Of a stretch of 41,787 bases of DNA, positions 1 to 41,787 are shown one piece after another (the first letter of the stretch is position 1; each line of letters opens with the position of its first letter). A model generated the notes under the pieces. That model made no database searches and was not told where the DNA came from. It saw nothing but the letters and a program-made list of their open reading frames with translations. The stretch is from the NCBI GenBank assembly GCA_007376485.1, contig VMGJ01000001.1:1-41787 (forward strand), written 5' to 3'. The position numbers were made by a program, and so were the translations under genes. The stretch is from Parcubacteria group bacterium Licking1014_17 (GTDB lineage: Bacteria; Patescibacteriota; Minisyncoccia; 2-02-FULL-40-12; IGHO2-01-FULL-4-A).

Positions 1-150
1 AAGTATTGAGATTTCCAGCCGTTCCGCCGCGGAAATATTTCTAAATTCCATACACTCTTATTTTACAAGAGTGTCCTAATACATTTGGGAATGAACGAAG
101 TATAGGAAAGAACCTTGTTAATCCGCTTTTTTCAATAGCCCGCCCTAAGG
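1..150. repeat. Possible divergent or truncated copy of the palindromic intergenic repeat
   Basis: No gene is visible in the first 172 bases. Bases 3-12 (TATTGAGATT) resemble one terminal motif of the dispersed repeat seen elsewhere (GCTATTGAGATTGCCG), and bases 132-140 (TCAATAGCC) resemble the same motif in the opposite orientation, so the two ends face each other as in the other copies. Between them is a clean 8-bp hairpin, ACACTCTT at 52-59 with AAGAGTGT at 67-74. The body does not match the best copies, and the left end is cut by the window edge, so this is only a tentative member. Confidence 0.3.
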
Positions 151-172
151 CGAGGTCGCAGGGAGAAAGCCA

Positions 173-364
173 ATGGAAAAAATGGGACTCAACGGAAAGA
201 TTCAGAATTGTTGTGACAAGTGTCGTGGCTCCGGGCACTACTACAAAGACGGGATCAGATACACGTGCTCAAAGTGCGAGGGGCAAGGGGTCTACAGCGA
301 AAGGTATGCCTCCATCGACGAGCAGGTGAAGGAGGCCCAGAACAGGAGTTTATGGGAGTTTTAG
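173..364 (+). CDS. Small protein with two DnaJ-like CxxCxGxG zinc motifs
   Basis: This 63-residue protein contains CDKCRGSG (about residues 14-21) and CSKCEGQG (about 32-39), separated by a short hydrophilic loop. These are two CxxCxGxG repeats of the kind that bind zinc in the cysteine-rich domain of DnaJ; a pair is enough for one zinc site. There is no J domain, signal peptide or membrane segment. The ATG at 173 is preceded by a GGGAG Shine-Dalgarno at about 160-164. A hairpin follows the stop codon. It may be a stand-alone zinc ribbon acting on protein or RNA, but no specific function can be named. Confidence 0.65.
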   Translation: MEKMGLNGKIQNCCDKCRGSGHYYKDGIRYTCSKCEGQGVYSERYASIDEQVKEAQNRSLWEF

Positions 365-371
365 TTCTTTC

Positions 372-392
372 GGGCAACCCTCGTGGTTGCCC
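372..392 (+). terminator. Hairpin after the small zinc protein, terminator-like
   Basis: GGGCAACC (372-379) pairs perfectly with GGTTGCCC (385-392) around a 5-nt loop, eight bases after the stop codon at 364. No clear T-run follows, so it may be an mRNA 3'-end stabiliser instead of an intrinsic terminator. The rest of 393-600 has no gene; it holds A-rich sequence and a short AGAAAAA/TTTTTCT hairpin near 530-552. Confidence 0.4.
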
Positions 393-607
393 TCCGTTCC
401 GAATTCATGAAGAAATTCGTGGGTTCAGAAGGGGGAGTAAATTAACAATCCAAGCGGGAAGGAAGATAAAAAGGAAAAAAGTTATAAGTTCTAGTTCCTA
501 TTTATCTTTCTCTTCGATTGGGTAGTTCTTTAAGAAAAAAGTCGTTTTTCTCCAGACCCATTTTAGGGGATTGAACCTGGCAATAAAGCTGGGTTGGGAG
601 GGGAATT

Positions 608-781
608 ATGGCTCATTGGGAATTGATAGATCAAGTCGATCCAAAGAAAGGAGTAGTTCTCGCCGGGGATTCAGAAGATGGTTATGAGCGCCAGGATGCC
701 TGCAATTCCGGCCAGAACGTCAAACAGTCTTTGAAAAGTGGCCAGCTTCGTCTTCGAATCGAATGGGGTGACGAAGAATAG
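608..781 (+). CDS. Small hypothetical protein (57 aa)
   Basis: A 57-codon reading frame runs from ATG 608 to TAG 779-781. It is preceded by a very strong purine-rich ribosome-binding site (GGGAGGGG, about 595-602) at good spacing, and followed 36 bases later by an intrinsic terminator. The product begins MAHWELIDQV and ends RIEWGDEE. It is hydrophilic and acidic at the C-terminus, with no membrane segment and a single cysteine. I do not recognise the family. The combination of strong SD, clean frame and dedicated terminator is the reason for calling it a gene. Confidence 0.55.
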   Translation: MAHWELIDQVDPKKGVVLAGDSEDGYERQDACNSGQNVKQSLKSGQLRLRIEWGDEE

Positions 782-817
782 TTGTTGTCTTATTGAAGTC
801 GAGAGTGGGTGGCTACT

Positions 818-866
818 AAGCCGTTTGAGCCCCTGTATTCTAGGGGGCCGGACGGCTTTTTGTTTT
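818..866 (+). terminator. Intrinsic terminator
   Basis: AAGCCGT (818-824) pairs with ACGGCTT, and inside it GCCCC pairs with GGGGGC around the loop TGTATTCTA. The stem runs straight into TTTTTGTTTT. It ends the transcript of the small gene at 608-781 and separates it from secD. Confidence 0.75.
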
Positions 867-927
867 ACCCCGTACCACGCAGGGCGTAATACACTAAGGC
901 CATATTTACAAGAACGTGGTTCGGGGT
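867..927 (+). other. Long stem-loop upstream of secD
   Basis: ACCCCGTACCACG (867-879) pairs with CGTGGTTCGGGGT (915-927), 12 of 13 positions matching, enclosing a 35-nt loop. It begins in the tail of the preceding terminator and ends 46 bases before the secD start. It could be a second 3'-end structure or a leader element of secDF; the sequence does not decide. No promoter between 928 and 972 is convincing. Confidence 0.4.
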
Positions 928-972
928 TTGCTTGATTTATTTTTGTATCGTGTTAATGTGGGGTAAACGCTT

Positions 973-2319
973 ATGAGGTCAAGATTAGTTGCCATTACAA
1001 TACTCGTCATCGCTTTTTTTCTGGCGCTTTTTGTTTATCCGAATCCGTACAATAAAACTGCCGATTTTATAAATAATAAATTCGGTTTGAAGGGGAATGT
1101 TATGATTCCTCATTTTTTCAATGTGCCCAAATTTTCTTTGGGCTTGGATTTGATTGGCGGCGCCCATCTGGTTTATCAGGGGAATCTTGCCACCATCGGC
1201 GACCAGAATCCCAAAGATGCCATGTCTGCCCTGCGGAACGATATTGAAGACAGGGTAAACGCTTTCGGAGTGGGCGAAGCAGTCGTGCAGATTGAAGGCA
1301 CCGACAGATTGGTTGTAGAACTCCCGGGAATCAAAAATCTTGACGAAGCTTTGAAGGTTATCGGCGCGACGCCCCTGCTTGAATTCAGGGAGCCCCTTTC
1401 CCAAACCGAACTGGACGTCCTGACCAAGAAGCTTCCGAAAGGGCAGGAACTGGCGTTTGAGCAAGCTTTCAAAAACACCGGTTTGACCGGAAAGAATTTG
1501 AAAATCGCCCGGGTGGAATTCGACCAGACGACTTACCAGCCGGAGGTGTCGCTGGAACTTGACGCGCAGGGCGCCAAATTATTTGCCGACATAACCAAAA
1601 GAGATTTGGGAAAACAAGTAGCTATTTTTCTTGATAACAGAATCATCAGCGCGCCGACGGTAAAAACCGAAATTACGAACGGCAAAGCCGTCATATCCGG
1701 CGGGTTTACCGCTCAACAGGCGAAAGCGCTGGCTGAATACCTTAACCGCGGCGCTTTGCCGGTGCCTATCACTTTGATTTCCCAGCAGTCAATCGGCGCC
1801 ACATTAGGCGCGGACTCGCTCCAGAAATCCCTTAGAGCCGGTTTGTACGGCTTATTGTTCGTGGCGATTTTCATGATGATTTTTTATCGCCTGCCCGGAG
1901 TAGTCGCGGTTCTGGCTTTGTTTATTTACACGGTCGTGATTCTGGCTATTTATAAAATCGTGCCAGTTACGCTGAGCATCGCCGGTATCGCCGGATTCAT
2001 ACTGTCGCTGGGCATGGCGGTTGACGCCAATATTCTGATTTTCGCGCGTATGCGCGAGGAATTAAAAGCCGGACTGCCTATCAATCAGGCGGTGAATGAG
2101 GGTTTCCGGAGAGCTTGGTATTCCATCCGTGACGGCCACGTTACTACGTTGCTTGGAGCCGTGATTCTTTACATGTTCACAACCTCGCTGGTTAAGGGCT
2201 TCGCCCTTACGCTTGGCATCGGTGTCTTAATGAGTCTGGTCACCGCGGTCGTAATTTCGCGTTCGCTCTTGAATCTGATTCTTACAAACAAGCTTAAAGA
2301 TAAGCACTGGCTATACTAA
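973..2319 (+). CDS. secD: Protein translocase subunit SecD
   Basis: SecD works with SecF and SecYEG in the cytoplasmic membrane, using the proton motive force to pull exported proteins across. The 448-residue protein has an N-terminal membrane segment (about 5-22) and the family motif SLGLDLIGG (about 55-63). An extracytoplasmic P1-type region follows, then a C-terminal block of five or so membrane helices from about 285. The conserved charged motif GMAVDANILIF lies inside that block. The length is short for SecD (E. coli about 615), as is usual in small genomes. The ATG at 973 follows a GGGG-rich site. secF starts three bases after the stop, so the two are co-transcribed. Confidence 0.97.
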   Translation: MRSRLVAITILVIAFFLALFVYPNPYNKTADFINNKFGLKGNVMIPHFFNVPKFSLGLDLIGGAHLVYQGNLATIGDQNPKDAMSALRNDIEDRVNAFGVGEAVVQIEGTDRLVVELPGIKNLDEALKVIGATPLLEFREPLSQTELDVLTKKLPKGQELAFEQAFKNTGLTGKNLKIARVEFDQTTYQPEVSLELDAQGAKLFADITKRDLGKQVAIFLDNRIISAPTVKTEITNGKAVISGGFTAQQAKALAEYLNRGALPVPITLISQQSIGATLGADSLQKSLRAGLYGLLFVAIFMMIFYRLPGVVAVLALFIYTVVILAIYKIVPVTLSIAGIAGFILSLGMAVDANILIFARMREELKAGLPINQAVNEGFRRAWYSIRDGHVTTLLGAVILYMFTTSLVKGFALTLGIGVLMSLVTAVVISRSLLNLILTNKLKDKHWLY

Positions 2320-2322
2320 ACC

Positions 2323-3207
2323 ATGCCCAAGATTTATAAAATAATGTTTATAGTTTCGCTGGCTCTGGTGGTAATTTCATTGGTTGCTTTTGCCGTTTAT
2401 GGATTGCGATTGGGCGTGGATTTCACCGGCGGTTCGCTGGTTGACCTTACTTTTAAAGGCGATCGTCCCGATGTCGGCAATATCAGAAAAACGATTGAAA
2501 TCATGCCCGGCATTACCGACCTGTCGGCCAGTCTGGCGGGCGACAAAGGCGTGATTTTAAAGATGGGAAAGATAGACAACAACGCGGCGAACCAAATCGT
2601 TTCCGGTTTATCCCAAAAGTTTGGCGAGGTTACTCTCAACCGTCTGGATACCATAGAGCCGTCCATCGGAAGCGAATTGAAAGTAAAAAGCTTTGAGGCG
2701 CTGTTGATACTTTTTATAGCCATCGTTATTTACATATCTTTCGTTTTCAGGAAAATGTCGGCGGTAATTTCACCGTGGGTAATGGGAATGGCTTCAATTA
2801 TCGCTTTGTTTCATGATGTCATTATTCCGGTCGGTATTTTTTCCCTTCTGACTCATTTTCTGGGCATTGAAATCGGAGCCATCTTTGTGGCGGCGGCTTT
2901 AACCATAGTCGGCTTCTCGGTTTCGGATACCGTCATCGTATTTGACAGGACCAGGGAGAATGTTTTACGATTCGGAAGTCGGGAGGAATTCGGCGCTGTA
3001 GTCCATAAGAGTATCCTCCAGACTTTGACGAGGTCCATTAACACCATAATAACCGTGCTTCTGTCTTTATTCGCGATTTACTTTTTTGGCGGCGAAACCA
3101 CCAGGTATTTCTCGTTGGCGCTTATCTTAGGTATCGGTTTGGGCGCTTATTCCTCGATTTTCGTGGCATCACCGATATTGGTGTGGTTTGGCAGAAGGCG
3201 GAAGTAG
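2323..3207 (+). CDS. secF: Protein translocase subunit SecF
   Basis: This is the partner of SecD in the SecDF export motor. The 294-residue protein has a first membrane helix (about 5-25) followed by the signature LGVDFTGGSLV (about 30-40), a short periplasmic-type domain, and five C-terminal helices. The helix-4 motif SVSDTVIVFDRTREN (about 203-217) is characteristic of SecF. The start codon is three bases downstream of secD, consistent with translational coupling. The gene is full length and nothing in it is anomalous. Confidence 0.97.
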   Translation: MPKIYKIMFIVSLALVVISLVAFAVYGLRLGVDFTGGSLVDLTFKGDRPDVGNIRKTIEIMPGITDLSASLAGDKGVILKMGKIDNNAANQIVSGLSQKFGEVTLNRLDTIEPSIGSELKVKSFEALLILFIAIVIYISFVFRKMSAVISPWVMGMASIIALFHDVIIPVGIFSLLTHFLGIEIGAIFVAAALTIVGFSVSDTVIVFDRTRENVLRFGSREEFGAVVHKSILQTLTRSINTIITVLLSLFAIYFFGGETTRYFSLALILGIGLGAYSSIFVASPILVWFGRRRK

Positions 3208-3213
3208 GCACAT

Positions 3214-3242
3214 TTGACTTATATTTTGGGGTATGTTATTCT
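3214..3242 (+). promoter_or_regulatory. Sigma-70-type promoter for the sigma4/HARE gene
   Basis: TTGACT (3214-3219) and TATTCT (3237-3242) are separated by 17 bp. This predicts a leader of about 50 nt before the ATG at 3298. No strong Shine-Dalgarno lies before that ATG. Confidence 0.5.
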
Positions 3243-3297
3243 TGAAAAGTAGTCATTTATTAGGAAAAAAAGCCAATAATTTAATACATCAAATATT

Positions 3298-4350
3298 ATG
3301 TCAAACGAAGTTTTGAACATAAAAATAAAGAAGGTGGTAGCCGATTTACTAGGCGTTTTGAGCGCGCGGAACAAAGATGTAATATCCCGCCGTTTCGGGC
3401 TTAAAACGGGGAGGAAAGAAACTCTCGAATCCATAGGAGAAACCTATGGCATTACGAGGGAGCGCGTCAGGCAGATTGAGGAAAGTTCGCTTAATCAGGT
3501 AAGAGCACAGCTTTCTTCGCTGAAGAGCTCGATGACACCCTTCGCGTCTTTCGCGGCTGATGTTCTTAATAAATCACAGGGCGTTACCAGGGAGGAAGAC
3601 CTTTTTGAAAAATTTTCCGGAACCGCCAAGCCGAGTCCCGCTAGCGCCTCGCTCAGCTTTGTGCTTTATTTGGACGGCAATTTGAAACGTTACACGGAAG
3701 ATGACGACTTTCAGTCTTTCTGGAGCGTTTCGGAACAACACGTTGAAAACTTCAAAAAATCGGTTGCTGGTTTGATTTCAGTTTTGAATTCAAAAAAAAT
3801 TCCGGTTGTTGAGGCCGAAGCGGCAAATTTGCTTAAAAAGTCGGCGGCGCCGCTTAAAGACGGAAATATACTCACATCTATACTTGCTATTTCCAAGAAT
3901 GTCGGTAAAAATGTATTTGGGGAGGTCGGTTTGAACGATTGGGCCGAGATACGTCCTCGCGGAGTCAGGGACAAATCTTTTTTGGTCTTGAAACGCGAAG
4001 GCAAACCCAAGCATTTTAGGGAAATCGCCCAATTGATTAATTCCAGCAGCTTCTCCAATAAAAAAGCGAACGTCCAGACGGTGCACAACGAACTCATAAA
4101 GGACAAACGTTTCGTTCTGGTTGGGCGGGGAATGTACGGTTTGACCGATTGGGGCTATAAGACGGGAACCGTTAAAGATGTCATTGTTGATGTTTTAAAA
4201 AACTCCAAGAACCCCCTTCCTAAAGACGAAATTGTCGCTCAAGTGCTTTCCCACCGGATGGTTAAAAAGAATACTATTCTTTTGAATCTTCAGGATTCCA
4301 AAACGTTTGCCAAGAAGGAAAACGGAACTTACTCGCTGCGCGAAGCATAA
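3298..4350 (+). CDS. Sigma-70 region 4 protein with C-terminal HARE-HTH-like domains
   Basis: Residues about 10-75 form a sigma-70 region 4 helix-turn-helix: the segment contains ISRRFGL, then TLESIGETYGITRERVRQIE, the standard -35 recognition module. Regions 1-3 of sigma are absent, so it cannot melt a -10 element by itself. The C-terminal third (about 215-350) has the pattern of HARE-HTH domains, known from RNA polymerase delta subunit and chromatin- or restriction-linked proteins. Two winged-helix-like units are suggested by KPKHFREIAQLI and NPLPKDEIVAQVL. I infer a transcription regulator or RNA-polymerase accessory factor, not a true sigma factor. It has its own promoter and precedes the secretion-like gene pair. 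Confidence 0.8.
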   Translation: MSNEVLNIKIKKVVADLLGVLSARNKDVISRRFGLKTGRKETLESIGETYGITRERVRQIEESSLNQVRAQLSSLKSSMTPFASFAADVLNKSQGVTREEDLFEKFSGTAKPSPASASLSFVLYLDGNLKRYTEDDDFQSFWSVSEQHVENFKKSVAGLISVLNSKKIPVVEAEAANLLKKSAAPLKDGNILTSILAISKNVGKNVFGEVGLNDWAEIRPRGVRDKSFLVLKREGKPKHFREIAQLINSSSFSNKKANVQTVHNELIKDKRFVLVGRGMYGLTDWGYKTGTVKDVIVDVLKNSKNPLPKDEIVAQVLSHRMVKKNTILLNLQDSKTFAKKENGTYSLREA

Positions 4351-4406
4351 GCCGCCGACCAAGTTTAATAAATAAAAGGACCTGGTCAGAGCGGGCTGCT
4401 TAGCAG

Positions 4407-5735
4407 TTGTCGACCGCGTTGGCACAGATAGACATATTAGGTCCGATAAAACAAGCATTCGGTATTTTATTTACCTACTGGTGGATATATTTGCCTGTTA
4501 TTCTTCTGCTTTCGGCTCTAACCGCGTGGAGGCTTTATGTGGTCGGAAAATTCAAGGCGGGGATTAAATGGATTTTACTTGAAATAAAACCGCCCCTGGA
4601 CGTGGAGAAAAGCCCTAAGCTGGCAGAGAGCATTTTTGCCGGCATCCACGGAACCTATCTGAAAACCAGCCCCAAAAAGAACTTTTTTAAAGGAGAAATA
4701 CCGGTTTGGTTTTCATTTGAAATAGTCGGCACAGGCGGCAATATCAAATTTTACGTGCGTTGCTGGGAAGTGATGAGAAACCTGATAGAGGCCGAAATAT
4801 TCGGCCAGTACCACGACTGCGAAATAAAAGTAGTCGATGATTACATGATGGATATGCCGCAGTTTTTTGACCCGAAGGGCGAGTACGGCATGTTCGGCGC
4901 CGAGCTTATTTTCAACCAGCCCAACGTCTATCCCATCAAAACGTATCCTTATTTTGAAGAAAGAACCAGTAAGGGATTTTCCAAAATTATCGATCCCCTT
5001 TCTCCATTGGCTGAAACAATGAGCACCCTTCAGCCGGGAGAACATATATGGCTTCAGTTTTTGGTAAAACCTACCGGCAACGACTGGGTTAAAGAAAGCC
5101 AAGCGGTAATCAACAAGCTTATCGGTAAAGAGGCTGTACCCGTTGAAACCAAGGGCGAAAAAGTGGTTAGCGGGATTTTCAAGCTTACCGAAGGAGCATT
5201 ACGGGAGGGTTTGAACTTATTGGAACCGGAACCGCTTGTCCCCGTCAAAGAAGAAAAGAAGAAAGAAGAATTCACCTTGATGCGCCTCACGCCCGGCCAG
5301 AAAATCGTTTTGGAAATGGTTGAAAACAAAGCTTCCAAACTTGGTTTCAAAGTCGGCATCAGATTTATTTATCTTGCCCGGAACGAAATTTATAACCGTT
5401 CCAGAATCTCGGGCGTGATTGGAACTTTTAAGCAGTTATATGCCAATGATTTGAATTCATTCAAGCCCAATCCGAAAACGGCGACTTTTTCGAGGGGATT
5501 TCTGCGGTATGTGTTTCCCGGTGACCGCGGGTTCTTTGCTTCGGCGATAGAAGCCGACAGAAAAGAAAAGATATACCGGAGATACTTATTGAGGGAAATT
5601 CCCAAGCAAGTTGTTATACTGAATACGGAAGAGCTGGCTACCTTGTGGCACATTCCGGGGCAAGAAGTTAAAGCGCCGACTCTTGAAAGAGTTGAATCTA
5701 AAAAAGGAGAACCGCCAGCGGGTCTCCCGAGATAA
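4407..5735 (+). CDS. Membrane-anchored protein paired with a VirD4/TraG-like ATPase
   Basis: The 442-residue product has one strong membrane helix near the N-terminus (about 17-40) and a large soluble region with no catalytic motif that I recognise. A low-complexity charged linker (KEEKKKEEFTL, about 285-295) splits the soluble part in two. The start used is TTG at 4407; no clear ribosome-binding site precedes it, so the true start could be a few codons downstream. It ends three bases before the ATPase gene. Such a membrane protein next to a TraG/VirD4-type ATPase recurs in Patescibacteria (established from family knowledge, not tested here). I infer it anchors or partners the ATPase in DNA or protein translocation. 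Confidence 0.7.
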   Translation: MSTALAQIDILGPIKQAFGILFTYWWIYLPVILLLSALTAWRLYVVGKFKAGIKWILLEIKPPLDVEKSPKLAESIFAGIHGTYLKTSPKKNFFKGEIPVWFSFEIVGTGGNIKFYVRCWEVMRNLIEAEIFGQYHDCEIKVVDDYMMDMPQFFDPKGEYGMFGAELIFNQPNVYPIKTYPYFEERTSKGFSKIIDPLSPLAETMSTLQPGEHIWLQFLVKPTGNDWVKESQAVINKLIGKEAVPVETKGEKVVSGIFKLTEGALREGLNLLEPEPLVPVKEEKKKEEFTLMRLTPGQKIVLEMVENKASKLGFKVGIRFIYLARNEIYNRSRISGVIGTFKQLYANDLNSFKPNPKTATFSRGFLRYVFPGDRGFFASAIEADRKEKIYRRYLLREIPKQVVILNTEELATLWHIPGQEVKAPTLERVESKKGEPPAGLPR

Positions 5736-5738
5736 TTT

Positions 5739-7334
5739 ATGCCATCAAAAGAAGACAATCCGGTTATTTACTTCGGGGTTACGAATTACCGCAACAAACA
5801 GGAACAATTCGGCATCAAATTGGATGACCGGCGCCGGCATATGTATATCGTCGGTAAAAGCGGCGTCGGCAAATCGGAGCTTTTGAAAATTCTGGCGATT
5901 CAGGACATTCAAGCCGGACGCGGTCTGGCTTTTGTCGACCCCCATGGCGACCCGGTGGAAGATTTACTGGACTATATTCCCGATGAAAGATTAAAGGATG
6001 TCGTTTATATCAATCCGGCGGACATTGATTATCCGATTGGGTTTAACGTCATGGAAGAGGCTGATATATCAAAACGGCATTTAGTCGCCGACGGCATAAT
6101 GGCGGTTTTCAAAAAAATATGGATTGACGCTTGGTCGGCGAGAATGGAATACATTTTGAATTATACCATTCTGGCTTTATTGGAGATGCCGGGGGCAACT
6201 TTACTGGGCATAAACAGAATGCTTGCGGACAAAGCCTACAGGCAGAAGGTAGTTGCTAATCTGACTGACCCCACGGTTAAAGCGTTTTGGACCGAAGAAT
6301 TCGCCAAATACACCGAGAGATTCGCGGCTGAAGCCACACCAGCCATCCAGAATAAAGTCGGTCAATTTGTTTCCTCAACGGTCATGAGAAATATCATCGG
6401 ACAGACGAAATCTTCCGTTGATATGAGGGAAGTGATGGATAACAATAAAATACTTTTAATCAATGTTTCCAAGGGCAGGATAGGCGAGGACGCGTCGCGG
6501 CTTTTGGGCGCGATGATTATCACGAAAATCCAGCTGGCGGCAATGTCCAGAATTGACGTGCCGCCAAGCGAAAGAAAAGACTTTGCCCTTTATGTTGATG
6601 AGTTCCAGAACTTCGCGACGGCTTCATTCGCCAATATCCTGTCCGAAGCCAGAAAATTCAAATTAAGCCTGATTATGGGCCATCAATACATAGCCCAGCT
6701 CGAGGAAGAAGTCAGAGACGCGGTGTTTGGAAACGTCGGCACGCTTATTTCTTTCAGGGTCGGCGCCGAGGACGCCGAAGCGTTGGAAAAAGAACTGGCG
6801 CCGGAATTCACGGCTACTGATATCGTCAATCTTGGCAAGAGAAATATTTACGTAAAACTGCTTATTGACGGCATTGCGTCCAAAGCATTTTCCGCTTATA
6901 CGATGGATACTCCAGCTCCGCTTTATAAGTATAACCGCGACAGGGTCATTGAATACACACGCAAACAATACGCTAGACCAAGGGAAGAAGTTGAAAAGGA
7001 CATAATAGAATGGCACCAGCCAGTTACCGGTTTTACGCCGGCGCCGGAAAGGCGGGGAACGCCAGCCCCGAGAGAAACCGGCTCGGGGGTAAAAATTATA
7101 AGCGGCGATAGACTCGCGCCCAAACCAATTTTGCTGTCAGACACCTTCAAAAACGAGCCGGTGGATTTCAAGGGAAGAAAAGCCGGCTCGCCTCGATTCA
7201 GCGAAGCGGGCGGCGAGGAAAAATCGCCGAATAACAAAAGTATCAAACCTCCCAAAATTGACGTTGACTCAAAAGGTTTGCGGGAATTACTGCAGGAGGC
7301 AATGGATTCCAAAAAAGAAAAAGACGAGGAGTAG
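5739..7334 (+). CDS. VirD4/TraG-like (type IV secretion/HerA-family) ATPase
   Basis: The 531-residue protein carries a Walker A motif VGKSGVGKSE at about 38-47 and a Walker B FALYVDEFQNF at about 281-291. The segment INVSKGRIGED and the QYIAQL region are typical of the TraG/VirB4/HerA superfamily that moves DNA or protein through membranes. No N-terminal membrane helices are present, unlike classical VirD4, so its membrane link is probably the protein encoded just upstream. The C-terminal 120 residues are proline- and charge-rich and probably disordered. No relaxase, VirB channel components or pilins occur in this window, so a complete conjugation system is not shown. Confidence 0.9.
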   Translation: MPSKEDNPVIYFGVTNYRNKQEQFGIKLDDRRRHMYIVGKSGVGKSELLKILAIQDIQAGRGLAFVDPHGDPVEDLLDYIPDERLKDVVYINPADIDYPIGFNVMEEADISKRHLVADGIMAVFKKIWIDAWSARMEYILNYTILALLEMPGATLLGINRMLADKAYRQKVVANLTDPTVKAFWTEEFAKYTERFAAEATPAIQNKVGQFVSSTVMRNIIGQTKSSVDMREVMDNNKILLINVSKGRIGEDASRLLGAMIITKIQLAAMSRIDVPPSERKDFALYVDEFQNFATASFANILSEARKFKLSLIMGHQYIAQLEEEVRDAVFGNVGTLISFRVGAEDAEALEKELAPEFTATDIVNLGKRNIYVKLLIDGIASKAFSAYTMDTPAPLYKYNRDRVIEYTRKQYARPREEVEKDIIEWHQPVTGFTPAPERRGTPAPRETGSGVKIISGDRLAPKPILLSDTFKNEPVDFKGRKAGSPRFSEAGGEEKSPNNKSIKPPKIDVDSKGLRELLQEAMDSKKEKDEE

Positions 7335-7335
7335 C

Positions 7336-7357
7336 AGGCGAATGTTTTTCTTCGCCT
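7336..7357 (+). terminator. Hairpin after the ATPase gene
   Basis: AGGCGAA (7336-7342) pairs with TTCGCCT (7351-7357) around a T-rich loop, directly after the stop codon at 7334. A T-run is in the loop, not downstream, so intrinsic termination is uncertain. Confidence 0.4.
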
Positions 7358-7411
7358 CCACTTCGAGGACTTTGATAATTTTTCAAAATTAAATTTTGTG
7401 CTACCATTCCG

Positions 7412-7475
7412 TATCCGCCCCTAGCCCTTCGACAGGCTCAGGGCAAGCTCCTTTTTATATATATCCGCCCCTAGC
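7412..7475 (+). repeat. 14-bp direct repeat of the tRNA-Lys 5' end flanking a palindromic insert
   Basis: TATCCGCCCCTAGC occurs at 7412-7425 and again at 7462-7475, where the second copy spans the 5' end of the tRNA-Lys gene. The 36 bases between the repeats start with CCTTCGACAGGCTCAGG (from 7426, imperfectly palindromic). A 17-base near-copy with one mismatch is found inside aspS at 11438-11454. The layout looks like an insertion with target duplication, or a partial tRNA duplication. Confidence 0.6.
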
Positions 7476-7537
7476 TCAATTGGCAGAGCAGCTCCCTTTT
7501 AAGGAGAAGGTTCCGAGTTCGATTCTCGGGGGGCGGA
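7465..7537 (+). tRNA. tRNA-Lys (anticodon UUU)
   Basis: The 73-nt gene folds as a cloverleaf. The acceptor stem is CCGCCCC (7465-7471) with GGGGCGG (7530-7536), discriminator A at 7537. The D stem is GCTC/GAGC, and the anticodon stem encloses loop CTTTTAA with anticodon TTT at 7498-7500. The T arm is CCGAG-TTCGATT-CTCGG. The first anticodon-stem pair is G-A, a minor irregularity. CCA is not encoded and must be added enzymatically. Confidence 0.93.
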
Positions 7538-7618
7538 CAATCTTCTTGATTCTCACCCTGTAATTTGATTAAATAATCTCGTTACTATAGGTTATAAACC
7601 GTTCTTTTGGAGGTGAAT

Positions 7619-7831
7619 ATGTACTTTGAGCGTTTAAGTATCGTGCTCTGCTTGGTTGGATTCGCTTTTGTCGGGTATGGCACCATATGCCTTTTGGTCG
7701 CCCAAGTAAAAACCAATGTAGGACTATTGGATGACGAAAGGAGGAAACTAACCTCAAGGGCAGCGTCAAAAATAGTGGTGGGTGTGCTTGTGATTATCTT
7801 GATAACAATCACGGAATGGATAAAATCATGA
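7619..7831 (+). CDS. Small membrane protein with two transmembrane helices
   Basis: The 70-residue product has two hydrophobic helices, about residues 6-29 and 51-66, joined by a polar charged loop (VKTNVGLLDDERRKL and following). The start is set at ATG 7619 because GGAGGTG (7609-7615) lies just upstream; an in-frame TTG at 7607 lies before that SD and is unlikely. An intrinsic terminator follows at 7872-7902, so it is probably monocistronic. I do not recognise the family. Confidence 0.6.
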   Translation: MYFERLSIVLCLVGFAFVGYGTICLLVAQVKTNVGLLDDERRKLTSRAASKIVVGVLVIILITITEWIKS

Positions 7832-7871
7832 CCACCCCATTTCTCATTGCACAGATTTTCGCCCTGCCCGC

Positions 7872-7902
7872 GCCCTCGGAACCATCGAGGGCATTTTGTT
7901 TG
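7872..7902 (+). terminator. Intrinsic terminator
   Basis: GCCCTCG (7872-7878) pairs perfectly with CGAGGGC (7886-7892) and is followed by ATTTTGTTT. It ends the small membrane-protein transcript at 7619-7831. Confidence 0.75.
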
Positions 7903-7928
7903 ACGGCTTTTATTTAAAATGCTACCTA
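7900..7928 (+). promoter_or_regulatory. Candidate promoter for the thymidylate kinase/ThyX pair
   Basis: TTGACG (7900-7905) is followed after 17 bp by TACCTA (7923-7928). A closely similar stretch, TGCTACCATTCCGTA, occurs upstream of the tRNA-Lys at 7400-7414, compared with TGCTACCTATTCCGTA here. The leader to the ATG at 7986 would be about 50 nt. Confidence 0.4.
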
Positions 7929-7985
7929 TTCCGTAGGACTTTGTTTTTATGAACCTTGAAAATTAAACCATAAGGAGATTTGGTT

Positions 7986-8636
7986 ATGGGTGACCGAGGG
8001 AAATTTATAGTTATTGAGGGAATAGAAGGAGCCAGTAAGGGCAGTTGCATTCAGTTTCTGAAGGAAAATCTTTCTGGCTATAGAATTGAATTCACTCGCG
8101 AACCGGGCGGCACAAGGATAGGAGAGAAAATCCGGAAACTTTTGTTGTCTGACGGCGAGGATGGCCTCAAATATCTGATTTCCGACGAGAAATCACTGAC
8201 CGCAGTTGAAATTTGTCTCTTTTGCTGTGCAAGATATCCTCATTGCAAACGTATCCGGCGCTACCAGGCAAGAGGAATCAATGTCGTATCGGATAGATTT
8301 GATAGCTCGACCCTCGCCTATCAAATAATGGGCAGGCGGAGAGGCGATTTGCTGTGGTTTTTTTGGGCGCTAAACGAGATAGCGGTTGATGGAATTGAAC
8401 CCGATCTGGTTGTACTCCTTGATCTTGAACCGAAAATTGGCTTGAGTCGCCGCAAGAGCGCCGGCGGAGAATTAAGCAGGTTTGACAAGGAGGAACTTGA
8501 GTTTCATAACAGGGTAAGAAGAAGTTTTTTGGATTTTAAAGGTAGTAACTGGGTGGTCGTTGACGCTTCTAAACCGGAAGCTGAAGTGCAAAAGGAAGTT
8601 TTGGGCATCGTGAAGAGATGCATGGAGGGTAAATAA
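7986..8636 (+). CDS. Thymidylate kinase-like protein with altered P-loop
   Basis: dTMP kinase phosphorylates dTMP to dTDP for DNA synthesis. The 216-residue product keeps the family order: FIVIEG-type beta strand with P-loop, TREPGGTRIG (about residues 36-45), and DRFDSSTLAYQ (about 99-109, the DR[YF] motif). The P-loop reads GIEGASKGS, where most Tmk proteins have GxxGAGKST/TT, so the glycine before the lysine is serine and the residue after it is glycine. The lysine itself is kept. Start ATG 7986 has AAGGAG (7972-7977) at ideal spacing; an upstream TTG at 7980 is rejected. The ThyX-like gene starts two bases after the stop, so both act on dTMP. Confidence 0.8.
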   Translation: MGDRGKFIVIEGIEGASKGSCIQFLKENLSGYRIEFTREPGGTRIGEKIRKLLLSDGEDGLKYLISDEKSLTAVEICLFCCARYPHCKRIRRYQARGINVVSDRFDSSTLAYQIMGRRRGDLLWFFWALNEIAVDGIEPDLVVLLDLEPKIGLSRRKSAGGELSRFDKEELEFHNRVRRSFLDFKGSNWVVVDASKPEAEVQKEVLGIVKRCMEGK

Positions 8637-8638
8637 TC

Positions 8639-10015
8639 ATGATTCAGGTTAAGCTTAGAAAGTTTCACCCTGGAATGCTGGAGGCGGCTTCCCGGGCGGG
8701 AAGAATATGTCGCGAACCGGAAATTCCCGGTGATGATGGCAAGGTCATTAATGTAAAAGAACACCTCTTCGAAGTCGGTCACCACACAACGATTCAAACC
8801 GCCGACCACTGGCTCGGTTTTGATATTGAAGGCATTGCCATCGGCGATGTTGACTTTGGTCTGCACTTGGCTGGCCCTTTCTATGTTTCACTCCAGCGTT
8901 CAGGAAGATTATGCGGTGGCATGTTCGAAAGTCCCAACATCAGCCAAGTCAAGGATTACGTCAGATGTTTTTGGCCTGACGTAAATGAAAGGAACATCGA
9001 AAGAATTGCTGCCTTTGTAAAACGTAGTGCCGAAATTTATGCGGAAAATCTGCCCAGAGCCGTGGCTAAGGTCGAGGAAATGATAAGGGTAGAAAGGCCG
9101 CACGCGTCAGCTCAGTACATCAAACTGAACGCTCCCAAAATTGCCCAGGAACAATTAAGAACGGTTTTTCCGGTGGCCTTACTGACAGCGCTTTATTACT
9201 CAATCAACCTAAGTACTCTGGTCGCGCTGTACAAAGTCGCCTGGTCGCCAGTGATGAAAGCCGTGACCCAGATGATGGTAGAAGAGGTTTTAAAAGTGGA
9301 ACCCGCGCTTTCCTTCATGTTTTCGCGAGGTAGTATTGAATGGTCACCCAGGATGCCAAGCGCAATAATTGACTGCCTTTCGAAGCCGAAGAATGAGATT
9401 CTAACCTCCGACATTTATTTTCGGGACTTCCTAGAGAAAGTGGTGTTGCCAGAACCAGAAAGTGTTTTTCCCATTGATACCCTGAACTTTGACCCGAGGT
9501 TTATGGGTAATGACATGGTGAGGATAAATTGCTTCCTACACATTTCTCTTGCATTCTTGGGTCAAAATCAAAGGCACCGGACAATAGAGAGGGGAGCGCC
9601 GGCATTCACGGGATATTATTATCTGCCCCCAATTCTGGTTAAACTTGGTTTGGGAGACACCATGGGATCAATTATGGAAGAGTGGTTGCGCTTGAGCTGG
9701 GACTTACCGCAATCTCTCTCTTCCATCCTTGCTCCTTATGGGGCCATGGTTGAATTTGAAAACTCCGGTTCAATCAATGGTTTTCTGCACGAACTTGGTA
9801 AAAGAACATGTTTTTGCGCGCAGGAAGAAGCATATCATGCCACCAGGTCATTTTTGCGGGAGCTTTCAGTCAAGGTGAAAGATAAAGGCAATTTGCTCCG
9901 GCGTCATTTTGCCCCGGTTTGCGTTTTGACCGGTGAATGCGGTGAGGGGGCAAGATATTGCAGGAGGGATCTGAAAAAAGTGGCAGAAGATCCTTTCCCG
10001 GATAGAAGTGTCTGA
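8639..10015 (+). CDS. ThyX-like flavin-dependent thymidylate synthase, double-length
   Basis: ThyX makes dTMP from dUMP using methylene-THF and FAD/NADPH. At 458 residues this is about twice the usual ThyX length (200-250) and appears to contain two ThyX-like halves. The C-terminal half is clearer: LGQNQRHRTIERG matches the RHR region, and APYGAMVEFE followed by ELGKRTC resembles the conserved C-terminal ThyX segment. The N-terminal half has EVGHHTTIQTADHWLGFDIEG and SLQRSGRLCGG, a weaker version of the same pattern. Neither half shows the complete RHRxxSxNExSxR signature. It is paired with the thymidylate kinase gene and followed by a perfect terminator. Whether both active sites function is open. 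Confidence 0.75.
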   Translation: MIQVKLRKFHPGMLEAASRAGRICREPEIPGDDGKVINVKEHLFEVGHHTTIQTADHWLGFDIEGIAIGDVDFGLHLAGPFYVSLQRSGRLCGGMFESPNISQVKDYVRCFWPDVNERNIERIAAFVKRSAEIYAENLPRAVAKVEEMIRVERPHASAQYIKLNAPKIAQEQLRTVFPVALLTALYYSINLSTLVALYKVAWSPVMKAVTQMMVEEVLKVEPALSFMFSRGSIEWSPRMPSAIIDCLSKPKNEILTSDIYFRDFLEKVVLPEPESVFPIDTLNFDPRFMGNDMVRINCFLHISLAFLGQNQRHRTIERGAPAFTGYYYLPPILVKLGLGDTMGSIMEEWLRLSWDLPQSLSSILAPYGAMVEFENSGSINGFLHELGKRTCFCAQEEAYHATRSFLRELSVKVKDKGNLLRRHFAPVCVLTGECGEGARYCRRDLKKVAEDPFPDRSV

Positions 10016-10034
10016 GTTCTTTTGAAAACTGACA

Positions 10035-10070
10035 GGGGCTGGCGCGCTTCGCGCGCCAGCCCCCTTTTTT
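10035..10070 (+). terminator. Strong intrinsic terminator
   Basis: GGGGCTGGCGCGC (10035-10047) pairs perfectly over 13 bp with GCGCGCCAGCCCC (10051-10063), then CTTTTTT follows. It ends the tmk-thyX-like operon. The GGCGCGC core resembles the terminator at 40104-40145. Confidence 0.95.
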
Positions 10071-10090
10071 GTCCTGTGGATTACTCAATC

Positions 10091-10118
10091 TTTACTTAGT
10101 ATCAGGAGTTGCTATAAT
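10091..10118 (+). promoter_or_regulatory. Candidate promoter for the DUF378 gene
   Basis: TTTACT (10091-10096) and a consensus TATAAT (10113-10118) are separated by 16 bp. This gives a leader of roughly 55-60 nt before the ATG at 10182. Confidence 0.5.
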
Positions 10119-10181
10119 GAAAGTATTGTCTGGTCTTAATTGGTCGATGGCCGGATGGCGATTAATTAATCATCTTTTATT

Positions 10182-10388
10182 ATGAATAAATTCAAAACAT
10201 TAGATTGGGTTGCTATTATCTTGGTCATAATCGGTGCTCTTGATTGGGGATTGGTAGGTCTCTTTAAATGGGACATCATCGCCAAGATATTTGGGGGAAT
10301 ACCGGCTATCGCTATGATAATCTACGTATTAGTCGGTTTATCCGGATTGTATCTCATCTTCACAATCGGGAGATTTGGCAGAAAATAA
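10182..10388 (+). CDS. DUF378 family small membrane protein
   Basis: The 68-residue protein has two hydrophobic helices (about 8-30 and 38-63). The segment LDWVAIILVIIGALDWGLVG is the hallmark of the DUF378 (COG2155) family of small bacterial membrane proteins. Its function is unknown in the family. It has its own promoter and a terminator directly after it, so it is a single-gene unit. Confidence 0.85.
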   Translation: MNKFKTLDWVAIILVIIGALDWGLVGLFKWDIIAKIFGGIPAIAMIIYVLVGLSGLYLIFTIGRFGRK

Positions 10389-10395
10389 ATCTGTC

Positions 10396-10455
10396 CTAAA
10401 ACCGGACTTTTGAGCGCGTATGAGCGTTCACCTAAAAGCCCGGTTTTAGTTTGTC
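10396..10455 (+). terminator. Terminator with long interrupted stem
   Basis: CTAAAACCGG (10396-10405) pairs exactly with CCGGTTTTAG (10440-10449), followed by TTTGTCT. The enclosed bases form a second short stem (CTTTT with AAAAG). It separates the DUF378 gene from aspS. Confidence 0.75.
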
Positions 10456-10498
10456 TAAATCAGGCTTTTGGTTTAATATAAGTATGTAATATATTTTT

Positions 10499-11917
10499 AT
10501 GAAAAGAATTTCTATTAGTGAGACAGCAAACAAAGCCGGTGAGAAGGTAACGCTCTGTGGCTGGGTGCATACGCGGCGCGACCACGGGAAGCTGATTTTT
10601 ATAGATTTGCGCGACCGGTCTGGGATAATACAGATTGTTTTTACGCCCGATAAAAAAGAATTCTATGAAACCGCAAATAAAGTAAGGCCCGAGTGGGTTC
10701 TGCGGGTGGCGGGAACCGTTTCAGCCCGGCCGGAGAAAATGTTCAACAACGAAATCCCGACCGGCAAGATTGAACTTCAGCCCGAGAGCGTCGAAATTTT
10801 ATCGGAGGCGCTGACCCCGCCGTTCGCCTTGGACACGAACGGGCTTGAGATAGGCGAGGAAAACAGGATGAAATACCGCTATCTGGATTTGAGAAGGGAT
10901 AGAATGAAAAACAACATGATAATGCGGCACCGCGTGATTAAATTCTTCCGCGATTATCTGGACAAGGAAGGCTTTGTGGAAATTGAAACTCCTCTGCTTA
11001 CGAAATCAACGCCCGAAGGCGCCCGCGACTATGTGGTGCCGTCGCGCCTCCACCCGGGAGAGTTTTTCGCTCTGCCGCAGTCGCCCCAGCAATACAAACA
11101 ACTGCTGATGGTCGCCGGCTTTGAAAAATATTTTCAGATAGCCCGATGTTTCCGCGACGAAGACACCCGCGGCGACCGCCAGCCGGAATTCACCCAGCTG
11201 GACATGGAAATGAGTTTTGTTGAGCGCGAGGATGTTATGGATATTACGGAGAGTCTTTTCATCGAAACGGTGGAAAAACTTTTCCCGGAAAAGAAAATAA
11301 CCCAAAAGCCGTTTCCGCGATTGAGCTACCGCGAAGCGATGGAAAAATATGGCTCCGACAAGCCGGATTTAAGAAAGAACAAAACCGACAGCAACGAGCT
11401 ATCTTTCGCCTGGATAACGGATTTTCCGTTCTTTGAACCTTCGGCAGGCTCAGGTCAGGGAAAAACAGATAAAGGTGGCTGGACTTTTACCCATAATCCG
11501 TTTTCCGCTCCTAAAAAAGAACACATGGGATGGCTGTTGGAAGGAAAGAATATAGGCGAGATTTTGACTACCCAGTATGATTTAGCCCTGAACGGATTTG
11601 AAATAGGCGGGGGAAGCATCCGCAATCATAGGCCGGAAGCCCTGAAAGCGGTGTTTAAAATTATGGGTTTCAGCGATGAAGAAATAGAAAAAGGGTTTGG
11701 GCATATGCTTAGAGCGCTGGAATTCGGCGCTCCGCCGCACGGCGGCATCGCTCCGGGCATTGACCGTTTTCTGATGGTTTTGATGAATGAACCAAACATC
11801 CGCGAGGTTATCGCTTTTCCCAAAACCGGCGACGGCAGGGATTTGATGATGGAAGCGCCGTCAGAGCTTAGCATGGGTCAGCTTAACGAATTAGGTTTAG
11901 ATATTAAGAAAAAATAA
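10499..11917 (+). CDS. aspS: Aspartyl-tRNA synthetase lacking the GAD insertion
   Basis: This class II synthetase charges tRNA-Asp (possibly also tRNA-Asn). Residues 1-100 are the OB-fold anticodon-binding domain (VTLCGWVHTRRDHGKLIFID). Motif 2 is FRDEDTRGDRQPEFTQLD at about 217, and motif 3 is GIAPGIDRFLMVL at about 415. The protein has 472 residues against about 590 in typical bacterial AspRS. YGSDKPDLR runs almost directly into SFAWITDFPFF, so the GAD domain that bacterial enzymes carry between motifs 2 and 3 is missing. An extra segment, PSAGSGQG (about 315-322), is encoded by a copy of a short palindromic repeat. A TAATAT at 10487-10492 sits 6 nt before the ATG, suggesting a leaderless mRNA. 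Confidence 0.95.
   Translation: MKRISISETANKAGEKVTLCGWVHTRRDHGKLIFIDLRDRSGIIQIVFTPDKKEFYETANKVRPEWVLRVAGTVSARPEKMFNNEIPTGKIELQPESVEILSEALTPPFALDTNGLEIGEENRMKYRYLDLRRDRMKNNMIMRHRVIKFFRDYLDKEGFVEIETPLLTKSTPEGARDYVVPSRLHPGEFFALPQSPQQYKQLLMVAGFEKYFQIARCFRDEDTRGDRQPEFTQLDMEMSFVEREDVMDITESLFIETVEKLFPEKKITQKPFPRLSYREAMEKYGSDKPDLRKNKTDSNELSFAWITDFPFFEPSAGSGQGKTDKGGWTFTHNPFSAPKKEHMGWLLEGKNIGEILTTQYDLALNGFEIGGGSIRNHRPEALKAVFKIMGFSDEEIEKGFGHMLRALEFGAPPHGGIAPGIDRFLMVLMNEPNIREVIAFPKTGDGRDLMMEAPSELSMGQLNELGLDIKKK
11438..11454 (+). repeat. Short palindromic repeat inside aspS
   Basis: CCTTCGGCAGGCTCAGG differs at one position from CCTTCGACAGGCTCAGG at 7426-7442. Here it is read in frame as part of PSAGSGQG, at a surface-loop position where other AspRS sequences are shorter. 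A repeat that inserts into coding sequence without breaking the frame resembles Rickettsia palindromic elements in behaviour, though not in sequence. Confidence 0.65.
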
Positions 11918-11919
11918 AT

Positions 11920-12864
11920 ATGCGCATTAGTTCGGCTGTGGCGGGAATATCCTCCGGTGTGTTTTTGGGGCTGATTGTAATAACAATCTGGCATGTTTTT
12001 GACGTTTCAAGCTCAAGCAGCGCACCGGCTCTGGTTTTTGTGTCAGAAACGGCGGATATCAGCAATTTTTTACAGCCGCCGTCGGAGGTCAGCTACTGGC
12101 CGATAAGAGATTTTAATATTCTCGAGCCCGATATTTCCGCCCGCGCCGCTGGGGTTTATGATACCGGAGCCGGCAGATTTTTATTCACCAAAAACGAAGA
12201 CGAACAGATTCCCATAGCTTCTATAACAAAACTGATGACCGCGATTGTTGTTATTGAGAATCTTAATTTGAATGAAATCTACACCGTGAATGCCGAGGAT
12301 GTTAATGTGTCCGGTCTGGGGGCGGATCTTTACGAAGGGGAGAGAGTCCGGGGTGATGAATTGCTGAAAATGATGCTGATAAAATCTTCAAACGACGCCG
12401 CTATGGTTTTTGCCAGCGCCGCTTCGGAAAAGGGGATAAACGTTGTCCAAAAAATGAATGAAAAAGCCAAGCTGTTCAATATGGGTGAGTCTGTTTTTTA
12501 CGACCCAGCTGGACTTGACGCTCGGACGCACTCATCAGTGGCGGACATTGTCAAACTAGTGCTGAAAGTGGGAAATTATGATATAATCTGGCAGACGTTG
12601 AGAATCAAGTCCGCGGATATCAGTTCGGCTGACGGCAAGCTGATTCATCACATCGTATCCACGAACAAGCTTCTCGACCGGCTTCCCGGGATTATCGGCG
12701 GAAAGACCGGTTACACGGAAGAAGCTCTGGGAACAATGGCTTTGGTTATAAGTATTGAAGGCGGGAAAGATTCACTCATCAGCGTTGTGCTGGGGTCAAA
12801 TAACCGCATGGGCGAAACCCAGCAGTTGATAAATTGGGCGGAGCAATCTCATAAATGGCGATAG
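11920..12864 (+). CDS. dacA: D-alanyl-D-alanine carboxypeptidase (S11 family)
   Basis: This penicillin-binding enzyme removes the terminal D-Ala from peptidoglycan stem peptides outside the membrane. The 314-residue protein has an N-terminal anchor or signal (about 5-27). The three serine-transferase motifs are present in order: SITK (about 99-102), SSN within IKSSNDAAM (about 155), and KTG within GGKTGYTEEALG (about 261). The C-terminal beta domain of longer DacA proteins appears to be missing. It starts two bases after aspS and overlaps mraY by 10 bp, so the operon links it to lipid I synthesis. Confidence 0.93.
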   Translation: MRISSAVAGISSGVFLGLIVITIWHVFDVSSSSSAPALVFVSETADISNFLQPPSEVSYWPIRDFNILEPDISARAAGVYDTGAGRFLFTKNEDEQIPIASITKLMTAIVVIENLNLNEIYTVNAEDVNVSGLGADLYEGERVRGDELLKMMLIKSSNDAAMVFASAASEKGINVVQKMNEKAKLFNMGESVFYDPAGLDARTHSSVADIVKLVLKVGNYDIIWQTLRIKSADISSADGKLIHHIVSTNKLLDRLPGIIGGKTGYTEEALGTMALVISIEGGKDSLISVVLGSNNRMGETQQLINWAEQSHKWR

Positions 12865-13934
12865 AACACATTTTTACAATATTCAATGTCGTTAGAATTT
12901 TTGTTGTCATTACCATCGCTTTTTTCGTCGCGCTTGTCATTTCGCCTTTGTGGTTGAAGATTCTTTACAAATATAAACTTGGCAAACAGCTTCGTTCCGC
13001 CGATAAGGCGCCGATTTTCAATCAGTTGCACAAGAAAAAAGAAGGCACGCCGACAATGGGTGGGGTTTTGGTCTGGGGCACGGTGGTTGTGGTAACTTTA
13101 TTTTTCTGGCTATTATCCCATTTTATTGACGGGTTCTGGTCCAAGGTCAATTTCTTTACCAGAAGCGACACCTGGCTGCCGTTGGGAATGCTTGTCGTGG
13201 CGGGCTTGCTTGGGATGGCTGATGATTTAGCTGGAATTTTGCGCGTCGGTCCCAACGGTGGCGGGCTTAGAATGACCCACCGCATTCTTTTATACATCGT
13301 AATCGCGGCAATCGGCGCTTGGTGGTTTTATTTCAAACTGGGAAAAAACGAAATCAATATTCCGTTTTTCGGCGATGTCGGCATCGGCTGGCTTTACATG
13401 CTTTTCTTCATGTTCATTATCGTTGCCACTTCTTTTTCGGCGAATGAAACCGACGGATTGGACGGCCTTGCCGGCGGAGTATTTTTGACTATGTTTGCCG
13501 CTTACGGCGTCATCGCTTTTGACCAGGGAAGGATGGATCTTACGGTTTTTATCGGCGCGATTATTGGGGCGCTTTGCGCTTTTCTGTGGCACAACGTTTA
13601 TCCGGCGAAATTTTTCATGGGCGATACGGGGTCAATGTCATTAGGAGTAATGTTGGGCATGATTGCAATGCTGACCAACACGCCATTTCTCCTGCTTCCT
13701 ATCGGGATTATTTTCTTATTTGAATCGTCATCCGTTATTGTCCAAATGATTTCCAAAAAATTGCGGAACGGCAAGAAAGTATTCCTTTCATCGCCCATTC
13801 ACCACCATTTTGAGGCGAAGGGCTGGCATGAAACTTCCGTGACTATGCGGTTCTGGATGATTTCCGCCATCGGCGCCATAATCGGAATTATTATTTTCCT
13901 CGTTGATTCAAAAATTCCTCCTCTGATGAAATAA
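12855..13934 (+). CDS. mraY: Phospho-N-acetylmuramoyl-pentapeptide transferase MraY
   Basis: MraY makes lipid I by joining UDP-MurNAc-pentapeptide to undecaprenyl phosphate at the inner face of the membrane. The 359-residue polytopic protein has the family motifs KEGTPTMGG (about 57-65), NETDGLDGLAGG (about 197-208) and MGDTGSMSLG (about 256-265), and HHHFE near the C-terminus. The ATG at 12855 lies inside the end of the carboxypeptidase gene, indicating translational coupling. The length is normal. Confidence 0.97.
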   Translation: MAIEHIFTIFNVVRIFVVITIAFFVALVISPLWLKILYKYKLGKQLRSADKAPIFNQLHKKKEGTPTMGGVLVWGTVVVVTLFFWLLSHFIDGFWSKVNFFTRSDTWLPLGMLVVAGLLGMADDLAGILRVGPNGGGLRMTHRILLYIVIAAIGAWWFYFKLGKNEINIPFFGDVGIGWLYMLFFMFIIVATSFSANETDGLDGLAGGVFLTMFAAYGVIAFDQGRMDLTVFIGAIIGALCAFLWHNVYPAKFFMGDTGSMSLGVMLGMIAMLTNTPFLLLPIGIIFLFESSSVIVQMISKKLRNGKKVFLSSPIHHHFEAKGWHETSVTMRFWMISAIGAIIGIIIFLVDSKIPPLMK

Positions 13935-13946
13935 TTTTTCGTTCCT

Positions 13947-15047
13947 ATGATTGACAGGGGCCATTCAAGATCGGGTGTCACGCTTACCGGCATTTTGTGC
14001 GCGCTGGTTCTGATTGGCCTCGCGATTCTTCTTTCCGCCGGAATAGTCGAAGGGCAGAAAAAATTTGATTCGCCTTATTATTATTTTATTCATCAACTGA
14101 TATTCGGAGTTTTGCCGGGAATTATTTTATATATTATTTTATCCCGCTTTGATTACCGGCGTTTCCGCGGCTTGTCGCTCCTACTGCTCATCGGTGCTTT
14201 GATATTTATGGTTTTGATTTTTGTCCCCGGCGTCGGGTTCGCTGTTAAAGGTTCCCAGCGCTGGCTAGATTTCGGAATTTTGACTTTTCAGCCGTCCGAG
14301 GTTTTGAAATTGGCTTTAATTTTATATTTCGCGGCTTGGTTTTCGAGAAAAGACAGGCACGTGACGTCATGGACGTATTCGGTTGTTCCGTTTCTTTTGG
14401 TTGCTGGGTTCTCGGGAGCTTTGTTGGTAATGCAGCCGGATTTCGGAACTCTTGGCGTGGTCGCGGTCATTGTTTTCTCCATGTATTTTTTCGCTGGCGC
14501 GAAAATTTCCCATTTAGTCGGGATTGTTTTATGCGCGGTGGCACTTGTGGCGGTTTTGTCTGTTTTTAGCCCGTATCGCTTTAACAGAATCAAAGCGTTT
14601 CTGAATCCATCCGGCGACACGCAGGGCATTTCTTACCACATCAACCAATCTTTGATAGGTATCGGATCCGGTGGATTATTCGGGGTCGGTTTCGGGCAAA
14701 GCAAACAGAAGATATCTTATCTGCCCGAGCCGGTCGGGGATTCAATTTTCGCCGTTTACGCCGAAGAGATGGGACTTTTGGGTGCCGCCGCGCTGATTTC
14801 TCTTTTTATCTTTCTGGCTCTTACACTTTTGGCGATAGCTAAAAAATGCGGCGACGGCTTCGGGCGGCTTATCGCGCTCGGCATGATGACCTGGGTGGTA
14901 GGTCAGGCATTCGTGAATATCGCGGCAATTTCGGGACTTGTTCCGCTTACCGGTTTGCCTCTGCCGTTCGTCAGTTTCGGCAGCTCTTCTTTGGTCTCAA
15001 TTTTGGCCGGCATGGGCATAGTCAGAAACGTGGCAAAACACATATAA
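13947..15047 (+). CDS. SEDS-family peptidoglycan polymerase (FtsW/RodA)
   Basis: SEDS proteins polymerise lipid II into glycan strands together with a class B PBP. The 366-residue product has about ten membrane helices. It shows the SEDS segments KGSQRWLDFG, FQPSEVLKLALI, MQPDFGTLG and ISYHINQSLIGIGSGGLFG, and the C-terminal PLPFVSFGSSS. FtsW and RodA cannot be told apart with confidence; the length and the lack of a long N-terminal tail slightly favour RodA. It is the last gene of the aspS-dacA-mraY run, 12 bp after mraY. Confidence 0.93.
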   Translation: MIDRGHSRSGVTLTGILCALVLIGLAILLSAGIVEGQKKFDSPYYYFIHQLIFGVLPGIILYIILSRFDYRRFRGLSLLLLIGALIFMVLIFVPGVGFAVKGSQRWLDFGILTFQPSEVLKLALILYFAAWFSRKDRHVTSWTYSVVPFLLVAGFSGALLVMQPDFGTLGVVAVIVFSMYFFAGAKISHLVGIVLCAVALVAVLSVFSPYRFNRIKAFLNPSGDTQGISYHINQSLIGIGSGGLFGVGFGQSKQKISYLPEPVGDSIFAVYAEEMGLLGAAALISLFIFLALTLLAIAKKCGDGFGRLIALGMMTWVVGQAFVNIAAISGLVPLTGLPLPFVSFGSSSLVSILAGMGIVRNVAKHI

Positions 15048-15080
15048 TCCCGACGTTAGGAGATCTGTCGGGGTTATATA
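15043..15080. terminator. Hairpin between convergent SEDS gene and rpsT
   Basis: TATAATCCCGAC (15043-15054) pairs with GTCGGGGTTATATA (15067-15080) with one mismatch, around a 12-nt loop. It overlaps the SEDS stop codon and lies between two convergent genes, so it could serve both strands. Flanking T-runs are short. Confidence 0.5.
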
Positions 15081-15098
15081 TCGGTAACTCGGGAAATT

Positions 15099-15362
15099 TT
15101 ACGAAATTTTTGCCATTGACTTTGAGAGGCGAGATTTGAGCCGGCTGGCGTTGTTTTTGGCGATAAGATTTTTCCGCGCGGCTTTGTCCATGGCTTTGTA
15201 AACTTTAGGCAAAAGCTCTTTGGCTTTATCTTTCTGCTTGGCAAGAATAGCCGTCCGCAATTGTTTTACGGCTAAGCGGTATTTATCCCTCTGGATGGAA
15301 TTTCTGATATGTCTTTTCTTTGATTGCCGCAGGGCTTTTTTGGCTGATTTGTGTATTGGCAT
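15099..15362 (-). CDS. rpsT: 30S ribosomal protein S20
   Basis: S20 binds 16S rRNA early in small-subunit assembly. The 87-residue, strongly basic, helical product begins MPIHKSAKKALRQSKKR, which is the standard S20 N-terminus, and has KNLIAKNNASRLKSRLS near the end. The length is typical. It is the only minus-strand gene besides uvrB in this window and has its own promoter at 15372-15400. Confidence 0.96.
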   Translation of the reverse strand: MPIHKSAKKALRQSKKRHIRNSIQRDKYRLAVKQLRTAILAKQKDKAKELLPKVYKAMDKAARKNLIAKNNASRLKSRLSKSMAKIS

Positions 15363-15371
15363 AATGGAAAA

Positions 15372-15400
15372 ATGATACTATAACGGCTCATTTTTTGCAA
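15372..15400 (-). promoter_or_regulatory. Promoter of rpsT
   Basis: On the minus strand, TTGCAA (15395-15400) and TATCAT (15372-15377) are separated by 17 bp. The -10 box lies 9 nt before the rpsT start codon, so the leader would be only a few nucleotides and carries no Shine-Dalgarno. Confidence 0.6.
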
Positions 15401-15409
15401 GAATTTGCG

Positions 15410-15618
15410 CTCGCCAACTCTTTTTCGGAACTGGAAATTGATTGTGGGAATATATCTTTTCGCAGATGTTCGGGCTTTCCGGCGAAGCCCTCACTTATAC
15501 CTCGCCAGTTTTCCGCTAGTATAGCGGACCAAGCAAAACTGGCTCGCTGTACTGCTCAAAGACACATTTCCACAATGAAAAAGCGGTAATCTCAATAACC
15601 CTCAAAAGAGCCGGCTCG
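15410..15618 (+). repeat. Palindromic intergenic repeat, copy A
   Basis: The gap 15363-15712 has no gene; it holds the rpsT promoter, this repeat and the promoter of the next gene. The element starts CTCGCCAACTCTTTTTC and ends AAAAGAGCCGGCTCG, giving a partly decayed terminal stem. Inside are the stem TGTGGGAATATATCTTTT with CAAAGACACATTTCCACA, the hairpin GGGCTTTCCGGCGAAGCCC, and AGTTTT/AAAACT enclosing an apical hairpin TCCGC-TAGTATA-GCGGA. The overall order is the same as in copies B, C and E. Confidence 0.85.
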
Positions 15619-15647
15619 TTCTTAGTCTTTTTACTTTCAATATGCCA

Positions 15648-15676
15648 TTGAAAATCCGTGAAAATCGGGGTATGAT
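15648..15676 (+). promoter_or_regulatory. Promoter of the methyltransferase gene
   Basis: TTGAAA (15648-15653) and TATGAT (15671-15676) are separated by 17 bp, giving a leader of about 30 nt. The leader has no obvious Shine-Dalgarno. Confidence 0.55.
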
Positions 15677-15712
15677 GGCTATATAAGAATTAGTTATAAA
15701 AGTTCCGATTTT

Positions 15713-18007
15713 ATGAAAATTGTAGATTATCCTATAAAACCATTGAAACAACAACAGTGGCATTGGCGGGTTCACCCATATTTTACCAAACAGGCATCCA
15801 ATGTGGTGCGTGAGTATATCAGAAATTTTTCAGAAGAAGGTGATGTTGTCTTGGACCCCTTTTGCGGCACGGGCGTAACTTTAATTGAGGCGTTGACTTT
15901 AAAACGGCGAGCAATAGGGGTTGATTTGGACCCGCTTGCCGTTTTTATTACCCGAGAGACCTGCGTTGCGCCAATTGATCTTGAAAAATTTGAGAAAGAA
16001 TTCAGAAAGATAGAGAAAGAAATTGCTCCACTTGTTAAATTTGTAAGGGAGGCAGAGCAGCGAGATATTGATAATTATAAAATTAAGGAGTGGTATCCCA
16101 AGGGCATTAAGTTACCTAGTAATTCTGATTTTGACTTTGTGGAAGATTTATTTGATAAGCGGCAACTGATTATATATGTGAAATTATTGGTATTGATTAA
16201 TAAAATAAGCGATAAGGAAATCAAAGAATTATTTAAACTTGTATTTTCAAACACATTAGGAAAAGCAAATCTTACCTATATGGATAATCTTGTGAGAGGG
16301 CCAGAGGGGGGAGGCCCTAGTATTTTTGGGAAATACCGTTATTGGAGACCGACTAAGAAAGTAATTATAGATGTATGGAAAAATTTTGAACAACGATTTG
16401 AAAATATTAAAAAAGCAAAACAGGAATCAAATAAGCTATTTAAAGATTACTTTAAAGAACCACTGGGGGATTTTTTCAAAGAAAATTCTACATTTGAAGT
16501 CATTAAAGGGTCAGCCACGAATCTTTCAAAATTTTTGCCAGCACAATCAGTCGATTATATTTATACCGATCCGCCCTATGGTGCCCACATCGCTTATTTA
16601 GACCTTTCAACCATGTGGAACGCCTGGCTCGGTTTTGATGTTTCCGAAGAAGATAAAAAACTGGAAGCTATCGAAGGCGGCGAGCTTAAAAAATCAAAGG
16701 AAGACTATATAAATTTGATTTTTGAATCTATCGCCGAAATGGCCAGAGTTCTTAAGAAGAACAAATTTTTATCAATTGTGTTTCAACATAAAGATGTAGC
16801 TTATTGGAATATGATTCAAGAAGCTTGCCAAAAAGCCGGTTTTAACTATATCAATACTGTTTACCAACCAACGAACACGACGAGTATCCATAAGAAAAAG
16901 AATCCTCTTATGGTTATGGGAAGTCAACTAATTCTTAATTTTCAAAGAACAGAAAAAGTTGCCAATGTCGGTTTTTCATTAAGAGATGAATCGCAGATAG
17001 AAAAAATTATTTTAGACACCGCAGAGCGGGTGATTGTTGATAAGGGCGGAACGGCTATTACAGAAGATATTTATGCCCAAATTGTTCCACAATTACTTGA
17101 AGCCGGTTTGCTTCATATAGCGAATAAACGCTATAAAGAACTTTTGCCTCTTTTAAATAAAAATTTTGAACAAGACACCAATGGTTTCTGGCAGGTTAGA
17201 AAAGGTACTCAATTGGGTCAGCATATTGATCGCAAAAAGAAAATAGAATATTTTACCGGAAGCGCACTTAGAAAAAACGGGAAAATGAAACTTGAGGATA
17301 TTATTGGAGCGGTGTTTCCCAATTTAACAAATGGATCCACTCCAACAAGGAAAGAATTTATGGAAGTTTTAGGTGAAATAGCAGAACCCATGGGCGAAGA
17401 GTGGGAGCTTAAATCAGGAAAACAAAATTTATTCTTAGATCTTCAGCCTCAGAAAAAATTGGAGTTATTCGGTGAGCCTTTTTCTGAACATAATCGTGTT
17501 ATTTACAGTTTAGTTAAATTAGCAAATAAACTGGGATTATCGGCATATATAGGGAAAAATGAACAACGAGATAAGGCATTTGATGGTCTAAATCATTTAA
17601 GTAAATTACCGATTGTAAAATTTACCGAAGTTCAGCGTAAGCGTGTAGAGCAAATTGATTGCATCTGGTTTCACAACGATGGAACGCCCGCTTATGCATT
17701 TGAAGTTGAAGAAAGCACGCCAATTACAACCGCCCTGGAACGTTTTTGGGCTCTATTAGAGGTTGTGCCGGAATTAGGGAATACACGCCGTTTATTATTA
17801 ATTATTCCTAGATCCCGACAACAAAAAGCAGAACAGGAATTGTCAAGCTCAAGTTTTATTGGGCATCCGCAATTTATGGATCAAAAAGTGAAGTATATTT
17901 TCAAGGAGAAATTTTTAGAGCGTTACCTGGGTATCTTAAATTCACCCGAAGTAAAACTTGATGAAATAGATACTCTCGGGCAATCATTCAGGCTAATTAG
18001 TGAATGA
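15713..18007 (+). CDS. DNA methyltransferase with predicted C-terminal nuclease-like domain
   Basis: The N-terminal part is an amino-methyltransferase. Motif I is LDPFCGTGVTLIEAL (about 47-61), and motif IV is YTDPPYGAHIAYLD (about 283-296), the [DNS]PP[YFW] type that methylates N6-adenine or N4-cytosine in DNA. The first 40 residues (HWRVHPYFTKQ) are typical of this methylase group. The C-terminal part (about 590-764) contains IDCIWFHNDG and then FEVEES, spaced like the D...ExE core of PD-(D/E)XK nucleases. This is a pattern call, not a proven fold. No separate restriction or specificity gene is adjacent. The gene is visibly more AT-rich than its neighbours, a sign of recent transfer. The 764-residue fusion could be a single-protein restriction-modification enzyme. 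Confidence 0.8.
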   Translation: MKIVDYPIKPLKQQQWHWRVHPYFTKQASNVVREYIRNFSEEGDVVLDPFCGTGVTLIEALTLKRRAIGVDLDPLAVFITRETCVAPIDLEKFEKEFRKIEKEIAPLVKFVREAEQRDIDNYKIKEWYPKGIKLPSNSDFDFVEDLFDKRQLIIYVKLLVLINKISDKEIKELFKLVFSNTLGKANLTYMDNLVRGPEGGGPSIFGKYRYWRPTKKVIIDVWKNFEQRFENIKKAKQESNKLFKDYFKEPLGDFFKENSTFEVIKGSATNLSKFLPAQSVDYIYTDPPYGAHIAYLDLSTMWNAWLGFDVSEEDKKLEAIEGGELKKSKEDYINLIFESIAEMARVLKKNKFLSIVFQHKDVAYWNMIQEACQKAGFNYINTVYQPTNTTSIHKKKNPLMVMGSQLILNFQRTEKVANVGFSLRDESQIEKIILDTAERVIVDKGGTAITEDIYAQIVPQLLEAGLLHIANKRYKELLPLLNKNFEQDTNGFWQVRKGTQLGQHIDRKKKIEYFTGSALRKNGKMKLEDIIGAVFPNLTNGSTPTRKEFMEVLGEIAEPMGEEWELKSGKQNLFLDLQPQKKLELFGEPFSEHNRVIYSLVKLANKLGLSAYIGKNEQRDKAFDGLNHLSKLPIVKFTEVQRKRVEQIDCIWFHNDGTPAYAFEVEESTPITTALERFWALLEVVPELGNTRRLLLIIPRSRQQKAEQELSSSSFIGHPQFMDQKVKYIFKEKFLERYLGILNSPEVKLDEIDTLGQSFRLISE

Positions 18008-18071
18008 AACCTCGGATAAAACCCAAAAAGTTTTACGCCAGAGGAAATAAAAATTATTGAGGATAAATAAA

Positions 18072-18671
18072 ATGGAGAAATTATTTGGAATCGTTAAGGA
18101 CGCACTCGGACACTCCATTGCCCAAACATTTTTAATTTTTAGCGGCATTCTTGTAATTTTTTCTCTATCTAGGTCGCCTATATTAATTATTATTAGTTTT
18201 TCGACACTTATTTATGCGCTCATAGCGCACTACTTAACCGCCGTTAGAAGACATGAATCTCTAGGCAGATATGCCATAGGTAATAATCCGCAAGCCATTT
18301 TATTTACAATTACTTTTATTCTTTTTTTTGTGTGGTGGGTCGCGAAAATAATGGGATATTTTATGTATTTTAGATATCCACCAGCGTATGGTTTTTTGTC
18401 ACACACATGGCTACTTATAATAAGTATGGTTGCTTTAATTATTGCCATAATCTTTTTTATACTTTGGTTTATCTGTATATTTTATAATAAACATAGAACG
18501 GGGAAAAATTTAAAAATAAACTATAGAGTAAGGTGTTTTTGCAAAAATTGTGATTTTAATGGTAAAACAAAAATCCCACTAAAGAGACCACTTAAAGATC
18601 ATCCGTGTCCGTGGTGCGGGTCTTATGCTCTCGTAAAGAAGAATGAGTGTTGGTACTGTGCGGAGAAATAA
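18072..18671 (+). CDS. Polytopic membrane protein with C-terminal zinc ribbon
   Basis: The 199-residue product has four hydrophobic helices (roughly 15-33, 38-57, 75-97 and 112-142). A cytoplasmic-type tail follows with CFCKNC, CPWC and CWYC pairs, enough for one or two zinc ribbons. The start is ATG 18072, chosen over an upstream TTG because GAGG (18059-18062) sits nine bases before it. It follows the methyltransferase by 64 bp and shares its AT-rich composition, so the two probably arrived together. I do not recognise the family; a membrane accessory to the methyltransferase is only a guess. Confidence 0.6.
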   Translation: MEKLFGIVKDALGHSIAQTFLIFSGILVIFSLSRSPILIIISFSTLIYALIAHYLTAVRRHESLGRYAIGNNPQAILFTITFILFFVWWVAKIMGYFMYFRYPPAYGFLSHTWLLIISMVALIIAIIFFILWFICIFYNKHRTGKNLKINYRVRCFCKNCDFNGKTKIPLKRPLKDHPCPWCGSYALVKKNECWYCAEK

Positions 18672-18700
18672 ACGGTGTCAGGTACTTTTTTCATAAAATT

Positions 18701-18820
18701 CCGCCAGCAAAAATCAACATCGTAAAAAATTCAAATAAAAAAATACGGCTCTGATTCGCAAAAAAATGCTGGCGGGGGCGGGATTTATAGGCGGTGAAAA
18801 CCGTATTTGTTTTAAATACG
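18701..18820 (+). promoter_or_regulatory. Pseudoknot-like leader with competing hairpin before DUF5678
   Basis: CCGCCAGCA (18701-18709) pairs with TGCTGGCGG (18767-18775), and AAATACGG (18741-18748) pairs with CCGTATTT (18801-18808). The two pairings interleave, which is the order of an H-type pseudoknot. The last strand can instead pair with AAATACG (18814-18820) as a tight hairpin with loop GTTTT, followed by TCTTTATT. The two states exclude each other, as in a riboswitch or attenuator. It ends just before the DUF5678 start at 18836. Confidence 0.4.
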
Positions 18821-18835
18821 TCTTTATTGTAAGAT

Positions 18836-19039
18836 ATGAATATGGCGACAGATTGGACTAATATTTGCAGGAAATACAAGGGTTTGTGGATAGGCCTGAA
18901 AAACGACGAGAAGACGGTGGTAGCCAGCGGTAAAACTATTCAAGAGGTGATAGACAAAGCTAAGAAGAAAAAGTATCCCAACCCAATTCTCTTTCGGGTC
19001 CCGACCCGAATAGTGCCGTATATCGGCAGTTTTTGGTAA
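18836..19039 (+). CDS. DUF5678-like small protein
   Basis: The 67-residue product has the pattern YKGLWIGLKNDEKTVVASG followed by TIQEVIDKAKKK and LFRVPTRIV. I associate this with the DUF5678 family, small proteins common in archaea and Patescibacteria. The likely fold is a short beta hairpin followed by a helix. The stop codon overlaps the next start in TAATG, so the two genes are translationally coupled. The start could also be the second ATG at 18842. Function is unknown; coupling to the protease-like gene suggests a partner or substrate role. Confidence 0.7.
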   Translation: MNMATDWTNICRKYKGLWIGLKNDEKTVVASGKTIQEVIDKAKKKKYPNPILFRVPTRIVPYIGSFW

Positions 19040-19470
19040 TGAAATTCCCGTATCGCAAAATTCGCCTTGATGACGCCTCCGGTTTTTTCGGGGGATTGAT
19101 TTTAAAACCGATTATTCCCGTCAAAATCAGCGCCGGTAATTGTAAAGAATTAAACTATGAGGTACTGATAGATTCTGGCGCTGATTTCTGTATTTTTGAC
19201 GCCGATGTCGGCGAATACCTTGGAATTGATATTAACTCCGGAGAGAAGATTACTTTTGGCGGTATTCAGGATAGAAAGGGTGCCGCGGCTTTTATGCACA
19301 AGGTTGTCCTTAATATCGGAGGCTGGTCATACTCGGCAATAGTTGGTTTTTCACATGATATTGCCAAACAGGGGTTTGGTGTATTGGGCCAAAAAGGATT
19401 TTTTGATAATTTTGTAGTCAAATTTGATCTAAATAAGGAAGAAATAGAACTAAGAGAAAAAATAAGGTAA
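19039..19470 (+). CDS. Retropepsin-like aspartyl protease domain protein
   Basis: The 143-residue protein contains LIDSGADFCIFD (about residues 42-53), matching the D[ST]GA active-site loop of retropepsin-type aspartyl proteases. Downstream hydrophobic strands and GVLGQKGFFDNFVVKFD resemble the second conserved hydrophobic-G motif (LLG) of the family. One such domain carries one aspartate, so activity would require a dimer. The ATG at 19039 overlaps the DUF5678 stop by one base; an in-frame TTG at 19033 is less likely. There is no signal peptide, so it should act in the cytoplasm. Confidence 0.75.
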   Translation: MKFPYRKIRLDDASGFFGGLILKPIIPVKISAGNCKELNYEVLIDSGADFCIFDADVGEYLGIDINSGEKITFGGIQDRKGAAAFMHKVVLNIGGWSYSAIVGFSHDIAKQGFGVLGQKGFFDNFVVKFDLNKEEIELREKIR

Positions 19471-19520
19471 GAAAAATTAATCCCGGACAGGCCGGAATGT
19501 TTACTTAATAAAACCAAAAG

Positions 19521-19712
19521 CGAGCCGACTCTTTTGAGGGCTATTGAGATTGCCGCCTTTTCAATTGGGGAATATGTCTTTGAGCAGTACACTGAGCCAG
19601 TTTTGCTTGGTCTCCCCACCGGCGCGCCGGTGGGGGAAAACTGGCGAAGTATAAGCGCAGGTTTTCGCTGGAAAAACCGGAGCATCTGCGAAAAGATATA
19701 TTTCCGCAATTG
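19521..19712 (-). repeat. Palindromic intergenic repeat, copy B (inverted)
   Basis: Read on the minus strand this matches copies A, C and E. Its apical hairpin is CCCCACCGG/CCGGTGGGG and its second hairpin GGTTTT/AAAACC, both paired although the bases differ from copies A and C. The terminus next to 19521 (CGAGCCGACTCTTTTGAGGG on the plus strand) is intact. The opposite terminal stem is missing, and the repeat stops two or three bases after the uvrB stop codon (19715-19717). It fills the gap between the convergent protease-like gene and uvrB. Confidence 0.85.
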
Positions 19713-19714
19713 GT

Positions 19715-21742
19715 TTATTTATCTATTCGCTTCTTCAGTTCCAGTATCTGATTTCTTATTACTAAAGCTTCTTCAAAGCGGAGGTCTTTTATGGCTCGGT
19801 TCATAAGTTTCGTGAGCCATTCAACGCGCTGGCTGGGGGTAAGGTGCTTTTCGGCTTCAGCGTCGGTGGGGTCGTAACTATACCAGCGGCTTATTTTTTC
19901 TTTAGAGGTGGACGATGGCAGGTCGGATTTTTTGATTTCTTTTTCGATTGAGGCCGGCGTTGTGCCGTGTTTCTTGTTGTATTCTTCCTGGACTCCCCGG
20001 CGTCTTTCCGTTTCTTTAATAGCGGTGTCCATTGAGCCGGTAATTTTATCGGCATACATAATAACATGGCCGTTGATGTGGCGCGCGGCCCTGCCCATGG
20101 TTTGAATCAGTGTGGTTGTATTGCGCAAAAAACCTTCCTTGTCGGCATCCAAAATGGCAACCAAAGAAACTTCCGGCAAATCTAGCCCTTCGCGCAGAAG
20201 ATTAACGCCGACAATAACGTCGTAGTTTCCCAGCCGCAGGTCGTGAATTATTTCAATTCTTTCCAAAGTTTTTACGTCCGAGTGGATGTAATTTACTTTT
20301 ATGCCCTGTTCGGAGAGATATTCGGTAAGGTCTTCCGCCATGCGTTTGGTCAGTGTCGTGACAAGCACGCGCTCATTTTTGGCAAGCCGTTTTTTGATTT
20401 CCCCGAGCAGGTGCTCAATCTGGTTTTCCGTCGGCTGGATTTCAATTGTCGGGTCCAGAAGTCCCGTCGGCCGCACCAACTGTTCGGCAATGCCGCCGGA
20501 GCCAGATTTTCTCAATTCAAACGGTTTTGGCGTCGCCGACATATATATAGTTTGCCGGATTCTTTTTTCAAATTCGCCGAAAGTCAACGGGCGGTTGTCC
20601 AGAGCCGACGGCAGGCGGAAACCGTATTCAATCAATTTCCCCTTGCGCGACAAATCGCCGCGGCGCATGCCGCCAATTTGGGGAATTGTAAGATGGGACT
20701 CGTCTATTATAGCCAGGAAATCGCCTTTTTCCCTGAAGTAATCAATCAGGGTGTACGGCGGTTTGCCGGGTTTGCGGAATTCGAGATGGTGGGAGTAATT
20801 TTCGATGCCGTGGCAATAACCCATGCGCTTTATCATTTCGATGTCGCTTTCGGTGCGGTCGCGCAGCCGTTCAGCTTCAATAACCAGTCCCTGCTTTTTA
20901 AGGCGAACAAGATGTTTTTGAAGTTCGGCGCGGATATTGACAATCGCCAAATCAATTTTGTCATCCACCGGAACCCAATATTTCGCCGGGAAAATTTCAA
21001 CCTCCAGCACTTTTTCATACGCCGGTTCTTTGTAAACGACGGTTTCCAAATCTATTTTATCGGCAACCAATATTTTCTCTATTTTCTGGCTTTGCGCCGA
21101 ATTGCCCGCCAAAACTATTTTAATTATCTTGTCGCCGGTAACAGCGGCTATTTCAAATTCGTTTCGGGTTTTGCGGAACGCGCCCCGTTTCAGTTCCAAG
21201 TCCTGGTTATACTGCAGTCGCTTCATGTTCTCCCTTATTTTTTCGGCGGATATTTTTTGCCCGGTGAACAGATTAAGGCGCAAATCACGGTAATTTTCGG
21301 GCGAACCTAAATTATAGATGCAGGAAACCGAAGCCACCACAATAACATCCTTGCGGCTGATAAGAGCTTCGGTCGCGGCGTGGCGTAACCGGTCGATTTC
21401 TTCGTTAATCTTCGCGTCCTTTTCAATATAGGTGTCGGTTTCCGGAATATAAGCCTCGGGCTGGTAATAATCATAGTAGCTTACGAAATAATGAACCGAG
21501 TTTTGGGGGAAATAATCTTTGAATTCCTGATAAAGCTGGGCGGCGAGGGTTTTATTGTGGGAAATAATAAGAGTCGGTTTGTTTATTTTCGCAATAACGC
21601 TGGCAATGGTAAAAGTTTTTCCGGAACCCGTTACGCCTATGAGGGTCTGATATCTTTTGCGCGCCTTCAACCCACGCTCAAGTTTAGCCGCGGCTTCGGC
21701 TTGATGGTCGGTAAGTTTAAATTTTGATTTAAGGTGAAACAT
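19715..21742 (-). CDS. uvrB: Excinuclease ABC subunit B
   Basis: UvrB verifies DNA damage after UvrA loading and recruits UvrC for incision. The 675-residue product has Walker A GVTGSGKT (about 38-45) and the beta-hairpin region YYDYYQPEAYIP (about 91-102). Later come the helicase motifs DESHLT, YMSATP and QTMGRAARH, and a C-terminal UVR domain (IKDLRFEEALVIRNQI) that binds UvrC. It is full length. A TATGCT box (minus strand, 21749-21754) lies six bases before the ATG, with no good -35. Copy B of the repeat abuts its 3' end. Confidence 0.97.
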   Translation of the reverse strand: MFHLKSKFKLTDHQAEAAAKLERGLKARKRYQTLIGVTGSGKTFTIASVIAKINKPTLIISHNKTLAAQLYQEFKDYFPQNSVHYFVSYYDYYQPEAYIPETDTYIEKDAKINEEIDRLRHAATEALISRKDVIVVASVSCIYNLGSPENYRDLRLNLFTGQKISAEKIRENMKRLQYNQDLELKRGAFRKTRNEFEIAAVTGDKIIKIVLAGNSAQSQKIEKILVADKIDLETVVYKEPAYEKVLEVEIFPAKYWVPVDDKIDLAIVNIRAELQKHLVRLKKQGLVIEAERLRDRTESDIEMIKRMGYCHGIENYSHHLEFRKPGKPPYTLIDYFREKGDFLAIIDESHLTIPQIGGMRRGDLSRKGKLIEYGFRLPSALDNRPLTFGEFEKRIRQTIYMSATPKPFELRKSGSGGIAEQLVRPTGLLDPTIEIQPTENQIEHLLGEIKKRLAKNERVLVTTLTKRMAEDLTEYLSEQGIKVNYIHSDVKTLERIEIIHDLRLGNYDVIVGVNLLREGLDLPEVSLVAILDADKEGFLRNTTTLIQTMGRAARHINGHVIMYADKITGSMDTAIKETERRRGVQEEYNKKHGTTPASIEKEIKKSDLPSSTSKEKISRWYSYDPTDAEAEKHLTPSQRVEWLTKLMNRAIKDLRFEEALVIRNQILELKKRIDK

Positions 21743-21759
21743 ATAGCGAGCATACGTTA

Positions 21760-21788
21760 TTGAAAATTGTTCCCCTCTGGTTTAGGAT
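21760..21788 (+). promoter_or_regulatory. Promoter of ruvA operon, leaderless arrangement
   Basis: TTGAAA (21760-21765) and TAGGAT (21783-21788) are 17 bp apart. Only six bases separate the -10 box from the ruvA ATG at 21795, so transcription should begin at or next to the A of the start codon. Confidence 0.6.
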
Positions 21789-21794
21789 TAGTGT

Positions 21795-22388
21795 ATGATA
21801 GGTTATCTCGAAGGATCGGTACAATTCGTGCTTGATAAGCAGATAATTGTGAATGTGAACGGCGTTGGCTACCGGGTCACTATACCGGATAAAATGAAAC
21901 ACAGCTTACCAGACTCCGGCGGAAAAATCAAGCTCTACACGTACTTCGTGAACAACCAAAGAGACGGAACCGCGGATATATACGGCTTTACTACGCCGGA
22001 GGAGCTTCAATTCTTCGAAATGCTGACTTCGGTGACCGGAATCGGCCCGAAATCGGCGCAGGGTATCGTTTCCTCGTCGGATTTGAGAAGCCTTCAAAAA
22101 GCCATAATGGAAGGCAATGACGCGTATTTGACGAAATTCGGCGGCATCGGGCCGAAAACGTCGCAGAGAATAATTGTTGAATTAAAAAACAAAATTGCCG
22201 AGATTAATCTTGGCGGCGGCGGCGCCGACCTTGGCTCCGAGAGCGAAGCCATTGACGCGCTGGTGGCTTTGGGTTATTCGCATTTTGAAGCCAGAGAAGC
22301 TTTGAGCAGAATCAGGGGAACCGTTTCAAACACCGAAGAAAAAATCAAAGAAGCCCTGAAATCTTTAGATAACAAAAAAACCAAGTGA
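21795..22388 (+). CDS. ruvA: Holliday junction branch migration protein RuvA
   Basis: RuvA binds Holliday junctions and loads the RuvB motor. The 197-residue protein starts MIGYLEGSV (OB-fold domain), and has the helix-hairpin-helix segments VTGIGPKSAQGIVS (about 79-92) and FGGIGPKTSQRIIVEL (about 114-129). A C-terminal three-helix domain (about 150-197) would contact RuvB. RuvB and RuvC are not in the window. The next gene starts GTGA over its stop codon. Confidence 0.97.
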   Translation: MIGYLEGSVQFVLDKQIIVNVNGVGYRVTIPDKMKHSLPDSGGKIKLYTYFVNNQRDGTADIYGFTTPEELQFFEMLTSVTGIGPKSAQGIVSSSDLRSLQKAIMEGNDAYLTKFGGIGPKTSQRIIVELKNKIAEINLGGGGADLGSESEAIDALVALGYSHFEAREALSRIRGTVSNTEEKIKEALKSLDNKKTK

Positions 22389-23299
22389 ACATATCAATTT
22401 TACAATCGCCCGATTGGATTTCTTTTCAGCGCCATCTTGGCAGGAAAGTATTCCATTATGAAAAAGACGGAGTCATTGATTGCCAAGCCATTCAGCACCG
22501 TTTGCCGGTTAGGGCATATTTATACATACCCTACGGGCCGACCATTAATTCCGGTGTCGCGGGATGCGGCAGTCTATGCCCCGAATTTAAAAAATGGCTT
22601 CTGGAAACATGTAAAAACGAGAAACTCGCGTTTATTAAAGCCGAGCCGACCGACAATAAAGTGGGCGACTTTCTGATCTCCCTGGGTTTCCATCATTCGC
22701 AATTTTCGATACAACCCAGGCGCACGGTTGTTCTTGACCTTACAGGCAGTGAAGAAGAAATACTTGCCCGGATGCACCATAAAACCCGTTACAATATAAA
22801 AATAGCCAACCGCAATTCCATTGAAGTTTCCAATAAAGGCACGCAGGAAGAGTTTCTTGGCTTGCTTGAAAAAACAGTGAGAAGAGATGATTTCAGATCT
22901 CACCCGCCGGAATATTTTTCCGAAATGTTTAAATTTTTCGGCGGCAACGACAGCTTCCGTCCCGTTATATGGTGCGCCAAAAAAGGCGATATTCCCGTGG
23001 CGGCGGCGGTTGTGATTATTTATAAAGACACCGGATATTATCTTTACGGCGCTTCGGACTATAATTTCCGCGCCTTGATGGGTCCATATCTGCTTCACTG
23101 GTCGATAATAAAAGATTTGCGGGCCAACGGTGCGTCCAAATATGATTTGTGGGGCATCAATCCTTCACGCTGGCCGGGGGTGACGCGTTTCAAACTGGGC
23201 TGGGGTGGGCATATTGTTGAATATCCCGGGACATTCGAATATCCGGTTTCCCGTATCTGGCATCTTGGCTACAGTATTTATAAATCGTTATTCCGCTGA
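22385..23299 (+). CDS. FemX/FemAB-like peptidoglycan cross-bridge aminoacyltransferase
   Basis: FemABX enzymes add amino acids from aminoacyl-tRNA to the peptidoglycan stem peptide, or are distant GNAT-fold relatives. The 304-residue protein shows the FemAB pattern RMHHKTRYNIKIA (about 129-141). It continues with a region ending ALMGPYLLHWSIIKDLRANG, then YDLWGI and VTRFKLGWGG near the C-terminus. The start is GTG at 22385, overlapping the ruvA stop. It is followed at once by a Mur ligase homologue, which supports a cell-wall role. Donor amino acid and acceptor cannot be read from sequence. Confidence 0.88.
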   Translation: MNISILQSPDWISFQRHLGRKVFHYEKDGVIDCQAIQHRLPVRAYLYIPYGPTINSGVAGCGSLCPEFKKWLLETCKNEKLAFIKAEPTDNKVGDFLISLGFHHSQFSIQPRRTVVLDLTGSEEEILARMHHKTRYNIKIANRNSIEVSNKGTQEEFLGLLEKTVRRDDFRSHPPEYFSEMFKFFGGNDSFRPVIWCAKKGDIPVAAAVVIIYKDTGYYLYGASDYNFRALMGPYLLHWSIIKDLRANGASKYDLWGINPSRWPGVTRFKLGWGGHIVEYPGTFEYPVSRIWHLGYSIYKSLFR

Positions 23300-24552
23300 T
23301 GAGCAAAGTTTTGCGTAAAATTATCGACGGCCGGGTTTTTGGAATCGGAAAAAATATTGCCGGCATTTTTAAAAAGGCGGTCATTATTCCGGCGGCGACT
23401 TTTTACGGAAGAATTCTTTTTGTTTTGGGTTCACTGTTTTACAATTCTCCCGAAAGGTCTCTGGAGATTATCGGCATCACGGGATCCAGCGGAAAATCCA
23501 CCACTTTAAAAATGGCGCTGAAGATTTTCGAAGATCAGAGCATCCCCGTCGCGGGATTAAATTCTTCGAAAATCGAAGTCATATTAAAAGACGGCAGTTG
23601 GACCAGAGATTTGGGCGGCAAACCGGTCGGACAATTGGCGCTCCAGAAATTTTTACGCAAAGCCGCCAATCTCGGTATCCGTTACGTTATGATAGAATTA
23701 TCACCCAAAGATATTGTCAAAAACCGTTTTGCGGGGCTAATGTTCAAATGCGCGGTTCTTACGAATATAAACCGCAGCCATGCCGTGAACGAACGTTCAT
23801 TCACCGGCGATTTAAAGGCTCACGTGAAATTTTTCAGGAAGTGCGCCGGAACGCATATTATCAACTTAGACGACCATTATTATTCGGATTTTATGAATAT
23901 ACCCTGCGGGAAAAGAATTACTTATGGTATGACTGGCGGCATGGTAAATCAGGAAAGCCTCAACTTGAAATTAAATCTCGCCGGAGATTTTAATATTCAT
24001 AACGCTCTCGCGGCAGTCGCCATTGCCAATGCCTGCGGCATCGACGAAGAAAAAGCGGCGTCATCGGCGGCGAACATAAAAACAATCCCGGGAAGGATGG
24101 AATTTCTTGATTACGGCCAATCTTTCAAAATAGTCATAGATTACGCCCGTACCCCCGACTCGCTTGAGGCGGCTTACCGGGCATTGAAATCTTACGGGAG
24201 AAAAATGATCGGGGTCATAGGAGCTTCGGGAGGCAAAGAAAGATGGAAACGGCCGGTGCTGGGTTGCATTGCCAATGCCTATTGCGATGAAATTATTTTA
24301 ACCAGCGAAGACCCGCGGGGCGAAGATCCTTTGCTAATAATAGAAGACATCAAAGCCGGCATTCCCCGCGATAATGTCCATCTCGTTGCGGACAGGGGCG
24401 ACGCCATAAAGAAAGCCATTTTGATGGCAAAAAGAGGAGACATCGTGGTCATAACCGGCAAGGGAGATGAAACCAAAATGGCGGTTTCCGGATTAAGAAC
24501 GATTCCATGGTCGGATAAAGAGACGGCGGCTAAGTTATTGATAGAAAGTTAG
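23299..24552 (+). CDS. MurE-like Mur ligase lacking the N-terminal domain
   Basis: Mur ligases join an amino acid to UDP-MurNAc-peptide using ATP. The 417-residue protein has the P-loop GITGSSGKSTT (about 56-66), VLTNINRSHAV in the central domain, and the C-terminal domain signature DYARTPDSLEAAY. The region ILTSEDPRGEDP corresponds to the MurE amino-acid specificity loop, which reads DNPR in DAP-adding enzymes; here it is EDPR. The N-terminal UDP-binding domain of MurE is replaced by about 55 residues with a hydrophobic stretch. It starts on the last base of the FemX-like stop codon. It may be a specialised relative rather than the housekeeping MurE. Confidence 0.82.
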   Translation: MSKVLRKIIDGRVFGIGKNIAGIFKKAVIIPAATFYGRILFVLGSLFYNSPERSLEIIGITGSSGKSTTLKMALKIFEDQSIPVAGLNSSKIEVILKDGSWTRDLGGKPVGQLALQKFLRKAANLGIRYVMIELSPKDIVKNRFAGLMFKCAVLTNINRSHAVNERSFTGDLKAHVKFFRKCAGTHIINLDDHYYSDFMNIPCGKRITYGMTGGMVNQESLNLKLNLAGDFNIHNALAAVAIANACGIDEEKAASSAANIKTIPGRMEFLDYGQSFKIVIDYARTPDSLEAAYRALKSYGRKMIGVIGASGGKERWKRPVLGCIANAYCDEIILTSEDPRGEDPLLIIEDIKAGIPRDNVHLVADRGDAIKKAILMAKRGDIVVITGKGDETKMAVSGLRTIPWSDKETAAKLLIES

Positions 24553-24591
24553 GTTAACTGTTATGCTTATAATCGGATTAAATAAGCACAA

Positions 24592-25002
24592 ATGAGTTCA
24601 AATAGCGACCAGCCTAAAGAGATAATCTGGGTTTTTATTGTCATAGTTTTGGCTTTATTCATCGCCGCGGTGGCGGTATTTTCCCGCGCCCAAAAGGGCT
24701 ATCCGCCGGCGGGCGGAACGGAATCCTCGTCGCCTACCGGCACCGCCAGGGATTACACGGTTACTTACGCAAACCGGGTTTTCAGTCCGACGACTATCAG
24801 GGTAAAACCCGGTGACACGGTGGTTTTTGTTAATCTTTCAAGCTCCAATATTAAAATTTTATCAAACGATACGGCTTTGCTTATGAGCGGCGATATTCCG
24901 GCGCAGGGGAAATATATGGTAAAATTTATAAATGAAGGCATTTTTCACTACACCAACGCCCTTGAAAGCAGTGAAAGCGGGATTATCGTGGTTAAAAAAT
25001 AA
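24592..25002 (+). CDS. Membrane-anchored cupredoxin-like protein without copper ligands
   Basis: The 136-residue product has a single N-terminal membrane helix (about 12-31), a Ser/Gly/Pro-rich linker, and a beta-rich domain (about 50-136) ending in FHYTNALESSESGIIVV. This follows the plastocyanin-like end F-x-Y-x-C-x(2)-H-x(2)-M-x-G-x-I-x-V. The cysteine and the following histidine and methionine are not there. The fold is probably retained without type-1 copper binding. A TATAAT at 24568-24573 lies 18 nt upstream of the ATG. Confidence 0.7.
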   Translation: MSSNSDQPKEIIWVFIVIVLALFIAAVAVFSRAQKGYPPAGGTESSSPTGTARDYTVTYANRVFSPTTIRVKPGDTVVFVNLSSSNIKILSNDTALLMSGDIPAQGKYMVKFINEGIFHYTNALESSESGIIVVKK

Positions 25003-25013
25003 CAGCCAAGATT

Positions 25014-25859
25014 TTGAAGACAAAAATAAAAAATAGAATATTCGTATTGGCGGTCGGGTTAGTTTTATTTGCCGCCGCGCAGTTAGCCGGCGTTTGGGCG
25101 GCCCAGAAGCTGTCGCTTTCCGAAAAAATCGGGTCTGTTCCGTCCGTGGGTGATATGTCTTTTTCCGATCTTATCGTCCTGATTCTGGTGGCGGCAGTTT
25201 TTATCTGGTTCGGCATCCGGTTTAGAAATTACGGCGGTTGGATGTTCAGGATCGTGATGACTATAGCCGTCATCAGCGGTTTGTACGCAGTAGCGCAATT
25301 ATTTTTACCTGTATTGCCGGCATTTATTTTATCCTTGGTTCTCGCGGCGGTTTATTGGATTTTAAGAAACGTGTTCGCGCATGATTTGATAATGCTGTTT
25401 GTTTTTATCGGCATAGGCGCGTCTTTATCCTTGTCATTCACGCCGCTTTTGGCGGCGGCCGTTCTGCTTGTATTTTCCATTTATGATATAATTTCTGTTT
25501 ATGGCACGAAACACATGGTTGCCATGGCTGACGCCATGATCGAGTCGCGGGCGATTTTCGGTTTCGTCATACCTTTCAAACTGGTTGGTTTCAAAGATAA
25601 TATTAACAAAGTTTATTCCGGCGGCGAGCATATGATGCTGGGTTCGGGCGACGTTTTACTTCCAATTTTGCTGTCGGGTTCGCTTATCAGAGTATCACTA
25701 TCTTCGGCTGTGATTGTCGCCTTGGCTTCGGTTGGTGGATTCATATTAATGCATTTGTTGTTTTTGACCCAAGAAAAGAGAAAACCAATGGCGGCGTTAC
25801 CGCCGATAGCGGCCGCGGCTATTATCGGTTATCTCGCGGCTAGCATCCTTAATTTTTAG
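25014..25859 (+). CDS. Presenilin/signal-peptide-peptidase-like intramembrane aspartyl protease
   Basis: The 281-residue product is almost all membrane helices (about nine). It holds both catalytic motifs of the presenilin/SPP family: YD in FSIYDIISVYG (about 154-164) and GxGD in LGSGDVLLP (about 208-216). A modified PAL motif, AALPPI, follows near residue 262. Such enzymes cleave peptides within the bilayer. The start is TTG at 25014 with no clear SD, 11 bp after the cupredoxin-like gene. The related COG3389 proteins are mostly archaeal, with scattered bacterial members. Confidence 0.82.
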   Translation: MKTKIKNRIFVLAVGLVLFAAAQLAGVWAAQKLSLSEKIGSVPSVGDMSFSDLIVLILVAAVFIWFGIRFRNYGGWMFRIVMTIAVISGLYAVAQLFLPVLPAFILSLVLAAVYWILRNVFAHDLIMLFVFIGIGASLSLSFTPLLAAAVLLVFSIYDIISVYGTKHMVAMADAMIESRAIFGFVIPFKLVGFKDNINKVYSGGEHMMLGSGDVLLPILLSGSLIRVSLSSAVIVALASVGGFILMHLLFLTQEKRKPMAALPPIAAAAIIGYLAASILNF

Positions 25860-25925
25860 TAAATAACCAAGGGATACGCGCCGGCGCCGCCAAATAGCGA
25901 TGCCGGGTGTTTATTTCTTAATTGA

Positions 25926-27296
25926 ATGTTAAAAATAAAATTTTGCGGCGGAGCAAAAAACGTTACCGGCGCCAATTATCTGATAGAAAAAGACGGCATA
26001 AAAATACTGGTTGACTGCGGCTTAAGCCAGGGCACAAAATTCGCGGAGGACTTTAATTACCAGCCCTTTCCCTATGACCCGAAGGAGATTAATTATGTTT
26101 TCATCACCCACAGTCATATGGACCACGTGGGGCGCTTGCCGAAATTGTGGAGAGAGGGTTTCAGGGGTAAGGTATTTGTGACAAAAGCAACCGCCGATTT
26201 GATTGAAGTGGCGATGCCTGACAATATGGGCCATGTCATCAGTGAGGCGGAGCAGCACAACCACGAGCCGCTTTTCAGGGGGGAAGATTTAAAAGGAGTT
26301 TTGTCGCTGATTGTTAAAAATAGTTATCACTCGAGAATAGAACTGGGCGGTATGGGCGCGATATTTTATGACGCGGGGCATATTTTAGGTTCTTCAATAA
26401 TTGGGTTTGACTGGCAATCGAACGGAAAGACAAGACGCATTTTCTTTTCCGGAGATTTAGGCAATTCACCGACACCGCTTCTGCGGAACACGGAATATAT
26501 TACCGGCGCCAATTATCTCCTCGTCGAGTCAACTTACGGCGACAGAGTTCACGAGTCCAGAAAGGACAGAAAAGAGAAACTGGTCGCGGCGATAAAAAAA
26601 GTTATCAATAACGGCGGCGTGCTGATGATTCCGTCTTTTGCCACCGAACGCACCCAGGAATTACTTTTTGAGCTTAATCAATTGTTCAATAACGGCATTA
26701 TGCCCAAGGTTCCGATTTTCATTGACAGCCCTCTCGCCATAAAACTTACCGATGTTTACAGAAAGAACACGGATTGTTTCAATAAGGAAGCCACCGAATA
26801 TTCGGAAATTGACGAAGACCTGTTCCATTTTCCCGGTCTCACCATGACCGCCACAGTTGAAGAATCAAAAGCCATCAATGACGTTCCGGCTCCGAAGATA
26901 ATTATTGCCGGTTCGGGTATGAGCCAGGGGGGCAGAATTGTTCATCACGAAAAACGCTACTTACCCGGTCCGAACAACGGCATTTTATTTATAGGCTATC
27001 AGGCGGACGGAAGTTTGGGGCGGCGTATCCAAAGGGGCGATAAAAATGTCCAAATATTAGGGGAGAATGTGGAAGTCAAATGCAACGTCGAAACCATAGG
27101 CAGTTATTCAGCCCATGCCGACCAGCCTGCGCTGTTAAAATGGATAGAAAGGGCGAATTCCGAGGATTCTTTGAAGAAGGTATTTATGGTGCAGGGCGAA
27201 GAAGAAGCCGCAAAAACACTGTCAAATCTTGCCCATGACAGGCTTGGAGTAAACGCGGTTGTACCTAACGAAGGCGACACTCTTGACCTGGAATAG
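25926..27296 (+). CDS. Beta-CASP metallo-beta-lactamase fold ribonuclease
   Basis: This belongs to the CPSF73-like RNA-processing metallohydrolases. The 456-residue protein has the zinc motif THSHMDHVGRLPKL (about 60-73), DAGHILGSSI (motif 3), and ESTYGDR. It then has the beta-CASP features AGSGMSQGGRIVHH and YSAHADQPAL in the C-terminal part. It lacks the C-terminal domain of RNase J and is closer to YsdC/CPSF-type. It probably takes part in RNA maturation or decay. It stands alone between the SPP-like gene and lon. Confidence 0.92.
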   Translation: MLKIKFCGGAKNVTGANYLIEKDGIKILVDCGLSQGTKFAEDFNYQPFPYDPKEINYVFITHSHMDHVGRLPKLWREGFRGKVFVTKATADLIEVAMPDNMGHVISEAEQHNHEPLFRGEDLKGVLSLIVKNSYHSRIELGGMGAIFYDAGHILGSSIIGFDWQSNGKTRRIFFSGDLGNSPTPLLRNTEYITGANYLLVESTYGDRVHESRKDRKEKLVAAIKKVINNGGVLMIPSFATERTQELLFELNQLFNNGIMPKVPIFIDSPLAIKLTDVYRKNTDCFNKEATEYSEIDEDLFHFPGLTMTATVEESKAINDVPAPKIIIAGSGMSQGGRIVHHEKRYLPGPNNGILFIGYQADGSLGRRIQRGDKNVQILGENVEVKCNVETIGSYSAHADQPALLKWIERANSEDSLKKVFMVQGEEEAAKTLSNLAHDRLGVNAVVPNEGDTLDLE

Positions 27297-27334
27297 CTAT
27301 ATCCGGGGCCACAACTTGTTGTTTAATTTTCATC

Positions 27335-27363
27335 TTGAGTTTGTCTTTGATTTGTGTTATAAA
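27335..27363 (+). promoter_or_regulatory. Promoter of lon
   Basis: TTGAGT (27335-27340) and TATAAA (27358-27363) are separated by 17 bp. The start codon is 20 bases after the -10 box. No heat-shock operator such as CIRCE or HAIR is visible. Confidence 0.6.
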
Positions 27364-27383
27364 TCTTATTACACTAATTAACC

Positions 27384-29717
27384 ATGAATAATATCGGAAA
27401 CGATAATTTAAATCCAAACCGGGAATTTCCGGTAATACCGCTCAAGAATGTGGCACTTTTTCCGCGCGTGGCAATTCCTCTTCTGATTCAGCGGGAAAAA
27501 TCAATGGCAAGCCTGGCTGAAGCGCTGGAAAATGACAAGCATGCGGTATTTGTCGCGCAGAAAAACATATACGACGACATAACCGAGAAAGATTTATTCA
27601 TGGTTGGAACTATCGGCAAGATATTCGGAGTTCATAAATTACCCGACGGCTCATCAAAGGTTGATGTTGAAGGCCTTATGCGCGTCAGGGTGCTGGAGTT
27701 TACCCGGTTGGAGCCGTCAATAAAAGCCGTTGTCGAGCCGTTTCCGATTGTTTTCGATGATAAGGTGGAAACACAGGCGCTGATAAGGGCAACCGTGGAT
27801 CAATTCAAAAAATTAATCGAATCGCGCAGCAGTCCGGGGGCAGTAGCCGACCTTATCAATATTGTCAGTCAGGTCAAAGATTATGAGCAGATAATTTATC
27901 TGATAACCATCAATTTGAATTTGGAGCTTAAGGACCAGCAGGATATTTTGGAATCGGTGAGCGGACTGGACGTGCTTAAAAAAATCAACGGTTATCTCTC
28001 GCGCGAAATAGAAATCCTGGAAGCGGAAAAAAGAGTTGTGAAAGAAACAAGAAAATCAATAGGCAAAATGCAAAAAGAGATGTTTTTGCGGGAGCAGATG
28101 CGCAGCATTGAAAAAGAACTGGGCATGGACGGCGAGCGGAGCGAATTTGATACTTTGCGTGCAAAAATAAAGGCGTCGGGAATGCCCAAAGACGTGGAAG
28201 TCAAAGCTCTGAAGGAACTGAGCCGCTTGGAAAAGATGCCGTCATTCAGCCCGGAAATTTCCTATTTGAGAACGTATCTTGACTGGCTTGTTGAACTGCC
28301 GTGGTCGCGCAGAACAACTTCAAAAATAGATATCAAAGAAGCTTCAAAGATTCTCGACCAGGACCACTACGGGTTAACCAAGGTAAAAGAAAGAATACTC
28401 GAGTATCTGGCTGTCCAGAAACAGGTCGGGAAAATCAAGGGACCGATTTTGTGTTTTGTTGGTCCTCCCGGTGTCGGTAAAACTTCAATCGGGCGGTCAA
28501 TCGCGAGGGCGCTGGGACGCAAATTCATCCGCGTCTCTTTGGGCGGCTTGCGCGACGAGGCCGAAATCAGAGGACATCGCAGAACGTATGTCGGGGCGCT
28601 GCCGGGAAGGATAATTCAGGGAATTAACACGGCGAGCACGCGAAACCCGGTGTTCATGCTTGATGAAATAGACAAGCTTGGCATTGATTTCCGCGGCGAC
28701 CCGTCGGCGGCGCTCCTGGAAGCCCTCGACCCAGCGCAAAATTTCTCGTTTTCCGACCATTATCTTGAAGTACCATTCGATTTATCCGATGTTTTATTTA
28801 TAACCACTGCGAATGTTCTGGACACGATTCCATACGCCCTGCGCGACAGGTTGGAAATAATTGAATTTCCCGGTTATACCGAACAGGAAAAAACCCACAT
28901 CGCCACTCAGTTTTTGTTGCCGAAAATCTTTGAAGAGCACGGGCTTAAGAAAGACACGGTTTCGATACCTGAAACGGTCATTAAGGATGTTATCAGAAAC
29001 CATACACAGGAAGCGGGCGTTCGCGAACTCGAAAGACAACTAGCGGCGGTAAGCCGGAAAATTACACGGAAAATAGTCGAGAAAAAGATAAAAGGTAAAA
29101 TCAAAGTGACTAATGAGTCTCTTCATGGCTATCTCGGTCCCATAAAGTATACCCATCAGGAAGCGGAAAAAGGCGGTGAAGTCGGCGTGGTAACCGGTCT
29201 CGCCTGGACGCCGGTTGGCGGCGAAGTTTTATCGGTGGAGGCGACAAAAATGCAGGGCAGGGGCAAACTTACCCTGACGGGCCAGTTGGGCGAAGTTATG
29301 CGCGAGTCGGCATACGCCGCGCTTTCCTACGCCCGCTCCAGGGCGGCTAAACTCGGAATCAAAACCGATTTTTACAAAGAAGACATCCATATCCACGTGC
29401 CGACAGGCGCGATTAAAAAGGACGGTCCGTCGGCCGGCATTACCATGGCGACGGCTCTGATTTCATTGTTTACAAACAAGCCGGTAAAAAGAGGAATCGG
29501 CATGACCGGCGAAATAACACTTCGCGGGAAAGTTTTGGAAATCGGAGGCGTCAAGGAGAAAATTTTGGCCGCCCACCGCGCCAGATTGAAAAACGTGATT
29601 TTGCCGAAGGACAACAAAAAAGACATGGAGGATATTCCGGCGGAAATCCGCAAAGACCTGAAGTTCATTTTTGTCAGCAACATTGACGAAGTTCTCAAAG
29701 CGGCGTTGGGGAGATAA
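27384..29717 (+). CDS. lon: ATP-dependent protease Lon (LonA)
   Basis: Lon degrades misfolded and regulatory proteins in the cytoplasm. The 777-residue protein has the N-terminal substrate-binding domain (about 10-210), a coiled-coil region, and the AAA+ module with Walker A GPPGVGKTS (about 361-369) and Walker B VFMLDEIDKLG. The protease domain has catalytic serine in KKDGPSAGITMA (about 684) and lysine in GGVKEKILAAHRA (about 726). The full domain order and usual length are kept. It is monocistronic. Confidence 0.98.
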   Translation: MNNIGNDNLNPNREFPVIPLKNVALFPRVAIPLLIQREKSMASLAEALENDKHAVFVAQKNIYDDITEKDLFMVGTIGKIFGVHKLPDGSSKVDVEGLMRVRVLEFTRLEPSIKAVVEPFPIVFDDKVETQALIRATVDQFKKLIESRSSPGAVADLINIVSQVKDYEQIIYLITINLNLELKDQQDILESVSGLDVLKKINGYLSREIEILEAEKRVVKETRKSIGKMQKEMFLREQMRSIEKELGMDGERSEFDTLRAKIKASGMPKDVEVKALKELSRLEKMPSFSPEISYLRTYLDWLVELPWSRRTTSKIDIKEASKILDQDHYGLTKVKERILEYLAVQKQVGKIKGPILCFVGPPGVGKTSIGRSIARALGRKFIRVSLGGLRDEAEIRGHRRTYVGALPGRIIQGINTASTRNPVFMLDEIDKLGIDFRGDPSAALLEALDPAQNFSFSDHYLEVPFDLSDVLFITTANVLDTIPYALRDRLEIIEFPGYTEQEKTHIATQFLLPKIFEEHGLKKDTVSIPETVIKDVIRNHTQEAGVRELERQLAAVSRKITRKIVEKKIKGKIKVTNESLHGYLGPIKYTHQEAEKGGEVGVVTGLAWTPVGGEVLSVEATKMQGRGKLTLTGQLGEVMRESAYAALSYARSRAAKLGIKTDFYKEDIHIHVPTGAIKKDGPSAGITMATALISLFTNKPVKRGIGMTGEITLRGKVLEIGGVKEKILAAHRARLKNVILPKDNKKDMEDIPAEIRKDLKFIFVSNIDEVLKAALGR

Positions 29718-29790
29718 AGCGGCTTTTTGTTTTTGGGCTATAGGTTGAGCTGTAAGTTTTCATGTGGAAAACTTTTTATTGCGGGCGGGG

Positions 29791-29796
29791 TATAAT
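29791..29796 (+). promoter_or_regulatory. -10 box of the MgtC gene, leaderless arrangement
   Basis: A consensus TATAAT lies seven bases before the ATG at 29804. The -35 region (around 29769-29775) is T-rich but not a good match. The spacing predicts transcription starting at the start codon. Confidence 0.5.
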
Positions 29797-29803
29797 CTAA
29801 TTA

Positions 29804-30295
29804 ATGGGGATTTCCGAACAGCAGGTAATATCAAGATTGTTCGTGGCTTTGTTGCTAAGCGGAATAATAGGCTTTGAACGCGAGCGCGCGCATAAAAGCG
29901 CGGGTATGAGAACGCACGCGTTGGTGGCTCTGGGCTCCGCACTTTTTGCCGTCATCGCCGCTGAGGCGTTTCCTGGCCAAGGGATATTGATCGCGGATAT
30001 TATTGTCGGCATCGGTTTTATCGGAGGCGCGGCAATTACCAGGGGCGCGACCAAACATTTGATAACCGGCGCCACCACGGCATCCTCACTATGGCTGGCG
30101 GCGGGTATCGGCATCGCGGCCGGCTTGGGTTACAATTTTATCGCGGTAGCCGCGACTATGATTGGCTACATTGTATTGACTGTATTCTGGCACATAGAGA
30201 AAAAAATAGCGTGGAGGATGGGTTATGGCCATTTGAAAATGATGGATCAGCTGGGATTGATTCACGAACATAATGCCAAAAGGAAAAAGCCTTGA
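29804..30295 (+). CDS. MgtC/SapB family membrane protein
   Basis: The 163-residue protein has four or five hydrophobic helices. It carries the family signature LLSGIIGFERERAHKSAGMR (about 18-37), followed by THALVALGSALFAVI and GIGFIGGAAITRG. MgtC proteins modulate the F-ATPase and magnesium or acid tolerance in other bacteria. The role here is only inferred from family membership. The next gene starts 23 bp before its stop codon. Confidence 0.9.
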   Translation: MGISEQQVISRLFVALLLSGIIGFERERAHKSAGMRTHALVALGSALFAVIAAEAFPGQGILIADIIVGIGFIGGAAITRGATKHLITGATTASSLWLAAGIGIAAGLGYNFIAVAATMIGYIVLTVFWHIEKKIAWRMGYGHLKMMDQLGLIHEHNAKRKKP

Positions 30296-31421
30296 TAAAC
30301 GCTGGCTGGGGATAGCGACTTTAGTCGGCTCTACCGTCGGCGTTGGAGTTTACGGGATACCGTTTACCTTCGCTAAAGCGGGCACAGGCGTGGGTTTTTT
30401 GTTTCTGGCTATTCTTACCGTCTTGTTCGTGACCGTAAATTTGATGTACGGCGAGGTGGTGTTAAGAACGCACAATCGCCATCAGTTCATCGGCTATATC
30501 CGCAAATATCTTGGGGGTCTCGCCTATAAAGCCGGCCTCTTTGTTTTTTGGGCGGGAACGCTGGGCACCATAATTTGCATTCTTATCGTGACGGGAGATT
30601 TTTTGTCCCAGATTTTTTCGTTCACGAACATTTCCGTGTCTCCGGTCGTATGCGGTTCGATTTTCTTTTTTATCGCCCTGATTGTTGTCATGAAAGGTTT
30701 GAAAATGGTTTCCCATGTTGATTTGTTTATAATGTTTCTGCTGGTTTTTATTATGGGGCTGATAGTGGTTACGGGCGTGTGGCGCGTCAAACCCGAAAAT
30801 TATATTACCCACACCGGAATGTTCTGGTTCCTCCCGTTCGGGGTTATGCTGTTCGCTCTTGACGGTATTTTGGGCATTCCTTTAGTCAGAGAAGTTATGA
30901 CGGGGAGCGAACATATGTTGCGCAGAGTTCTTGTAATTGGGACCATTATTCCGGCGGTCTTATATCTTGCTTTCAGTTTAGTGGTCGTGGGGATTTCCGG
31001 AGAAAATACCTCGCCTACGGCGATAGCCAGCCTCGGCGGCATTTTGGGAGGCAAGATTGTTTTATTCGGGGCGCTGTTCGGTTTTCTTTCGTCGTCTATA
31101 TTATTTATCAGCATAGCGACGGCTTTGAGGGAAGCACTGTATCAGGATTTCGGTTTTAAGAAAAAATGGCATTATCTGGCTTTCATTATTTTGCCTTATG
31201 TTTTATTTCTTACCGGAGCCAGAAATTTTATTGACATGCTGGATTTGATAGGGGGCGTCGGGGGAAGTTTGGCGCTGATTCTTCTTATGCTTGTTTATCA
31301 TAAGGCGAAAAATTACGGCGACAGGGAACCGGAATATAATCTTGGAATACCAGGCTGGTTGTCATACATCGTCGTTGGCGCTCTGGCGGCGGGCGCAATC
31401 TATACTTTAGTCGCGCTTTGA
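30273..31421 (+). CDS. Aromatic/amino acid permease family transporter
   Basis: The 382-residue protein has about eleven membrane helices. The first helix contains GSTVGVGVYGIPF (about 17-29), the unwound-helix glycine motif of the APC superfamily, closest to the tryptophan/tyrosine permease group. It probably imports amino acids, which a reduced genome would need. It overlaps the MgtC gene by 23 bp and its TGA overlaps a possible TTG start of the next gene, so the three form an operon. Confidence 0.83.
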   Translation: MPKGKSLDKRWLGIATLVGSTVGVGVYGIPFTFAKAGTGVGFLFLAILTVLFVTVNLMYGEVVLRTHNRHQFIGYIRKYLGGLAYKAGLFVFWAGTLGTIICILIVTGDFLSQIFSFTNISVSPVVCGSIFFFIALIVVMKGLKMVSHVDLFIMFLLVFIMGLIVVTGVWRVKPENYITHTGMFWFLPFGVMLFALDGILGIPLVREVMTGSEHMLRRVLVIGTIIPAVLYLAFSLVVVGISGENTSPTAIASLGGILGGKIVLFGALFGFLSSSILFISIATALREALYQDFGFKKKWHYLAFIILPYVLFLTGARNFIDMLDLIGGVGGSLALILLMLVYHKAKNYGDREPEYNLGIPGWLSYIVVGALAAGAIYTLVAL

Positions 31422-31435
31422 TTTATCCTGACTTT

Positions 31436-32698
31436 ATGTTTCGGAAAACCAAAAAGATTCTTCTCTGCGCTTTTTTCGTTGCGCTGCCGTTCCAGGTGCG
31501 GCTGATACTATTCAGTTACACCAAGCCATTTAACGAATGGACGTCAGGTTTTTTGTATCTGTCCGATTTATTGCTGGTTGGACTTTTGGGTATATGGTTT
31601 TGGGAATGTTTTAAAGAAAAAAGAATTCCAAAATTTTACATTCATGACTTGTTTCTTTTGGGCTTTGTTGCTCTCGCGGCGCTGTCTATTTTTGAAGCGG
31701 GCGCTCTGCCGATAGCTGCATTCCGTTTTATAAAGCTGGCAGAGATGGCTGTTTTCTATATTTATGTCCGCGACAATTTGAGCCATTTTGCCGAATCGGC
31801 GCCGAAGTTTATAATCGCCTCCGGCGTTATTCAGGGAGTGATTGCCATCGCCCAGTATTTCGCTCAATCCGCAATCGGGCTGGGTTGGCTCGGCGAGAGC
31901 CCGATAAAACCCGGTGCCTACGGCGTGGCTTCGTTTTACATCGGCGCCAAGGTCTTTTTGCGTTCATACGGCATGACCCCGCATCCGAATATTTTGGCAC
32001 TGTGGATGTTCATCGCGCTGATAGCTTTTATTTATTGGTATCTGGCCAAAAAGCCGAAACTGTCGGTTTCTTTGGCGCTTGCCGCGCCCATGATTTTCGG
32101 TTTTTATTTTACTTTTTCAAGAACGACGCTGGCGATATGGGCTTTGAGTTTTGCTGTTTTGTCCATTATTTTTATTTTCCTGAAGCGCGGCTTAACGCCC
32201 GACGGCATTCTCCGATTCAAAAAATTGTTTCTGATTATTGTCGCCGTTTCCATATTATTTGCCGCGCTTTTCTTTCCCCAAGTCAAAGCCAGAATTAATC
32301 TTTCCTCGCAGGATGAAGCGGTTACTTACAGGATTTATTACAACAAACTAGCGGAATCGATTACAAAATCCTCTCCGGTTATCGGTATCGGCATCGGCCA
32401 GTTCGTCTATAAATTAATGAAAACACTGCCTCATAATTCTCCCTATGTTTACCAGCCCGCCCATAATATGTATCTTTTGATTTCCAGCGAAATCGGGATT
32501 CCCGGGCTGGTGCTTTTCGCGGCGTTTATTTTGTTTGTATTAATCCGGCGACTTAAATCCGGGCTTTCAAAAATTCAAAATATTTTGGCATTAACTTTAT
32601 GTCTTGGCATTCTTATAATTGCCTTTTTTGACCACCCAACTTGGACCTCCCAACAGGGGAGTTTAATTTTTGGGCTTGCTCTGGGGGCGATGAGCTAA
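31436..32698 (+). CDS. O-antigen ligase (WaaL/RfaL)-like membrane protein
   Basis: The product has about twelve hydrophobic helices, with a larger loop between about 300 and 355. Within the helices, GMTPHPNILALW and FSRTTLAIWAL match the Wzy_C/O-antigen ligase pattern, as does VYQPAHNMYLLISSEIGIPGL, which carries the conserved HN. It may join or polymerise surface glycans on the outer leaflet of the membrane. The start is taken at ATG 31436; a TTG at 31418 overlapping the previous stop is an alternative. Repeat copy C starts 16 bases after its stop codon. Confidence 0.85.
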   Translation: MFRKTKKILLCAFFVALPFQVRLILFSYTKPFNEWTSGFLYLSDLLLVGLLGIWFWECFKEKRIPKFYIHDLFLLGFVALAALSIFEAGALPIAAFRFIKLAEMAVFYIYVRDNLSHFAESAPKFIIASGVIQGVIAIAQYFAQSAIGLGWLGESPIKPGAYGVASFYIGAKVFLRSYGMTPHPNILALWMFIALIAFIYWYLAKKPKLSVSLALAAPMIFGFYFTFSRTTLAIWALSFAVLSIIFIFLKRGLTPDGILRFKKLFLIIVAVSILFAALFFPQVKARINLSSQDEAVTYRIYYNKLAESITKSSPVIGIGIGQFVYKLMKTLPHNSPYVYQPAHNMYLLISSEIGIPGLVLFAAFILFVLIRRLKSGLSKIQNILALTLCLGILIIAFFDHPTWTSQQGSLIFGLALGAMS

Positions 32699-32713
32699 CG
32701 CCCCTTATCACTG

Positions 32714-32925
32714 CTCGCCAACTCTTTTTCGGGACTGAAGCTATCTGGGGAATATGTCTTTTCGCAGATGTTCGGGCTTTCCAGCGAAGCCCTCACTTAT
32801 ACCTTGCCAGTTTTCCCGCACCATATCGGTGCGAGACCGAGCAAAACTGGCTCGCTGTACTGCTCAAAGACATATTCCTACAATAAAAAGACGGCAATCT
32901 TAATAGCCCGAAAAGAGTTGGCGAG
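32714..32925 (+). repeat. Palindromic intergenic repeat, copy C (most complete)
   Basis: The 212-bp element has a terminal stem of about 19 bp: CTCGCCAACTCTTTTTCGGG (32714-32733) with CCCGAAAAGAGTTGGCGAG (32907-32925). The second stem is GGAATATGTCTTTT (32749-32762) with CAAAGACATATTCC (32865-32878). Inside are a side hairpin GGGCTT/AAGCCC (32774-32792) and a stem GCCAGTTTT (32806-32814) with AAAACTGGC (32843-32851), capped by CGCACC/GGTGCG (32817-32833). It fills most of the gap 32699-32994. Confidence 0.9.
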
Positions 32926-32953
32926 CGGATGGGTGTTGTTCACTATGCGGTTG

Positions 32954-32983
32954 TTGGCAATTTTGGGGAGTTTATAGTAAAAT
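32954..32983 (+). promoter_or_regulatory. Promoter of the subtilase gene
   Basis: TTGGCA (32954-32959) and TAAAAT (32978-32983) are 18 bp apart, with the ATG eleven bases downstream. The leader would be about five nucleotides. Confidence 0.5.
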
Positions 32984-32994
32984 AGGGGTACGCG

Positions 32995-34143
32995 ATGAGT
33001 AAGAAATACAACCTGATTATATTGCTTGTTTTGGGCGCTTTTTTGGTTCTCGCGCCCTTAAATAGCGCCAGAGCCGATGGCGGCAGATATTTCGTCAAAT
33101 CAACCAAAAAGTTCTGGAAAAACACCTTCGGCGCGAGGCATTATTTTGCCGACGGCTTTACTGCCGACTTAAATGCTTTGCAAATAAGATTAGCCAAATT
33201 TTTCGGCGTTAAAATTGAAGAAGTGCCAGCTTTTAATATTCTGGCGGAAGCCGTATTGCCAGAGAGTAGCTTGAATCAGGAAAAAATACCCGATTCATGG
33301 GGCATTAAACTTGTCACCGGCAATTCAGTTGATAAAGAAGCCGGGGCGGGCGTAAATGTCGCCGTACTTGATACCGGAATTGATAAAAATAATCCGGTTC
33401 TTGCCGGCCGGGTTGCGGAATGTAAAAACTTTGCCGACCCGAGATTTCCGATAGCCGAAGACGAGTGCACTGACGACAACAGTCACGGCACTCATATTTC
33501 GGCGGTAATTGCCGCCGACGGAGGGGAAAATGGCAGCGGCTTTATTGGTGTGGCTCCGGCATCAAAACTTCACGTTTTTAAGGTTTGCAACGGCGACGGT
33601 TCTTGTTACGCGGACGATATTGCCACCGCCATCAAAACAGCCGCCGACGAGAAAACAACCGATATAATTTATATGGGATTCGGGTCAAGTGTTGATAATC
33701 AGTTCGTCCGCGAAGCCGTTGATTATGCCACCTCCAAAAATATTTTACTGATAGCTCCCGCCGGAAATGACGGTCCGTTTTCAAACAGTGTCGACTATCC
33801 AGCGTCATACGCGGAAGTTATTGCCGTCGGCGCCGTGAATCAGTTATACGCGGTGACCGGCTGGAGTTCCCGCGGGAAAAATATGACTTTTGTCGCTCCC
33901 GGCGACGAAATAGTATCCGTTGTTTTGGATAATAAATATGCATCTTATTCCGGAACATCAATGGCAGCTTCATTTATAGCGGGATTAGCCGCCCGCGTCT
34001 GGCAATCGGACTCTCTTAATCCGGCTGAAAGCACGGTTGGATTTTTGAAATCATTGGCGGAAAATAATCCGAACAACAAATCGTTTGCCTATAAAACCGC
34101 ATTGGGTTTTGGTGTGCCGGTTATAACAAGCGGGAATCCTTAA
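32995..34143 (+). CDS. Secreted subtilisin-like serine protease (S8)
   Basis: The 382-residue precursor has an N-terminal signal peptide (about 1-27, ending SARADG). After a short propeptide-like region, the catalytic triad appears in order: Asp in VAVLDTGID (about 122-130), His in NSHGTHISAVIA (about 161-172), and Ser in SGTSMAASFIAG (about 319-330), with the oxyanion Asn in PAGNDGPFSN. It should be exported and act at the cell surface or outside. No cell-wall sorting motif is seen. MFS and murG genes follow within a few bases. Confidence 0.94.
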   Translation: MSKKYNLIILLVLGAFLVLAPLNSARADGGRYFVKSTKKFWKNTFGARHYFADGFTADLNALQIRLAKFFGVKIEEVPAFNILAEAVLPESSLNQEKIPDSWGIKLVTGNSVDKEAGAGVNVAVLDTGIDKNNPVLAGRVAECKNFADPRFPIAEDECTDDNSHGTHISAVIAADGGENGSGFIGVAPASKLHVFKVCNGDGSCYADDIATAIKTAADEKTTDIIYMGFGSSVDNQFVREAVDYATSKNILLIAPAGNDGPFSNSVDYPASYAEVIAVGAVNQLYAVTGWSSRGKNMTFVAPGDEIVSVVLDNKYASYSGTSMAASFIAGLAARVWQSDSLNPAESTVGFLKSLAENNPNNKSFAYKTALGFGVPVITSGNP

Positions 34144-34149
34144 CTTTTT

Positions 34150-34794
34150 TTGTTTGTGATAAGCAGAGCCATAAAAAAATTAGTAGGCTTCGACTTCACC
34201 ATCAATTTTGCTTTCGGACTTTTGTCGCCGATTTTCGCGGTTTTTGTTATTGAAAATATCCAGGGCAGCACACTGAAAGTCGTCGGCTTGTCGGCTATGT
34301 TTTACTGGATAGCCAGAGTTTTAACAACAATACCGTTTTCGCGCCTGATGGACCGCCTGGACGGAGAACGCGATGAGTTTTATTTCATAATCATCGGTGC
34401 GTTTATTATTTCAACCATCCCGCTGTTCTATCTGCTGGCGCGCTTTCCGTGGCACATTTATATAATTCAATTCGTCTACGGCGTTGGTAATTCAATGACG
34501 GTTCCCGCTTGGAGGATTTTATTTACCGACCATATTGACCGCGGGAAAATCGGCTTTGAATGGTCGCTGGACGACGTGGCGGTCGGTTTGGCGGTCGCCA
34601 TCAGCGCCTATATCGGTTCGTTTATCGCCGATAAATATGGTTTTGAAACCGTAATCGTCATTCTTTCAATTTTGGGCTACGTATCAACTTTACTGCTGTT
34701 GCGCTTGGGCAAAGACGCGGAAACCCTTGCGGAATTGAGAAAGCAGGGGCGGCTTGGCGCTATCCGCGAAAAAAGAAAAGCAATACTCCCGTAA
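34150..34794 (+). CDS. Half-size MFS-like transporter
   Basis: The 214-residue protein has six hydrophobic helices and looks like one half of a major facilitator protein. RLMDRLDGERDEFYF sits at the position of the loop-2/3 signature (GxxxDRxGRR-type). There is no second half nearby, because murG begins three bases after the stop. It could be a dimerising half-transporter or a reduced relative. The start is TTG 34150; GTG 34156 is an alternative. Substrate cannot be inferred. Confidence 0.65.
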   Translation: MFVISRAIKKLVGFDFTINFAFGLLSPIFAVFVIENIQGSTLKVVGLSAMFYWIARVLTTIPFSRLMDRLDGERDEFYFIIIGAFIISTIPLFYLLARFPWHIYIIQFVYGVGNSMTVPAWRILFTDHIDRGKIGFEWSLDDVAVGLAVAISAYIGSFIADKYGFETVIVILSILGYVSTLLLLRLGKDAETLAELRKQGRLGAIREKRKAILP

Positions 34795-34797
34795 ATT

Positions 34798-35928
34798 ATG
34801 GAAAAAATTATCTTAATTGGGGGCGGCACGGGCGGGCACGTTTGCCCGCTGGTGGCTGTCGGCGGGGAATTGAAAAAACAAGCCGAAGCGGGCGCTTTGA
34901 AGTTGAGTTTGCGGATGATGGGCGACGGGCAGTTTGCCGAACAGGAAGCCGCCAATATGGGGGTGCCTTTTAACTCTATTTTGAGCCCAAAATGGCGGCG
35001 CTATTCTTTTTTTGAAAATATTATTGATTTCATTAAATTGCCGTTCGGGCTGGTTCAGTCGTTTTTCTATATGTGGCTTTACATGCCGGATTTGGTTTTT
35101 GCCAAGGGCGGCTATGCTTCTTTTCTTCCGGCGGTTGCCGCGAAATTTTTCCTGATTCCGCTGGTGATTCACGAATCGGATAGCGTGCCGGGAGTGGTGA
35201 ACCGAAAACTGGCGGGGCTATCCAAACATATTTTTGTTTCTTACGAATACACGAGGCAATTTTTCAAGCCGGAAAAAACCGATGTTGTCGGGAATCCCAT
35301 ACGGGCGGAATTGTTGGCTGGCGGGGATAAAAGTTCCGCCGCCGCGGCGTTCCAGCTTGACCCGTCGAAACCGGTGCTTCTGATAACCGGCGGGAGCCAG
35401 GGAGCCAAAAAAATCAACGACACGATTTTGCTGGCGATTACCGAATTGGTCAAAAGATTCCAGGTTATCCACCAATGCGGCGACACGAATTACAATGAAG
35501 TGAAGGCGACTGTTGATGCCACCGTAAAGGGCGCGCCCGAGACATACGGCAAGGACATTCTCGCGAATTACCGGCTTTATCCGTTTTTGGATGCCAAGCA
35601 GATGGCTTTGGCGTACGCGGCGGCGGATGTTATTCTCTCGCGTTCCGGCGGGGCGATTTTTGAAATGGCGGCTGTCGGCAAACCCTCAATTGTCGTGCCT
35701 TTGAAAATTGCCGCCGCAAACCACCAGCTGCTAAATGCCGCCGAGTTCGCGAAATTCGGCGCGGTGGTTATAACCGAAGATAATTTCACGCCCAATATTT
35801 TAATTAACGAACTGGTTAACGCGTATTCCAGAAAAGAAGAAATATCTCAAACCATAAAGCAATTCGCCCGCCCCGACGCGGCGGCTAATGTCGCGAAATG
35901 GCTCTTGGATTATTTGACGGCAAGTTAG
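34798..35928 (+). CDS. murG: UDP-GlcNAc transferase MurG (lipid II synthesis)
   Basis: MurG adds GlcNAc to lipid I to make lipid II at the inner membrane face. The 376-residue protein begins with the glycine loop LIGGGTGGHVCPL (about 6-18). It has GGYASFLPAV and IHESDSVPG in the N-domain, and GGSQGAKKIND, LSRSGGAIFEMAAVGKPSIVVP and a QLLNAAEF segment in the C-domain, where UDP-GlcNAc binds. The typical bacterial MurG HEQN motif reads HESD here. With mraY and the SEDS gene in this window it supports a complete lipid II route. Confidence 0.96.
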   Translation: MEKIILIGGGTGGHVCPLVAVGGELKKQAEAGALKLSLRMMGDGQFAEQEAANMGVPFNSILSPKWRRYSFFENIIDFIKLPFGLVQSFFYMWLYMPDLVFAKGGYASFLPAVAAKFFLIPLVIHESDSVPGVVNRKLAGLSKHIFVSYEYTRQFFKPEKTDVVGNPIRAELLAGGDKSSAAAAFQLDPSKPVLLITGGSQGAKKINDTILLAITELVKRFQVIHQCGDTNYNEVKATVDATVKGAPETYGKDILANYRLYPFLDAKQMALAYAAADVILSRSGGAIFEMAAVGKPSIVVPLKIAAANHQLLNAAEFAKFGAVVITEDNFTPNILINELVNAYSRKEEISQTIKQFARPDAAANVAKWLLDYLTAS

Positions 35929-35940
35929 GGCATTTTTTAC

Positions 35941-35968
35941 TTGACTTCTGATAACAGAATGATATTAT
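35941..35968 (+). promoter_or_regulatory. Promoter of the 36029 gene
   Basis: TTGACT (35941-35946) and TATTAT (35963-35968) are separated by 16 bp. The leader of about 55 nt contains the AAAGGAG ribosome-binding site at 36010-36016. Confidence 0.6.
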
Positions 35969-36028
35969 TATTTTGTTGTTTTATCGTGATAGAATCTTGA
36001 AATTTAGAGAAAGGAGTATAGAATAGCC

Positions 36029-36385
36029 ATGGCAAAAGTTTTGGAAGTTTGGAGCTTTGAACCAGAAGAAATGGGGATATCCCCCGGCGCAGGGACGTTT
36101 CTCAAAGAAAAAGTTGTCAAGGATCTAGTGATGGAATTGGCACTCCGAACACTTACTGAAAAGCCGTTGCAAGGATTCAGGAGAACTTGCTGCCTCTGCC
36201 CAGAGTGCAAGGAAGGTCTTTTGCTATTAAAACCGAATGAAATAACTCCCAGGTTTAAGCCGGATGAAGCAAATAATCCGTATGTGAATGTAGAAATAAA
36301 ACGGACTGTTGCCTATAACTTTACCTTTGAATGTGGTCATTGTAAGGCTTCGTTCGTAGGCAATTTCCCCATTCCCGGTCGTTGA
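36029..36385 (+). CDS. Hypothetical protein with two CxxC pairs (predicted zinc binding)
   Basis: The 118-residue product has a helical N-terminal half and two cysteine pairs: CLCPEC at about 52-57 and CGHC at about 102-105. These could form one zinc-ribbon site. There is no membrane segment or signal. AAAGGAG lies upstream, somewhat far (about 12 bases) from the ATG. It is a one-gene unit with its own promoter and terminator. I do not recognise the family. Confidence 0.65.
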   Translation: MAKVLEVWSFEPEEMGISPGAGTFLKEKVVKDLVMELALRTLTEKPLQGFRRTCCLCPECKEGLLLLKPNEITPRFKPDEANNPYVNVEIKRTVAYNFTFECGHCKASFVGNFPIPGR

Positions 36386-36414
36386 CCAGCAATGCCGATT
36401 TTTGCACGCAATCC

Positions 36415-36444
36415 AAAGCCGTCCCTAGAGACGGCTTTCTTTTT
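36415..36444 (+). terminator. Intrinsic terminator
   Basis: AAAGCCGTC (36415-36423) pairs exactly with GACGGCTTT (36430-36438), with six loop bases and CTTTTT following. It ends the 36029-36385 transcript. Confidence 0.9.
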
Positions 36445-36500
36445 AGAAAGACACATTTTCCTGAATAAATAGTCCATATAGTTCTGATTTTACGCTGCTA

Positions 36501-36528
36501 TTGATTATATTTAGAATATCCGTATTAT
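36501..36528 (+). promoter_or_regulatory. Promoter of the 36612 gene
   Basis: TTGATT (36501-36506) and TATTAT (36523-36528) are 16 bp apart; an overlapping TATAAT at 36526-36531 is an alternative -10 box. The leader would be about 75 nt, ending in a GGAAGGAG site. Confidence 0.5.
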
Positions 36529-36611
36529 AATTGATTTTATACGTGTTCTCTGACAATTGATATTTAACCGCATTATTTGTCCGCTTTGCGGATATGGAAG
36601 GAGCTCCACAG

Positions 36612-37625
36612 ATGACAAGTAAAACAGTCAAGAAGAGAAAAGATACCGGTGCCAAGAAGCAACCAGAAGTACAACAAGAGGTTGTCGAAGAAAAAGACAG
36701 AAATGTTCCGGCGAGCCAGCAAAACGCGGGAGCGGAGGTGAAGAAACTGCCGGGGCAAGAAACAAAGCCGGAACCGATAGAAGAGTATTTCTTTGAGGCG
36801 GAAAAAAGATGGTATGAATGCGCAGGTAATCCCAACGCGCGCTGGATACGGCTTGGGGTACTTCATGATGAAACCGATTGGTCAGTGATGATGAGACTGT
36901 TTGGGCCGGGTCGTGCCATACCAACCCTTATTTTCTTTCTCACTATGGCGAACAGAAGACCGGACTCTTTCCCTGCCGATCAAAAAGATTTGCCGCTTAA
37001 GACGATCCTTGCTCTCGGACACGGGTTTTTCAGGGCGAATTTCGATATTTTTTGGCAGAATTCTCTCCACCACGACAAAGAATTTAATCTCTTGGGCGCA
37101 GTTATGAATTTTTTCGCTCCGGGCGCCGAGTTTCGTGAAACGATGGCAAAAGCCAAGGATTATCCCACTCCGGGAGATATCAGAAATCAAGTCAAAGAAT
37201 GCGAAAGGTCTATCGATGAGTTTGTCGACGAATTCATCTCGGCTCTCAAAGGAGCATGCAATTTGAGCTTCTTTACAGAAGAACACTGGACGGAAATTCT
37301 TGGTTTTCTATCCGGAACTGGAAAATTCGCGATTTTCTTTGAGGATTTTGTTTCCGAACTGCCCTTAGCGACTATTCAGACAACTTTGGCTCACTGCCAA
37401 CGGGTAGTCATGTCGTCAAAAATCGTGTGCTTGGGGGAAAGCGAGGACGAAAGGCATCAACCGGCAACCTTTAGCCAAGCAGCGATTGCGGGTGTAACCG
37501 AAGCGAAAGTCTACCTCTTACTCGAGCCGCTAATTAAAGAATTGAGAAAACAACGCCAAGTAATGCAGCTAAAAAACGAAATACAAGACCGTCAGTACAA
37601 ACTGGATTGTACCCTACGTGACTAA
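36612..37625 (+). CDS. Hypothetical protein (337 aa), predicted soluble and helical
   Basis: The start is ATG 36612 because GGAAGGAG (36596-36603) lies eight bases before it; an upstream ATG at 36594 overlaps that site. Residues 1-55 are lysine/glutamate-rich and probably disordered. The rest is helical, with aromatic-rich segments (NFDIFWQNSLHHD, FFTEEHWTEILGFL) and a charged helix at the C-terminus (LIKELRKQRQVMQLKNEIQ). No catalytic motif, signal peptide or membrane segment is seen. I do not recognise the family. A dedicated promoter and terminator mark it as an independent cassette. Confidence 0.65.
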   Translation: MTSKTVKKRKDTGAKKQPEVQQEVVEEKDRNVPASQQNAGAEVKKLPGQETKPEPIEEYFFEAEKRWYECAGNPNARWIRLGVLHDETDWSVMMRLFGPGRAIPTLIFFLTMANRRPDSFPADQKDLPLKTILALGHGFFRANFDIFWQNSLHHDKEFNLLGAVMNFFAPGAEFRETMAKAKDYPTPGDIRNQVKECERSIDEFVDEFISALKGACNLSFFTEEHWTEILGFLSGTGKFAIFFEDFVSELPLATIQTTLAHCQRVVMSSKIVCLGESEDERHQPATFSQAAIAGVTEAKVYLLLEPLIKELRKQRQVMQLKNEIQDRQYKLDCTLRD

Positions 37626-37645
37626 AAGCACGAGAATCACAATAG

Positions 37646-37678
37646 CCCGGCTGAAATATGCCGGGTTTAAAATTTTTA
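37646..37678 (+). terminator. Intrinsic terminator
   Basis: CCCGGC (37646-37651) pairs with GCCGGG (37660-37665), followed by TTTAAAATTTTT. It ends the 36612-37625 transcript. The preceding bases CAATAGCCCG resemble the terminal motif of the palindromic repeats. Confidence 0.75.
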
Positions 37679-37680
37679 AT

Positions 37681-37708
37681 TTGCTATCCTCCTTTAACTT
37701 GTTATATT
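37681..37708 (+). promoter_or_regulatory. Promoter of the holB-like gene, leaderless arrangement
   Basis: TTGCTA (37681-37686) and TATATT (37703-37708) are 16 bp apart. The -10 box is six bases from the ATG at 37715, predicting a transcript that starts at the start codon. Confidence 0.5.
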
Positions 37709-37714
37709 TCTCTT

Positions 37715-38575
37715 ATGTGGCGGACGCTGGGGTTTGATAGGGAAAAGGAATTTTTTGAAAGAGCCATGAAGAACGGCGATGTTAAGCACGCATATCTTTT
37801 TACCGGGCAGGATATGATAGGCAAAAGGACTTTCGCTTTGGAACTGGTTGACAAGCTTGTCGGAGCGGGTACAAAAAACGAAGCCACCAGTCAATTTGAT
37901 ATTTTATTCATAGATTCTTCAAGTTCAGAAAGCGGACAGACAATCACAATTGACGCGGTGAAAGAAATAAAAAACCGGCTTTCAATGACCGCCTATTCCG
38001 GGGGATACAAGTGCTGTATTATCAACGACGCCCACCGGATGACGGATGAAGCCCAGAACGCCCTGCTGAAAATTTTGGAGGAGCCGAACGAGAAAGTGGT
38101 GATTTTTCTGGTGGCTTCAAAACCCGATTTGTTGAAGCCGACAATCAAGTCGCGCTGCGAAGAGATATATTTCGCGCCGCACGGCAGAAAAATTCTGGAT
38201 AAGCTTCTTTCCGGTGAAAAATTATCGGAAAATCAGAAGGAATTCGTGGCGGAGTTTTGCGGCGGGAGAGTCGGACTTCTGAAAAATATAATTGAAAAAT
38301 CTTCTTACAAAGAAATAAAAACCGCCATTGAAGAGCTGTCGCGCCTTGAGAAAGCCGATATCGGCGAAAGATTCTTGGAGGCGCTGAAAATGTTGGGCGA
38401 GGGCGATGAAAAGTTGCTGGAGAAACTGCTTTACTGGATGCTTTATTTGAGAAGCAAGATGGACAATAAAAAATATGCGGGCGTTTTGGAACGACTACAG
38501 GATCTTTACGTAGCCATTAGCAAGCCGTCCACTAACAAGCGGTTCGCTTTGGAGAACTTTTTACTACATTTGTAA
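37715..38575 (+). CDS. holB: DNA polymerase III delta-prime-like clamp loader subunit
   Basis: The clamp loader opens the sliding clamp at replication forks. The 286-residue protein shows HAYLFTGQDMIGKRT, a degenerate P-loop, near residue 24. It then has RMTDEAQNALLKILEEP and the SRC motif in KPTIKSRCEEIYF (about 145-157), as in delta-prime and gamma/tau N-domains. The zinc cysteines of gamma/tau are missing, supporting delta-prime. The start ATG 37715 fits the family; an in-frame ATG at 37658 lies inside the upstream terminator and is rejected. Confidence 0.85.
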   Translation: MWRTLGFDREKEFFERAMKNGDVKHAYLFTGQDMIGKRTFALELVDKLVGAGTKNEATSQFDILFIDSSSSESGQTITIDAVKEIKNRLSMTAYSGGYKCCIINDAHRMTDEAQNALLKILEEPNEKVVIFLVASKPDLLKPTIKSRCEEIYFAPHGRKILDKLLSGEKLSENQKEFVAEFCGGRVGLLKNIIEKSSYKEIKTAIEELSRLEKADIGERFLEALKMLGEGDEKLLEKLLYWMLYLRSKMDNKKYAGVLERLQDLYVAISKPSTNKRFALENFLLHL

Positions 38576-38628
38576 AAGTGGTATGATGATATTTGTCAGA
38601 GGGAAGATTTGAAATGAATGAGTTTACA

Positions 38629-38770
38629 CTCACCTATACGCTTTTCGGGACTGAAATTCCCCCAGCGTGGGAATTTCATCTGTGAGATTGCCGCCCTTTG
38701 TCAAGGCATAAAGCCGTTGACAAAACCATGCTGGCGGCAATCTCAATAGCCCTCAAAGCGTATCGGTGAG
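38629..38770 (+). repeat. Palindromic intergenic repeat, variant copy D
   Basis: The 142-bp element has terminal stem CTCACCTATACGCTTT (38629-38644) with AAAGCGTATCGGTGAG (38755-38770), one mismatch. The stem sequence differs from copies A and C but pairing is kept. Next to the ends are the shared motifs TTCGGGACTGAA and AATCTCAATAGCCC. Inside are hairpin GAAATTCCC/GGGAATTTC and a 13-bp stem TGAGATTGCCGCC/GGCGGCAATCTCA with TTGTCAA/TTGACAA inside it. It ends 11 bases before the frr start codon. Confidence 0.85.
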
Positions 38771-38781
38771 AATTAATAAAA

Positions 38782-39339
38782 TTGCTTAAACAATTATTTC
38801 AGCAAAAGAAAGACGAATTCAATAAAGTGTTTGATTTTTACAAGGGGGATATTTCTTCCATAAGGACGGGTAGAGCGTCTCCGGCTTTGGTTGAAGATAT
38901 AACGGTTGAGTTTTACGGCAGTAAAATGAAAATCAAGGAGCTTGCCAATATATCGGCTCCGGAACCGAAAACCCTGACAATCCAGCCGTGGGATAAAAAC
39001 GCGGTTGAACCGATTTGCGGGGCGATAAAAAACAGCAATATCGGACTGAATCCCGCGGTTGACGGCCACGCAATCCGGCTTAATATTCCGCCCCTGACCG
39101 AGGAACGGCGCAAAGATTTTATTAAATTATTGAAGCAGAAGACCGAAGAGGCGCGCATAAAAATCAGGAGGGCGAGAGAGGACGCGCTGAATAAAATACA
39201 GCGGATGGAAAAAGACGGCGAAATAAGCGAGGACGAAAGATTTGACGCCAAAGAAGAACTGCAGAAAATTGTTGACGATATCAACAAAAAAATAGAGGAA
39301 ACTGAAAAGAAAAAAGAACAGGAACTGATGACGGCGTAG
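38782..39339 (+). CDS. frr: Ribosome recycling factor
   Basis: RRF with EF-G splits post-termination ribosomes. The 185-residue protein has the family segment ISSIRTGRASPALVEDITVEFYG (in pieces about 25-47) and NIPPLTEERRKDFIKLLKQ. The long C-terminal helices of domain I rich in Lys/Glu are also present. The start is TTG at 38782, placed by alignment with the family's usual N-terminus; no Shine-Dalgarno is visible. The repeat copy D lies immediately upstream, so the frr leader is largely repeat-derived or starts just after it. Confidence 0.95.
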   Translation: MLKQLFQQKKDEFNKVFDFYKGDISSIRTGRASPALVEDITVEFYGSKMKIKELANISAPEPKTLTIQPWDKNAVEPICGAIKNSNIGLNPAVDGHAIRLNIPPLTEERRKDFIKLLKQKTEEARIKIRRAREDALNKIQRMEKDGEISEDERFDAKEELQKIVDDINKKIEETEKKKEQELMTA

Positions 39340-39349
39340 AACCATGCTC

Positions 39350-39520
39350 TAGTCGCGTGCCGCCCTAAATCACCATTCGCCCGCCCAGCGAGCGGGCTCA
39401 TTCAGGTTAGACCTCAAATTTCGCTCGCAAGCTCGCGAACCATGCAATTTGAGGTCTAAACAGTGCTTTAAGGCGGCAACGCGACTATAAACGCCGTTAA
39501 TCTCAACAGCCCGAAAAGGC
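39350..39520 (+). repeat. Palindromic intergenic repeat, variant copy F
   Basis: Stem TAGTCGCGTGCCGCC (39350-39364) pairs with GGCGGCAACGCGACTA (39472-39487). Inside are hairpin GCCCGC/GCGGGC and stem TTAGACCTCAAATT/AATTTGAGGTCTAA capped by TTCGC/GCGAA. The right tail AATCTCAACAGCCCGAAAAGG (39499-39519) matches the shared terminal motif of copies C and D. It starts 10 bases after the frr stop. With the promoter at 39553 it accounts for the gap 39340-39635. Confidence 0.75.
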
Positions 39521-39552
39521 ACAACAACCATACTCAACGTTATCACGTATCA

Positions 39553-39581
39553 TTGACAGACGGCATCGTTTTGTGTATTAT
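39553..39581 (+). promoter_or_regulatory. Consensus promoter for the small membrane-protein pair
   Basis: A perfect TTGACA (39553-39558) and TATTAT (39576-39581) are separated by 17 bp. The leader of about 47 nt ends in GGGAGGG before the ATG at 39636. Confidence 0.75.
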
Positions 39582-39635
39582 TAGCGGTGAAGATTTTAGT
39601 CCTTTTACTATTAATGACATTTTCGGGAGGGATAT

Positions 39636-39896
39636 ATGGAAATAACAGTTGTTTTAATGCTTCTCAGTTTAGTTGCTCTGTATTTGCATGGCAGCAGCGA
39701 GGAAAAGAAAAACGGGATTCTGGAGAAAAAATTGAGGGACATGGAGGGAAAGATTTCTGATGTGTTAGGAGTTGTAAAAGGAGAATTACATATAAACGGC
39801 CAGCTTGGAGGAAAAGAGGCACGGGAAGTACTGAAAATGTTGGAGAAAATTGTAAATCCTTCTCGGCCCCAGCCCCTTTCTACAAACAAGAACTGA
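39636..39896 (+). CDS. Small membrane-anchored coiled-coil protein
   Basis: The 86-residue product has an N-terminal membrane helix (about 3-19). A charged helical region follows (EEKKNGILEKKLRDMEGKI and EAREVLKMLEKIV) with heptad-like spacing. GGGAGGG lies seven or so bases before the ATG, and a consensus promoter lies upstream. A second small gene of the same design begins 13 bases after the stop. I do not recognise the family. Confidence 0.65.
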   Translation: MEITVVLMLLSLVALYLHGSSEEKKNGILEKKLRDMEGKISDVLGVVKGELHINGQLGGKEAREVLKMLEKIVNPSRPQPLSTNKN

Positions 39897-39909
39897 GAGG
39901 AAGAACGAT

Positions 39910-40080
39910 ATGAACAGTATAGTCTTTATCCAGATTTTTGCTCTGGTTATCATAGGGATTTTGATTTTCAGGATATTTTACTATCGGAGGGAAGTCAGGA
40001 AACTCCGGGCTGAAATGTCCGAGCTTGCGGAGGAGATTGGAAAAATTGCAAATGAAATTCGGGGCATACCGGCGGAGTAA
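39910..40080 (+). CDS. Small membrane protein (56 aa), partner of the preceding gene
   Basis: The frame from ATG 39910 to TAA 40078-40080 encodes a hydrophobic helix (about 4-24) and then a basic and acidic helix (YYRREVRKLRAEMSELAEEI). The overall design matches the preceding gene: membrane anchor plus coiled-coil tail. GAGAGGAAG (about 39895-39903) provides a ribosome-binding site. The terminator at 40104-40145 closes the two-gene unit. The two proteins may form a hetero-oligomer; this is inference from architecture alone. Confidence 0.6.
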   Translation: MNSIVFIQIFALVIIGILIFRIFYYRREVRKLRAEMSELAEEIGKIANEIRGIPAE

Positions 40081-40103
40081 TTCACCCTGAACCTTGTAAT
40101 TTT

Positions 40104-40145
40104 CCTCGCCGGCGCGCTTGCGCGCCAGCGAGGTTTTTCTTTTTA
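40104..40145 (+). terminator. Strong intrinsic terminator
   Basis: CCTCGCCGGCGCG (40104-40116) pairs with CGCGCCAGCGAGG (40121-40133), one mismatch, followed by TTTTTCTTTTT. It ends the small membrane-protein operon. Confidence 0.95.
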
Positions 40146-40149
40146 TTAA

Positions 40150-40179
40150 TTGCAAATTTCTGTTTTTTCATGTTATTAT
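40150..40179 (+). promoter_or_regulatory. Promoter of rseP, leaderless arrangement
   Basis: TTGCAA (40150-40155) and TATTAT (40174-40179) are 18 bp apart. The ATG at 40186 is six bases past the -10 box and has no SD. Confidence 0.6.
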
Positions 40180-40185
40180 TTCTAA

Positions 40186-41259
40186 ATGCTGACAGTTATT
40201 ATTTTCATAATCGTTCTGGGGGTTTTGGTTTTTGTCCATGAGTTTGGGCATTTTATTACTGCCAAACGCGCCGGGATGAAAGTGGAAGAATTCGGATTCG
40301 GGTTTCCGCCGCGGATTTTTGGCGTTAAAAAAGGCGAAACACTCTATTCAATTAATTGGATACCCTTGGGAGGTTTTGTGAAGATATTCGGCGAAGGCGA
40401 TCCCGAGCTGAAAGAATCCAGAAGCTTTTACGCGGGCACGAAACTTAACCGCTCGGTGGTTGTCGTTGCCGGCGTTGTAATGAACGTCATTTTGGCTTTT
40501 ATTTTATTATCCCTGGTTAATTTTATCGGAGTCCGCAAAGGCATTGATAACGTAGCCGCCGCCAAGGATGTTTCGATAGAAATAGTAACCGTGGCTCTAA
40601 ACAGTCCCGCGAGCGCCGCTGGTCTGATGGATATGGATGAAATTCTGGGATTTAAAGAAAACGGTTCAAGCATAAAAATCCCGACATTGGAAAGCGTGCA
40701 GAAATATATAAAATCGCACGGCGGCAGTGAGATTACCATGGTAATCAAACGTGACGGCGAAATTTTGGATAAAAAAATCACGCCGCGGGTAAATCCGCCG
40801 TCGGGCGAAGGAGCGACCGGCATTGTCCTCGTACAGGTTGGAACGGTAAAATATTCTCTCGGTAAATCAATAATAGAAGGGGTAAGGGAAACCGGTCTGA
40901 CTTACTATTACACCGCGGTGGGCTACGCCACGGTGATTAAAAATGTTTTTGTCACCGGCAAGCCGGGTGTTGAGCTGACCGGGCCCGTCGGCATCGCCGT
41001 TTATACGGGAAAAGTCGCCCGCATGGGTTTTGTTTATCTTCTGCAGTTCATGGCGCTCATTTCAATAAATCTGGCGGTTCTTAATATAATTCCGTTTCCG
41101 GTTTTTGACGGCGGGAAATTGCTGTTCATTATAGTAGAAGCCCTTAGAAAAAAGCCGCTTCCGCGGAAAGTGGAATACGGTATCAATGCCGTCGGTTTTG
41201 TATTAATATTGGTATTGATGGTTTACGTAACCACCAAAGACATATTCAAGTTTTTCTAA
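40186..41259 (+). CDS. rseP: Site-2-type zinc metalloprotease RseP (M50)
   Basis: M50 proteases cut membrane proteins within the bilayer, for example anti-sigma factors or leftover signal peptides. The 357-residue protein has HEFGHF (about 18-23) in the first helix and a PDZ domain (about 110-205) with SPASAAGLMDMDEI. The C-terminal NIIPFPVFDGG (about 302-312) supplies the third zinc ligand. The length is normal for one-PDZ members. In this genome possible partners include the SPP-like protease at 25014. Repeat E separates it from proS. Confidence 0.94.
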   Translation: MLTVIIFIIVLGVLVFVHEFGHFITAKRAGMKVEEFGFGFPPRIFGVKKGETLYSINWIPLGGFVKIFGEGDPELKESRSFYAGTKLNRSVVVVAGVVMNVILAFILLSLVNFIGVRKGIDNVAAAKDVSIEIVTVALNSPASAAGLMDMDEILGFKENGSSIKIPTLESVQKYIKSHGGSEITMVIKRDGEILDKKITPRVNPPSGEGATGIVLVQVGTVKYSLGKSIIEGVRETGLTYYYTAVGYATVIKNVFVTGKPGVELTGPVGIAVYTGKVARMGFVYLLQFMALISINLAVLNIIPFPVFDGGKLLFIIVEALRKKPLPRKVEYGINAVGFVLILVLMVYVTTKDIFKFF

Positions 41260-41296
41260 ACGTTTAAGATGATATCCCACAGTTGTTTTCACACTG

Positions 41297-41478
41297 CTCG
41301 CCAACTCTTCTTCGGGACTGAATCTATTGTGGGAGTGTATCTTTTCGCAGATGCTCCGGTTTTTCCAGCGAAAACCTCCGCTTATAGCTTGCCAAGTTTT
41401 CTCCCTTCGGGAGGCCAAGCAAAACCTGGCTCGCTGTACTGCTCAAAGACACATTCCCACGATAAAAAGGTAACAATT
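41297..41478 (+). repeat. Palindromic intergenic repeat, copy E (right end missing)
   Basis: The left terminus CTCGCCAACTCTTCTTCGGG matches copies A and C. The stem TATTGTGGGAGTGTATCTTTT pairs with AAAGACACATTCCCACGATA, the side hairpin is GGTTTT/AAAACC, and the apical hairpin is CTCCC-TTCG-GGAG. The right terminal stem is lost after GGTAACAATTTA, 15 bases before the proS start. The preceding bases CACTG are shared with copy C. Confidence 0.88.
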
Positions 41479-41493
41479 TAACCAATAAATATT

Positions 41494-41787
41494 ATGCGCC
41501 AGTCAAAATTATTCACTAAAACTTCAAAAGAAAATCCCAAAGACGAGCAGAGCAAGAACGCCCAGCTTTTGGAACGCGCCGGATTTATCTATAAAAATTC
41601 TGCCGGCATTTACACAATACTGCCTCTCGGCTGGAGGGTCATCCAAAAAATAGCCGCGATTATCAGGGAAGAAATAAACGCCATCGGCGGGCAGGAAATG
41701 CTCATGCAAGCCATGGTGGACAAGCATTATCTCAAAGCGACCGGGCGCTGGGATATTGACATCGGTTTTAAGATAATAACCGCGAAA
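41494..41787 (+). CDS. proS: Prolyl-tRNA synthetase, N-terminal part (cut by window end)
   Basis: Only the first 98 codons are present. They read MRQSKLFTKTSKENPKDEQ, then AGFIYKNSAGIYTILPLGWRV and INAIGGQEMLMQAM, the standard N-terminus and motif 1 region of bacterial-type ProRS. The enzyme charges tRNA-Pro. The start ATG at 41494 follows repeat E by 15 bases with no Shine-Dalgarno. The frame is open to the end of the window, so truncation is only due to the window edge. Confidence 0.93.
   Translation, partial: MRQSKLFTKTSKENPKDEQSKNAQLLERAGFIYKNSAGIYTILPLGWRVIQKIAAIIREEINAIGGQEMLMQAMVDKHYLKATGRWDIDIGFKIITAK

Follow-up and report, generated by a model that had tools for sequence, protein, structure and literature searches.

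A widespread family of three-branched palindromic elements in ultra-small bacteria, with covariation that points to DNA rather than RNA

Organization of the elements in the window

The window, by which we mean the whole 41,787-nt stretch of DNA analysed here, lies on the 188-kb contig C11 of the genome of Parcubacteria group bacterium Licking1014_17. It contains six copies of a palindromic element at E <= 3e-9 with a covariance model (R2, see below), none of them inside a gene (0/6; Table 1). Four of these, A, B, C and E, had been delineated as intergenic repeats in the original prediction, and on re-reading both their boundaries and the sequences of their apical and side hairpins hold. The remaining two belong to two further subfamilies, such that at least three subfamilies are found side by side in this genome. 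With the intact subfamily-2 copy as the reference, the presumed outer stem of A, C and E is seen to be the remnant of a subfamily-2 element that encloses a nested subfamily-1 element. A nested pair is also observed in another genome (L194, G024:C20:63001-75000, positions 2050-2290), where an element with arms CGCAAGAGATTATTACC is embedded in what is left of a GACTATACCC-type element, the outer arms of which extend to the upstream stop codon. Just past the end of the window lies a perfect inverted repeat (22 bp, 28-nt loop; G000:C11:42747-42818) that lacks the element core.

Table 1. Copies of the element in the window and anatomy of copy C. The UvrB-like and ribosome-recycling-factor-like genes are named from sequence.
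Feature	Position	Strand	Description
Copy A	15410..15618	+	Subfamily-1 core 15445-15572, nested within subfamily-2 remnants
Copy B	19521..19712	-	Core 19567-19706; directly 3' of gene 19715-21742 (- strand; UvrB-like)
Copy C	32714..32925	+	Three-branched fold with outer and inner arms
C, outer 5' arm CTCGCCAACTCTTTT	32714..32728	+	End of subfamily-2 element; pairs with 32911-32925
C, inner 5' arm GGAATATGTCTTT	32749..32761	+	Pairs with 32866-32878
C, GCAG	32764..32767	+	Pairs with CTGC 32860-32863, past TC/TC internal loop
C, side hairpin GGGCTT / AAGCCC	32774..32792	+	Conserved loop TCCAGCG 32780-32786
C, inner stem GCCAGTTTT / AAAACTGGC	32806..32851	+	Strands 32806-32814 / 32843-32851
C, apical hairpin CGCACC / GGTGCG	32817..32833	+	Differs in almost all copies
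C, 3' bulge ACCGAGC	32836..32842	+	Conserved; consensus ACCAAGC or ACCATGC
C, inner 3' arm AAAGACATATTCC	32866..32878	+	Partner of 32749-32761
C, outer 3' arm AAAAGAGTTGGCGAG	32911..32925	+	Partner of 32714-32728
Intact subfamily-2 copy	38630..38769	+	Between ORFs 37658-38575 and 38782-39339; E 2.4e-10; DNA fold z -10.5
Subfamily-3 copy	39353..39484	+	Directly 3' of ORF 38782-39339 (ribosome-recycling-factor-like); E 2.7e-9 (R2); DNA fold z -7.3
Copy E	41297..41478	+	Core 41330-41459; between ORF 40186-41259 (RseP-like) and a ProS-like ORF

Copy C folds far more stably than its shuffled counterparts, whether as RNA (-89.6 kcal/mol versus -54.6 +- 4.4; z -8.05), as DNA (-50.3; z -8.07) or when the opposite strand is considered (z -7.9). 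From the outside inwards, the layout common to the family comprises the inverted arms, an internal loop (TC/TC in the source genome), the short GCAG/CTGC stem and the side hairpin, past which come a spacer, the inner stem, the freely variable apical hairpin, the 3' bulge and the return strand. Two unpaired motifs are conserved: the loop of the side hairpin (TCCAGCG, in some copies TCCTGCG), which has the form CCNGCG in 74 of 76 diverse copies, and the 3' bulge (ACCAAGC, also ACCATGC and ACCGTGC), which has the form CCNWGC in 70 of them. The three-way-junction core spans about 100-150 nt and the whole element 120-190 nt. The arms are paired over 13-23 bp in 25/27 copies of the source genome even though their sequence differs from copy to copy, with a single transversion mismatch in 440 positions (counted without a model). 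In one copy (L028, G000:C11:155537-155690) the side hairpin is enlarged by an extra GC-rich palindrome (AGCCCGCTTCGCCGTAGGCTCCAGCGAGGCG).

Distribution in the genome, the class and the phylum

DNA BLAST points to about 30 copies in the 790-kb source genome, and a covariance model of 26 copies (R1) recovers 29, two of which are divergent. The second model, R2, which was made with R1 matches from several genomes, finds 24 copies on C11; along with two more spotted by eye among long inverted repeats, this gives at least 26 on this largest contig. When C11 was shuffled in 500-base blocks, no inverted-repeat locus remained at the threshold that yields 28 in the real contig. Of the 70 intergenic gaps on C11 that measure 100 nt or more, 23 are occupied by the elements. 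The high density first noted in the window, with its six copies, extends to at least 29 confident copies in the genome. A divergent copy (L085, G000:C8:23874-24022) lies between two tRNA genes (Cys and Leu).

A DNA BLAST search of 57 relatives with the core recovered matches in the source genome only, and covariance models were accordingly required to trace the family further. Using R1, we found it in 13 other genomes of the order, belonging to four families, with E-values down to 1e-12. With R2, matches were obtained in 98 of 384 genomes of the class and, less frequently, in 19 of 380 genomes sampled from the phylum, of which four are in the same class. Copy numbers in the class and phylum are lower bounds, as only the best 8 candidates per genome were scored and some genomes reach 8. 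Most of the scanned genomes have no R2 match and serve as a negative control. A Rugosibacter contig (L180), the one match in a scan of named genomes for the exact pattern, was rejected as a chance hit, being inside a coding gene and without a model match; a scan of viral sequences gave none.

The elements have no matches to Rfam 15 families at the gathering score or up to an E-value of 10, and the literature examined on palindromic repeats in Patescibacteria yields no relevant named element, in agreement with the original prediction. The family is real, widespread and apparently undescribed. It looks like a main repeat family of a large group of ultra-small bacteria.

Covariation and the scarcity of G-U pairs

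As originally proposed, the copies form a family in which stems and loops keep the same order throughout and the stems covary. Within the source genome, 17 pairs display double changes (81 cells versus 29 +- 4 in shuffles), while across the 76 diverse copies double compensatory changes are seen in 40/40 pairs (1231 cells versus 357 +- 17). In the latter set 92% of the cells pair, a figure biased upwards by the fitting of the alignments to the model structure; the nulls are shuffles (51%) and partners slid along the alignment (at most 46%).

The original prediction took such compensatory changes as direct evidence that the folded form matters, either as RNA or as single-stranded DNA during transposition. 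This inference is not supported in that form: compensatory change alone does not prove that the fold is under selection, and the mismatches bear the signature of a DNA-level palindrome. Among 2468 stem cells from the 76 copies, 2305 are Watson-Crick, 26 G-U, 65 A-C and 72 other; counted as distinct events, i.e. once per genome and column, there are 24 G-U versus 58 A-C (p 2e-4). In the control stems of tRNAs from the same loci (n=252), there are 241 Watson-Crick pairs, 9 G-U, 0 A-C and 2 other. Thus, G-U is tolerated less than A-C in the stems of the element, the opposite of what is expected of an RNA stem on the mRNA strand, and the RNA reading is weakened by this difference from tRNA stems. 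Of the two options, single-stranded DNA during transposition fits better. The bottom strand folds slightly more strongly as single-stranded DNA in 5/5 window copies; the preference for this strand draws on the mismatch asymmetry and on this DNA folding, which are not mutually independent.

Template switching during replication can restore palindromes without selection on RNA: at quasipalindromes a single step re-establishes perfect pairing, and hairpins can also arise in this way (PMC8794818, PMC7202029). Covariation therefore need not mean RNA selection here. The evidence that the fold is important is instead the conservation of the unpaired motifs together with its persistence across families of the class. 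These motifs require some constraint, for example a protein recognising the fold. The family provides a clear natural example of covariation, usually read as proof of RNA structure, that comes with a DNA signature of almost no G-U; RNA discovery pipelines should take heed of it, and template switching can be tested on it.

Position and orientation relative to genes and replication

The nearest gene on the 5' side within 150 nt of the 76 diverse copies is co-directional in 51 cases and opposite in 11 (binomial p 1.4e-7, treating the copies as independent), and the arm often starts 3-25 nt past the stop codon. In the source genome 23/27 copies follow the direction of the upstream gene, or 24/27 if a shorter co-directional ORF upstream of one exception (L025) is counted. 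The upstream genes read as housekeeping genes. Some copies are located between divergent genes or antisense to their neighbours. On C11, the sign of the GC skew flips near 145 kb, and the strand of the elements switches with it: 21/24 copies follow the leading strand and 18/24 the upstream gene, with five of the discordant copies following replication against the gene and two the reverse. Since both fit the copies on C11, the replication strand and the gene strand are inseparable as the cause of the orientation.

The bias towards the strand of the upstream gene and the proximity to stop codons, combined with strong covariation, conserved unpaired motifs and the occupation of one spacer by different subfamilies (see below), favour a structured RNA in the 3' untranslated region or between the genes of operons, which protects, processes or terminates the mRNA and whose covariation reflects RNA selection. 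We consider this unlikely, albeit deserving of some weight. Beyond the near absence of G-U on the mRNA strand, it is at odds with the copies between divergent genes or antisense to neighbours, with the recurrence of near-identical cores in unrelated arms beside unrelated genes, and with an orientation on C11 that fits replication at least as well as the upstream gene. An intrinsic terminator was likewise rejected, as a U-tract follows the stem in 13/76 copies versus 8/76 on the opposite side. The same-strand bias, the abutment to stop codons and the sharing of a spacer by subfamilies could also mean a role at transcript 3' ends, and such a 3'-UTR role, alone or besides mobility, is possible.

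Evidence for mobile cores in site-specific arms

Comparison of two genomes of one genus (G010 and G013), in which the genes and segments of syntenic blocks are mostly 72-87% identical, revealed cores with 97-98% identity at non-orthologous sites beside unrelated genes, a sign of recent movement. The first such core (97.4% identical) has the arms ATATCGGGCTTGGAG... at one site and GCAGATACAGTC... at the other: the G013 copy L115 is held in the arms ATATCGGGCTTGGAGATT..., and the matching G010 core in GCAGATACAGTC...; a second core (96.7-98.4% identical) is found in three different arms, and in a third pair (97% identical) the G010 flanks are AATAAAATTAG / CTAATTTTATT. In each case the sequence breaks abruptly at the border between core and arm, and each set of arms is self-complementary. 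As near-identical cores sit in unrelated but self-complementary arms, the moving unit is the core, whereas the arms are either native to the insertion site or generated there.

The copies also differ in presence between relatives. The L115 copy is absent from the syntenic spacer of G010, which has no R2 match (L169) and contains another hairpin-like sequence. Three more syntenic spacers are occupied by an element in both genomes, though by different subfamilies, with the same orientation in two and the opposite in one; in the first of these, R2 missed the G010 copy, which nonetheless shares 97% identity over 158 nt with a G013 copy recovered by the model. In another genus, a copy in G024 corresponds in G038 to a pair of abutting stop codons without a palindrome, the site differing also by more than 1 kb of other DNA. 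Each spacer compared in G010/G013 and in G024/G035/G038/G044 differs beyond the element, with no clean empty site among them. Nevertheless, the presence and absence of copies between relatives is genuine.

These observations bear on the proposal that the elements are old palindromes kept paired solely by template switching in replication, their cores being spread by ordinary gene conversion with neither dedicated movement nor function. The near-perfect pairing, the compensatory changes and the paucity of intermediates are as this predicts (PMC8794818, PMC7202029), and the swapping of cores at shared spacers agrees with it too. Yet near-identical cores at unrelated sites and in unrelated arms leave no flanking homology for conversion, and the unpaired motifs are conserved across the class. 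We regard this explanation as very improbable.

Comparison with known palindromic and mobile elements

The element resembles the REP/REPIN sequences and their RAYT (Y1 tyrosine) transposases in that these are short, non-coding, intergenic palindromes, present in many copies, often beside stop codons, in bacteria that frequently carry Y1 transposases (PMC3733652, PMC2817692, PMC3116915, PMC6006769). A REP/REPIN-like family moved by RAYTs would accommodate the palindromes near stop codons and a strand pattern that agrees with the use of single-stranded DNA, and Y1_Tnp ORFs, mostly of 207-283 aa and with a CLMPNHxH-type motif, are indeed present in 10/17 carrier genomes. In contrast to REP/REPIN with their hairpins of 20-40 bp, the element joins arms to a three-way-junction core (about 100-150 nt), has almost no G-T pairs, and surrounds the same core with differing arms. 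It also lacks the GTAG/CGTC tag: GT[AG]G occurs in 3 and 1 of the 76 copies (about 3.5 expected) and CGTC in 0. Seven of the 17 carrier genomes, including the source genome (99.75% complete), have no Y1_Tnp match, and no transposase is linked to the element. Where Y1 loci are present (20 in the carrier genomes), they are without flanking elements save for one weak match (E 0.003). We accordingly deem this relationship improbable. In many carrier genomes there are several different RAYT-like Y1 ORFs, mostly 207-283 aa in length and with a CLMPNHYHLLL-type motif, that have no copy of this element at their flanks (loci L236-L255 in G010, G013, G024, G320, G155 and G264).

Other kinds of element were also considered. 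For an IS200/IS605-derived MITE, the Y1 transposase is missing from the source genome, although its loss after spreading is possible. In the case of DDE-type MITEs, the arms of the element are only partly shared by members of a subfamily, copies whose cores are near-identical have different arms, and no direct target duplication is evident by eye in the seven pairs compared. ERIC and similar enterobacterial repeats are imperfect palindromes of roughly 130 nt in transcribed intergenic regions, whose arms are common to the copies. By this description they are set apart from the present element, with its copy-specific arms. The repetitive hairpin-forming elements of mitochondria (PMC2800124) are comparable as small, mobile, gene-less, intergenic hairpin DNA. 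The double-hairpin elements (DHE) of mitochondria are of the same sort. From both, the present family differs in its bacterial chromosomal setting, larger three-branched core, two conserved unpaired motifs and core/arm modularity. Finally, the integron attC sites share long variable stems with little sequence conservation, a location 3' of a co-directional gene and probable folding of the bottom strand (PMC2727003). Unlike them, the element lies beside housekeeping genes rather than cassettes, has its conserved motifs in loops, and is without the R'' (RYYYAAC) and R' (GTTRRRY) boxes, which are found in the arms of 0/76 copies (shuffled mean 0.13).

Origin of the arms and a possible mechanism

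Taking these lines together, we think it probable, if by no wide measure, that copy C is a member of a dispersed, non-coding, mobile family of single-stranded DNA hairpins, in which the core moves and the arms are renewed at each site. The arms could come about in either of two ways: the core enters a pre-existing palindrome, or the arms are made on insertion. Terminators and the elements themselves aside, the 188 kb of C11 hold only a few long palindromes, which makes a large pool of empty palindromic targets unlikely. Pre-existing terminators as the source of the arms were rejected in view of the missing U-tract and the AT-rich arms. In 13 of 133 copies the 5' arm runs into the upstream ORF, and in 2 the 3' arm runs into the downstream one, a pattern consistent with copying from the 5' flank. 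The 5' arm AGCTTGTAGTTGGCATATTG at G010:C7:64562, for instance, spans the final two codons of the upstream ORF together with its stop. Such an overlap is not always evidence of a native 5' arm, as in G320 the stop codon of the upstream ORF is contributed by the arm. Thus, the arms are probably made anew by fold-back copying, a model that is for now plausible rather than demonstrated.

The active form is probably DNA folded as a single strand, and of the two strands more likely the one complementary to the upstream mRNA, because it is on this strand that wobble-type mismatches are tolerated. Under the fold-back model, a core that inserts in its folded form would have its 3' end extended by copying the 5' flank, through fold-back synthesis or a template switch, which would give rise to the inverted arms; later template switches would keep these paired. 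New cores might often land in, or replace, older copies, resulting in nests and in turnover within one spacer. The enzyme involved may be a trans-acting protein or the host replication itself.

More tentatively, the family may represent a new mode of DNA mobility, in which a gene-less single-stranded hairpin core inserts behind genes and builds its stem by reverse-copying the adjacent host sequence. As part of the same tentative reading, this would amount to an inverted rather than a direct target duplication, leaving arms private to each copy yet perfectly paired. If the modularity of cores and arms does stem from fold-back copying at insertion, DNA would here be moving in a manner not yet described, and the near-identical cores in different arms make fold-back copying directly testable.

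A single orthologous pair of copies was seen (L040 and L041; G010:C2:110025 and G013:C10:13942). Its arms are alike in both genomes, and the neighbouring ORFs read, by their sequence, as the ribosomal proteins L10 and L7/L12.
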